52,439 bases of DNA, taken from positions 1-52,439 of the forward strand of contig JACPZB010000086.1 of the NCBI GenBank assembly GCA_016195725.1, in the 5' to 3' direction. Below the pieces are notes generated by a model, which was not told the DNA's origin, searched no databases, and saw only the letters and a list, made by a program, of their open reading frames with translations. This document shows, piece after piece, positions 1 to 52,439 of this stretch (positions within the stretch are counted from its first letter, which is position 1; each line of letters begins with the position of its first letter). The translations under genes were made by a program, and so were the position numbers. The stretch is from Deltaproteobacteria bacterium (GTDB lineage Bacteria > Desulfobacterota > GWC2-55-46 > UBA9637).

Positions 1-2562
1 ACTGGCAGGATCGAGCTTGGATGCCTCTGCCAAGGCATCTATTGCCTTGCTGAACATCTTCTTTTTTAGTAATGCCTTGCCCATCAAGTTATGTGCCAGG
101 GCCTCTTTAGGGGCAATCGCGGTAATGGACTGGAATTCTGTTATGGCCTTATCCGGAAGATCGTTATCAATATATATTCTTCCCAATTCAATACGGGCAT
201 TGATATCATTCCTATTTATCTCAAGAGCTGTCTTCAGGATATTCATTGCCTCGCCGCTTTTGCCAAGGACATTGAGACTTTTCCCCATCAACAGATATGC
301 ATCAACATTCTTTGGGTCTATTTTTATAACCTTTTCCGATTCCTGTATTGCGCCTTCATAGTCTCTTTGAGTAAAGCGAAGGAAACCGAGCGGGTATATG
401 ATTGCCATAGGTCCTTCTAACCCGCCTTTTGCAACTGTTGTAATGCCGTAGATGGAGTCCTGATTATCTTTTTTATATTCAACTCTGTATGAGGGAGCAG
501 ATGTTTCACCAACAACCCTGAAATCTGCGGCATGGTCTTTGGCTGCATAGATTTTATATCCTTTGATAAATGATTCCTGGGCCTTTATCCAGCCGATATT
601 TACCCCATTTCCTTCCACGGCAGTCATGTGAACATCTCCAGGGGCTTTTGCAGGCGCATTTTTAAAAGATAATATCTGCAGTCTTTTATTTCCTGTATCA
701 ACTATGGCAATGAATATATTATCCGGTTGAGAGATGAGCGCTATGGCAGACGCCTTGTCTGTATCTAATCTGCCGTTGCCGGCTGTGCCAAATTTTCTTA
801 GGTATCTGCCCATGGGATCAAAGACCTGAACTCTGTTCTTTTTATGAGACTCCAGAACAAAAATCCTGTCCTCGCTGTCTATAAATATGCTCCGCGGTCC
901 TGTAAACTCACCGCGGCCTTCTCCTTTTTTGCCAAGAGCCCTTAAAAATCTCCCGTCCTGTGAAAATACCTGTATTCTGTCGTTTCCAAAATCTGTTACA
1001 TAGAGCTCGCCCCTGCTGTTCACAGCTATATCCGTAGGCCTGCTGAACATCCCTTCTTCGCTGCCGCTCTTTCCAAATTGTCCAAGGTATATGCCATCTT
1101 TGCTGAAGGTTTGGATTCTGTTATTGCCTGTGTCGCTAATCCAGAGTCTCCCTTTTGTATAAATTATTCCCTGGGGGTTATTTAATTTGCCGTCACTGCT
1201 TCCTGAGCCTCCAAACTCAAAAAGATACTTGCCGCTGTTATCAATGGCCTGAATACGGTTATTGCCTGTATCAGATATATATATATTGTTATTTTCATCC
1301 AATGCAATACCCGAAGGCTCACTGAACATACCCTGCTTTATGCCCTTAGCGCCAAAGCTGTTAATGATATTTCCATTCATATCCAAAATAATGACCTTTG
1401 CTGCTTCCTTATCTAAGGAATAGAGATTCCCTTTACTGTCTACAGCAATGTCTGATGCTGATATAGGAATAGTTTTATGAAAAGAAACTCTATCTTCTAA
1501 AGGGGTCTGCACAAATGGCTGAAATTGGGAAGGGTCTTCTTCTTTGCCAAGGTTAAAGACCTGAATTCTGTGATTGCCTGTATCAGCGATATAACAGAGA
1601 CTGCCTGTTAAGAAAACCGATTGAGGTTCTCTGAACTGCGCCCTCCCATTACCTCTGCTGCCAAATAAACCCAAGAAAACCCCTTTGCTGTTCAATACAT
1701 GCAGCCTGCTGTTCCCGCTATCAACCACTATTACCTTTCCAGAAGGCTCAACCGCAATGCCTGTGGGCTTTGAAAAATTATTTCTTTCAGACCCTTTAGA
1801 GCCGATGGATGTCAAATATTTTCCATTAGTATCAAAAAGCTGTACCCTATTGTTTCCCGTATCAGTTATCCAGACCTTTCCGTCAATAGATACCGATACG
1901 CCTGTTGGCTCATAAAGCTGGTCTGCGCCGCTCCCTTTTGTCCCGATATTGTCAAGGAAAATGCCGTCTGTTGTAAATACGGCTATACGGCTATTCCCAG
2001 AATCGGCTACAAAAACCCTCTCCTGATTATCCAATGCAATTGCCAATGGATAGCTTAATTCGCCGTCCTGGCTCCCCTCTCTTCCAAAACTGTATAAGAA
2101 GCTGCTGTCTTTATCAAAAACCTGTATCCGCCCATTTTTACTATCTGTTACAAACAGCCTGCTGTCTGCGTCAATGGCTATGCCAAATGGCATACGGAAC
2201 TGTCCATCTCCCCTGCCTTTTGTGCCGAATATCTTTATAAATTGACCGTCATTGTTAAATACCTGCACCCGGTTGTTTTCAGAGTCTACAATATATATCT
2301 TTCCGTCAGGCGCTACGGCAATTCCCGCTGGCTCGTAGAACTGGCCGTTGGCTGCTCCTTTTTCAGAACCTATCTGGAGATTGAAGGAAACATTAACTGA
2401 ATGTACATTTACGGGGAGACAGAGAGATAAAAACAGGCTCAGTAAAATAAGCCAAGAAAAACCGACGACCTTTTTCACCCCGTTAGAAGGTTTCCACACA
2501 AGGAAATGTAAAGCTTGGCTCTGGCAATAATAGTATTGCAATATCTTTCTCACGGGATTCAT
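1..2562 (-). CDS. NHL-repeat (beta-propeller) protein with FnIII-like segment and C-terminal TPRs; 3' end outside window
   Basis: Minus-strand frame from ATG at 2562 (MNPVRKILQYYYCQSQALHF...) stays open to the window edge; repeated NHL motifs (PxGIAVAPDGKIYIVDSENNRVQVFNNDGQFIKIFG...), then TPR-like helices (DAYLLMGKSLNVLGKSGEAMNILKTALEI). Absent from the ORF track because it is edge-truncated. Confidence 0.9.
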   Translation of the reverse strand, partial: MNPVRKILQYYYCQSQALHFLVWKPSNGVKKVVGFSWLILLSLFLSLCLPVNVHSVNVSFNLQIGSEKGAANGQFYEPAGIAVAPDGKIYIVDSENNRVQVFNNDGQFIKIFGTKGRGDGQFRMPFGIAIDADSRLFVTDSKNGRIQVFDKDSSFLYSFGREGSQDGELSYPLAIALDNQERVFVADSGNSRIAVFTTDGIFLDNIGTKGSGADQLYEPTGVSVSIDGKVWITDTGNNRVQLFDTNGKYLTSIGSKGSERNNFSKPTGIAVEPSGKVIVVDSGNSRLHVLNSKGVFLGLFGSRGNGRAQFREPQSVFLTGSLCYIADTGNHRIQVFNLGKEEDPSQFQPFVQTPLEDRVSFHKTIPISASDIAVDSKGNLYSLDKEAAKVIILDMNGNIINSFGAKGIKQGMFSEPSGIALDENNNIYISDTGNNRIQAIDNSGKYLFEFGGSGSSDGKLNNPQGIIYTKGRLWISDTGNNRIQTFSKDGIYLGQFGKSGSEEGMFSRPTDIAVNSRGELYVTDFGNDRIQVFSQDGRFLRALGKKGEGRGEFTGPRSIFIDSEDRIFVLESHKKNRVQVFDPMGRYLRKFGTAGNGRLDTDKASAIALISQPDNIFIAIVDTGNKRLQILSFKNAPAKAPGDVHMTAVEGNGVNIGWIKAQESFIKGYKIYAAKDHAADFRVVGETSAPSYRVEYKKDNQDSIYGITTVAKGGLEGPMAIIYPLGFLRFTQRDYEGAIQESEKVIKIDPKNVDAYLLMGKSLNVLGKSGEAMNILKTALEINRNDINARIELGRIYIDNDLPDKAITEFQSITAIAPKEALAHNLMGKALLKKKMFSKAIDALAEASKLDPAS

Positions 2563-2737
2563 AAGCAGCTCCTGTGTTGAGATTTGATACAGATTGTAAA
2601 TCCTTTTGTCTCTTATGTCAATCCTTGTTGCATATGCTATATCTGTCTATAGTTATTGACAATTTTTGTTTTAGGGTATATCATCTTGCCTAAGAAATAT
2701 AGCTAAGATTTGATAATTAATCCAAAATCCTTTCTTA

Positions 2738-3595
2738 GTGGAGGCGTATTCTGTGCTAATAAGATGCTGGGGAGCGAGGGGTTCTATTCCTGTTTCAGGC
2801 AAGTCTTATCTAAAATACGGCGGTGATACCACATGCGTAGAGCTTAGGACAAAAGGCGATGATATCATTATAATAGATGCAGGTTCTGGCATAAGGAGGC
2901 TTGGGAACAACCTCATAAAAGAAAGTAGAAAAGACCTAAACATAATCTTTACCCACGCCCATTGGGATCATATCTTAGGCTTTCCGTTTTTTAAGCCGTT
3001 GTATTTTAAGGGCACAAACATAAACATGCTGGGTTCTCCCATAGCCCAGCAATCCATAAAACACATCATATCAAAAACCATGCAGGCGCCGAACTTCCCT
3101 GTGCGGTTTGAAGACATGAAGGCAGAGATATCCTATATTGGCGCATGTCCTGATTGGTTCAGGATAAAGGCGATTTCCATTGCGCCCATCCGCATCAGCC
3201 ATCCCAATCAGGGAATGGGCTACAAATTCATTGAAGACAGCAAGAGTTTTGTATTCCTTACAGATAATGAGCTTACCTATATGCATCCCGGCGGGCTTAA
3301 GTATGAAGACTACCTTGAGTTTTCCAGAGACGCTGACCTCCTGATTCATGACTCCGAATATCTGCCTGATGAGTATCATAAATATACAAAAACATGGGGG
3401 CACTCCATTTATCTGAACAGCTTGAATCTCGCATTAGAGGCTGGCGTAAAAAGATTTGGCCTGTTTCATCATAATCAAGAAAGGTCGGATGAGCAGATTG
3501 ATAAGATGGTGGAGGACTGCAAAAGAATAATCAAGGGAAAAAGCTCAAAATTGGACTGTTTTGCAGTTGCCCAGGACATGGTGTTGGAGGTGTAA
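2738..3595 (+). CDS. MBL-fold metallo-hydrolase (phosphodiesterase-like)
   Basis: ORF with HxHxDH motif (THAHWDHILGF), GTG start, N-terminal CWGARGSIPVSG typical of MBL-fold hydrolases. Confidence 0.85.
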   Translation: MEAYSVLIRCWGARGSIPVSGKSYLKYGGDTTCVELRTKGDDIIIIDAGSGIRRLGNNLIKESRKDLNIIFTHAHWDHILGFPFFKPLYFKGTNINMLGSPIAQQSIKHIISKTMQAPNFPVRFEDMKAEISYIGACPDWFRIKAISIAPIRISHPNQGMGYKFIEDSKSFVFLTDNELTYMHPGGLKYEDYLEFSRDADLLIHDSEYLPDEYHKYTKTWGHSIYLNSLNLALEAGVKRFGLFHHNQERSDEQIDKMVEDCKRIIKGKSSKLDCFAVAQDMVLEV

Positions 3596-3596
3596 T

Positions 3597-3902
3597 ATGC
3601 TGGCAGAATTTAGCATTATTCCGATTGGCATTGGCGAAAGCATGGGAGACCAGATTGCAAAGGTTTTAAAGATTGTGGATGATAGCGGTCTTCCTTACAA
3701 GGCAAACCCTATGGGGACTGTCGTTGAAGGGAAGTGGGATGAGGTAATGACGATTATAAAGAAATGTCATCAAGAGGTTATGAGAAACTCTCCACGAATA
3801 GTAACATCAATATCCATTGATGACAGACCAGGCAAGCCTAATCGCATTACAGAAAAGCTAAAATCTGTTGAAAAGAGATTGGGCAAAAAAGTAAAAAAAT
3901 AA
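3597..3902 (+). CDS. MTH1187/YkoF-like thiamine-binding family protein (DUF77)
   Basis: MLAEFSIIPIGIGESMGDQIAKVLKIVDDSGLPYKANPMGTVVEGKWDEVM; ATG at 3597 preferred over ORF-track start 3561. Confidence 0.8.
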   Translation: MLAEFSIIPIGIGESMGDQIAKVLKIVDDSGLPYKANPMGTVVEGKWDEVMTIIKKCHQEVMRNSPRIVTSISIDDRPGKPNRITEKLKSVEKRLGKKVKK

Positions 3903-3906
3903 GAAA

Positions 3907-5001
3907 TTGTTGGCGGAAGCTATAGTCAAAATCGACGGTTCTCATGGCGAAGGCGGAGGCCAGATACTGAGGACGGGTCTGGCCCTTTCTGCAATTTTGG
4001 AAAGGCCTTTGGAGATTTTCAATATCAGGGCCGGCCGCAAAGATCCCGGCTTAAAACCACAGCATCTGATGAGCGCAAAGGCGGCAGCAGCAATAACCAA
4101 TGGAAGGCTCGAAGGCGCTGAGTTAAACTCCCAAACCATGAGGTTCTTACCAGGCCGGATTACAAACGGCCGATATTGTTTTGACGTCGCGAGTCTTAAG
4201 GTAAGCGCAGGCGCAGCAGGCCTTATTTTCCAAACTATAATTCCTGTACTATCTTTGGCAGATGGTCCATCCGAGGTCAGTATCGCAGGCGGAACTCATG
4301 TGCCGTGGAGTCCGCCTGCCGATTATTTGGAAGAAATATTTCTTCCAGTCGTTATAAAGATGGGGGTTAGCATAAACATGACTGTCCACACATATGGGTT
4401 CTACCCACTTGGCGGCGGCAGAATAAATATTGCAGTAAAACCCTGCTCAAAACCATTAAGGCCGCTTAACCTCACTGAGAGAGGAAAGTTTAAAAGCCTT
4501 AAAGTTACATCTGCTGTGGCAAACCTATCCATCTCTATTGCAGAGAGGCAGAGGGATAGGGTAATAAAGAGATTTCAAATCTCACGACCCACTTTCATGG
4601 GCGCCCCGAAATTGCAACTTCAAAACGATATTAAGGCGGTGTCATCCCCCGGAAAAGGGACATTCCTCTTTATTCTAACTGAATTTGAAAATATAAGGGC
4701 TGGTTTTACCGGCCTTGGCGCTATTGGAAAAAGGGCAGAGGCTGTGGCAGATGAGACAGTTGATGAATTTTTGCAATATGTAAATAGAAAAGGGACATTA
4801 GACCCATATCTGGCAGACCAGATGGTTTTGTATATGGCATTGGCAGCAGGACAATCTACCATTTCAACAACAAGAATAACAAATCATCTTCTAACCAATA
4901 TCTGGATAATTGAACAGTTTCTCCCTATGAAGTTTGCGGTAAAAGGCGATATTGGTGAGGAAGGGATGGTATCAGTCAAAGGAATAGCATTTTGCCGATA
5001 G
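3907..5001 (+). CDS. rtcA: RNA 3'-terminal phosphate cyclase
   Basis: IDGSHGEGGGQILRTGLALSAIL and HVPWSPPADYLEE motifs; full-length (364 aa); alternative start (TTG). Confidence 0.9.
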   Translation: MLAEAIVKIDGSHGEGGGQILRTGLALSAILERPLEIFNIRAGRKDPGLKPQHLMSAKAAAAITNGRLEGAELNSQTMRFLPGRITNGRYCFDVASLKVSAGAAGLIFQTIIPVLSLADGPSEVSIAGGTHVPWSPPADYLEEIFLPVVIKMGVSINMTVHTYGFYPLGGGRINIAVKPCSKPLRPLNLTERGKFKSLKVTSAVANLSISIAERQRDRVIKRFQISRPTFMGAPKLQLQNDIKAVSSPGKGTFLFILTEFENIRAGFTGLGAIGKRAEAVADETVDEFLQYVNRKGTLDPYLADQMVLYMALAAGQSTISTTRITNHLLTNIWIIEQFLPMKFAVKGDIGEEGMVSVKGIAFCR

Positions 5002-5588
5002 ATATGTTTCAAAACCTCATCTTAACTTTTATCCCGCTTTTTGTTGCATTTGATACCATCGGGCTTGTGCCGATTTTCATTTCCCTAACCGAAGGGATGG
5101 AACAAAGAGATAAGAAGCGAATACTTCGCCACTCTGTTATTACGGCCACTGCCATTACCCTTGTTTTTCTCATAATAGGCAAGGGGATATTTCTCATCCT
5201 CGGCATTACCATTCCAGACTTCCAGATAGCGGGCGGCCTTATACTGCTGGTTATAGCCATAACAGACATTGTTCAGACAGCCAAAGGATATACAACGTTC
5301 CATATTTCTCCGACGGTCGGCATAGTCCCTATAGGCACGCCTATTATTGCAGGGCCTGCGGTATTGACCACCCTCATTATGCTTAATGATATCTATGGCT
5401 TTTCAGTTACCATATTGTCGCTACTATTTAATCTCACAATAATCTATCTTATATTCTCATGGGCAGATAGCGTGCATAAATTCCTTGGCGAGGGCGGGGC
5501 AAGGGCTGTTTCAAAAGTGGTTTCTCTTCTTTTGGCAGCTATTGCTGTTATGATGATACGAATAGGGCTGAAAGGGGTGTTGGGATAA
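4992..5588 (+). CDS. MarC family integral membrane protein
   Basis: FIPLFVAFDTIGLVPIFISLTEGM, multiple TM segments, PIGTPIIAGPAVLTTLI. Confidence 0.85.
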   Translation: MPIDMFQNLILTFIPLFVAFDTIGLVPIFISLTEGMEQRDKKRILRHSVITATAITLVFLIIGKGIFLILGITIPDFQIAGGLILLVIAITDIVQTAKGYTTFHISPTVGIVPIGTPIIAGPAVLTTLIMLNDIYGFSVTILSLLFNLTIIYLIFSWADSVHKFLGEGGARAVSKVVSLLLAAIAVMMIRIGLKGVLG

Positions 5589-5594
5589 ACTATA

Positions 5595-6119
5595 ATGGAG
5601 AGCCGTCTAAAATTGCTGTTCCCAGCTGAGAAAATCCATCTGACAGTAGACAGGCTTGCTCACGAGATAATGAGAGACTATGCAGACAAGGCACCGATTC
5701 TTATAGGCATATTAAAAGGCTCTTGTATATTTCTCTTAGACCTTATAAGGGCATTAAAAATGTCTGTTGAAATAGATTTTATCGGAGCTGAAAGTTATGG
5801 GGATGGAAATGTAAGTTCGGGTAATGTAAGGATTACTAAAGATATAGATGCAAACATTGAAAACAGGGATGTATTGATTGTAGAAGACATAGTTGACACC
5901 GGTCTCACCGTATATGTAATCATAAAGCACCTGAAGGCAAGAAACCCTGCCTCTCTAAAACTCTGCGCACTTATTGACAAACATATACACAAGAAATTGC
6001 CAGTCAAAATTGATTACCCGGGCTTTTCTGTAAAAGAAGGTTTCCTTGTGGGATATGGTCTTGACTATAATGAGAAATACCGTCATTTGCCAGAAATATA
6101 TATAATGGAAGAGGGTTGA
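5595..6119 (+). CDS. hpt: hypoxanthine phosphoribosyltransferase
   Basis: PRPP motif VLIVEDIVDTGLT; ILIGILKGSCIFLLDLIRAL. Confidence 0.92.
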   Translation: MESRLKLLFPAEKIHLTVDRLAHEIMRDYADKAPILIGILKGSCIFLLDLIRALKMSVEIDFIGAESYGDGNVSSGNVRITKDIDANIENRDVLIVEDIVDTGLTVYVIIKHLKARNPASLKLCALIDKHIHKKLPVKIDYPGFSVKEGFLVGYGLDYNEKYRHLPEIYIMEEG

Positions 6120-6123
6120 AATT

Positions 6124-7731
6124 ATGGCCCTTCCACTCCTAATAACCGCATTATTAAAATCTGATGCCCATCCTGACGCGCCAAAAACCATTGAAATCAG
6201 GCAAACCCACATTTCCTATCTCATCTTCACACCGGACTATGTTTATAAGATAAAGAAGCCCGTTGATTTTGGCTTCCTTGACTTTACAACCATGGGAAAG
6301 AGAAAATTCTTTTGCAACCAGGAGGTCGTATTAAATAAAAGGCTTTGTCCTGACATGTATCTGGGTGTTGTTGAGATAAGGGAAAAGGACGGCATGATAA
6401 GGATTGAGGGAAATGGCAAGACAATTGAATATGCAGTAAAGATGAAAAGGCTTCCATCTGAAAACATGATGGATGTTATGCTGAGCAAGGACGCTGTGGC
6501 GAATGAAATGATTGAGCGCATAGCAAGAATCTTGGCAGAATTTCATAAAAAGGCGGATACAGACCCGCATATTTCTGAGTTTGGCAAAATATCTGCCATT
6601 CGGAAAAATACAGACGAAAACTTTTCCCAGACCTTGCCGTTTATTGGTCGCGCTCAGAATGAGGAAAAAACAATAAATGCTGAAAGATATAAGAGGATAA
6701 AGGGTTATGTAAAAAGATTTTTTGACGAATGCAGCAAAACCTTTACAAAAAGGATTGAGCAGGGTTTTATAAAAGATTGCCATGGAGATTTACACGCTGA
6801 AGACATCTGTATAACAAACGGTATTTATATCTTTGACTGCATTGAGTTTAATGAAAGATTCCGATATTCAGATACCGTTGCTGACATTGCCTTTCTTGCC
6901 ATGGATTTAGATTTTTTCAATTCTCACAACCTCTCACAGAGATTTATACACACTTATATAGATGCATCTAAAGATAGCGACGTTCTTGGACTCCTTGATT
7001 TCTACAAATGCTACAGGGCGTACATAAGAGGCAAGGTTGAAGGCTTTAAATCCCTTCAAAAAGAGGTTCCAGAAAAGGAAAGAGAGGTTGCAATCATAAA
7101 AGCAAAGAGATATTTTTATCTATCAGACCTATATGCAACAGGCGGCTTTCGCCCCATTGTTTTAGTCGTATGCGGCCTTACCGGCACAGGCAAGACAACC
7201 ATTGCCAATGCTATATCTGAAGAAATCGGCTTTAAAGTCATATCATCAGATATTGTAAGAAAGGAACTTGCCGGCATAAGCCCAAGAGAAAAGAGATATG
7301 AGGAATTTGAAAAAGGGATTTATACGCGAGACTTCACGATAAAGACCTACCATGAGATGATGAAAAGGGGAGAGTTTTTTTTAAAACATGGCATATCAGT
7401 TATTCTGGATGCAACATTTATGGCAGACAAATTCAGACAAATGGCAGTAAAATTGGCAAAGGATACAAATGCCAATCTTTATTTTATAGAGTGCGTGCTT
7501 GACGCCGCTGTTGTTAAGCAAAGACTTGATGAGCGGCTAAAAAAGGAGGGTATTTCATCTGACGGCAGATGGGAGATATACTTAAAACAAAAGGAGCAGT
7601 ATGAGTCCATCCTTCCACCCCCCTTCCTCAAAGGAGGGGATGCGGGGAAAGGCGAAAGGTATTTTAAAATAGACACCTCTTCTGATGTTGACAAATTAAA
7701 AAAATTGTCGCTATATAAGGCATTTGAGTAG
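6124..7731 (+). CDS. bifunctional aminoglycoside phosphotransferase-like / P-loop kinase protein
   Basis: Kinase-like N-terminal half (KDCHGDLHAEDICITNGIYIFDCIEFNERFRYSDTVADIAFLAMDL) and Walker A GLTGTGKTTIANAI in C-terminal half. Confidence 0.85.
   Translation: MALPLLITALLKSDAHPDAPKTIEIRQTHISYLIFTPDYVYKIKKPVDFGFLDFTTMGKRKFFCNQEVVLNKRLCPDMYLGVVEIREKDGMIRIEGNGKTIEYAVKMKRLPSENMMDVMLSKDAVANEMIERIARILAEFHKKADTDPHISEFGKISAIRKNTDENFSQTLPFIGRAQNEEKTINAERYKRIKGYVKRFFDECSKTFTKRIEQGFIKDCHGDLHAEDICITNGIYIFDCIEFNERFRYSDTVADIAFLAMDLDFFNSHNLSQRFIHTYIDASKDSDVLGLLDFYKCYRAYIRGKVEGFKSLQKEVPEKEREVAIIKAKRYFYLSDLYATGGFRPIVLVVCGLTGTGKTTIANAISEEIGFKVISSDIVRKELAGISPREKRYEEFEKGIYTRDFTIKTYHEMMKRGEFFLKHGISVILDATFMADKFRQMAVKLAKDTNANLYFIECVLDAAVVKQRLDERLKKEGISSDGRWEIYLKQKEQYESILPPPFLKGGDAGKGERYFKIDTSSDVDKLKKLSLYKAFE
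7615..7647. repeat. palindromic element in frame inside the 6124..7731 kinase gene
   Basis: ccaccccccttcctcaaaggaggggatgcgggg, inverted repeat ccccttcct/aggagggg; encodes PPPFLKGGDAGKG. Confidence 0.55.
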
Positions 7732-7813
7732 AAATGAAGAAATAACTCAACATTTCCAATTTGATGGAACTTTACGAGGATAAGGCCAAATAATAAAGGC
7801 AGGTGAAACCAAA

Positions 7814-8500
7814 TTGAAACAAAAGTCTCTATCTATAGTTCTTGTAAGCGGCGGGATGGATAGCCTTGTTACCGCTGCCATAGCCAATCTGGAAAATGAG
7901 GTGGCGTTTTTGCACCTGAATTACGGGCAGAGGACGGAGCAGAGGGAACTCAAGGCATTTAATGATATTGCGGATTTTTATGGTGTGAAGAAGAGACTTG
8001 TTGTTGATGTTAAGTACCTAAAAGAGATTGGCGGCTCTGCGTTGACGGATGAGCGTATTGAGGTTCCTCCCCACATCCCGCACCCCACACCCCACATCCC
8101 TATTACCTATGTCCCTTTTAGAAATGCTCACCTTCTTTCCATTGCGGTATCCTGGGCAGAGGTGTTAGGCGCAAAGAGGATTTATATCGGCGCAGTAGAA
8201 GAGGACAGCTCTGGCTATCCTGATTGTAGGGAAGTTTTTTATAAGGCATTTGAAAAGGCAATAGACGCAGGCACAAAGCCTGAGACAAAGATAGAGATAG
8301 TTACGCCTTTAATCCACATGAAAAAGTCTGCAATTGTTAAAAAAGGGGTTGAACTTGGGGCGCCTTTTCATTTAACATGGTCTTGTTATAAGAATATTGA
8401 CATTGCTTGTGGGGAGTGCGATTCGTGCAGGCTGCGATTAAAAGGATTTAAAGAGGCAGGGGGCGTTGATCCGATAAAGTATGAGAGACGAGCGTTATAA
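7814..8500 (+). CDS. queC: 7-cyano-7-deazaguanine synthase
   Basis: VLVSGGMDSLVTAAIA PP-loop, NYGQRTEQRE, zinc-binding CGECDSCRLRLKGF. Confidence 0.95.
   Translation: MKQKSLSIVLVSGGMDSLVTAAIANLENEVAFLHLNYGQRTEQRELKAFNDIADFYGVKKRLVVDVKYLKEIGGSALTDERIEVPPHIPHPTPHIPITYVPFRNAHLLSIAVSWAEVLGAKRIYIGAVEEDSSGYPDCREVFYKAFEKAIDAGTKPETKIEIVTPLIHMKKSAIVKKGVELGAPFHLTWSCYKNIDIACGECDSCRLRLKGFKEAGGVDPIKYERRAL
8069..8100. repeat. heptad array (single arm) in frame inside queC
   Basis: ccccaca-tcccgca-ccccaca-ccccaca-tccc; same word as the hisZ arm (reverse complement TGTGGGG). Confidence 0.85.
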
Positions 8501-8570
8501 CGATTGACGTTTATAGCGTAAAAACAACAATCCTATAAACACAATAAACCCTATAAACGCAATCAACGCT
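8491..8570. repeat. paired 9-nt word arrays at the queC 3' end
   Basis: cctataaac-acaataaac-cctataaac-gcaatcaac (8532..8567) facing agcgttataacgattgacgtttatagc (8491..). Confidence 0.85.
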
Positions 8571-8584
8571 CATGAGGAGAACAA

Positions 8585-8722
8585 ATGACATTCAAAGAAT
8601 ATCTTAAACAGAAAAAAGGGATTGACACAAGCAAGGTTGACCCGCTGGATTTCGTGGAAGAGTATTATGACGAATATATAGAGTATCTCGTGAATATAAA
8701 AGATGGCTGTTCTTCCAAGTAG
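8585..8722 (+). CDS. small acidic protein (45 aa), unknown function
   Basis: MTFKEYLKQKKGIDTSKVDPLDFVEEYYDEYIEYLVNIKDGCSSK* preceded by a good RBS (tgaggagaacaaATG); below the ORF-track length cutoff. Confidence 0.6.
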   Translation: MTFKEYLKQKKGIDTSKVDPLDFVEEYYDEYIEYLVNIKDGCSSK

Positions 8723-8781
8723 TTGCCTATTTACGGACGTATTTAAAACCGCCGATAAATCGGCAAACTACATATTGTAGT

Positions 8782-9315
8782 CTATCTTGGCGGATAATAT
8801 GGGTCATAATATCTATTGGGGTAAGGATAATATGGATTATACCACCACGGCGGCCATGGCGGTGGTGCTTGATAAGCCGGCTCTTTATAAGGTTCAAACA
8901 CACGTATCTGCAACGGCTCTAAGATAGGATAGGTATAATCCATTTCCCCAATCTTTTGTATGGCAGCACCTTTGATGATGCCGGCAACGGTTATCTCTTT
9001 CCCTGCTTTGTATAAAAAGGTATCCACATATGATGGACTCTCTACAAAGAATCTCCCTTGTGATTGTTCTTTGTCAGTTGCCATGTCGGTTCTGTCAAGA
9101 GGGGTTTGAAGCACTTCTATAACTGTTTTCTCTGCAAGATTTTTTGATGATAAAATTATGCCGCCCCAGATGACCTTTTTACCCTTGAGGGCATCTGGAT
9201 TGGCCTGAACCATAGGAAGGGTTATGGTTCTGTCAACCTCGCACCTGATATCTTTAGAAATGACGGAACAGCCTGTCAAAAAAATGAGAATTGTGGTAAA
9301 TAATTTATATCTCAT
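8782..9315 (-). CDS. Slp family outer-membrane lipoprotein
   Basis: Lipobox LTGCSV; QANPDALKGKKVIWGGIILSSKN; Pro/Tyr/Trp-rich C-terminal tail. Confidence 0.85.
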   Translation of the reverse strand: MRYKLFTTILIFLTGCSVISKDIRCEVDRTITLPMVQANPDALKGKKVIWGGIILSSKNLAEKTVIEVLQTPLDRTDMATDKEQSQGRFFVESPSYVDTFLYKAGKEITVAGIIKGAAIQKIGEMDYTYPILEPLQIRVFEPYKEPAYQAPPPWPPWWYNPYYPYPNRYYDPYYPPR

Positions 9316-9349
9316 CTCAATATTTTATCCAAAATAAGGAAAATGTCAA

Positions 9350-10504
9350 ATGGCGGTTACAGACACCGTTACTGAATTAGAAGCAAAAAAACTTGCGTCT
9401 TATGCCCTGATGAGTAAAAACTCGCGCGGCAGAAGATATAAGGAAGGTGAGCATTCATTCAGGACGGTATTTCAGAGAGACCGGGACAGGATTATCCACT
9501 GCAATGCATTCCGCAGGTTAGAATATAAAACTCAGGTATTCATCTATCACGAAGGCGACCATTATAGAACGCGCCTAACCCATACGATAGAAGTCAGCCA
9601 GATAGCCCGAACCATTGCAAGGGCATTGAATTTAAATGAAGAGCTATCAGAGGCCAATGCCCTTGCCCATGACCTTGGACATCCGCCCTTTGGCCATACA
9701 GGCGAAAAGATTCTGGACCATCTCATGGAGGAGCACGGCGGCTTTGAGCACAACCTGCACAGCTTAAGGATTGTAGAGCACCTTGAAAGACGGTATCCGA
9801 ATTTCAGGGGTTTGAATCTGACATGGGAGGTAAGGGAGGGGATTGTGAAGCATTCCTCTGAACATGATAGACCTGAGGCAATAAAGGAGTATGCGCCTGA
9901 GAAGGCCTCATGCCTTGAGGCGCAGATTGTGGATGTGGCAGATGAGATTGCGTATAATAACCATGATATAGACGATGGCTTATCTTCAGAGATGCTTTCC
10001 GTTTCACAACTTAAGGAGGTAGAACTGTGGCAGGAAATTTATGCGCGGATAAAAAAGCGCTTCCCCCGAGAGGATTTTAAGGTCCATAAATCTCAAACAA
10101 TAATTCAGATAATAAATCAGCAGGTCACAGACCTGATTACGCAAATATTGAAAGAGATAGAAAAAAGAAAGATAAGCTCTGCTCAGGATGTAAGAAATGT
10201 TGGTAAGCCTATAGCCCGATTTAGTGCCGAGATGGATAAAAAGAACACAGAACTCAAGAAATTCCTTAAAAAAAATCTCTACAGCCATCACAGGGTTATA
10301 CGGATGGCAGATAAGGCAGACCGTATTTTAAGGGCGCTTTTTAAGGTGTATTTAAAAGAACCCAAACTTCTTCCGCCGCATGTGCATGCTGAAATAGAAG
10401 CCACTGGCACAGAGCGCCTCATCTGCGACTATATAGCAGGTATGACAGACAGGTTTGCCCTGGATGAGTATAAAAAACTTTTTGACCCGTATGAGCGGGT
10501 GTAA
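9350..10504 (+). CDS. dgt: deoxyguanosinetriphosphate triphosphohydrolase-like protein
   Basis: HD-domain motifs RDRIIHCNAFRRLEYKTQVF, TRLTHTIEVSQIARTIAR, ALAHDLGHPPFGHTGE. Confidence 0.93.
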   Translation: MAVTDTVTELEAKKLASYALMSKNSRGRRYKEGEHSFRTVFQRDRDRIIHCNAFRRLEYKTQVFIYHEGDHYRTRLTHTIEVSQIARTIARALNLNEELSEANALAHDLGHPPFGHTGEKILDHLMEEHGGFEHNLHSLRIVEHLERRYPNFRGLNLTWEVREGIVKHSSEHDRPEAIKEYAPEKASCLEAQIVDVADEIAYNNHDIDDGLSSEMLSVSQLKEVELWQEIYARIKKRFPREDFKVHKSQTIIQIINQQVTDLITQILKEIEKRKISSAQDVRNVGKPIARFSAEMDKKNTELKKFLKKNLYSHHRVIRMADKADRILRALFKVYLKEPKLLPPHVHAEIEATGTERLICDYIAGMTDRFALDEYKKLFDPYERV

Positions 10505-10505
10505 A

Positions 10506-10553
10506 TTAAGGTTGAGGCTAAGGTTAAATATTTTTTCACGACCTTAACCTCTT
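10506..10553. repeat. paired heptad arrays, dgt-mtnA junction
   Basis: ttaaggt-tgaggct-aaggtta and gacctta-acctctt; second arm overlaps the mtnA stop codon (10544..10546). Confidence 0.7.
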
Positions 10554-11596
10554 GCATTGTCTTCTTTAACCAGTCTTTTCAGGCTCTTTTCATAGGACTT
10601 TTTGGCAATGCCCCGTTCTGTAATAATAGCTGTCACCAGTCTGTTAGGGGTTACATCAAAGGCAGGATTTCTTACCTTTATGCCGGCAGGCGCAATGGGA
10701 GTGTCTTTTATATGCGTTACCTCTCTTATATCCCTTTCTTCAATCGGAATCTTTTCCCCGTTTTTAATTTTTAAGTCTATAGTGGATATCGGCGCCGCAA
10801 TATAGAACGGTATTTTATGCTCCTTTGCCAGAACCGCCACGGAATATGTCCCTATCTTATTCGCAGTATCACCATTGGCGGCAATCCTGTCAGCGCCTAC
10901 TACAACAACATCTATCAATCCCTTTTTCATCATATAGCCAGCCATATTGTCGGTGATAAGAGTTGTGTCTATGCCGTCTTTCATAAGTTCCCATGCTGTA
11001 AGTCGCGAACCCTGCAAAAACGGCCTTGTCTCATCTGCAAAGACCTTTATCTTTTTTCCGTCTTCAACTGCCGCCCTTATTACTCCGAGGGCTGTGCCGT
11101 AGCCCGCAGTTGCAAGCGCGCCTGCATTGCAGTGCGTAAGAATAGTCGCCTTGTTTTTTATCAACTTGCTTCCAAATTTGCCCATCTGTTTATTTATCTT
11201 AATATCTTCTGTATAAATTATTTTTGCCTCTTGCACAAGCCGTTGTTGCAGTGCCTCTACAGGCAGTTTTGGATTGTTTTTCGCAACCCTTTTCATTCTT
11301 TCAATGGCCCAAAAAAGGTTTACGGCCGTGGGACGAGTGCCTGCCATAACTTTGCAAATCTTTTCAAATTTTTTTAAGAATTCCTTACGCCCTTTTGCAT
11401 TTATTTGAAGAGCGCCCAGCGCAACTCCCATTGCCGCTGCAACGCCGATTGCAGGCGCTCCCCTGACAACCATCTCCCGTATGGCCTCTGCCACATCAAG
11501 GAAGTCTGTATATGTCCTGTATATCTCCTCCGTCGGCAGCAACCTCTGGTCTATCATCACAATGCTGTTGTTTTTCCACTCTATTGTCTTAAACAT
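10544..11596 (-). CDS. mtnA: S-methyl-5-thioribose-1-phosphate isomerase
   Basis: [59 protein letters not shown]. Confidence 0.94.
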
Positions 11597-11727
11597 TTAA
11601 TAAGCCTCCGCAGTTATTATTTAAGCATCGCATAAGAGCATATAATTTATCAAGGGTTTTGTAAGATTTGGTAGACCTTGACAAAAAGTGTGCGCTGGTA
11701 TAATTTGAGAGCATAAAAAACAGCTAA

Positions 11728-11781
11728 TTCCGTCATTCCCGCCCCGCATCAAGTGCGGGATAAACTCCAGCGGGAATCCAG
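11728..11781. repeat. palindromic REP-like repeat (CGTCATTCCCGC...GCGGGAATCCAG)
   Basis: cgtcattcccgccccgcatcaagtgcgggataaactccagcgggaatccag: outer attcccgc/gcgggaat and inner cccgca/tgcggg inverted repeats. Confidence 0.7.
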
Positions 11782-11813
11782 ATGGTTGATTTCAAAAACT
11801 TGGAGGTGTGAGA

Positions 11814-12064
11814 TGCATAAAACCTCTCTTGCTAAAAAGATAGTTATAAGCCTTTTTCTTTTTGTATTTTCATTAATACCTGCCTTTGCCTCTGAAAAGC
11901 CTGCCTCTGAAGGTATTAGGCAGGTGCCTGAGATTTTTGTTCAACTGGGGCAAGATATTTGTGGTAATGTATATATGGGCAAGAGCGTCCTTCCTGCGTC
12001 AACAAAAGGAGGGGACAATGTCAAGAGCCAAGTTAAATATGTAAGGAGGGCACGATTATGGTGA
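11814..12064 (+). pseudogene. degenerate/truncated paralogue of the N-terminus of the downstream WD40-caspase protein
   Basis: MHKTSLAKKIVISLFLFVFSLIPAFASEKPASEGIRQVPEIFVQLGQ matches MKKIALSIKTFIFLILFILPCVSTAQEKPEIFVQTGH (12960); DNA gagatttttgttcaactggggcaag vs gagatttttgtacaaacggggcatg; no WD40 follows. Confidence 0.55.
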
Positions 12065-12915
12065 ATAAAAAATCTATTTATTTTTGTTTGATTATGACTA
12101 CTCTTTTTTTTCTAACCGGTTGTGATGAATATCAAGAACAGGTGCAAAATAAATTGAAAATAAAACATATTTTTAGCAGGCCATCTACAGCATATGGTCC
12201 TGGTTCAATCGTTCTGTATACAAAAGATACAGGTTATACAAATACCTGTTACCCTGAATGGACTATTGGAAAATCCATGGAAGATATCCGCAAAACAGAA
12301 TATAAAGAAGATTCCATTGCTGATTTAAGTGTTAAGAAAACAGCTGAATTAGAGTTTGATATTAAACTTAATGCAAATGAAAAAGGAAAGGTTGGCGCAG
12401 AATACGCGGATATTTCAAAAGTTAAGTTGACATTAGATAAAGGAAAACAATTCGAACTCAAAACTCCAATACAAACAGTTTATGATGGTGCGGAAAATAA
12501 TTCTTCATGTTCATCAAATATGAAACTTAGATACAAAAGTAATCCTGACGGCAAGTTCTATTTAGTCATAGTTGCATATGCTTATAATATGGGCTATTCG
12601 GTTGAAGATAAAAATGGCTTAAGAATCGGTGGTGAAATACCGGAAAATGTTTTAAAAATTTTATCCGCTAAGGCAGGAATAAAATTAGAGGCTAATGAAG
12701 AATTTAAACTGCAAGGGGAAAATTTATTTATCGGATTTAACGGGGATATCATCCCATCTCATAAGGAAGGTGACTTTACGCTGGCTGCAAAAGACTGGAG
12801 GAAAGTGAAGGGAGACGATATCGGCGCAACCATCAAAACAGGAGCAGAGTCAAAAGAAGTTTTGTATTTAAAAGATATTACAGATGTGGTAAGAAAAATA
12901 GCAAATTACCGATAG
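12058..12915 (+). CDS. putative lipoprotein, unknown function
   Basis: Signal peptide with lipobox FFLTGCDEY; 285 aa; RBS (aaggaggg) upstream. Confidence 0.65.
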   Translation: MVNKKSIYFCLIMTTLFFLTGCDEYQEQVQNKLKIKHIFSRPSTAYGPGSIVLYTKDTGYTNTCYPEWTIGKSMEDIRKTEYKEDSIADLSVKKTAELEFDIKLNANEKGKVGAEYADISKVKLTLDKGKQFELKTPIQTVYDGAENNSSCSSNMKLRYKSNPDGKFYLVIVAYAYNMGYSVEDKNGLRIGGEIPENVLKILSAKAGIKLEANEEFKLQGENLFIGFNGDIIPSHKEGDFTLAAKDWRKVKGDDIGATIKTGAESKEVLYLKDITDVVRKIANYR

Positions 12916-12959
12916 TTGAGCTTTTCCATGTGAATTTTACCTTGAAAAGGGGGGAGATT

Positions 12960-15900
12960 ATGAAAAAGATAGCCCTTTCAATTAAAACCTTTATCTTTCT
13001 AATCCTTTTTATCCTGCCATGCGTTTCAACAGCGCAGGAAAAGCCTGAGATTTTTGTACAAACGGGGCATGCAGAAGAAGTTACCTCGGCAACCTTTTCC
13101 CCTGATGGGAGGTATGCATTATCTGGGAGCAATGACCATACTCTTAAGCTCTGGGAAGTTGCAACGGGAAAGGAAATAAGGACATTCACAGGGCATACAA
13201 GCACGGTTACCTCTGTCGCCTTTTCCCCTGACGGCAGATATGCATTGTCAGGGAGTTGGGATAATACCCTCAAACTCTGGGATGTATCAACGGGCAATGA
13301 GATAAGGACTTTTAAAGGGCATACAGACTGGGTTAAATCCGTCGCCTTTTCACCTGATGGCAGGTATGCACTTTCTGGAAGTGAAACATGGAACGGCTAT
13401 GTCACCATCAAACTCTGGGAGGTGACAACAGGAAAAGAAATAAAGACAAAAACAGTAAAATCAAATGAGTATGACCCTGTACTTTTTTCTCCTGACGGCA
13501 AATATATCTTGTTTAAATTGTATAATAATAGTGAGGGTGATAAGAGGTATTTATCGCTCTGGGATGTAACAACATTGGAAGAAATAAGGCGGTTCGAAGA
13601 TTCAAGTAATTACAGAAATCCCATCTTTTCTCCTGATGGCAAGTATGTCCTTTCAATTTATTTAAAAACTCTTGTTCTCTTGGATGTTGAGACGGGCAAG
13701 AAGATAAGGCAATTCACAGGGCATACAAAATGGGTTAGCTCTGTAGCCTTTTCCCCTGACGGCAGATATGCATTGTCAGGGAGTAGTGATGATAATACCC
13801 TCAAGCTCTGGGATATTGCAACAAGCGAGGAGGTAAGGACATTTAAAGGTCATCCAGATAGAGTTAGGTCTGTAGCCTTTTCCCCTGACGGGAGATTTGT
13901 GTTATCAGGAAGGTATGATAAAACCCTCAAACTCTGGGATATTGCAACAGGAAGGGAGATTCGCACTTTTGGAGGAGATATCTTTAGGGTCACTTCCATT
14001 GCCCTTTATCCGGATGGGCGCTATATCCTATCTGCCGATGAACACAAGATTAGCCTCTGGGATATAGCAACAGGAAGAAGGATTCAGGCATTCTTAGCGC
14101 ACAAGGAGGACATTAGTGCCATCGCCCTTTCGCCTGATGGGAAATATGCACTATCAGGTGTTGGGGCATATACATCAGCAAGCGTCGGAGATGAAGGGAG
14201 AGATTTTACATTGAAGTTGTGGGATATTTCCACTGGAAGAGAAATTAAAACTTTTTTAGGACATACCAAATATATTAACTCTGTTGCTTTTTCACCTGAT
14301 GGAAAATACGCCCTGTCTTCAAGCGGTGATAACACCTTAAGACTCTGGGAAGTCTCTACAGGGAGACAGATACAGGTCATCAAAGAACCGCAAGGGAGTT
14401 TTTTAGGTCAAGCCATCTTCTCTCATGATGGCAGGCAAATACTTGCCGGCCATTGTAAAATAGATCCGAAGCTTATCGGAGTGTGCAGCACCGAAACAGT
14501 TAAAGTATTTGATGCCTTTACGCTAAGGGAAATAAAAACTCTTTCTCCCATAGATGACAGGTCATTTAGTTCTGTTTTACATATAGCCCTTTCCCCTGAT
14601 GGAAGGTATGTTATTGACCGTTCTTCTGGCCTCCGGGAGGTCTCTACAGGAAGACTGGTGAGCCGATTAGAGAAAGAATTCTATTCTGGGGGGGTGGCTT
14701 TTTCTCCGGATGGCCGGTTTATTCTGACAGAAGGTGAAAATCACAATATAGAATTATTTGATGTTGCCTCAGAAAGTAGGATAAAAACATTCTCAGGACA
14801 TACAGGCAGTTCATATTCAACAACCTTTTCCCCTGACGGGAAGTATGTGTTCTCAGGAAGTTTTGACGGCACAATAAGAAAATGGGATATCTATTCAGGC
14901 AAAGAAATTGCCCAATTCATCAGTTTTACCGACGGCGAATGGATAGTTATTACACCTGAAGGTTACTATAATTCATCTACCAATGGCGACAAACATTTGA
15001 ATGTCCGCATCGGCAACAATGTTTACGGCATTGACCAGTATCGTTCTACATTCTACAAGCCGCAGATAGTTGAGGCGGCATTAAGACTTGGAGATACTCA
15101 AAAGGCTGTAAGCGATATTGTCGGCGAGCAGAAGGCGGCATTGCCCACAGTTGCGACAATCCAGAATATAGAGCCTCCGTTTATTGTCATAAAGTCCCCT
15201 GAAGATGGGAAAAAGATTGATTCAACAGATACTGAAATCTCCCTTTATGTTGAGGACAGGAATCAAACGATAAAAAAGGTGAAGGTGTATGTCAATGGGA
15301 GGCTTGTAACAGCAGAGGAAGGTAGAGGGGTTAAGGTGGTTGGCGTTATTCCTGAAGGCAAAAAGACGTTGGATTTAAAAATACCTGTTCATCTTGAGAC
15401 AGGAGAGAATCTTATTGAGGTAATGGCATTCAATGGTTTTTCAGAGGGTAGGAAATCAATCCGCATATATTCTGGAGATGAGAAGAAAGCGGCAAAGGGA
15501 GAGGTTATACTCCCAAACCTCTGGATACTCTCAATCGGCATAAACAAATATCAGGATAAAAACCTGACACCCCTTTCTTATGCAGTGGCAGACGCAGAGG
15601 GTATTGTTGAGGCGTTCAACAGCCAGAAGGGTAAACTATTCAGGGAGATAAAAAGCCTGATTATCAATGACAACAGCCCTATAAAGCCAACCCGTGACAA
15701 TATTACCGACAACCTTGATTATGTGAAAAAGGCAGGGGCTAATGATGTTGTGCTTTTATTCATTGCAGGGCATGGGATAAATGACGAAAGCGGTGAATTT
15801 TATTTCCTCCCCTCTGATGCGGTCATATCAGAGGACGGCTCTATAAAAAAGTCAAAGGCTATTTCATGGAGGGATATAAAGGCAATACTGGACATACCTG

Positions 15901-16262
15901 CAAAGAAACTGATATTTGCCGATACCTGCCATTCAGAAGGTGTGAGCGGAAAAAAGACAAGAGGGGTTGACAATGACCGTTTCGTAAAAGAGCTTCAGGA
16001 GGCGAATGCAGTTATATTCACATCAAGCAGGGGAAAAGAACTCTCACAGGAATATGATAAATGGAAACACGGCGCATTTACCTATGCTTTGATTGAGGGG
16101 ATAAAGGGCAAGGCTGATTTAATCAAGGATAATAAGATTTCTATGAAGGAACTGGACACCTATGTTTCAGAGACTGTTCCGCAGATAACAAACGGGGCAC
16201 AGCATCCGATTACAAATACACCTGACGGGTATGTGAATTTCCCTGTGGCAATGATGGAGTAA
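12960..16262 (+). CDS. secreted WD40-repeat protein with C-terminal caspase-like (peptidase C14) domain
   Basis: Signal peptide MKKIALSIKTFIFLILFILPCVSTAQ; repeated AFSPDGRYALSGSxDxTLKLWDV blades; caspase dyad context LLFIAGHGIND and LIFADTCHSEGVSG. ATG at 12960 preferred over 12930. Confidence 0.93.
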   Translation: MKKIALSIKTFIFLILFILPCVSTAQEKPEIFVQTGHAEEVTSATFSPDGRYALSGSNDHTLKLWEVATGKEIRTFTGHTSTVTSVAFSPDGRYALSGSWDNTLKLWDVSTGNEIRTFKGHTDWVKSVAFSPDGRYALSGSETWNGYVTIKLWEVTTGKEIKTKTVKSNEYDPVLFSPDGKYILFKLYNNSEGDKRYLSLWDVTTLEEIRRFEDSSNYRNPIFSPDGKYVLSIYLKTLVLLDVETGKKIRQFTGHTKWVSSVAFSPDGRYALSGSSDDNTLKLWDIATSEEVRTFKGHPDRVRSVAFSPDGRFVLSGRYDKTLKLWDIATGREIRTFGGDIFRVTSIALYPDGRYILSADEHKISLWDIATGRRIQAFLAHKEDISAIALSPDGKYALSGVGAYTSASVGDEGRDFTLKLWDISTGREIKTFLGHTKYINSVAFSPDGKYALSSSGDNTLRLWEVSTGRQIQVIKEPQGSFLGQAIFSHDGRQILAGHCKIDPKLIGVCSTETVKVFDAFTLREIKTLSPIDDRSFSSVLHIALSPDGRYVIDRSSGLREVSTGRLVSRLEKEFYSGGVAFSPDGRFILTEGENHNIELFDVASESRIKTFSGHTGSSYSTTFSPDGKYVFSGSFDGTIRKWDIYSGKEIAQFISFTDGEWIVITPEGYYNSSTNGDKHLNVRIGNNVYGIDQYRSTFYKPQIVEAALRLGDTQKAVSDIVGEQKAALPTVATIQNIEPPFIVIKSPEDGKKIDSTDTEISLYVEDRNQTIKKVKVYVNGRLVTAEEGRGVKVVGVIPEGKKTLDLKIPVHLETGENLIEVMAFNGFSEGRKSIRIYSGDEKKAAKGEVILPNLWILSIGINKYQDKNLTPLSYAVADAEGIVEAFNSQKGKLFREIKSLIINDNSPIKPTRDNITDNLDYVKKAGANDVVLLFIAGHGINDESGEFYFLPSDAVISEDGSIKKSKAISWRDIKAILDIPAKKLIFADTCHSEGVSGKKTRGVDNDRFVKELQEANAVIFTSSRGKELSQEYDKWKHGAFTYALIEGIKGKADLIKDNKISMKELDTYVSETVPQITNGAQHPITNTPDGYVNFPVAMME

Positions 16263-16301
16263 GGACACAAAAAGGGGACAATTTTCAATTTAGAATTGTT
16301 T

Positions 16302-17555
16302 TTAATATCCCGGCTTATCCTGATATAAAAGGCTTTGGTCCAAGATATGAACCTTAATCTTGCTGCCCTTTTTTACATCTTTAGCGTCCTCTGGAAGTAT
16401 TATAAGACAGTTGGCCTTGACCATGCTGCTCAGTATGCCTGCTCCCTGGCCCTCCAAAGGTGTGGCATAAAGTTGCCCTTTTTTGTCTTCAAGGACCGCC
16501 CTTACAAAGTGCATCCTGCCAGGTTTTTTATTTATGGATTTGGTGAGAATGGCAGTAAATGCCCTCTTAAAGATATCCTCCCTGCCTGTCATCTTTAGGA
16601 TTGCAGGCCTTGCAAACTGTTCAAATGCGACCATTGACGAGATAGGATTCCCTGGCAGGCCAAATGCAGGCTTGCCGCCGATAACACCAAATGCAAGGGG
16701 CTTGCCAGGCTTCATCGCTACCTTCCAAAACCTCATTTCAGAACCCATTTCTTTTAGAACATCCTTTACAAAATCAAAATCTCCTACAGATACGCCGCCA
16801 GAAGATATAATGCAGTCAGCTGTCAAACCAAACTCCAGTTTTTCCTGCAGGTCTTTTTTATTGTCTCTGGCCACACCGAGTTGAATAGGGATTGCGCCAC
16901 ATTCCATAATCTGGGCAGAAATAGCGTAGCTATTGCTGTTTATTATCTTGCCGCTTATTGGAGTTTCCTCTATCTCTACTAATTCGTCCCCTGTTGAAAG
17001 CACAGCAACCTGTGGCTTTTGATAGGCATATACATTAGATTTGCCTACGGCTGCGAGCATACCTATCTCAGCAGGCCGTATAACCATACCTTTTGTTAAA
17101 ACAATATCGCCTTTTTTAAAATCCTCTCCACCCCTCCTAATATTATCACCAGCCTTTGCCTCCTTAAAAATTTTTACTTCCGACTTTTGACCGCCGCCCG
17201 CTGACTTTTCTGTATTTTCTACCATTACAACCGCATCAGCGCCTTTTGGTATGGGGGCGCCTGTCATTATCCTTATTGTTTCTCCTTTTTTAATGGTCTT
17301 TTTTGCAGTATAGCCTGCTGGAAGGTCTTCTATCACTTGCAGGATAATAGGCCTATCCTTTGATGCCCCTTTTGTATCTATTGTCCTTACGGCATAGCCG
17401 TCCATTGCAGAATTATCCCAAGGCGGATTATCTATATAGGCAGATATATCCTCGCCCAGAACTCTTCCGAGGGTTGAAAGAATATTTATTCTTTCCATGC
17501 CGAGAGGCTTTATCTCGCTTAAAATTATTTCCAGGGCTGTTTCAACCGAAATCAT
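16302..17555 (-). CDS. moeA: molybdopterin molybdenumtransferase
   Basis: DNPPWDNSAMDGYAVR, RIMTGAPIPKGADAVVMVE, FGLPGNPISSMVAFEQF. Confidence 0.94.
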   Translation of the reverse strand: MISVETALEIILSEIKPLGMERINILSTLGRVLGEDISAYIDNPPWDNSAMDGYAVRTIDTKGASKDRPIILQVIEDLPAGYTAKKTIKKGETIRIMTGAPIPKGADAVVMVENTEKSAGGGQKSEVKIFKEAKAGDNIRRGGEDFKKGDIVLTKGMVIRPAEIGMLAAVGKSNVYAYQKPQVAVLSTGDELVEIEETPISGKIINSNSYAISAQIMECGAIPIQLGVARDNKKDLQEKLEFGLTADCIISSGGVSVGDFDFVKDVLKEMGSEMRFWKVAMKPGKPLAFGVIGGKPAFGLPGNPISSMVAFEQFARPAILKMTGREDIFKRAFTAILTKSINKKPGRMHFVRAVLEDKKGQLYATPLEGQGAGILSSMVKANCLIILPEDAKDVKKGSKIKVHILDQSLLYQDKPGY

Positions 17556-17619
17556 ACTTTGCGTATTATAGGAGGGGGTGTTGCAGTATTATAGTATGAG
17601 CTATGCAATACTAAACACA

Positions 17620-18933
17620 CTAACCTTTCTGATTCACTGATATGGCTTCTGGCGTAGCTACTTTTTTAGCCCGCACAGGAACTACTAATTCAGTGCCGAC
17701 CTTCACATATTTCACACTCTTCAGTTTATTCAGATAAAGGATGGATTCTATGGAGGCGCTGTATCTTTTTGCGATGATTGATAGGGTTTCGCCCCTCTTT
17801 ATCTTATGCACCAGGAAATTAAGCCGTTCCTGAGGGGGTATGGCCGCAAAATTTACCTTAAACTTTTCTGCCTTTTCAGTTGGTAATTTTATTTCATATT
17901 CGGGTTCATTCGGCGGCGTGAACCATCTTAAGAGCTCGGGATTCAGTTCCTTTATTTCTTCAGCTGAACACTCACAGGCCTTTGCAATAACCCTCAAATC
18001 TGTTGCCCCTGGAATAGTAATCTTTGCATAGTCCAGCATGGGTTCGTATTCTATGTCCGTAAAGCCGTATCTTTCAGGCTCCTTGGCAATAAGCATGGCA
18101 GCGATATATTTTGGTATATAATCCCTCGTCTCCCTTTTCAAGGCCTTTTTCTGTTTTGCAACAATCCAGAAATCATCGGTTTTATACCTTTTTATGACCC
18201 TCATAATGCGCCCCTCTCCGGCATTATAGCTTGCTGCTGACAGGTGCCATGAGTTGAAGAGGCCGTATAGATCCTTCAAATATCGGGCAGCCGCCCATGT
18301 TGCCTTTTCAGGATCCCTTCTTTCATCTACCCACATCTCTATGGTAAGGCCATATTTTCTCCCCGTCCATTTCATAAACTGCCACATGCCAACTGCCCGC
18401 GCCCTTGATCTGGCATTGGGGTTAAAGCCGCTCTCTATGAGGGCGAGATACGCAAGGTCTTCAGGGAGGCCGTTCTGCCGGAAGATATCCCTCACCATGG
18501 GGAGGTACCTTTCAGACCTGGTAAGCCATTTTTCAAAATATTTCCTCCCCCTTGTTTGGAAATATTTTATAAAAAGTTCCACCTTGTCATTGACAACAAC
18601 AGGCACATCGTATGTTATCGCTTCTTCTTCATTTGGCGTTTCTGCCGCCATTTCATCAAGCCTTTGAAGATACTGGCCTTCTTCCTCAGAGACTTGGTCT
18701 TGTCCTTTATTTTCGCGAACTTCTTGGGATGCAGTCCTCTGCTGTTCCATGGCTGCAATAAGGGCGGCTTCATCTGGCGAAAAGATTGTGGGAGTAATCG
18801 TGTCGATGGCAAAGACAGATGAGACATAGAAAGATAAGAAAAGTGAAATGAGCAATGAGAACAAAACAATGAAAAAATTTATTCCTATTTTCTGATTTTT
18901 TATTTCTAATTTCTGCACTTTTAGGTTCACCAC
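17620..18933 (-). CDS. mltD: membrane-bound lytic murein transglycosylase D-like, LysM domain
   Basis: GLPEDLAYLALIESGFNPNARSRARAVGMWQFM, C-terminal LysM (HKIKRGETLSIIAKRYSASIESIL). Confidence 0.9.
   Translation of the reverse strand: MVNLKVQKLEIKNQKIGINFFIVLFSLLISLFLSFYVSSVFAIDTITPTIFSPDEAALIAAMEQQRTASQEVRENKGQDQVSEEEGQYLQRLDEMAAETPNEEEAITYDVPVVVNDKVELFIKYFQTRGRKYFEKWLTRSERYLPMVRDIFRQNGLPEDLAYLALIESGFNPNARSRARAVGMWQFMKWTGRKYGLTIEMWVDERRDPEKATWAAARYLKDLYGLFNSWHLSAASYNAGEGRIMRVIKRYKTDDFWIVAKQKKALKRETRDYIPKYIAAMLIAKEPERYGFTDIEYEPMLDYAKITIPGATDLRVIAKACECSAEEIKELNPELLRWFTPPNEPEYEIKLPTEKAEKFKVNFAAIPPQERLNFLVHKIKRGETLSIIAKRYSASIESILYLNKLKSVKYVKVGTELVVPVRAKKVATPEAISVNQKG
18838..18915. repeat. paired heptad arrays inside the 5' end of mltD
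   Basis: gaaaagt-gaaatga-gcaatga-gaacaaa-acaatga (18838..18872) and ttttctg-atttttt-atttcta-atttctg (18888..18915). Confidence 0.7.
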
Positions 18934-20435
18934 TTCATGTCTGTTTTTGCTGTATTCAGTTTTGCCAATGCGCCGCTTATTTCCAACTGTCTGAACTTTT
19001 CCTTTATATCCTCCGCTGTCTTCTTTGCAGCAAGCTCTATCTGTTTACCTTTCTCTGTAATCGCCCTCGTATATTCAAGGAAGTATTCATTTTTCTTTGC
19101 CCATTTTTTTGTAAGATTTCTGCCATAGAGCTTGATGGATACATTGAACATGTGCAGTTTCACGGCCCTTTTTATTATCTGGCCTATGGAGTAAAATTTA
19201 GCTGTTGCCTTCAAGGTTTCAGATTGGAGTTCATGATAGGTCATTTTCTTTGGTTCAAACACCACATGATGAGCGTCATAGAGACTCCAGTCTTTTGATA
19301 TGAACCTGTCCTGCTTTTCCATCTCACGGAAAAAGCTGGTGCCCGGCAGAGGCGTCAATATCATAAACTGGACAGACTCAAGGTCATTCTTTTTTGCAAA
19401 GGCAACGGTCTGGCGGATTGTATCAACTGTATCGCTATCTGAACCAAATACAAACATCCCGTGAATGCGGATGCCGTAATCATGGAGTTTTTTGATGCAT
19501 TTTTCAATGTCTTCAACAGACTGCTTTTTATTGTACGCCTTTAATGTTTCAGGATTTATAGACTCAAAACCAATATAGACTGTATGACAATTGGAGTCCC
19601 TCATCAGTTCAAGGAGTTCAGGGTCTTTTGCAACATCAACCCTGACTTGGGCTGTCCATGTGGGGGTTAACCCTTTTTCTATCATAAGTTTTAAGAGTTC
19701 TTTTGTCCTCTTCTTGTGTGCTGTAAAATTATCGTCATAGAAGAACACCCATCCGCCGCCGTTATCCTTGTGAAGTTGAAGTTCCTCTATTACTCTTTCT
19801 TTGCTCCTGAACCTGTATTGCTGACCAAACATACCTGTTACAGAGCAAAAGCTGCAATCATAAGGACACCCTCTGGATGTCATTATAGGAGTTATCTCTA
19901 AATGTTTGCGCGCCTCTTTCTCAAGCCCTTTAACTATTGAAAAATCCGGGCATGGAAGCTTATCCAGTTCTTTGCAATAGGAAACTGTCTTATTGTGGAT
20001 TACCTCCTCGCCTCTTTTATAGGAAAGTCCAGGGATTGCCTCAAAGCCATCGCCGGTTTCAACGGCCTTTATAAAATCAACTATGTTCTCATCCGCCTCT
20101 CCACGCAGCACATAATCGCATGATTCCAATGCCTCGTCAGGCATATATGTCACATGAGGGCCTCCCATAAATACGGGTATCCCCGCCTTTTTAACAAGTT
20201 TCGCTATCTCATATGCCCTTGTAGAGGTTGATGTGATTGTTGATATGCCTACTGCGTCTGCGGTAAGCACATCCTCTATGTCTAATTCTCCCACTGCCTC
20301 TACATAACTTTTTACATTATACCCCTTCTCTTTGAGAATTGTCCCAAGAAGGACAGTGCCAAGTCTTGGCAATGGCATCCTGCTGAAAATATGAAAATCT
20401 GGCGGTTTTGGTTCTATAAATACTATCTTTTTCAA
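18927..20435 (-). CDS. cobalamin-binding-domain radical SAM protein (RCCLKC/BchE-like family)
   Basis: B12-binding-like N-terminus, CxxxCxxC SRGCPYDCSFCSV; TTG start at 20435 with AAGGAGG RBS preferred over 20486. Confidence 0.88.
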   Translation of the reverse strand: MKKIVFIEPKPPDFHIFSRMPLPRLGTVLLGTILKEKGYNVKSYVEAVGELDIEDVLTADAVGISTITSTSTRAYEIAKLVKKAGIPVFMGGPHVTYMPDEALESCDYVLRGEADENIVDFIKAVETGDGFEAIPGLSYKRGEEVIHNKTVSYCKELDKLPCPDFSIVKGLEKEARKHLEITPIMTSRGCPYDCSFCSVTGMFGQQYRFRSKERVIEELQLHKDNGGGWVFFYDDNFTAHKKRTKELLKLMIEKGLTPTWTAQVRVDVAKDPELLELMRDSNCHTVYIGFESINPETLKAYNKKQSVEDIEKCIKKLHDYGIRIHGMFVFGSDSDTVDTIRQTVAFAKKNDLESVQFMILTPLPGTSFFREMEKQDRFISKDWSLYDAHHVVFEPKKMTYHELQSETLKATAKFYSIGQIIKRAVKLHMFNVSIKLYGRNLTKKWAKKNEYFLEYTRAITEKGKQIELAAKKTAEDIKEKFRQLEISGALAKLNTAKTDMKW

Positions 20436-20681
20436 TGAAAACCTCCTTATGGCAAGTCTAACATACCTATGGGCAATATACCCCATGAGAGCTTAATTTC
20501 TGTTGATACTACTGTATTAGTCCAGTTTTGTCAAGGCTAAAAATCTTAGAGATATTCAATGTCTGTTATAAAAAGCATCGCTGGGCAATAATTAGGTTGC
20601 TTTTTATTATGAGGCAATGGGATGAAATTTATTTCACATTTTATTTGATTTGTGTTACCTATTGTATACAGTAGGTATTTC

Positions 20682-20926
20682 GTTTACGCTCAAAAACGTC
20701 TCGTCATTGCAAGCCCAAGGCGAAGCAATCTATGGATTTGTGGAGCCCGTTCCGAGCAAATAGCGGAATCTCTCTGCTTCTTCTTTTCGGAAATGAAATT
20801 GTTAAGCGTAGCATGTAGTTTGCTTTGCTCCGATATTACATCGTGGCCCGTAACCGCTACTACTCCTCGCAATGACAATTTTAGCTGTGAGGGCAATGGT
20901 GCAGATGGACGTTTTTTAGCGTGAAA
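20682..20926. mobile_element. MITE-like non-coding element with terminal inverted repeats
   Basis: Termini gtttacgctcaaaaacgtc (20682..20700) and gacgttttttagcgtgaaa (20908..20926), about 16/19 inverted match; inner cgtcattgc.../...gcaatgac inverted pair; no plausible ORF. Confidence 0.65.
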
Positions 20927-20935
20927 TGATTAATT

Positions 20936-23900
20936 GTGGTTGTTTCTTCACCTGATAACACATTTCACAGGGCATTAGAGGGTATAAAATCTCTAAAGCG
21001 AGAGGAGAGGTCTGCCCTGACAGGCCTTTTGGGTTCATCCAAGGCCTTTTTTATTGCCTCCGTCTTTGAAAATATAAACAGAACAATTTTAGTAATAGCC
21101 TCTGCACAGGAAGAAGCAGAGAACTTTGCAAAAGATATAAATTTTTTCCTCAGAAAAGATATCGCCCTTTTCTATCCCTCATGGGAGGTTTTGCCATTTG
21201 AGGCACAGTCTCCCCATCCTGACATAATCGCTGCCAGAATAGATATTCTCTATAAAACCTCCCAGAAACACCCGCGTATAATTGTTGCAACACCTCCTGC
21301 CCTTATGCGGAGGGTAATTCCAAAGAACGTCTTGCTATCATCTGTGCAGATTTTTGAGGTTGGGAAGGAGGTAAACAGGGATGAAGTTTTGCAAAGGCTT
21401 TTAGAGATTGGCTACTCAAGGGCTGCTATGGTTGAGGAAAGAGGGGAGATGAGGATTGCCGGTGGGATACTGGATATCTTTCCCCCATCATATTCTGCTC
21501 CACTTAGAATTGAATTTTTCGGAAACGAGGTTGAGGCCATAAGAACCTTTGATATTGCAACCCAGAGGTCCAAGGAAATGGTCACAGAGGCTGTAATATT
21601 CCCTGCAAGGGAGATTAAATTTTCAAAAGATGCAAAAGAAATGGCCTCGGATAGGCTCAGGAAAAGGGCCGAGGAAATGGAACTTTCCAGGGATGTAAGA
21701 GAATCTATTGCAGATAGAATACGGGATGGCCTTATATTTTCTGGGATAGATTTTCTCTTGCCTCTTTTTTATCAAAGACTGGATAGATTTTTTGACTATC
21801 TGCCAGATGATTGCATTCCTTTTCTTGACAATATAGATGATATAAATCAAGTAGCCAATGAATTTGAAAACGAGATAATGGATGGGAAAACAAGGGTCGA
21901 ACAAAAGAGGCAGTTTTTTGTAGAACCAGAAAAGCTCTATATGTCCATAACTGAATTTAAGTCCGCGTTTGACAAAATGGGCATGGTTACAATTGAGGCA
22001 TTTTCCCACCACCATTTTCTCCCTCGCACCCCGCCTAGCAGGGACAAGGGGGGATGGATAGAGGAAGAGGGCAAAGGCATGTTTGAATTTTCTACAGAAT
22101 CCAATCTTGACATAAGGCAAGATATTTCAACCATAAAACATGTCCCTGCAGACTTTAATCAGGGAGAGGAAATCCTTAAACCCCTCGCAGACAGGATAAA
22201 GAACTGGCAAACTCTCGGCTGGGGCGTATTTATGGTCTGCCATACATCTGGTCAGGCAGAGAGATTAAAGGAGTTGCTGGATGGTTATAATTTGTTTCCA
22301 ACAGTAGTGAGCAGTGAGCAGCAAGCAGTAAGCAGTAAAAATATCCTGCGCCTAACACCTTTAACCTATAACCAATCACCTGCTTTTTCAATAATCATCG
22401 GTGATTTAAGCTCTGGTTTTCGTTTTCCATTTTTCAAACTTGCTTTTATTACAGAAGATGAGGTATTCGGGCAGAGGATTAAGAGGAGAGAGCCCCCTTC
22501 CAGTAAAGTAGCTGTATTCCTGACACAACTCCAGGACTTAAATGTCGGCGATTTTATTGTACATACCATGCACGGCATTGGACTTTATAAGGGGCTTAAG
22601 AGGCTTAAGATAGGGGATAGAGAAAATGATTTTCTTATTCTGGAATATCAGGGAGGGGACAAGTTATATCTGCCTGTTCAGAAATTAAATCTTGCAGGTA
22701 AATATCATGGCGTGGAAGGAAAAACTCCGGAAATAGATAAGCTCGGCTCAACAAGATGGGAAAAGGCAAAGAACAGGGTAAAAAAGGCTGTTGAGGAGAT
22801 GGCAAATGACCTGCTTAAGCTGTATGCACAAAGGAAGGTGGTTGAGGGTTTTTCTTTTTCCAGGGGAGAAAGGCTCTTCTCGGAGTTTGAGGCGTCTTTT
22901 GAATACGACGAGACCCCTGACCAGACCAATGCCATTGAGGATGTGCTCAAGGATATGGAGGAACCAAAGCCGATGGATAGGCTCATCTGCGGCGATGTTG
23001 GTTATGGCAAGACAGAGGTTGGCATGAGGGCTGCTTTCAAGGCTGTGCTGGACAATAAGCAAGCGGCGGTTCTTGTGCCAACCACTGTGCTTGCCCAGCA
23101 GCACTATCTTACCTTTAAAAACAGATTTGCCGCATATCCTGTAGTTATAGATATTTTAAGTCGTTTTAGAAGTCCTAAAGAACAGAAAGAGACCTTGAAA
23201 AAACTTGCCAGCGGAGAGGTGGATATAATCATCGGCACCCACAGGCTTTTGCAAAAGGATGTTGTATTTAAGGAATTGGGCCTGATTATTGTTGATGAGG
23301 AGCACAGATTCGGGGTGAGCCATAAAGAGAGGCTAAAGCAGATGCGAAAACAGGTAGATGTTTTGACTTTGACCGCAACACCCATTCCAAGAACGTTACA
23401 TATGTCTCTTGCAGGCATAAGGGACTTAAGCATAATAAATACGCCGCCTGAAGACAGGCTTGCCACAAAGACTGTTGTTGCAAGATTTGATGACGACCTG
23501 ATAAAAGATGCCATAAGAAGAGAACTATCCAGAGGCGGCCAGGTATTTTTTGTTCACAACAGGGTGCAAAGCATTGGAGCAATGGCAGATTATCTAAAAA
23601 GGATTGTCCCTGAGGCAAAAATTGGCATAGCCCACGGCCAGATGAAAGAAAAGGATTTGGAAAAGGTAATGACCGCTTTTGTAAACAAAGATTACGATAT
23701 GCTCATTTCCACCTCAATTATAGAATCAGGGCTTGATATACCATCAGCCAATACAATTTTGATAAATCGGGCAGACAGATTCGGCCTTGCAGAGATATAT
23801 CAACTGCGGGGAAGGGTGGGCAGAAGCAGCCACAGGGCGTATGCGTACCTTTTGACGCCGCCTGAATTAACATTAACACCGGATGCAAAAAAGCGGCTCA

Positions 23901-24526
23901 AGGTACTTCAGGAATTAAGCGACCTCGGCGCTGGCTTCAGGCTTGCTGCATATGATTTAGAGATAAGGGGCGCCGGTGAACTCCTCGGGGCCAAACAATC
24001 AGGCCAGATTGCAGAGGTCGGTTTTGAGATGTATACACAGCTTCTGGAGGAGTCTATAAAAGAATTGAAGGGAGAAAAGACAGAAAAGGAGATTGAGCCT
24101 GAGATAAATCTCAAGGTATCTGCATATATCCCTGTGGAGTATATCCCGGAAGAAAGGCAGAGGCTTAATATGTATAAAAGGATTGCCTCTTCTGTATCTG
24201 AGGAAGATATAACCAAACTCAAAGAAGAGATAGAGGATAGATTCGGTGATATCCCTGATTTGGTAGACAGGTTGTTTAAAATAATGGGGATAAAGCTTTT
24301 GCTGAAAAAACTCAAGATAACTGAACTTTCTCAGAAAGGGGATTGTATTTATATGACATTTGCAAGCAATACCAGTGTGGAACCGCAACGATTATTAGAG
24401 CTTATAAAAAGGGAACCTAAAAGATATAGGCTCATGCCCGACTCAAAATGCGTTGTCCTTTTAGGAAAAGAAAAGGAGTTTTGGGATGAAATAAGAAACA
24501 TACTGCAATCAATAATAAACCCATAG
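20936..24526 (+). CDS. mfd: transcription-repair coupling factor
   Basis: CarD-like domain (DLNVGDFIVHTMHGIGLYKGL), helicase motifs GDVGYGKTEVGMRAAFKAV, DEEHRFGVSHKERLKQM, RGRVGRSSHRAYAYLL. Confidence 0.97.
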   Translation: MVVSSPDNTFHRALEGIKSLKREERSALTGLLGSSKAFFIASVFENINRTILVIASAQEEAENFAKDINFFLRKDIALFYPSWEVLPFEAQSPHPDIIAARIDILYKTSQKHPRIIVATPPALMRRVIPKNVLLSSVQIFEVGKEVNRDEVLQRLLEIGYSRAAMVEERGEMRIAGGILDIFPPSYSAPLRIEFFGNEVEAIRTFDIATQRSKEMVTEAVIFPAREIKFSKDAKEMASDRLRKRAEEMELSRDVRESIADRIRDGLIFSGIDFLLPLFYQRLDRFFDYLPDDCIPFLDNIDDINQVANEFENEIMDGKTRVEQKRQFFVEPEKLYMSITEFKSAFDKMGMVTIEAFSHHHFLPRTPPSRDKGGWIEEEGKGMFEFSTESNLDIRQDISTIKHVPADFNQGEEILKPLADRIKNWQTLGWGVFMVCHTSGQAERLKELLDGYNLFPTVVSSEQQAVSSKNILRLTPLTYNQSPAFSIIIGDLSSGFRFPFFKLAFITEDEVFGQRIKRREPPSSKVAVFLTQLQDLNVGDFIVHTMHGIGLYKGLKRLKIGDRENDFLILEYQGGDKLYLPVQKLNLAGKYHGVEGKTPEIDKLGSTRWEKAKNRVKKAVEEMANDLLKLYAQRKVVEGFSFSRGERLFSEFEASFEYDETPDQTNAIEDVLKDMEEPKPMDRLICGDVGYGKTEVGMRAAFKAVLDNKQAAVLVPTTVLAQQHYLTFKNRFAAYPVVIDILSRFRSPKEQKETLKKLASGEVDIIIGTHRLLQKDVVFKELGLIIVDEEHRFGVSHKERLKQMRKQVDVLTLTATPIPRTLHMSLAGIRDLSIINTPPEDRLATKTVVARFDDDLIKDAIRRELSRGGQVFFVHNRVQSIGAMADYLKRIVPEAKIGIAHGQMKEKDLEKVMTAFVNKDYDMLISTSIIESGLDIPSANTILINRADRFGLAEIYQLRGRVGRSSHRAYAYLLTPPELTLTPDAKKRLKVLQELSDLGAGFRLAAYDLEIRGAGELLGAKQSGQIAEVGFEMYTQLLEESIKELKGEKTEKEIEPEINLKVSAYIPVEYIPEERQRLNMYKRIASSVSEEDITKLKEEIEDRFGDIPDLVDRLFKIMGIKLLLKKLKITELSQKGDCIYMTFASNTSVEPQRLLELIKREPKRYRLMPDSKCVVLLGKEKEFWDEIRNILQSIINP
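22019..22063. repeat. palindromic element in frame inside mfd
   Basis: caccccgcctagcagggacaaggggggatgg; reverse complement resembles 7615..7647; encodes LPRTPPSRDKGGWIEEE. Confidence 0.5.
22303..22385. repeat. paired heptad arrays in frame inside mfd
   Basis: agtagtg-agcagtg-agcagca-agcagta-agcagta (22303..22337) and cctaaca-cctttaa-cctataa-ccaatca-cctgctt (22351..22385). Confidence 0.85.
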
Positions 24527-24571
24527 CCTAATAGCCCATTATTTTTATCCTTTATTTTTACCTTTCTATAA

Positions 24572-25795
<1,224 letters not shown>

Positions 25796-25804
25796 GAACA
25801 AGAA

Positions 25805-25872
25805 CAATTATGAATTACAAATTACGAATTACGAATTTACTGTTCTAATTCCTAATTCCTAATTCTTAATTC
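25805..25872. repeat. paired heptad arrays, tgt-yajC intergenic
   Basis: caattat-gaattac-aaattac-gaattac-gaattta and ctaattc-ctaattc-ctaattc-ttaattc. Confidence 0.9.
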
Positions 25873-25896
25873 TAATTAAAAAAAGGAGGTATAAAA

Positions 25897-26217
25897 GTGT
25901 TAAATCTTGTTTCAGTTGCATTCGCAGCAGATGAGGCAGCGCCAGCAGCAGGGTCTATGGGACAGTTCTTGAGTTTTGCCCCGTTAGTCATACTTTTTGT
26001 AATCTTTTATTTTCTCCTTATAAGACCTCAGCAAAAAAAGGCAAAGGAACATAGGGAGATGGTTGCCGAGCTTGAAAAAGGCAATATGGTTGTCACCTCA
26101 GGGGGCATCCATGGAACCATTACGGGGGTAGCAGAAGATACTGTTACCGTAGAGATTGCGGAGAATGTAAGGGTTAAGGTGGGTAAGGAATATGTAGTTT
26201 CTAAGAAAAAGAAATAG
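25897..26217 (+). CDS. yajC: preprotein translocase subunit YajC
   Basis: FAPLVILFVIFYFLLIRPQQKKAKEHREMV. Confidence 0.93.
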   Translation: MLNLVSVAFAADEAAPAAGSMGQFLSFAPLVILFVIFYFLLIRPQQKKAKEHREMVAELEKGNMVVTSGGIHGTITGVAEDTVTVEIAENVRVKVGKEYVVSKKKK

Positions 26218-26228
26218 ATGGCTAATAT

Positions 26229-26316
26229 CAAATGTCAAAGCTCAAAGCTCAAAAGTAAAAACATAAGGTTTGAGACTCAAGGTTACCTTTGATATTTAGA
26301 TTTTGACATTTGAACT
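26229..26316. repeat. paired heptad arrays, yajC-secD intergenic
   Basis: caaatgt-caaagct-caaagct-caaaagt (26229..26256) and ttgatat-ttagatt-ttgacat-ttgaact (26289..26316). Confidence 0.85.
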
Positions 26317-26336
26317 TTTTGTTAGGGGGGGTTGCA

Positions 26337-27923
26337 ATGTCAAAGAGCATAATGCGGCGTTTTATTTTGTTAGGTTTTTTCTTTCTGCTTGCAGTGACGT
26401 TTTTCCTGCCATCAACGCCTCTGTCAAAATCACTGCCTTCCTTGTGGAGGGATAAATTTCCCAAAATAGCTTTGGGTCTTGATTTGCAGGGTGGTATGCA
26501 TCTTGTGCTTCAGGTGAATACTGAAAAAGGCGTTGAAAATCATATACAGAGAATGAGCAAGGGCATGGAGGCCCTGTTCAAGGAAAAGAAGATTGCAGTC
26601 TCAGAAATAAAGGCTCAGGGCGCCAAGATTTTAATCTCATATCCCGGTGCAGATGCAAAGACAGCTGTGGAAAAGGCTGTGGGAGATCACTATGCAATCT
26701 TTAAAAAAGTACCTGAAAAGGAGAATGCAATAGCATATGCCCTTACGGACAGCGAGGCAAAAAGAATAAAGGAATGGTCAACATCTCAAGCTATTGAAAC
26801 CATAAGGAACAGGATAGATAAATTTGGGGTGGCAGAGCCGCACATTCATGCCCAGGGAAAGGATGAAATTGTAGTCCAGCTTCCTGGCTTAAAAGATCCC
26901 GACAGGGCTATAGCGCTCATAGGAAAGACTGCTGTATTGGAATTTAAGCTGCTGGATGAGTCAGGTGATGTAAAGAAGGCCATTGACGGCCAGATTCCAG
27001 ATGGAGATGAGCTTCTCTATGAAAGAAGAGTAGATAAAGAGACAGGGTCAGTAAGGCAAACTCCGTATCTTATAAAAAAAGAGGCTGTTCTGACAGGCGA
27101 CCTTTTAACCGATGCAAGGGTTTCAATAGATTCCCAATTCAATGAACCGTATGTTTCACTCACCTTTGACAGCGAAGGTGCAAGGATATTTGAAAATGTT
27201 ACAGGCCAGAATGTAAATAAGAGAATGGCAATTATCCTTGACGGCAATGTTTATTCAGCCCCTGTTATACGGGAAAAGATAAGCGGCGGCAGGGCCCAGA
27301 TTTCAGGCAGCTTTACGCACGAGACAGCAACAGACTTGGCAATAGTGCTCAGGGCTGGCGCTTTGCCTGCGCCTGTCAACATTATCCAGAACGTTACTGT
27401 AGGTCCCTCTCTCGGAGAAGACTCTATAAAGGCAGGTATCAAGGCTGCTATTATAGGCGGCATACTTGTCCTTGGATTTATGCTTTTTTATTATAGATTG
27501 TCCGGCCTTATTGCAGATTTCGCAATGATAATAAATATTATCATGCTCCTCGGCGCAATGGCATGGCTCAATGCAACCCTTACCCTCCCTGGCATCGCAG
27601 GCATCATATTGACAATTGGCATGGGTGTTGATTCCAATGTTCTGATATTTGAGAGGATAAAGGAAGAGCTCAAAACAGGCAGGACTATACGGTCAGCAAT
27701 CGATGCAGGCTATGATCGTGCATGGTGGACTATTATAGACTCCCATGTAACAACGCTTATCACTGCAGCAGTATTATTTCAATTTGGCAGCGGTCCTATA
27801 AAAGGCTTTGCCGTATCTTTAAGCATCGGCATATTGATAAACCTGTTTACAGCCCTTGTGGGAACAAAGGTGGTTTACGATATGATAACCCAGAGGAAAA
27901 GATTGGAGAGATTGAGCATCTAA
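26337..27923 (+). CDS. secD: protein translocase subunit SecD
   Basis: LGLDLQGGMHLVLQVN, IRNRIDKFGVAEPHI, GIILTIGMGVDSNVLIFERIKEEL. Confidence 0.95.
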   Translation: MSKSIMRRFILLGFFFLLAVTFFLPSTPLSKSLPSLWRDKFPKIALGLDLQGGMHLVLQVNTEKGVENHIQRMSKGMEALFKEKKIAVSEIKAQGAKILISYPGADAKTAVEKAVGDHYAIFKKVPEKENAIAYALTDSEAKRIKEWSTSQAIETIRNRIDKFGVAEPHIHAQGKDEIVVQLPGLKDPDRAIALIGKTAVLEFKLLDESGDVKKAIDGQIPDGDELLYERRVDKETGSVRQTPYLIKKEAVLTGDLLTDARVSIDSQFNEPYVSLTFDSEGARIFENVTGQNVNKRMAIILDGNVYSAPVIREKISGGRAQISGSFTHETATDLAIVLRAGALPAPVNIIQNVTVGPSLGEDSIKAGIKAAIIGGILVLGFMLFYYRLSGLIADFAMIINIIMLLGAMAWLNATLTLPGIAGIILTIGMGVDSNVLIFERIKEELKTGRTIRSAIDAGYDRAWWTIIDSHVTTLITAAVLFQFGSGPIKGFAVSLSIGILINLFTALVGTKVVYDMITQRKRLERLSI

Positions 27924-27930
27924 AAAAGAG

Positions 27931-28001
27931 GAAAAGGGAATTAGAAATTAGAAAACATCTCTTCTGTTTTCCCTTTTCTGATTTCTATTTACTATTTCTC
28001 A
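27931..28001. repeat. paired heptad arrays, secD-secF intergenic
   Basis: gaaaagg-gaattag-aaattag-aaaacat and ttttccc-ttttctg-atttcta-tttacta-tttctca. Confidence 0.75.
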
Positions 28002-28020
28002 AGGGAGGTTTCATAAATAA

Positions 28021-28929
28021 ATGGATATTTTAAAGGATACAAAAATAGACTTCATAGGAAAGAGGTACTATGCCTTCATATTTTCAGCAATACTGGCTGT
28101 AGTGGGAATTGTTGCGGCAGTTTTTATACCAATGGGCAAGGCAAATCTCGGCATTGATTTTACAGGAGGCATTGCAATACAACTCAAATTTGAAAAGCCA
28201 ATTGCAATCGAACAGGCAAGAAGCATATTAGACAAAGAAGGATCCAAAGATGCTGAACTTCAACAAATTGCCGGCGCTCATCAACTCTTGATACGGCTTA
28301 AAAAGGCAGAGGGTGAATTAAAGGCAATATCTGATAAGCTGACAGATGCCTTTACAAAAGGATTTGCTGACAACAAGTTTATCATAGAATCAACCACTGC
28401 TGTAGGTCCGACAGTCGGTAAAAAACTCCAGAAAGACGCCCTATGGGCAGTAGGGATATCGCTCTTAGGCATCCTTGTCTATGTGGCATGGAGATTTGAA
28501 CTTATATTCGGCATTGCAGCGGTAATCGCAACATTTCATGATGTTCTGGCAGTGCTGGGCGTATTTTATATAATGAATAAAGAGATTAACCTCCTTATAA
28601 TTACAGCCCTTCTGACCCTTGCAGGATATTCCCTGACTGATACAGTGGTTGTCTTTGACAGGATACGGGAAAACTTAAGAAAGAGGGGCAAAGAGGTTCT
28701 TGAAGACCTTATCAATAGAAGCATAAATGAGGTTTTGAGCAGGACAATTGTTACCTCGAGCACAGTGCTTTTGGTCTTATTGGCGCTTCTCATAGCAGGC
28801 GGCGAGGTAATCCACGACTTTTCCCTTGCCCTCTTTTTCGGCGTATTGGTAGGAACATATTCATCAATCTTTGTTGCAAGTCCACTGCTGCTTTTATGGA
28901 AGGGGAGGAGGGGAAGGTTAATTAGGTAA
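28021..28929 (+). CDS. secF: protein translocase subunit SecF
   Basis: NLGIDFTGGIAIQL, LAGYSLTDTVVVFDRIRENLR. Confidence 0.95.
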   Translation: MDILKDTKIDFIGKRYYAFIFSAILAVVGIVAAVFIPMGKANLGIDFTGGIAIQLKFEKPIAIEQARSILDKEGSKDAELQQIAGAHQLLIRLKKAEGELKAISDKLTDAFTKGFADNKFIIESTTAVGPTVGKKLQKDALWAVGISLLGILVYVAWRFELIFGIAAVIATFHDVLAVLGVFYIMNKEINLLIITALLTLAGYSLTDTVVVFDRIRENLRKRGKEVLEDLINRSINEVLSRTIVTSSTVLLVLLALLIAGGEVIHDFSLALFFGVLVGTYSSIFVASPLLLLWKGRRGRLIR

Positions 28930-28933
28930 AGGG

Positions 28934-30742
28934 TTATTTCTCTTTTCTCGGCCTCTTGTTTACCTCAAGGACCTTTTTGCGAATCCTGATATTTTTCGGT
29001 GTAACCTCAACGACCTCATCATCTTTGATAAATTCTATGGCCTGTTCAAGGCTCATTATCCTCGGGGGTGCAAGACGAAGCGTATCATCAGCCCCTGCTG
29101 ATCTTATATTGGTAAGTTTCTTTTCCTTTACCACATTCACATCAAGATCGTTCTCCCTTGAATTCTCGCCAATCACCATGCCTTCATAGACCGACGTCCC
29201 TTCGTTTATAAAAAGCTCTCCCCTCGGCTGAAGATGGAACAGGGCATAGCTGGTTGCAACATCTCCCCTGTCTGCAACGAGCGCGCCTGTTGTGCGCTTT
29301 GATATGGCACCTTGCCATGGTTCATAACCGTCGAAAATATGATTTAAAAGACCTGTGCCTTTTGTATCTGTGAGAAACTCTGTTCTAAATCCTATAAGTC
29401 CCCTGGACGGCAAATGAAATTCCATTCTTACCCTGCCGTGGCCGTTATTCTGCATCTTCTGCATTTTCCCCCTTCTCATGCCTATCTTCTGAGTTACAAC
29501 GCCGATAAATTCTTCAGGACAGTCTATGATAAGCTGTTCCATAGGCTCATGTGTTATGCCATTTATCTCTTTTATGATAGTTTCAGGCATCCCGACAGTA
29601 AGTTCATAACCCTCGCGTCTCATCATCTCTATGAGGATTGCCAGCTGAAGCTCGCCCCTTCCCATAACCTTGAATGAATCCTTTGACTCCATTGGCTCCA
29701 TGCGAATCGCCACATTATAAAGAAGCTCCTTTTCAAGCCTTTCTTTAAGATGCCGTGATGTTACAAATTTTCCCTCTCTGCCTGCAAAAGGAGATGAATT
29801 GATAGAAAAGACCATTGAGATTGTCGGTTCGTCAACAGCAATTCTTGGCAATGGTTTTGGATCTTCAGCATCCGTAATGGTATCGCCGATGTTCGCGCCT
29901 TCTATGCCTGCGATTGCAACAATATCGCCCATACGGGCCTTGGACATCGCAACTCTTTTAAGACCTTGGAAACCGTAAAGCGCAGTAATCTTTGCCTTCA
30001 CTGTTTCACCTTTTTGATTCACATCGCCGACCACCTGGCCTGCCTTTATAATGCCGTTAAATATGCGGCCTATGGCAAGCCTGCCGACATAGTCATTATA
30101 GTCTATATTGGTTACAAGGATTTGGAGTTTCTCATTTTCATCACCCTGCGGCGCTGGGATGGTTTTGAGTATTGCCTCAAATAGACAGCGGATGTCCTTT
30201 GTGTCTTCACCAGGGTTAAGTTTTGCGATGCCTTCTCTTGCAATGGTATAGACAACGGGAAAATCAATCTGCTCTTCAACTGCATCTAAATCTATGAACA
30301 GATCATAAACCTCGTTTAAGACCTCATTGATTCTGGCATCAGGTCTGTCAATCTTATTTATGACCACAATGGGCGGAAGTTTAAGCTCAAGCGCCTTTTT
30401 AAGTACAAATCTGGTCTGCGGCAGAGGGCCTTCTGATGCGTCAACGAGAAGAAGAACTCCGTCCACCATCTTTAATGTCCGCTCCACTTCGCCGCCGAAA
30501 TCCGCGTGACCGGGCGTATCAACGATATTTATCTTAACACCATTGTAGGAAACCGCAGTATTCTTTGCCATAATGGTTATGCCGCGTTCGCGCTCCAGGT
30601 CAATGGAATCCATTACCCTTTCTTCCACCCTTTCATTTTCCCTGAATATGCCGGCCTGTTTGAGCATAAAATCAACCAGGGTGGTTTTGCCGTGATCAAC
30701 ATGAGCTATAATAGCAATATTCCTGATTTGTTCGTTTTTCAT
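28934..30742 (-). CDS. typA: translational GTPase TypA/BipA
   Basis: [45 protein letters not shown]. Confidence 0.96.
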
Positions 30743-30768
30743 CTTTATCTCCCTCTATAAATGCACAT

Positions 30769-32151
30769 TTATTTTCCAATGCAAAACTGGCTGAATATCC
30801 TGTCAAGGATATCCTCGGTTGTTACCGCGCCAGTTATCTCACCGAGCCTTTCTATGGCCTCTTTCAGTTCCACTGCAATAAATTCTCTGGACAGTTTACT
30901 TTTTAAGGCCTCTTCCGCTTTTGCAACAGCCTTGCTTGCTTGCTCGAGGGTATTTTTGTGGCGCACATTAGATATAATGACATCTGGTAATTCATAAACT
31001 TTTTGCCCCATTGCCTCAGTATATATGGTTTGTCTCAACTCCTCAGCGCCGCGGTCCAGCAGTGCAGAAATCTCTACCTGCGTCATTTCTTTAAATATCT
31101 TACGAAATGAGTCTTGGGCCTTCTTATCAGCAATATCAATTTTATTTCCAATAACAATTATTTTTTTATTGATTATCCTTTCTAAAATTTTAATATCTTC
31201 CTCAAATTTATTGCTTGCGATATCTACCACAAAAAGAACCATCTGACTTGATTCCAGCCTTTTCATGGTGAATCTTATGCCCATACTTTCAACCTTATCT
31301 TGTGTTTCTCTGAGGCCTGCTGTATCCATGAGTCGCAGGGGAATACCTTTTATATTAACAATCTCTTCTATAATATCCCTGGTTGTTCCAGGAGTTGGTG
31401 TAACAATGGCCCGCTCTTCTTTCAAAAGCAGATTCAACAGGCTTGATTTCCCCACATTAGGCCTTCCGAGGATAATGCAATTTATTCCTTCCTTTAAAAT
31501 CCTCCCCTCTTCGTATGTAGAAAGGAGCCTTTGTGTTTCGCTATTTGATTCTTGTAATCGTTTCTCAATTTCTAAATCTGAAATGCTTGCCACATCTTCT
31601 TCATCTGAAAAATCAAGTTCCGCCTCTATATGCACGAGCAGGTTTACAATACCCTCTTGTAGCAGGTTTATCTTCTGTGAGAGCTGACCTTTGAGCTGTG
31701 TGCGGGCAGTCCTTAAGCTTAAATCTGTCTTTGCCCTTATTAAATCAATTACCGCCTCTGCCTGAGTCAAATCTATCTTGTTATTGAGAAATGCCCTTTT
31801 CGTAAACTCGCCTGGCTCTGCCAAACGCGCGCCCTGCCTTAAAACAACCTCCAATACTCTTTGTAAGACAAGCTGGCCGCCGTGACAATGAAATTCCACA
31901 ACATCTTCAGCGGTGAATGACTTAGGTTTTATCATGATCGTCATCAACGCATCATCCAACGTGGTGTTGTCCACAGGATCGAGAATTGCTCCATAGTAAA
32001 GATGATGGCTTGCAAATCTTTTGTGCTGCCTTTTTGGCCTGAATACAGCATCAGCAATCTTCTTTGCATCGCTGCCGCTTATTCTTATAATGCCAATCCC
32101 GCCTTCCCCCAACGGCGTTGCTATGGCGCATATGGTATCTGAGAAATGCAT
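30769..32151 (-). CDS. mnmE: tRNA uridine-5-carboxymethylaminomethyl(34) synthesis GTPase
   Basis: DTICAIATPLGEGGIGIIRISG, GRPNVGKSSLLNLLLKEERAIVTPTPGTTRDIIEE, C-terminal FCIGK. Confidence 0.96.
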   Translation of the reverse strand: MHFSDTICAIATPLGEGGIGIIRISGSDAKKIADAVFRPKRQHKRFASHHLYYGAILDPVDNTTLDDALMTIMIKPKSFTAEDVVEFHCHGGQLVLQRVLEVVLRQGARLAEPGEFTKRAFLNNKIDLTQAEAVIDLIRAKTDLSLRTARTQLKGQLSQKINLLQEGIVNLLVHIEAELDFSDEEDVASISDLEIEKRLQESNSETQRLLSTYEEGRILKEGINCIILGRPNVGKSSLLNLLLKEERAIVTPTPGTTRDIIEEIVNIKGIPLRLMDTAGLRETQDKVESMGIRFTMKRLESSQMVLFVVDIASNKFEEDIKILERIINKKIIVIGNKIDIADKKAQDSFRKIFKEMTQVEISALLDRGAEELRQTIYTEAMGQKVYELPDVIISNVRHKNTLEQASKAVAKAEEALKSKLSREFIAVELKEAIERLGEITGAVTTEDILDRIFSQFCIGK

Positions 32152-32153
32152 TG

Positions 32154-32206
32154 GATTTACGATTTTAGATTTACGATTTGTCTTTTAAATCCGTAATTCG
32201 TAAATC
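32154..32206. repeat. paired heptad arrays, mnmE-yidC junction
   Basis: gatttac-gatttta-gatttac-gatttgt (32154..32181) and taaatcc-gtaattc-gtaaatc (32186..32206, overlapping the yidC stop codon). Confidence 0.85.
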
Positions 32207-33845
32207 ACTTTGTGGTTTTCTGGATATAATATTGTTGAGCGATGGAGAGCACATTATTTATAAGCCAGTACAGGACAAGGCCTGATGGAAAGTTTAAAAA
32301 CATAAAGGTAAATATCACAGGCATTATTAGCATCATCTTTGCCTGGGTAGGGTCCATAGTAGAAGGCGTCATCTTCTGCTGTATCAACATTGTCGCGCCC
32401 ATGAGCAAAGGGAGCGGACCAAATGCAGCGCCGCCTACGAAGGGAATAGAAGGAGGGATTTGGAGCAATCTGTCCGGAGCTGATAAGTCATTTATCCATA
32501 GCATAAACGGCGCATGGCGCAGCTCTATTGAAGCGCCCAGCACATTATAGAGCGCAATAAAAACCGGTATCTGTAAAACCATGGGCAGACATCCGCCGAG
32601 GGGGTTGATCTTATACCTCTTATAAAGCTCCATAAGCTCGCGGTTCATCTTTTCCTTATCGTCCTTATACCTCTCTCTTAAAGCTACTATCTGCGGTTGA
32701 ATCTTCTGCATCTCCTTCATAGAATCAAGCCCCTTTTTTGTCAATGGGTGAAAGAGTATCTTGATAATAACCGTAAGGAGGATTATGACAAGACCGTAGT
32801 TGGGAATGTATTTGTAAAGAAAATTCATGGATACAAGCAGGGGCTTTGCCAGGAAAGTGAACCAGCCAAGATTTATAGAATCCTCTAGATGAACCCTCTG
32901 GGCTGTCAGTATATCCATTTCCTTTGGCCCAATGTATGCGGTATATGCAATGCTTGTATGAGCGCCTGGCGCCAGACTTAGCGGCACAGCTAACTTAGCT
33001 TTTACCAAATCTTTGGTTGTTGCTGTTGAAAATAAGGCATTTTCTGCTTTCTTAGGTATTATGGCAGATATGAAATACATATCCTCTAAGCCAATCCACG
33101 ATACCTTGCCTTTTAATGCCTCCTCCCCCTCCTTAATGTCTTTTCTCAAAATATTTCCGTCCGCATAGAGAATCGCACCGTTATGATAGGAATAACCACC
33201 TCCCTTTTTTATGGATGGAATAGATGATATAAGAGATGTATCCAATCTGCCTTCAAAGGAATCTGCAGATGTATTTGTAATAGTTATTTCTCCCTGGATA
33301 TTATAACGGTTTGCCGAGAGCGTGTATTTTTTTTCAATCTTGACCCCATCATGAGATACCCATGTAAAGATAAGCTCCTCAGTTTGGCCTGCAGTCAAAA
33401 CCATGCTGGATTTGGATGGTTTAAAGTAAATAGCCTCTGATATTACACCCTTTATGAGATTGTCCTGAAGCGGATATTCCTCCAATCCAGATGCAATCAT
33501 ATCCACATTGCTGGAAGTTGGCTCCAGAGATTCTCTATAACCTTTCAGCTGCCAGCTCTTTATGCCGCCGCCTTTGCTGAAAAAAAGAGCCTTATACAAC
33601 GAAGTCTCAATAGTTACTATCTCGTTGTTATATTGTGGAGTAGAAACAGGCTCTGCTTTTTTTGCTAAAGAGGCAGCAGCGATGGTTTCTGATTTCTCTT
33701 CTATCTTACCATATTGCTGAGGCGCACTATCCCCTCCCGCAGCCTTTTTGACAGGCGGCGGGGCAATCCATTTTTCAATGAACATCTGATAAAGAAAAAG
33801 CACAGCCAACGATAATACAAGCGCTAATATAACTCTTTTTTCCAT
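32205..33845 (-). CDS. yidC: membrane protein insertase YidC
   Basis: KRVILALVLSLAVLFLYQMF, LTKKGLDSMKEMQKIQPQIVALRERYKDDKEKMNRELMELYKRYKINPLGGCLPMVLQIPVFIALYNVL. Confidence 0.96.
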   Translation of the reverse strand: MEKRVILALVLSLAVLFLYQMFIEKWIAPPPVKKAAGGDSAPQQYGKIEEKSETIAAASLAKKAEPVSTPQYNNEIVTIETSLYKALFFSKGGGIKSWQLKGYRESLEPTSSNVDMIASGLEEYPLQDNLIKGVISEAIYFKPSKSSMVLTAGQTEELIFTWVSHDGVKIEKKYTLSANRYNIQGEITITNTSADSFEGRLDTSLISSIPSIKKGGGYSYHNGAILYADGNILRKDIKEGEEALKGKVSWIGLEDMYFISAIIPKKAENALFSTATTKDLVKAKLAVPLSLAPGAHTSIAYTAYIGPKEMDILTAQRVHLEDSINLGWFTFLAKPLLVSMNFLYKYIPNYGLVIILLTVIIKILFHPLTKKGLDSMKEMQKIQPQIVALRERYKDDKEKMNRELMELYKRYKINPLGGCLPMVLQIPVFIALYNVLGASIELRHAPFMLWINDLSAPDRLLQIPPSIPFVGGAAFGPLPLLMGATMLIQQKMTPSTMDPTQAKMMLIMPVIFTFMFLNFPSGLVLYWLINNVLSIAQQYYIQKTTK

Positions 33846-33862
33846 AGAAATTTTCCGTTTAA

Positions 33863-34084
33863 TTATGGTACAGGGTCATACCCACCTGGATGGAAGGGAT
33901 GGCATTTAAGAAATCTGTAAACAGCGATGCCAATTCCTTTCCCGGCTCCATATTGTTCTATTGCTTGATGGGCATAAGAAGAACAGCTTGGATAAAAGCG
34001 GCAAGATGGGGCTATCAAGGGAGAAAGGCAATATTTATAAAATCTAATAAGGGTTATCAAAAGCCTTTTAATCATAATTTTCAA
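33863..34084 (-). CDS. yidD: membrane protein insertion efficiency factor YidD
   Basis: [32 protein letters not shown]...[16 protein letters not shown]. Confidence 0.95.
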
Positions 34085-34107
34085 ACTCCCTGATTAGCAA
34101 TTTCAGT

Positions 34108-34470
34108 TTATGGTTTAACCTCTCTACCGAAATTACAACCTAAAATTACAGACTTAATCTCTGCTTCAACTTCTTTGTAACCCGCAGGATTAAATCCCTG
34201 TTTGACAGATATAAAAACATCTGTTGAGAGAGGAAAGACCTCTTTATTAAGCCTGAAAAATTCCCTTAAAAGCCGTTTAATCCTATTCCTCTTTACGGCC
34301 TCGCCGATCTTTGTACTGACGCCAAGCCCAAACCTTTTGATGCCAAGTTTGTTTGTTTTTAAAAATATAACAAGGTTTTTACTGGCAACCCTTTCCCCCT
34401 CTTTCCGCACCAGGGTAAAATCTTTGCTTCTAAGAATTCTCTCAGCACGGCTAAAAGAGTATTGCCCCAT
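34108..34470 (-). CDS. rnpA: ribonuclease P protein component
   Basis: RAERILRSKDFTLVRKEG, AVKRNRIKRLLREFFRLN. Confidence 0.94.
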   Translation of the reverse strand: MGQYSFSRAERILRSKDFTLVRKEGERVASKNLVIFLKTNKLGIKRFGLGVSTKIGEAVKRNRIKRLLREFFRLNKEVFPLSTDVFISVKQGFNPAGYKEVEAEIKSVILGCNFGREVKP

Positions 34471-34478
34471 TCGTTTAG

Positions 34479-34634
34479 TTATTTATTTATGCTTATGGTA
34501 GGAGACAGCCGTTTTCTACCTTTAGCCCTTCTTCGCTTCACTACCCGTCTTCCGCTAGGCGTTGCCATTCTATTCAGAAACCCGTGAGTCCTTTTTCTGC
34601 TCAGTTTGCTCGGTTGATAAGTTCTTTTTGGCAT
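34479..34634 (-). CDS. rpmH: 50S ribosomal protein L34
   Basis: Translated [51 protein letters not shown]; 51 aa, missing from ORF track owing to length cutoff. Confidence 0.97.
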
Positions 34635-34716
34635 ATCTACCTCTTTGTTAAAAGTTATCCTATATTTTAATCATATCTCTTCTTGTTTTGTCAAGACGGA
34701 AATTCGATTACTGTAA

Positions 34717-34860
34717 ACCCCGTTAGAAACTCTGTTCTCTAACGATTATACAGATGGCGGCTTTATACCGCCATCTTCAAAAAATTTCCTCAACCGCCGA
34801 CAGGAGTCGGCGGCTTTCTCTAACGGGGTAAACCCACACACCAAAGTTTTTTTGGGGGGG
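34717..34860. repeat. cluster of nested hairpins (REP/BIME-like) plus CCCACAC...GGGGGG element
   Basis: Outer ACCCCGTTAGA(34717)/TCTAACGGGGT(34819..34829), inner AGATGGCGG/CCGCCATCT and CCGCCGAC/GTCGGCGG, then aaacccacacaccaaagtttttttgggggggg. Confidence 0.75.
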
Positions 34861-34916
34861 GTAAGGTTCATTTTTTACAATTGATTTTTATTGGAGTTCT
34901 GCTACAGTATTTGCTT

Positions 34917-35699
34917 ATGAGGAATAGGTTTAAAAAAACAGCTATTGCTGGCGCCAAAAACGCAGGCCTGCTCCTTAAGAAAAATTTGGGCAAGGTGCGC
35001 TTTATTGAATTTAAGGGTGTAATAGATATTGTAACAGAGATGGATAAAAAGGCAGAAGATTTAATAATAAAAACAATAAAAAAAGAATTTCCTGAACATG
35101 GAATATTAACAGAAGAGAGTGCGGAGCAAAAATCGAAATCAGAATATCGCTGGATTATTGACCCTCTTGATGGCACTACAAATTATTCGCATGGCTATCC
35201 TGTGTTCTGTCTTTCCATGGCATTAGAAAAAGCAGGTGAAATCATACTGGGTGTTGTCTATGACCCGATGCTCAATGAGTTATTTACAGCAGAGAAAGAT
35301 AGGGGGACATATCTAAACAATAAGAGGATAAAGGTATCTCAGATACACGAACTCAGCACAAGCCTGCTTGCAACCGGTTTCCCCTACGATGTAAGGACAT
35401 CTTCCCAAAATAATCTCAAGCATTTTTCAAATTTCGCTGTCAGGGCCCAGGCTATACGAAGGGCAGGCTCTGCTGCGCTGGATATGTGCTATGTTGCATG
35501 CGGCAGGTTTGATGGTTTCTGGGAAATGAAACTAAAGCCGTGGGACACTGCGGCAGCAATGCTCATAATTAAAGAGGCTGGGGGCATAGTAACAGATTTC
35601 AGAGGCAAGCGGTTTTCATTGTACTCGGGCGAAACCCTTGCAAGCAATGGGTTGATTCATGATGAGATGATAAGGGTGCTGCAAGGTAGAAGGAAATAA
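34917..35699 (+). CDS. suhB: inositol monophosphatase family protein
   Basis: GILTEESAEQ, WIIDPLDGTTNYSHGYPVFCLSMAL, KPWDTAAAMLIIKEAGG; ATG 34917 preferred. Confidence 0.92.
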   Translation: MRNRFKKTAIAGAKNAGLLLKKNLGKVRFIEFKGVIDIVTEMDKKAEDLIIKTIKKEFPEHGILTEESAEQKSKSEYRWIIDPLDGTTNYSHGYPVFCLSMALEKAGEIILGVVYDPMLNELFTAEKDRGTYLNNKRIKVSQIHELSTSLLATGFPYDVRTSSQNNLKHFSNFAVRAQAIRRAGSAALDMCYVACGRFDGFWEMKLKPWDTAAAMLIIKEAGGIVTDFRGKRFSLYSGETLASNGLIHDEMIRVLQGRRK

Positions 35700-35714
35700 A
35701 AAGTTGCCAACAAT

Positions 35715-35734
35715 TTATCCACAAATTTTCCACA
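35715..35734 (+). promoter_or_regulatory. two DnaA-box-like 9-mers (TTATCCACA, TTTTCCACA)
   Basis: ttatccaca at 35715..35723 and ttttccaca at 35726..35734. Confidence 0.5.
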
Positions 35735-35747
35735 CCATAAATTAAAC

Positions 35748-35775
35748 TTGACAGTTTTTTTAATTCTGATATTAT
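35748..35775 (+). promoter_or_regulatory. sigma70-like promoter upstream of the merR-family gene
   Basis: TTGACA (35748..35753) - 16 nt - TATTAT (35770..35775). Confidence 0.55.
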
Positions 35776-35842
35776 CACACCAGTTTAAGAATAAATTTAA
35801 ACTTGATGATGCTTAAAAAACAAAGAGTTATGCGCAAAAGCA

Positions 35843-36136
35843 ATGGAAGTAGGATCTATGCATATAAAAACCCCGGAATTGCTAAAGAAAATAGATATAC
35901 CACGCCAGAAGTTATATTATCTGGAACAGAAGGGATATATAAAGCCGCAAAAGATTATAATTGGGGAGAAGAGTTTCCGCGAATATAGTGATGAGGATAT
36001 AAAAAAGATAGAGTGCCTATGGAAGTATCTCAAAAAGGGTTTTAAATATAGGGTAGCTTATGAAAAGGCTTTAGAAGAGTTAAGCGGTTCACAAACGAAT
36101 CTTGTAAAAAATCTCCCTGGTACCACTGATGCATGA
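35843..36136 (+). CDS. MerR family transcriptional regulator
   Basis: IPRQKLYYLEQKGYIKPQKIIIGEKSFREYSDEDIKKIECLWKYLKKGFKYRVAYEKA. Confidence 0.85.
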   Translation: MEVGSMHIKTPELLKKIDIPRQKLYYLEQKGYIKPQKIIIGEKSFREYSDEDIKKIECLWKYLKKGFKYRVAYEKALEELSGSQTNLVKNLPGTTDA

Positions 36137-36156
36137 GATAAAAAGGGGATAATACA

Positions 36157-36247
36157 ATTGCACAGATTACAAAAGCTGGTTATACAGATTAATACTAAAG
36201 ATTGGTCTTTTATCTGTGTAATCGTTTTTCAAAAATCGGTGCAATCA
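36157..36247. repeat. paired short-word array element (9-nt type), upstream of kamA-like gene
   Basis: attgcacagattacaaaagctggttatacagatta ... atctgtgtaatcgtttttcaaaaatcggtgcaat; shares gtaatcgtttttcaaaa and ttgcacagatta with the 39431 element. Confidence 0.75.
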
Positions 36248-36272
36248 GTCTCTCATAAAAGGAGGAAAGATA

Positions 36273-37433
36273 ATGGAGCTCTCTATTAGCTCTGAACCCC
36301 CCAGTAGTAATTTAGCAAGGAATTGCACATTAGAATTTGAAGGCAGCAAACATTTGCAAGAATGGAAAGACTGGAAATGGCAGCTTAAAAATAGAATAAC
36401 CACATTAGAAGAGCTTAAAAAACTTATTGCATTAACGCCTTCTGAAGAAGAAGGTATTAAGAGATCAAAAGGGCGGTTGGCAATGGCCATTACGCCCTAT
36501 TTTTTTTCCTTGATAGACAAAACAAATCCAAACTGTCCAATCCGAAAACAGGCAATCCCGAGAATTGAAGAATTCAGCATATCACCGCATGACATGATAG
36601 ATCCGTGCGGCGAAGACAATCATTCACCTGTGCCGGGCCTTGTACACCGCTATCCTGACAGGGTATTGCTTTTGATTACCGACGCTTGCGCAATGTATTG
36701 CCGTTACTGCACAAGGCGGCGCATGGTCGGCGAAGAAATGCCTCCCATGTCAATAGAAAGGTTTGAAGAGGCATATAAATATATTAAATCCAAAAGGTCT
36801 ATCCGCGATGTGCTGATTTCAGGCGGCGATCCATTGATGCTTAAGACCGAACATCTTGAATATTATCTCAAGAAGCTCAGCTCTATATCGCATCTTGACA
36901 TTATAAGGCTTGGCACAAGGGTTCCTGTAACACTGCCAATGAGGGTGGACAAGGAACTTGTCGAGATGCTGAAAAAATATCACCCGGTTTATATGAGCAT
37001 CCATTTTTCTCATCCGAGAGAGGTAACGTCTGATGTAAGAGAGGCATGCGGAATGCTGGCAGATGCGGGTATTCCACTTGGAAGCCAGACAGTTCTTTTA
37101 AAAGGCATCAATGACAAGCCCTCTGTTATGAAAAGGCTGATGCATGAACTGCTGCGTGCACGAGTCAGACCCTATTACATCTACCAGTGCGACATGGTTA
37201 CAGGCACAGGCCATTTCAGGACGCCGGTATCAGTTGGCATAAACATCATAGAAAAACTGAGAGGCTATACATCAGGCTATGCAGTCCCTACCTTTGTAGT
37301 AGACGCGCCGGGCGGTGGTGGCAAGATACCCGTTGGCCCTACTTATCTTATTTCACAGGCAAAGGATAGAGTTACCTTAAGGAATTATCAGGGGAATATA
37401 TTTGAGTATTTTGAGGATTGCGGTGGAGGTTGA
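36273..37433 (+). CDS. KamA family radical SAM protein (lysine 2,3-aminomutase-like)
   Basis: HRYPDRVLLLITDACAMYCRYCTRRRMVG (CxxxCxxC), VLISGGDPLML, PTFVVDAPGGGGKIPVGPTYL. Confidence 0.93.
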   Translation: MELSISSEPPSSNLARNCTLEFEGSKHLQEWKDWKWQLKNRITTLEELKKLIALTPSEEEGIKRSKGRLAMAITPYFFSLIDKTNPNCPIRKQAIPRIEEFSISPHDMIDPCGEDNHSPVPGLVHRYPDRVLLLITDACAMYCRYCTRRRMVGEEMPPMSIERFEEAYKYIKSKRSIRDVLISGGDPLMLKTEHLEYYLKKLSSISHLDIIRLGTRVPVTLPMRVDKELVEMLKKYHPVYMSIHFSHPREVTSDVREACGMLADAGIPLGSQTVLLKGINDKPSVMKRLMHELLRARVRPYYIYQCDMVTGTGHFRTPVSVGINIIEKLRGYTSGYAVPTFVVDAPGGGGKIPVGPTYLISQAKDRVTLRNYQGNIFEYFEDCGGG

Positions 37434-37531
37434 TGGGAGAAATAAGAGAGGCTCTTCTTTAATGATAAATAACGCTTCCCATATCCCTAATCCAACAATC
37501 CAAACTCTTTTAGCTTAATCAACTATGGCGC

Positions 37532-38851
37532 TTATTTCTTCTTCCTATTCTTAAGCCTTTCTCCTATCTCTTTATCAAAGCCCCTGTCAGTGGGCTTATA
37601 ATACTCCCTTCCCTTGAGGGCATCTGGCAGATAATCCTGCTCTATTGTCCCGCCTTCATAATTGTGAGGATATTTGTAGCCTTTTCCATAGCCAAGTTTT
37701 TTCATAAACCCTGTTGGCGCATTTCTTATATGAAAGGGAACAGGCAAACCCCCTTTTCCCTTTACATCTCCCAACGCCTCCAAATATGCCCGATAAGAGG
37801 CATTGCTCTTGGGTGCTGTGGCAAGATATGTTGCGCCCTGGGCAAGGGGAATCCATCCTTCAGGCATGCCAACAAAATCCACCGCATCCTTTATAGCAAT
37901 GGCTACTGATATGGCATGTGGGTCCGCATTGCCCACATCCTCTGATGCAAATATCACCATCCTTCTGGCAATAAACAGCGGGTCTTCGCCTGCCTCCAGC
38001 ATCCTGGCGAGCCAGTAAAGGGCTGCGTCCGGGTCGCTTCCTCTCATAGATTTTATAAATGCCGAGATTACATTGTAATGCTCCTCCCCTGCCTTATCAT
38101 ACAAAAGAGCCTTTTTCTGAACCGCCTCTTGCATTGCCTCCAGTGTAATTTTGCGGATACCATCTTTATCCGGTCGGGTTATCATGACAGAGGCCTCTAA
38201 TCCATTGAGTGCCGCCCTGGCATCGCCATGAGAATAGTCAGCTAAAAAATTCAAGGCGTCTCCGGCAAGCGAAACATTCAGATTTCCTAGCCCCCTCTCC
38301 TTATCTTCAATTGCCTTGTTTACGATAATTTTTAAATCTTCGGAGTCAAGCTGTTCAAGCGTCAGAACCTTGCATCTGGACAACAGCGGAGCGTTAACTT
38401 CAAAGGATGGATTTTCCGTGGTGGCGCCAATCAGTGTGATGGTTCCGTCTTCCACATAATGGAGAAATGCATCCTGCTGCGCCTTGTTAAACCTGTGTAT
38501 CTCGTCCACAAAGAGGATTGTCCTGCAACCGCTTAGTCTTAACTCATCCTTTGCTTCACCTATCACCGCCCGTATATCTTTTACCCCTGAGAGCACTGCG
38601 GAAAAGGATGTAAAGTTTACCCCGACTGCGTTGGCAATAATATTGGCAAGGGTTGTCTTTCCTGTGCCAGGAGGCCCCCAGAGGATTAAAGACAAAAGCT
38701 CTTTTTTTTCCATCAGCCTTGTTACAAGTTTCTCAGCCCCTAATAAATGCCTCTGGCCGACAACATCATGTATGTTCCTTGGCCTCATCCTGTCCGCCAG
38801 AGGACTTGTTTTGTTAATAGGTTTTTTACCCTTTTTTTCAAAAAGCTCCAT
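37532..38851 (-). CDS. rarA: replication-associated recombination protein A (MgsA/RarA AAA+ ATPase)
   Basis: LADRMRPRNIHDVVGQRHLLG, LILWGPPGTGKTTLANIIA, ILFVDEIHRFNKAQQDAFLHYVEDG. Confidence 0.95.
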   Translation of the reverse strand: MELFEKKGKKPINKTSPLADRMRPRNIHDVVGQRHLLGAEKLVTRLMEKKELLSLILWGPPGTGKTTLANIIANAVGVNFTSFSAVLSGVKDIRAVIGEAKDELRLSGCRTILFVDEIHRFNKAQQDAFLHYVEDGTITLIGATTENPSFEVNAPLLSRCKVLTLEQLDSEDLKIIVNKAIEDKERGLGNLNVSLAGDALNFLADYSHGDARAALNGLEASVMITRPDKDGIRKITLEAMQEAVQKKALLYDKAGEEHYNVISAFIKSMRGSDPDAALYWLARMLEAGEDPLFIARRMVIFASEDVGNADPHAISVAIAIKDAVDFVGMPEGWIPLAQGATYLATAPKSNASYRAYLEALGDVKGKGGLPVPFHIRNAPTGFMKKLGYGKGYKYPHNYEGGTIEQDYLPDALKGREYYKPTDRGFDKEIGERLKNRKKK

Positions 38852-39003
38852 ATCTTAAATATACTATAGAATCACTCTGTAGGGCAAATGACTCTTTTGA
38901 CTTTATAGTATTTATCTGATAGAGTTTAACAAAGGCAGGGGCAGGGGTTTTTGCTTGCAATACTGAGCATAGAGGCATAGAATGACATAAAAAGGATTAT
39001 ATT

Positions 39004-39432
39004 ATGAATATAAATGAAGGCATAAAGGGCAGACTCAGGGATGTGACGCTGGTGGATATTATCCAGATACTTCATCTGAGCCGCAAGAGCGGTGCTATCA
39101 ATATGGGTTCAGAGCAAGGGACTGGTAAGGTGGTGGTGGAAAACGGGAATGTCGTTCATGCATGGTTTAAGGAGCTCTCAGGCGAAGAGGCTTTCTACAA
39201 TCTTCTTTTATGGAGAGATGGAGAGTTTGTGGTTGAGATGGATGTTAAGCCGCAGGAGAGGACTATATCCCAAAATGTTGAGGCGCTGCTTCTGGAAGGC
39301 ATGAGGAGGATGGATGAGGCAAAGAAGGGCAGGTTGGACAAGGGAAGGTTATTTGATATCAAAGATAGAGAGTCTCTTTACCTTATAAAGAGGCTTATTG
39401 AATTAGGGATTCTTAATAAAAAAGAGATTTGA
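39004..39432 (+). CDS. DUF4388 domain-containing protein
   Basis: GRLRDVTLVDIIQILHLSRKSGAINMGSEQGTGKVVVENGNVVHAWFKELSGEEAFYNLLLW. Confidence 0.85.
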   Translation: MNINEGIKGRLRDVTLVDIIQILHLSRKSGAINMGSEQGTGKVVVENGNVVHAWFKELSGEEAFYNLLLWRDGEFVVEMDVKPQERTISQNVEALLLEGMRRMDEAKKGRLDKGRLFDIKDRESLYLIKRLIELGILNKKEI

Positions 39433-39520
39433 TTGCACAGATTAAAGAACAGATTACACAGATTGCAGGCAAGGATATTGGTTTTAATCAGCGTAATCGT
39501 TTTTCAAAATCTGTGTAATC
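39431..39520. repeat. paired short-word array element (9-nt type) with a 13-bp perfect hairpin arm
   Basis: gattgcaca-gattaaagaaca-gattacaca-gattgcagg ... aatctgtgtaatc; gattacacagatt (39452..39464) is perfectly complementary to aatctgtgtaatc (39508..39520). Confidence 0.85.
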
Positions 39521-39541
39521 ATGTATTAAGGACGGGTAATC

Positions 39542-41869
39542 TTGGATAGGGTAAAATGCATAGCAATTCTTGGCGCAAACAGGGAAGGATTGAGCCTTTT
39601 GCCAATCCTTTTGCAGAATAAAACCCTCAAGATAGCGATACTTGCCGATCGTAATAAAAACGCCCTTCTTTTTAAACTTGACGAACTTGGTTATAAACTC
39701 GCCGACCAACTCAATATCCGTATAACCCAAAATTTAGAAGACATAAAGGGCATTGAAAATCTGGATATTATCATCAACGCATCTGAGGATAACAGCCTTC
39801 AGGGGTTCCTGCAACAGCCGGAATTTAAAAATGTTGAAAAACTGAGCCCTCTCAGTGCAAAGCTTATCTGGGGCATGAAGTATGAAAAGTTTAAGGTCAA
39901 AGGGGAGGGGGTAGATAGCCACGCGATACTTCTCTCATCTCTAAGGGAGGTTGTTGACGCCATACGGCTTACGAGCGACAGAAAAGAACTTCTGTCATTG
40001 CTTCTCAGGCTGGCTATAGAATCTACGAACGCAGAAAAGGGATCCCTCATGCTCCTTGATAAGAACGGCAAAAACCTCAAAGTGGAAATAGCAGAAGGGA
40101 TGGAAGAGGAGATTGTAAGGAAGATTAAAATGCCTATCGGGGTAGGCATAGCGGGCAAGGTTGCACAGGATGGCATACCCCTCCTCATATCAGGCAAGGC
40201 TTCAGAGGAAGAATTCAAGCAGGTAAGGGAAAGAAGTGATGTCAAGAGCGCTTTGTGTGTCCCTCTCATAATCAATGGAGCTGTGATTGGCGTCATCAAT
40301 GTGAACAACACTGAATCACCCCATGCATTTACACAGGATGACCTTTCATTTCTTACAAGGCTTGCCTCTCTGGCAAGCGAGGTTATCCTCCGTTCGAAAG
40401 AATATGAGGAGATGAAATGGGACGCTGTCAAGCTCAGCAACTGGAAGGAAATTGACAAGATTCTTGGGTTGGGTAAACCGCTTGAAAAGCGGTTAAGTGA
40501 GGTATGCGGCAGACTATCGCAGTTCATAGATGGTTTTGACTGTTCTATGTATGTATCTAATGATGATACACAGATGCTGCACTTGAAGGCATCAAGCTTG
40601 GCAGATATGAAGACCATCGGATCGTTTGCTATCCCCAAAGGCGTTGGAATAGATGGATGGGCTGCGAATACTGGCAAGGCGGTTCTCCTTGCAGATAAAG
40701 AACCAGAAATTAATGAACCACGGAAAGCATATCTTTCCCTTCCTATGATAGCCGAAGACATGGTGGTTGGTATCCTCAGCGGACAGGTGGTTTCTCAAAA
40801 AGGACTTTTACCGTATCAGGAGTCTTTTCTGAAAGAAATCGTAGTTACAATTGCTGAGACAATAAATGTTCACCAGAAACAGGAAAGGCAGTTTTTAAAA
40901 TCCAATAAAATGATTGCAGTGGATGAGACAGGGCTGGAGATTATGTCTATTCGAGACCCGGATAAGCTTCCGAACATCATTGCTACCGCAGCTGCAGCTA
41001 TTATTGGAGCAGACGGTTCAACGCTACGATTAAGACATAATGGAACAACAAAATTTCAGTTGCGTGCGGCCCGCGGCCTGGATGAAGAAAAGATAAGGAC
41101 AGCCTTTTTACCGGTGGAAAGGGATGTGCTGCAGGAGGTAATCAAGACCAGGAAGGCGGTTATAAAGGACTTTCCGAAGAAAAATCATCCGCTCGTGGTT
41201 TCACTTCTCTCGCATCCGCTCAAGGGGGACGGAAGGGTGACCGGCGTATTGACTCTGTTCAATAAGGTAGTAGTAGGGGCATTCTATCCGGAGTATTTTA
41301 ATAAGACCGATATGGAAATCCTTGAAAGGTTTATTGTGTATGTGGAGAGGGCGCTGCTGAACACGATGCTTCAGAAGGAAGAACAGATACGGACTCAGGA
41401 GATGCTGGACAATATTCTCATCGGAAAGGAGTTTTTAGAAAGACGGGCAGCTGAGGAAATCGGCAGGGCAAAGAGATTTGGCAAAAAATTTGTGGTTATG
41501 ATTATCCATATACCCACCCTTGCTGCATACAACGATGAGCAAGAGAAGGGGAAAAGGCTCATAATCAGGGTGCTTGACACGTTAAAGGAAAGGGTAAGAA
41601 ACTTCGATGTTGTTGCAAAATTGGATAATGAAAGGCTCGCAGCCCTCTTTTTGGAATCCGATGAAGGGGCTATACGAATAATAAGCAAGCTGTGCAGTGC
41701 TGTGGAGGAGGGGAAACTTTTTGACAAAAACCTCTTAAAGGATGAGCTCGGCATCAGGTATGGCTATGCAATATTTCCGGACGATGGGGCTACTTTTGAA
41801 GAGCTCATTAAAAAAGCCGGCCCCAGAGTGGAAGTGCGAGTCGCTGAGAGTGAAGATAGATGGATATAG
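39542..41869 (+). CDS. multi-GAF signalling protein with N-terminal Rossmann-like domain and degenerate GGDEF-like C-terminus
   Basis: IAILGANREGLSLLPILL...ILADRNKNALLF; GAF segments (KGSLMLLDKNGKNLKVEIAEG...GIAGKVAQDG); GGDEF-like FGKKFVVMIIHI...VVAKLDNERLAALFLES lacking GG(D/E)EF. Confidence 0.75.
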   Translation: MDRVKCIAILGANREGLSLLPILLQNKTLKIAILADRNKNALLFKLDELGYKLADQLNIRITQNLEDIKGIENLDIIINASEDNSLQGFLQQPEFKNVEKLSPLSAKLIWGMKYEKFKVKGEGVDSHAILLSSLREVVDAIRLTSDRKELLSLLLRLAIESTNAEKGSLMLLDKNGKNLKVEIAEGMEEEIVRKIKMPIGVGIAGKVAQDGIPLLISGKASEEEFKQVRERSDVKSALCVPLIINGAVIGVINVNNTESPHAFTQDDLSFLTRLASLASEVILRSKEYEEMKWDAVKLSNWKEIDKILGLGKPLEKRLSEVCGRLSQFIDGFDCSMYVSNDDTQMLHLKASSLADMKTIGSFAIPKGVGIDGWAANTGKAVLLADKEPEINEPRKAYLSLPMIAEDMVVGILSGQVVSQKGLLPYQESFLKEIVVTIAETINVHQKQERQFLKSNKMIAVDETGLEIMSIRDPDKLPNIIATAAAAIIGADGSTLRLRHNGTTKFQLRAARGLDEEKIRTAFLPVERDVLQEVIKTRKAVIKDFPKKNHPLVVSLLSHPLKGDGRVTGVLTLFNKVVVGAFYPEYFNKTDMEILERFIVYVERALLNTMLQKEEQIRTQEMLDNILIGKEFLERRAAEEIGRAKRFGKKFVVMIIHIPTLAAYNDEQEKGKRLIIRVLDTLKERVRNFDVVAKLDNERLAALFLESDEGAIRIISKLCSAVEEGKLFDKNLLKDELGIRYGYAIFPDDGATFEELIKKAGPRVEVRVAESEDRWI

Positions 41870-41872
41870 GTT

Positions 41873-42121
41873 ATGGTGAAAGTCAAGTTTTTTGCGATGC
41901 TTAAAATAAAGGCCGGCAGGGAAGAGGCGAATTTGGCCGCGCCTGGAAGTATTTCTTTAGAAAAATTTAAGGACATATTAAAGAAAGACTTCCCTGGTAT
42001 AGCTGAGTTTATTGATAGAAAGAGCGTTATGATTTCTGTTAATCAGGAATTTGCCACAAAGGATACCATGATAAAGGACGGCGACGAGGTGGCTTTACTA
42101 CCGCCATTTTCAGGAGGATAA
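41873..42121 (+). CDS. moaD: molybdopterin synthase sulfur carrier subunit (MoaD/ThiS)
   Basis: VKVKFFAMLKIKAGREE...DGDEVALLPPFSGG; C-terminal GG. Confidence 0.92.
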   Translation: MVKVKFFAMLKIKAGREEANLAAPGSISLEKFKDILKKDFPGIAEFIDRKSVMISVNQEFATKDTMIKDGDEVALLPPFSGG

Positions 42122-42233
42122 TACGGTTGCGGTATGCAAGAGACAGAAGACTGAGGGCTAAGGTCGTGATTCGTGAGGTCGATGTCAAGGATTGTTTACA
42201 ACTTGCGCCTCGCAATTTGGAGATAGAGATTTG

Positions 42234-42647
42234 GTCAGGATACAAAAACAGGATTTTTCTGTAACAGAAGAAATAGAGCGGGTCAAGCGCGCCTCAAAAA
42301 GCATAGGCGGTGTTGTTGCGTTTCTGGGTACAGCAAGAGACATATCCAAAGGCGAGGAAATTGTGAAACTCGACTTTGAACATTATCCTGGCATGGCAGA
42401 GAAAAAACTGCAGGAGATCAGGGAAAGGGCTCTGACAAACTTCAATATCATTGAAATGGGAATCGTGCATAGAATAGGTAAAATAGATAGCGGAGATAAT
42501 ATTGTGCTTATTGTTACAGCGGCCCAGCACAGGAACGATGCATTTATGGCGTGCGAGTGGGCGATAGCAGAACTTAAAAGGATTGCACCAATCTGGAAAA
42601 AAGAGACAACGAGAAAAGGAGAAGTATGGGTGGAGGAACATCCGTAA
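42234..42647 (+). CDS. moaE: molybdopterin synthase catalytic subunit
   Basis: GGVVAFLGTARDISKGEEIVKLDFEHYPGMAEKKL, HRIGKIDSGDNIVLI, WKKETTRKGEVWVEE; exact start uncertain (ORF track 42192). Confidence 0.92.
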   Translation, partial: VRIQKQDFSVTEEIERVKRASKSIGGVVAFLGTARDISKGEEIVKLDFEHYPGMAEKKLQEIRERALTNFNIIEMGIVHRIGKIDSGDNIVLIVTAAQHRNDAFMACEWAIAELKRIAPIWKKETTRKGEVWVEEHP

Positions 42648-42653
42648 AAATCA

Positions 42654-42708
42654 GGATGTAGGAGGAGGGAGGCAGAGGGTGGGAAAGCCACCTCCCGCAT
42701 CTCATCTT
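42654..42708. repeat. probable paired heptad arrays, moaE-mogA junction
   Basis: ggatgta-ggaggag-ggaggca-gagggtg and ccacctc-ccgcatc-tcatctt immediately before the mogA ATG. Confidence 0.55.
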
Positions 42709-42710
42709 TT

Positions 42711-43202
42711 ATGATTACCGTCGGCATACTTACAATGAGCGATAAAGGCTCTCGGGGAGAGAGGGAAGATTTAAGCGGTAAAGAGATAGAACGGATGATA
42801 AAAGACCTTCCTGCTGAGGTCAAGGCCTATGAGATCATTCCGGATGAAGCAGATATTATAAAAGCCAAACTTAAAGAATTTACGGATCAGAAAAGATTAG
42901 ATGTAATATTAACCACAGGCGGCACAGGCGTCAGCCCCAGGGATGTTACGCCTGATGCAACAAGAGAGGTCATAGAAAAAGAACTTCCGGGCATGACTGA
43001 GGCAATGAGGGCAGAAAGTATGAAGAAAACGCCGAATGCCATGATTTCCAGGGCGGTCTGCGGAATTCGCAAGCAAAGCCTCATCATCAACCTACCGGGA
43101 AGTCCAAAGGCAGCGAGAGAAAATCTGGCAGTGGTCTTGCCTGCCATAAGCCATGCTGTGGAAAAGATAAAGGGGGGTCAGGAGGAATGTGGAAAGGCAT
43201 GA
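42711..43202 (+). CDS. mogA: molybdenum cofactor biosynthesis protein MogA/MoaB family
   Basis: VGILTMSDKGSRGEREDLSG, ILTTGGTGVSPRDVTPDATREV, NLPGSPKAAREN. Confidence 0.92.
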   Translation: MITVGILTMSDKGSRGEREDLSGKEIERMIKDLPAEVKAYEIIPDEADIIKAKLKEFTDQKRLDVILTTGGTGVSPRDVTPDATREVIEKELPGMTEAMRAESMKKTPNAMISRAVCGIRKQSLIINLPGSPKAARENLAVVLPAISHAVEKIKGGQEECGKA

Positions 43203-43209
43203 TAATGAA

Positions 43210-44655
43210 TTATGCTTTACCCAATTTTGCTTTCGCTTTTGGAACAGCCGATGACTGCGGAAAGGCTTCTAAAAAATGGCTGTAAAAACCCTTGGCTGCT
43301 TCGTTCAAACCCATTTCTTCAAGAACCATAGCACACTGAAACATTGACCGTTCCCTGATTTCTGGGGGTGTATTCGCAGAATTTGCCAGAATCTCCAGGC
43401 AGCGGGACGCCATGTCAAGGTCTTTACTTTTATAAAATATCCCTGCCAATCTATATTGAAGCATAGGTTCTACACCTTTTAGGTATTTACTGTAATATTC
43501 TCTATAAAGAGCGGCAGCCTCCTGCGGTTTTGATGCTGCCACTATTTGAATAGCCTTTTGGTAGAAATCCCTTCCTTCATCCGTAAGGGTAAATTTTGAT
43601 TTTATCCGCGCCAGATGAAGAAGGGCTTCGCTATTGTTTGGATTTTTCTCCAATGCAATTCGTAAAGAATGCTCTGCCTCACCGAGGCCGATGCCTTCAT
43701 TGGATGCGTTTATACCAATCTCCAGATGCCTTTCTTCTATTGCACCCTTTCCCAGTCCCATGAAACCTGCCAACGTCATTCCCCCGACCATTCCTCCGAT
43801 ATGCGCCCAGTGGCCGATATTGGAAAAATTCTCTCCGCTTATCTGGCCGATGCCGCCGCTTAAATCAAGAAGGAAAAAAAGCCCCATAATCACCAGAGAA
43901 TTTAATCTAACCTTGAGGCTTACAGGAAGAATAAGTGAAAAGATGCCGAGGATGGGCAAAGGGAAGACCATGCTCTTAAAATAACAGCGTACCGCAAAGA
44001 TACCCATGATGCCTGCTATTGCGCCGGATGCGCCCAGAGCATGTCCTACTTCGCCCATGAATATATAATGAATGGTGATATAGGCTAATCCTGCCAAGAG
44101 CCCTGTAATGAAATAAAGAAGTAAAAATTTCTGCCAGCCTATTCTTCTTTCTACCACGGTTCCGACAACCCATAAAAATATCATGTTGCCCCACAGGTGG
44201 AAATCGCTTCCGTGCAAAAATATGGCTGTGAATGCGCTTATCGGAGTATTCCACAGGACGGGTTTCTCCGGGATAAACATAAAATTATTGAATAGAAACT
44301 CTGTGTCTATAAGTGGATTAAGTTCTATGCCGTAGAATATTACAATGTTAACAAGAATGATGCTGTAAGTAGCCCACGCGATCCCTTCCTTTTTTCTCTC
44401 GCCTTCAGCATACATGAATGGCATGAAAGTGATATGCTGTTTTAAAAGGTCTGTGGCGCTTTCGCCGCTTGAAGCAGCCTTGAGCCTGATGTAGAGGAGA
44501 AAGAATACGGGAAAGAGCAAAATAAAAAGGCCAATGAAGCCACTTAAGAATTCTCTTAACCATATAATAAGAAATATAGTAAGGGATGCCTTGACAATAA
44601 AGGCCTGTTCTTCATGCCTCTTAAAATAATTTGAGATGCTTTCAAAGCCGCTCAC
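43210..44655 (-). CDS. rhomboid family intramembrane serine protease with TPR C-terminus
   Basis: HLWGNMIFLWVVG, GHALGASGAIAGIMG (GxSG), WAHIGGMVGGM; GTG 44655 with AAGGAG RBS preferred over 44748. Confidence 0.9.
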   Translation of the reverse strand: MSGFESISNYFKRHEEQAFIVKASLTIFLIIWLREFLSGFIGLFILLFPVFFLLYIRLKAASSGESATDLLKQHITFMPFMYAEGERKKEGIAWATYSIILVNIVIFYGIELNPLIDTEFLFNNFMFIPEKPVLWNTPISAFTAIFLHGSDFHLWGNMIFLWVVGTVVERRIGWQKFLLLYFITGLLAGLAYITIHYIFMGEVGHALGASGAIAGIMGIFAVRCYFKSMVFPLPILGIFSLILPVSLKVRLNSLVIMGLFFLLDLSGGIGQISGENFSNIGHWAHIGGMVGGMTLAGFMGLGKGAIEERHLEIGINASNEGIGLGEAEHSLRIALEKNPNNSEALLHLARIKSKFTLTDEGRDFYQKAIQIVAASKPQEAAALYREYYSKYLKGVEPMLQYRLAGIFYKSKDLDMASRCLEILANSANTPPEIRERSMFQCAMVLEEMGLNEAAKGFYSHFLEAFPQSSAVPKAKAKLGKA

Positions 44656-44668
44656 GAAAGCTCCTTCT

Positions 44669-45154
44669 TTAAAGGCGAAGTTTTTGAAAATGAGGATAGA
44701 GCTTATCGTATGTGGACTGAAGGTGTTCTGGTAAGACTCGGACTTCACCTATGACAGGCATGAAGTTTGTATCGCCGTTCCACCTCGGAACTATATGAAA
44801 ATGGATATGCTCCTCTATTCCAGCCCCTGCGTCTTTACCCAGATTCATCCCTATATTGAAACCGCCGGGGCTCATTTCTTGTTTTAGGATTGCTGCAGAC
44901 CCTTTTATCAGATAAAAGAGTTCTAATATCTCTTCTGATTTCATGTCTTCTAATTGGCTGGTATGTTTCCATGGATATATAAGAAGATGACCGTTGTTGT
45001 AAGGGAATTTATTCATCATTACTGCGGCGAAACTCCCTCTGTAAAGAATTAATTCTTTTTTGTCATTCTTGCTGTATTCTTTACAAAATATGCATTTACC
45101 GGTTTTCTGCCCGAGTATATATTCTGCCCGCCACGGCGCCCAAATCTGCTTCAT
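44669..45154 (-). CDS. HIT family hydrolase
   Basis: APWRAEYI, CIFC, MMNKFPYNNGHLLIYPWKHTSQLED, EEHIHFHIVPRW. Confidence 0.93.
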   Translation of the reverse strand: MKQIWAPWRAEYILGQKTGKCIFCKEYSKNDKKELILYRGSFAAVMMNKFPYNNGHLLIYPWKHTSQLEDMKSEEILELFYLIKGSAAILKQEMSPGGFNIGMNLGKDAGAGIEEHIHFHIVPRWNGDTNFMPVIGEVRVLPEHLQSTYDKLYPHFQKLRL

Positions 45155-45160
45155 AACGAT

Positions 45161-45445
45161 TTAGCTGTTTACTCTTTCTTTCAATTCCTTGCCTACCTTG
45201 AAGAATGGAGTCTTTTTTGTCGGTATCTCAATACCTTCACCGGTTTTGGGATTTCTGCCCTTTCTTGCCTTATGCTCTTTAACTTTAAAGCTTCCAAATC
45301 CTCTTACCTCTATCTTTCCCCCTTTGACAAGGGTGTAAGTCATATTGTCGAAGATTGCATCCACAATTATCTCTACATCTCTCTTGGTGAAATTTTTGAC
45401 CTTTTCAGAAACCTTTTCAACGAGACCGCTTTTTGTCATTTCCAA
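45161..45445 (-). CDS. integration host factor / HU family DNA-binding protein
   Basis: MEMTKSGLVEKVSEKV..GKIEVRGFGSFKVKEHKARKGRNPKTGEGIEIPTKKTPFFKVGKELKERV. Confidence 0.93.
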   Translation of the reverse strand: MEMTKSGLVEKVSEKVKNFTKRDVEIIVDAIFDNMTYTLVKGGKIEVRGFGSFKVKEHKARKGRNPKTGEGIEIPTKKTPFFKVGKELKERVNS

Positions 45446-45470
45446 TACCTCCTGACCTTACCGATTAAAT

Positions 45471-46379
45471 TCATTTGCTGTTTATACCATAGGGGGGAAG
45501 ATACATCAAGCCATAACCGCCTTTTAATCTCTTCAGTATCTGGTTTGCTGCATCCCCAAAAATGAAATCCCACAGCCTAACCCCTTTTTTTTCCGGATAT
45601 ATCACTACAGGCTTTCCTTTTATCTTCGCCATAGATGCCGCAGTATCAATAGCGTCCTGGAAGTTCCCCAGTTCATCAACTAAGCCAATGTTTTTGGCTT
45701 GTGCACCAGAAAATATCCGGCCGTCAGCAAATTTCTTTACCACATCAATTTTTAGTTTCCGGTTTTCAGCCACAATACTAACAAATTGTTTATGGACATC
45801 ATCTATAACGCCGTGTATAAGTCTTTTTTCATCCTCCTTCATGCCCCTTAAAGGGGAGCCGATGTCTTTATATTTTCCGCTCTTTATTACATAGCCCTTA
45901 AAGCCTATTTTTTGGAGAAGTTCTTCGGCATTGGCAAATTCCATAATAACACCGATGCTTCCTGTAATAGTTCCGGGATTAGCAACAATTTTATTAGCCG
46001 CTGCCGCAATATAGTAACCACCAGAAGCCGCTACAGAACCCATGGAGGCAACCACCTTCTTTTTAGCGCTTATCTTTTTTAACTCTCTGTAGACTTCCTG
46101 AGAGGGGCCTACACCGCCGCCAGGAGAATCTATCCTCACAACTATTGCCTTTATATCATCCCTTTCTCCATATTGCTTAATCTGTTTATTAATTGAATTT
46201 GATTCGGTGATTATCCCTTCAATTTCTACTACAGCTACCTTATCGCCAAATGGCAGACCATCGCCGCCAAGGAAAGCAGCAAAAAAGAGGAAGAGGGCAA
46301 AGAAAAATAAAAAGAATACAATTGCAATGCCTGCTGCTATTTTTATATGTTTTTTGGCCATACCGTTAATTCTTACCAA
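45471..46379 (-). CDS. sppA: signal peptide peptidase SppA
   Basis: VVRIDSPGGGVGPSQEVYREL, KKVVASMGSVAASGGYYIAAAANKIVANPGTITGSIGVIME. Confidence 0.93.
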   Translation of the reverse strand: MVRINGMAKKHIKIAAGIAIVFFLFFFALFLFFAAFLGGDGLPFGDKVAVVEIEGIITESNSINKQIKQYGERDDIKAIVVRIDSPGGGVGPSQEVYRELKKISAKKKVVASMGSVAASGGYYIAAAANKIVANPGTITGSIGVIMEFANAEELLQKIGFKGYVIKSGKYKDIGSPLRGMKEDEKRLIHGVIDDVHKQFVSIVAENRKLKIDVVKKFADGRIFSGAQAKNIGLVDELGNFQDAIDTAASMAKIKGKPVVIYPEKKGVRLWDFIFGDAANQILKRLKGGYGLMYLPPYGINSK

Positions 46380-46427
46380 GATTAGCTGCAGATAGGATTT
46401 GTATGCTTAAAAATATAGGCCTTCTTA

Positions 46428-48053
46428 CTAAGTGGCTGTCTTTTCTCCGACGACTGCCAATCCTCTGAGGCCGAGACCAATCTTTTTTTCCTGAGGGTCG
46501 ACATTCAAAACCTCTGCCTCTACCATGTCGCCTATTGCTATATTGAGTCCCTTTTTCTTCCCTCTGTTTAATTCTGATATATGTATAAGACCGTCTACAC
46601 CATCCTCCAACTCTACGAATACCCCAAAATTTGCTATATTTGTCACTTTGCCGCTGATAGACATGCCCGCATGATACCTTTCTTCTATTCCCTGCCAAGG
46701 ATTTTTTTGAAGCCCTTTTGTGCTGAGGGCAAACCTTTGCTTGTCTTTATCTATACTTAAAACCTCTGCCTCTATTTCCTGCCCTTTTTGGAAAAGTTCT
46801 GTTGGATGTTTTATCTTCTTCCACGACATGTCGGATATATGCACCAATCCATCTATGCCATCTTCTACCTCAATAAAGATGCCAAAATCAGTAATGTTCT
46901 TTACTGTGCCTTTGATTCTCGCTCCTTTTGGGTATTTCATTTCAATTGCATCCCAAAGGTTTGGCTCAAGCTGTTTGAGGCTTAAAGATATCTTCTTGTT
47001 CGCAGAGTCTATCTCTAATACCTTCACTTCTACGGTATCCTCAAGTTTAAGTTTTTGGGATGCATCTTTTATCTTGGTCCAGCAGAGCTCAGACAAATGT
47101 ACCAATCCTTCCATTCCTTCTTCAAGTTCCATAAAGGCGCCGTAATCTACAATCTTCACAACCTTTCCTTTTACCTTTGAGCCAACGGGGTATCTTTCTT
47201 CAGCTTTATCCCAAGGATTAGGCCTCATCTGTTTTAAACCAAGAGATATCTTGTTCTCTGCTTTATTAAATTTTAGAATCTTAACAGATATTGTATCCCC
47301 AACCTTAAAGATATCTGATGGATTTTTAATCTTCCCCCACGAAATATCAGAAACATGCAATAAGCCGTCTATGCCGCCCAAGTCAACAAAAACGCCATAG
47401 TTGGTAATATTCTTTACAATACCATCAACAATCTTACCCTCCTCCAGTGCCTGGATAGTATTCTTTTTGATTTGCTCCCTTTCCTCTTCTAAAACTGCCC
47501 TTCTTGATACTACAATATTAGGTTTGCGTCTGTCATACTGCAGCACCTTGAATGTAAAAAGATTGTTAATAAACTTGTCAGGATTAGTTACAGGTCTGGT
47601 GTCTACCTGAGAACCTGGAAGGAAGGCAGTGATACCGTTCAAATCAACACTAAAGCCGCCTTTTATCTTTTGAAGTATCCTCCCTTCTAAAGTCTTCCCT
47701 GTATTATACGCCTCTTCTACCTCTTTCCACATCCTTCGCTGTTTAGCCTTTGCTGCCGAGAGGATTACATACCCCCTATCATCATCGCTGTTTTCCAGTA
47801 TTGCCTCTATCTCATCTCCAACATTTATTGTAAGATTTCCTTTCGGGTCAAGAAATTCTTTAAGCGGTATCTGCCCTTCTGATTTATATTCCATGTCAAC
47901 TACAACTACATCTTTGGTAATACCGATAACCTTCCCCTTGATAAGCTCCCCTTCTTTAAGTTCTTTAACCATTCTTTCAAAAAACATCTTTTCAGTGACA
48001 TCAATATCTGTTGATGTTTCTGTGTTAATCTTATTTGTTGGGTTATTGGTCAT
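46428..48053 (-). CDS. rpsA: 30S ribosomal protein S1
   Basis: Multiple S1 domains (GIVKNITNYGVFVDLGGIDGLLHVSDISWGKIKNP...). Confidence 0.95.
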   Translation of the reverse strand: MTNNPTNKINTETSTDIDVTEKMFFERMVKELKEGELIKGKVIGITKDVVVVDMEYKSEGQIPLKEFLDPKGNLTINVGDEIEAILENSDDDRGYVILSAAKAKQRRMWKEVEEAYNTGKTLEGRILQKIKGGFSVDLNGITAFLPGSQVDTRPVTNPDKFINNLFTFKVLQYDRRKPNIVVSRRAVLEEEREQIKKNTIQALEEGKIVDGIVKNITNYGVFVDLGGIDGLLHVSDISWGKIKNPSDIFKVGDTISVKILKFNKAENKISLGLKQMRPNPWDKAEERYPVGSKVKGKVVKIVDYGAFMELEEGMEGLVHLSELCWTKIKDASQKLKLEDTVEVKVLEIDSANKKISLSLKQLEPNLWDAIEMKYPKGARIKGTVKNITDFGIFIEVEDGIDGLVHISDMSWKKIKHPTELFQKGQEIEAEVLSIDKDKQRFALSTKGLQKNPWQGIEERYHAGMSISGKVTNIANFGVFVELEDGVDGLIHISELNRGKKKGLNIAIGDMVEAEVLNVDPQEKKIGLGLRGLAVVGEKTAT

Positions 48054-48152
48054 TAAATTACTTGCCCCTCTTACTCATTCTTGGTTTTTTGAATATACCA
48101 CAAGTGAAAGCATAGTTCAATCAAATGAATGAGTCCCTTGTTGAAGGGAATG

Positions 48153-48230
48153 TCGCCTTGCCCCCTGATGGCCATCAAGGGGCAAGGCGAGCTATGCAAA
48201 CCCCCACACTAAAATCTTTGGTGTGGGGGT
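48153..48230. repeat. large palindrome plus CCCCCACAC/GTGTGGGGG hairpin upstream of rpsA
   Basis: tcgccttgccccctgatggccatcaaggggcaaggcga (48153..48190) and acccccacac...gtgtgggggt (48200..48230). Confidence 0.8.
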
Positions 48231-48383
48231 AAATAATAAATTCCTTGCCGAGTCATACCAAGCGCGACCGAGGAAAACCCCGCCATAAATGACAGGGTTC
48301 TTCAATTCTAAAAATGAAACCAGAGGAATTTTGAGTTTCATATCTTCGTGGCCAATTTTCCCGTTTAAACCCGTTTCAATAAG

Positions 48384-48413
48384 AAAGGGATTAGCCGATT
48401 CGGCTAATCCCTT
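48384..48413 (-). terminator. intrinsic terminator-like hairpin downstream of tRNA-Glu
   Basis: aaagggattagccga/ttcggctaatcccttt inverted repeat followed on the minus strand by tttctt. Confidence 0.65.
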
Positions 48414-48423
48414 TAATTTTTCT

Positions 48424-48499
48424 TGGCGTCCCCACCGGGATTCGAACCCGGGTTACCGCCGTGAAAGGGCGATGTCCTTGGCCTCTAGACGATGGGGAC
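48424..48499 (-). tRNA. tRNA-Glu (TTC), CCA encoded
   Basis: GTCCCCATCGTCTAGAGGCCAAGGACATCGCCCTTTCACGGCGGTAACCCGGGTTCGAATCCCGGTGGGGACGCCA, cloverleaf arms, anticodon TTC. Confidence 0.96.
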
Positions 48500-48503
48500 T
48501 TGT

Positions 48504-48596
48504 AAAATTGAAAATTGCAAAATAAAAAATGCAAAATTATTAGAAACGGTTTTAGAAATTTTACAATTTACAATCTTCAATCTGCATTTTTCAATT
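48504..48596. repeat. paired heptad arrays between tRNA-Glu and tRNA-Lys
   Basis: aaaattg-aaaattg-caaaata-aaaaatg-caaaatt and tacaatt-tacaatc-ttcaatc-tgcattt-ttcaatt. Confidence 0.88.
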
Positions 48597-48605
48597 TTAT
48601 TATAC

Positions 48606-48681
48606 TGGTGAGCCGCCCGGGATTCGAACCCGGGGCCCACGCCTTAAAAGGGCGTTGCTCTACCATCTGAGCTAGCGGCTC
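48606..48681 (-). tRNA. tRNA-Lys (TTT), CCA encoded
   Basis: GAGCCGCTAGCTCAGATGGTAGAGCAACGCCCTTTTAAGGCGTGGGCCCCGGGTTCGAATCCCGGGCGGCTCACCA, anticodon loop CTTTTAA. Confidence 0.96.
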
Positions 48682-48690
48682 GTTCTTTAT

Positions 48691-48767
48691 AAGGGGCATG
48701 GGTCATGGGTCAAGAAAAACAAAATGATTTTTATCCTTTCCTTGCCCCTTGCTGCTTGCCCCTTGTT
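48691..48767. repeat. paired heptad arrays between tRNA-Lys and purA
   Basis: ggggcatgggtcatgggtcaag ... ccttgccccttgctgcttgccccttg; shares 23 nt exactly (catgggtcatgggtcaagaaaaa) with the tgt insert. Confidence 0.88.
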
Positions 48768-51151
<2,384 letters not shown>

Positions 51152-51153
51152 CT

Positions 51154-52439
51154 TCACAGCTTTACCACCTTTGCAGATATTATGTGCGGCAGTTTTAAAA
51201 GTTTTGAAAGTAGCTCCGCCGGCAGCGGTGTGTCTATATTCCATACTGACACAGCCTCGCCGCCAATTGCCTGTCTGCCGAGATGCAGCCTTGCTATATT
51301 GATATTGCCTGTGCCGAGCAGAGTGCCCACATTGCCGATAACACCGGGCTTGTCATAATTGTGAAGCACAAGGAGGTATCCTTCGGGCACAGCATCCAGA
51401 AAAAATTTATCCATCCTTACTATCCTCGGTTCTTTCTTGCCGAAGAGGGCGCCTTCTATAAGATTTTCCGATTCTTTTGTCTTTACCTTGATTGTAATGC
51501 TGCTGGCAAAATCAATAGCCCTTGAACTTTTTATCTCCACTACCTTTATGCCGCGCTCCTTTGCCACAAACGGCGCATTCACAAAATTTACCTGCTGATC
51601 CATCAACTGATCAAGCAGCCCTTTTATCGCGGCAATGGTAACCGGCGCCACATCGTAAGAAACCACATCGCCGCTGTATTCTACGGCAACCTCTTCTATG
51701 CCGCCTTTGAGAACTTGCCCCTGAAAACTCCCCAGCTTTTCAGCAAGCGTGATATAAGGACTAAGGCTTGCAAGCAGTTCTGCAGGCACGGACGGGACAT
51801 TTACCGCGTTTCTAATCGTCCCGCGCACGAGATAATCCACGATCTGCTCTGCTATGGCAATGGCCACATTTTCCTGCGCCTCTGCAGTTGATGCGCCGAG
51901 ATGCGGCGTCAAGATTACCTCTTCCATTTGTAAAAGAGGATTATCAGGCAGTGCCGGCTCTTTTTCAAACACATCCATTGCCGCGCCCGATACAATACCG
52001 CTCTTTATGGCATCGCACAAATCCTTTTCATTTACTATTCCGCCTCTGGCGCAATTTATAATCTTTACGCCTTTTTTCATCTTTTTAAAGGCTTCTTTGC
52101 TTATTAGATTTTTTGTCTCATTGGTAAGCGGGACATGAATGGATATAAAATCGCTCTTCTTATACAATTCATCGAGAGATACTTGTTCAACCCCCATCCT
52201 GTTGGCAGCATCCTGCGAAAGATACGGGTCGTAGGCAATCACATTCATCTTGAGCCCCTGCGCCCTGTCCGCGACAACGCTTCCGATATTGCCCACGCCG
52301 AGGATGCCGAGGGTCTTGCCCGTCACCTCAGTGCCTTCAAATTTTTTCTTCTCCCATTCCCCTTTGCGCATCGAGGCCGTTGCCTGCGGAATCTTTCGCG
52401 CCAAGGCCATGAGCATGGAGACCGCATGTTCCGCAGTGG
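51154..52439 (-). CDS. serA: D-3-phosphoglycerate dehydrogenase, N-terminus outside window
   Basis: TAEHAVSMLMALARKIPQATASMRKGEWEKKKFEGTEVTGKTLGILGVGNIGSVVADRAQG; C-terminal ACT domain; frame open to window edge. Confidence 0.95.
   Translation of the reverse strand, partial: TAEHAVSMLMALARKIPQATASMRKGEWEKKKFEGTEVTGKTLGILGVGNIGSVVADRAQGLKMNVIAYDPYLSQDAANRMGVEQVSLDELYKKSDFISIHVPLTNETKNLISKEAFKKMKKGVKIINCARGGIVNEKDLCDAIKSGIVSGAAMDVFEKEPALPDNPLLQMEEVILTPHLGASTAEAQENVAIAIAEQIVDYLVRGTIRNAVNVPSVPAELLASLSPYITLAEKLGSFQGQVLKGGIEEVAVEYSGDVVSYDVAPVTIAAIKGLLDQLMDQQVNFVNAPFVAKERGIKVVEIKSSRAIDFASSITIKVKTKESENLIEGALFGKKEPRIVRMDKFFLDAVPEGYLLVLHNYDKPGVIGNVGTLLGTGNINIARLHLGRQAIGGEAVSVWNIDTPLPAELLSKLLKLPHIISAKVVKL

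Follow-up and report, generated by a model that had tools for sequence, protein, structure and literature searches.

Rickettsia palindromic elements are palindromic repeats found in frame in housekeeping genes, and they form families whose members are longer and have a fixed consensus. The heptanucleotide repeats of cyanobacteria carry a name of their own, STRR. Many bacteria have an excess of heptamer repeats, which have been little studied, and the lack of a detailed literature on them has been noted (PMC4692102). Three heptanucleotide repeats are reported for Calothrix, as cited in that paper (PMC4692102), and the GGGNATC repeats of Xanthomonas and Nostoc have been interpreted as G-quadruplexes (PMC4692102). 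In Beggiatoaceae and cyanobacteria, TAACTGA heptamers show 7-nt indels and are suspected to have spread horizontally, though no mechanism is evident (PMC4679880). Lastly, Geobacter metallireducens carries paired tandem 7/8-mers on opposite strands, between and within genes and in several unit classes; the part of the paper that treats them proposes regulator binding and gives no site-by-site comparison (PMC2700814).

The locus studied here lies in a metagenome-assembled genome of 2.07 Mb (115 contigs, 90.5% complete), of which 2.02 Mb (97.5%) were examined. The window is contig 100 of this assembly, a stretch of 52,439 nucleotides. By protein identity, the nearest named record is the MAG Deltaproteobacteria bacterium NC_groundwater_1018 (median 74%, nine proteins).

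An earlier note on the window had described an exact 23-mer common to an insert in tgt and to the spacer between tRNA-Lys and purA, one copy coding and one intergenic, both followed by ccttgcccc-type words. All of this is borne out. The 23-mer, CATGGGTCATGGGTCAAGAAAAA, occurs at two sites, 25170-25192 within the tgt ORF and 48697-48719 in the gap between tRNA-Lys and purA, far above chance given that base composition predicts about 6e-5 exact 23-mer pairs in 52 kb. The flanking bases differ (T/G before, A/C after), so that the match is not extendable. The two sites are also the only perfect matches in the window of the 18-mer CATGGGTCATGGGTCAAG, which with up to three mismatches has four matches against 0.05 expected. 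CTTGCCC words stand 3′ of both 23-mers, at 25198-25228 and 48740-48765. The note had named beforehand what would speak against it, namely a lack of further copies in the genome and in relatives. That check, carried out here, does not refute it. The genome holds six exact copies of CATGGGTCATGGGTCA and 70 with at most two mismatches (reversed control, 0), and among relatives three successive GGGTCAN units are found in 11 of the 11 examined genomes of the order (its own included) and in none of the 48 others of the class. The six exact CATGGGTCATGGGTCA loci share the same ordered 16-mer, preceded by AAGGGG in four of them, and their loops and flanks are dissimilar.

The first 23-mer belongs to the gene of tRNA guanosine(34) transglycosylase, tgt (24593-25795, forward strand; TIGR00430, 539 bits). 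The TIGR00430 match falls in two stretches, on either side of an in-frame insert at 25118-25234 that is apparent from the sequence, from a period of 7 reported by TRF at 25199-25228 and from RNA folding (-43.8 kcal/mol, z -1.7). The insert comprises a purine-rich arm of GGGTCAN/GGGTTAA heptads (~25123-25188), an A-rich loop (~25189-25198) and a pyrimidine-rich arm of CTTGCCC heptads (25199-25228); the 23-mer, on the forward strand, covers part of the purine arm and the start of the loop. The protein has about 33 extra residues, and the PDB alignment of Tgt breaks at residue 178 and restarts at 212, where PDB 10fb has a 5-residue loop. Directly downstream, in the tgt/yajC gap, an intercistronic hairpin of AATTACG/CTAATTC heptads (25796-25880, forward strand; RNA fold z -5.8) separates the tgt stop codon from the Shine-Dalgarno sequence of the next gene. 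A further intercistronic period-7 array with an inverted-repeat stem (26222-26262, no strand assigned) lies 3′ of the gene at 25897-26217, and mfd contains an in-frame period-7 array, TVVSSEQQAVSS (22303-22339, forward strand). Another in-frame array, encoding PHIPHPTPHIP, is located at 8069-8101 within the ORF 7814-8500. The large ORF 12930-16262 harbors a 126-bp tandem repeat (13093-13370; 2.2 copies, 78% matches), which is apparently a protein repeat and not a heptad array.

The second 23-mer, also read on the forward strand, has purA (adenylosuccinate synthase, 48768-50063, reverse strand; NF002223, 651 bits) as its upstream neighbour and tRNA-Lys (ttt) (48606-48681, reverse strand) as its downstream neighbour. 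It is part of a hairpin, recognised from the sequence and by RNA folding, which fills the gap (48685-48767, no strand assigned). On the forward strand this hairpin consists of a purine arm (~48691-48714), a loop (~48715-48738) and a pyrimidine arm (~48739-48765); the fold of the transcribed reverse strand reaches -29.4 kcal/mol (z -3.6), and none of 200 shuffles is as stable. An AT-rich period-7 hairpin occupies the adjoining tRNA-Lys/tRNA-Glu spacer (48500-48605, reverse strand; fold z -5.3). Rfam covariance models run against the window matched the two tRNAs only and no array or hairpin. A search of the surrounding 800 bp in a phage collection returned mainly tRNA genes and weak unannotated matches, and a plasmid collection gave no match for the element. 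Between rpsA and tRNA-Glu, a separate near-perfect palindrome, CGCCTTGCCCCCTGATGGCCATCAAGGGGCAAGGCG (48155-48190), has its pyrimidine arm first, the opposite of the heptad hairpins. The 5′ end of a minus-strand ORF at 50087-51244 contains a pair of short arrays, TGGGGTG x4.6 and another that resembles TCCTACC (51073-51148).

Across the 2.02 Mb, 295 clusters of period-7 repeats were counted. Exact arrays number 184 at period 7 against 1-26 at the other periods from 4 to 12. In a mismatch-tolerant scan, 240 regions were found at lag 7 and 16 at lag 8, the other lags from 3 to 20 giving at most 7 with the exception of the multiple 14; the same scan of a simulated genome produced none. The 7-nt units are arranged head to tail at dispersed sites, as in described heptanucleotide tandem repeats. 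Published cases typically, though not by strict definition, involve few units per genome, whereas at least 96 heptamers are used here (96 in 266 locus-units), GGGTCAN/GGGGCAN being the commonest and AACTGAT, of the TAACTGA heptamer class, among them. The commonest unit occurs 22 times. When units are seeded at random from the genome, none exceeds 6 occurrences and about 226 different ones result; since recurrence is higher and distinct units are fewer than under such seeding, the units are dispersed and not locally invented.

The two 23-mers are thus members of some 300 period-7 arrays in this genome and not copies of one fixed element. Dispersal, which the earlier note had argued for over independent simple-sequence drift, holds up, given the recurrence of the unit, the shared ordered stretch and the groups of arrays with a shared loop. 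The single common element that it had in mind does not: loops and flanks differ, units number at least 96, and other units occupy the same sites in relatives. No common ends of the 23-mer copies or of the array copies were found, only parts of arms and some loops being shared, and no target-site duplication was detected in empty/filled comparisons that are few and too diverged to define one. A phylogeny of the 23-mer copies alone would miss the actual process.

Many of the arrays are hairpins. A strong inverted repeat is present in 154 of the 295 clusters, against 18 of 295 random windows, and the common plan is a purine-rich heptad arm, an AT-rich loop and a pyrimidine-rich heptad arm. Of 120 intercistronic hairpins, 108 have a purine-rich 5′ arm and 10 a pyrimidine-rich one. 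We considered this rule as a sign of transcription polarity and rejected it: an inverted repeat reads alike on both strands, so the purine 5′ arm belongs to the element itself and is uninformative on the direction of transcription. Among the same 120 hairpins, 27 fall into nine groups of two to six members that can be aligned through the loop into both arms.

The arrays occur in preferred places. With gene calls from our own codon-model caller, 162 clusters are intergenic, 41 lie across gene ends and 92 are inside genes. Spacer-centred arrays comprise 147 between co-directional genes, 3 between divergent and 1 between convergent genes, where base counts predict 24.6 divergent (P 6e-8) and 16.6 convergent (P 1e-6); a cruder gene caller gives 114, 5 and 4, respectively. 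The hairpins start a median of 7 nt past the upstream stop codon and end a median of 22.5 nt before the next start. Intrinsic terminators, in which a hairpin and a U-tract close the transcript, would be expected between convergent genes; judged by placement only, the arrays do not resemble them, as they are almost absent there.

Inside genes, the arrays are stop-free in frame (e.g. GQGSRVKGQ, SEVRSQK, RNPQSAI, CPLPLAP), and the purine-rich strand is the sense strand in 67 of the 92. The genes concerned include tgt, prmC, tsaD, the cobalamin genes cbiH, cbiD and cbiC and an exopolyphosphatase. On one other contig (C87, locus L049, 3450-5981), cbiD and a neighbouring gene together hold five in-frame arrays within 2.5 kb, in which at least three units are represented. 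Arrays coding for hydrophobic residues lie near protein N-termini in 4 of 11 cases against 7 of 81 for the rest (P 0.02), a tendency that is only suggestive. Pyrimidine-sense arrays with hydrophobic stretches near N-termini (FCLLPTVYCLLSTVS, LLFTIHCSLFTV) were seen at L090:252-296, L115:7938-7973 and L127:2049-2088, and further ones at L139:12536-12566 and 14793-14830; such arrays are possibly tolerated in signal peptides.

Five orthologous sites were compared across the order: the tgt loop, the PrmC loop, and the purA/tRNA-Lys, tRNA-Lys/tRNA-Glu and tgt/yajC gaps. In the following, G000 is the genome of the window, G001 a congener, G002 a member of a different genus, and G012 and G015 are outgroups, from the same class, for the tgt loop. 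Among 38 in-order site-by-genome segments, which were cut by eye, 29 score best at lag 7, four at lag 8, four at lag 6 and one at lag 4; lag 7 is best in none of four outgroup loops. At the tgt loop, G000 has GGGTCA/CTTGCCC 7-mers, whereas 8-mers of the GAAACGGA type are found in G001, G002 and G004, and G010 apparently begins as such an array before its contig ends inside the repeat. Other units are present in G009 (GAGTTCA), G005 (GGGGCTG) and G006 (GTTCACA), and no repeat is found at this loop in G003, G012 and G015. As four genomes, G010 apparently among them, share GAAACGGA where G000 has GGGTCA, the G000 lineage has probably swapped its array; on the simplest reading of these sequences the GAAACGGA 8-mer would be ancestral and was replaced.

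The remaining sites show a similar mixture. At the PrmC loop, G000 and G006 have one hairpin in common, loop included, other units are found in the six other in-order genomes examined, and the outgroups have no array. In nine genomes the purA/tRNA-Lys gap is occupied by an array, and the units mostly differ from one genome to another. At the tRNA-Lys/tRNA-Glu gap, G000 and G002 are near-identical, G001 and G005 carry another version and G003 is empty; the likeness between G000 and G002 could reflect horizontal exchange or the sorting of old variants. In the tgt/yajC gap, which is also empty in G003, G000 and G001 differ in length by exactly one heptad, point changes aside. This is the only locus at which unit number was seen to vary between relatives in a 7-nt step.

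Reversed-pattern controls for GGGTCAN arrays gave at most two matches in the other genomes. Beyond the order, the GGGTCA/CCTTGMCCC hairpin pattern was also found in MAGs named Nitrospirae, Geobacteraceae, Omnitrophota, Nitrospinota and Deltaproteobacteria, in Nostoc and Calothrix contigs and in one MAG labelled Euryarchaeota. These outside loci are period-7-rich too, a property toward which the search pattern is biased. Two Nitrospirae MAGs have most of their intergenic arrays between co-directional genes; the numbers for other lineages are too small to judge.

How does this system compare with the described ones? Like Rickettsia palindromic elements, the arrays are inserted in frame in housekeeping genes, but they are tandem 7-nt units without a fixed consensus. 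The opposed tandem pairs within and between genes, forming hairpins here, recall the 7/8-mer pairs and the inter- and intragenic heptanucleotide family of Geobacter metallireducens (PMC2700814), and the GGGTCAN hairpin itself occurs in other Geobacteraceae genomes; unlike that case, the present one combines at least 96 units, five order-wide sites with unit replacement and a measured co-directional restriction. With TAACTGA repeats it shares heptamer direct repeats, a mostly intergenic position, stop codons when read in one of the two orientations, indels of 7 nt that distinguish strains, a patchy distribution (PMC4679880) and the unit class itself, as AACTGAT. That system differs in having one dominant unit, direct repeats (one indirect) and a location mostly beside start codons (PMC4679880), whereas our genome has many units and mostly intergenic hairpins. 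The cyanobacterial and Xanthomonas/Nostoc heptamers are likewise in genome-wide excess, favour aligned ORFs and are scarce between divergent ORFs (PMC4692102), and the hairpin pattern extends to Nostoc and Calothrix contigs, as noted above. Few units are described for them (PMC4692102), in contrast to the large number of units found here, the hairpins and the exchange of units at orthologous sites.

We favour, at about even chances, the reading that both 23-mers come from a self-spreading system of arrays with a 7-nt period, many of them hairpins, which extends through the genome, is driven by slippage and template switching and is filtered by selection. The data themselves establish dispersal, the period of 7, hairpin form and placement, the whole-unit length change at one locus and the unit replacement at several sites. 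Arms would lengthen or shorten one heptad at a time through slipped-strand replication. On stalling or breaking at a hairpin, a fork could switch template to another heptad array and give rise to a new or replacement array, so that array sequence would move from site to site with no need for a transposase. Selection would purge any insertion disrupting a promoter, a terminator or a reading frame, and the survivors would be those in intercistronic gaps and in stop-free, mostly hydrophilic protein loops. Two points count against this explanation: the scarcity between convergent genes is not obvious under neutral insertion, and slippage with template switching alone leaves the choice of period 7 unexplained.

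The main rival, which we rate as rather unlikely, sees the hairpins as intercistronic RNA structures with a function, selection keeping the structure and leaving the sequence free. That function could be in mRNA stability, in processing, in insulation against Rho or translational coupling, or in binding a global regulator. Its strongest point is the near absence from convergent gaps, and the co-directional excess, the position from shortly after a stop codon to shortly before the next start and the persistence of hairpins of altered sequence in the same gaps in nearly all genomes of the order are in keeping with it. For Geobacter metallireducens, opposite-strand 7/8-mer pairs have been called putative global regulator binding sites (PMC2700814). 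Here, since the units differ completely, no sequence-specific regulator fits all arrays. Furthermore, just 14 of the 92 intragenic clusters have hairpins, some sites are empty in G003, and tolerance of insertions in operon gaps accounts for much of the placement. A more speculative and, in our estimate, unlikely possibility is an activity that writes or rewrites 7-nt hairpins of near-arbitrary sequence into operon gaps, architecture and position being inherited and sequence replaced, in unrelated and largely subsurface lineages.

A dispersed non-autonomous transposon of MITE or REP type, moved by a transposase or a reverse transcriptase (RT), seems improbable. Loop- and arm-sharing groups exist and the genome encodes Y1 transposases and one RT, but the arrays have no fixed ends and many unrelated units follow one architecture. 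In searches for these RT and Y1 families, the RT had no match in G001, G002, G003, G005, G008 and G009, all of which bear arrays, and the 100% complete G008 lacks matches to both RT and Y1_Tnp yet has 16 GGGTCA array matches. Both enzymes were therefore rejected as necessary agents, and the Y1 transposase that would be expected in a genome with REP/RAYT repeats has no match in G008. Loss of mismatch repair was also rejected as a cause: MutS1, not found in the 90% complete G000, is present in most of the order's genomes. For SbcD, which is part of the nuclease that cuts hairpins, the majority of genomes in the order and in the class gave no match, with 13 of 14 control genomes matching; because most of the class lacks a match too, loss of SbcCD would be at most permissive for palindromes and is no explanation.

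Independent local expansion of simple sequence at each locus is very improbable. The whole-heptad difference at tgt/yajC demonstrates that slippage-type change happens, but inverted arms are not produced by slippage alone, ordered composites as well as loops are common to unrelated loci, and one unit recurs 22 times against at most 6 under random seeding; unit recurrence and loop sharing refute its pure form without dispersal. An assembly or binning artefact is scarcely credible despite the fragmentation into 115 contigs and the G010 tgt contig that ends inside the repeat, as arrays are internal to contigs and flanked by intact reading frames, orthologous sites are filled in separate genomes and the reversed pattern gives 0 matches in G000 and no more than two elsewhere.

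The array system is of the known heptamer-repeat kind, to which it adds a diversity of units, a rule of placement in operon gaps and the replacement of units at sites that stay the same. Prior descriptions of heptanucleotide repeats have been piecemeal (cyanobacteria, Geobacter, Xanthomonas, Beggiatoaceae) and without mechanism. A single order now supplies aligned sites, including some in housekeeping enzymes, at which the repeat is kept, exchanged for another unit, shorter by one unit or lost, and therefore both the period of 7 and the spreading agent become directly testable by strain comparison. In-frame peptides resembling GQGSRVKGQ, SEVRSQK or CPLPLAP in environmental proteins call for caution, as they are repeat inserts and not domains. 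What spreads here is a type of repeat that wanders and is constantly rewritten, not one fixed element.
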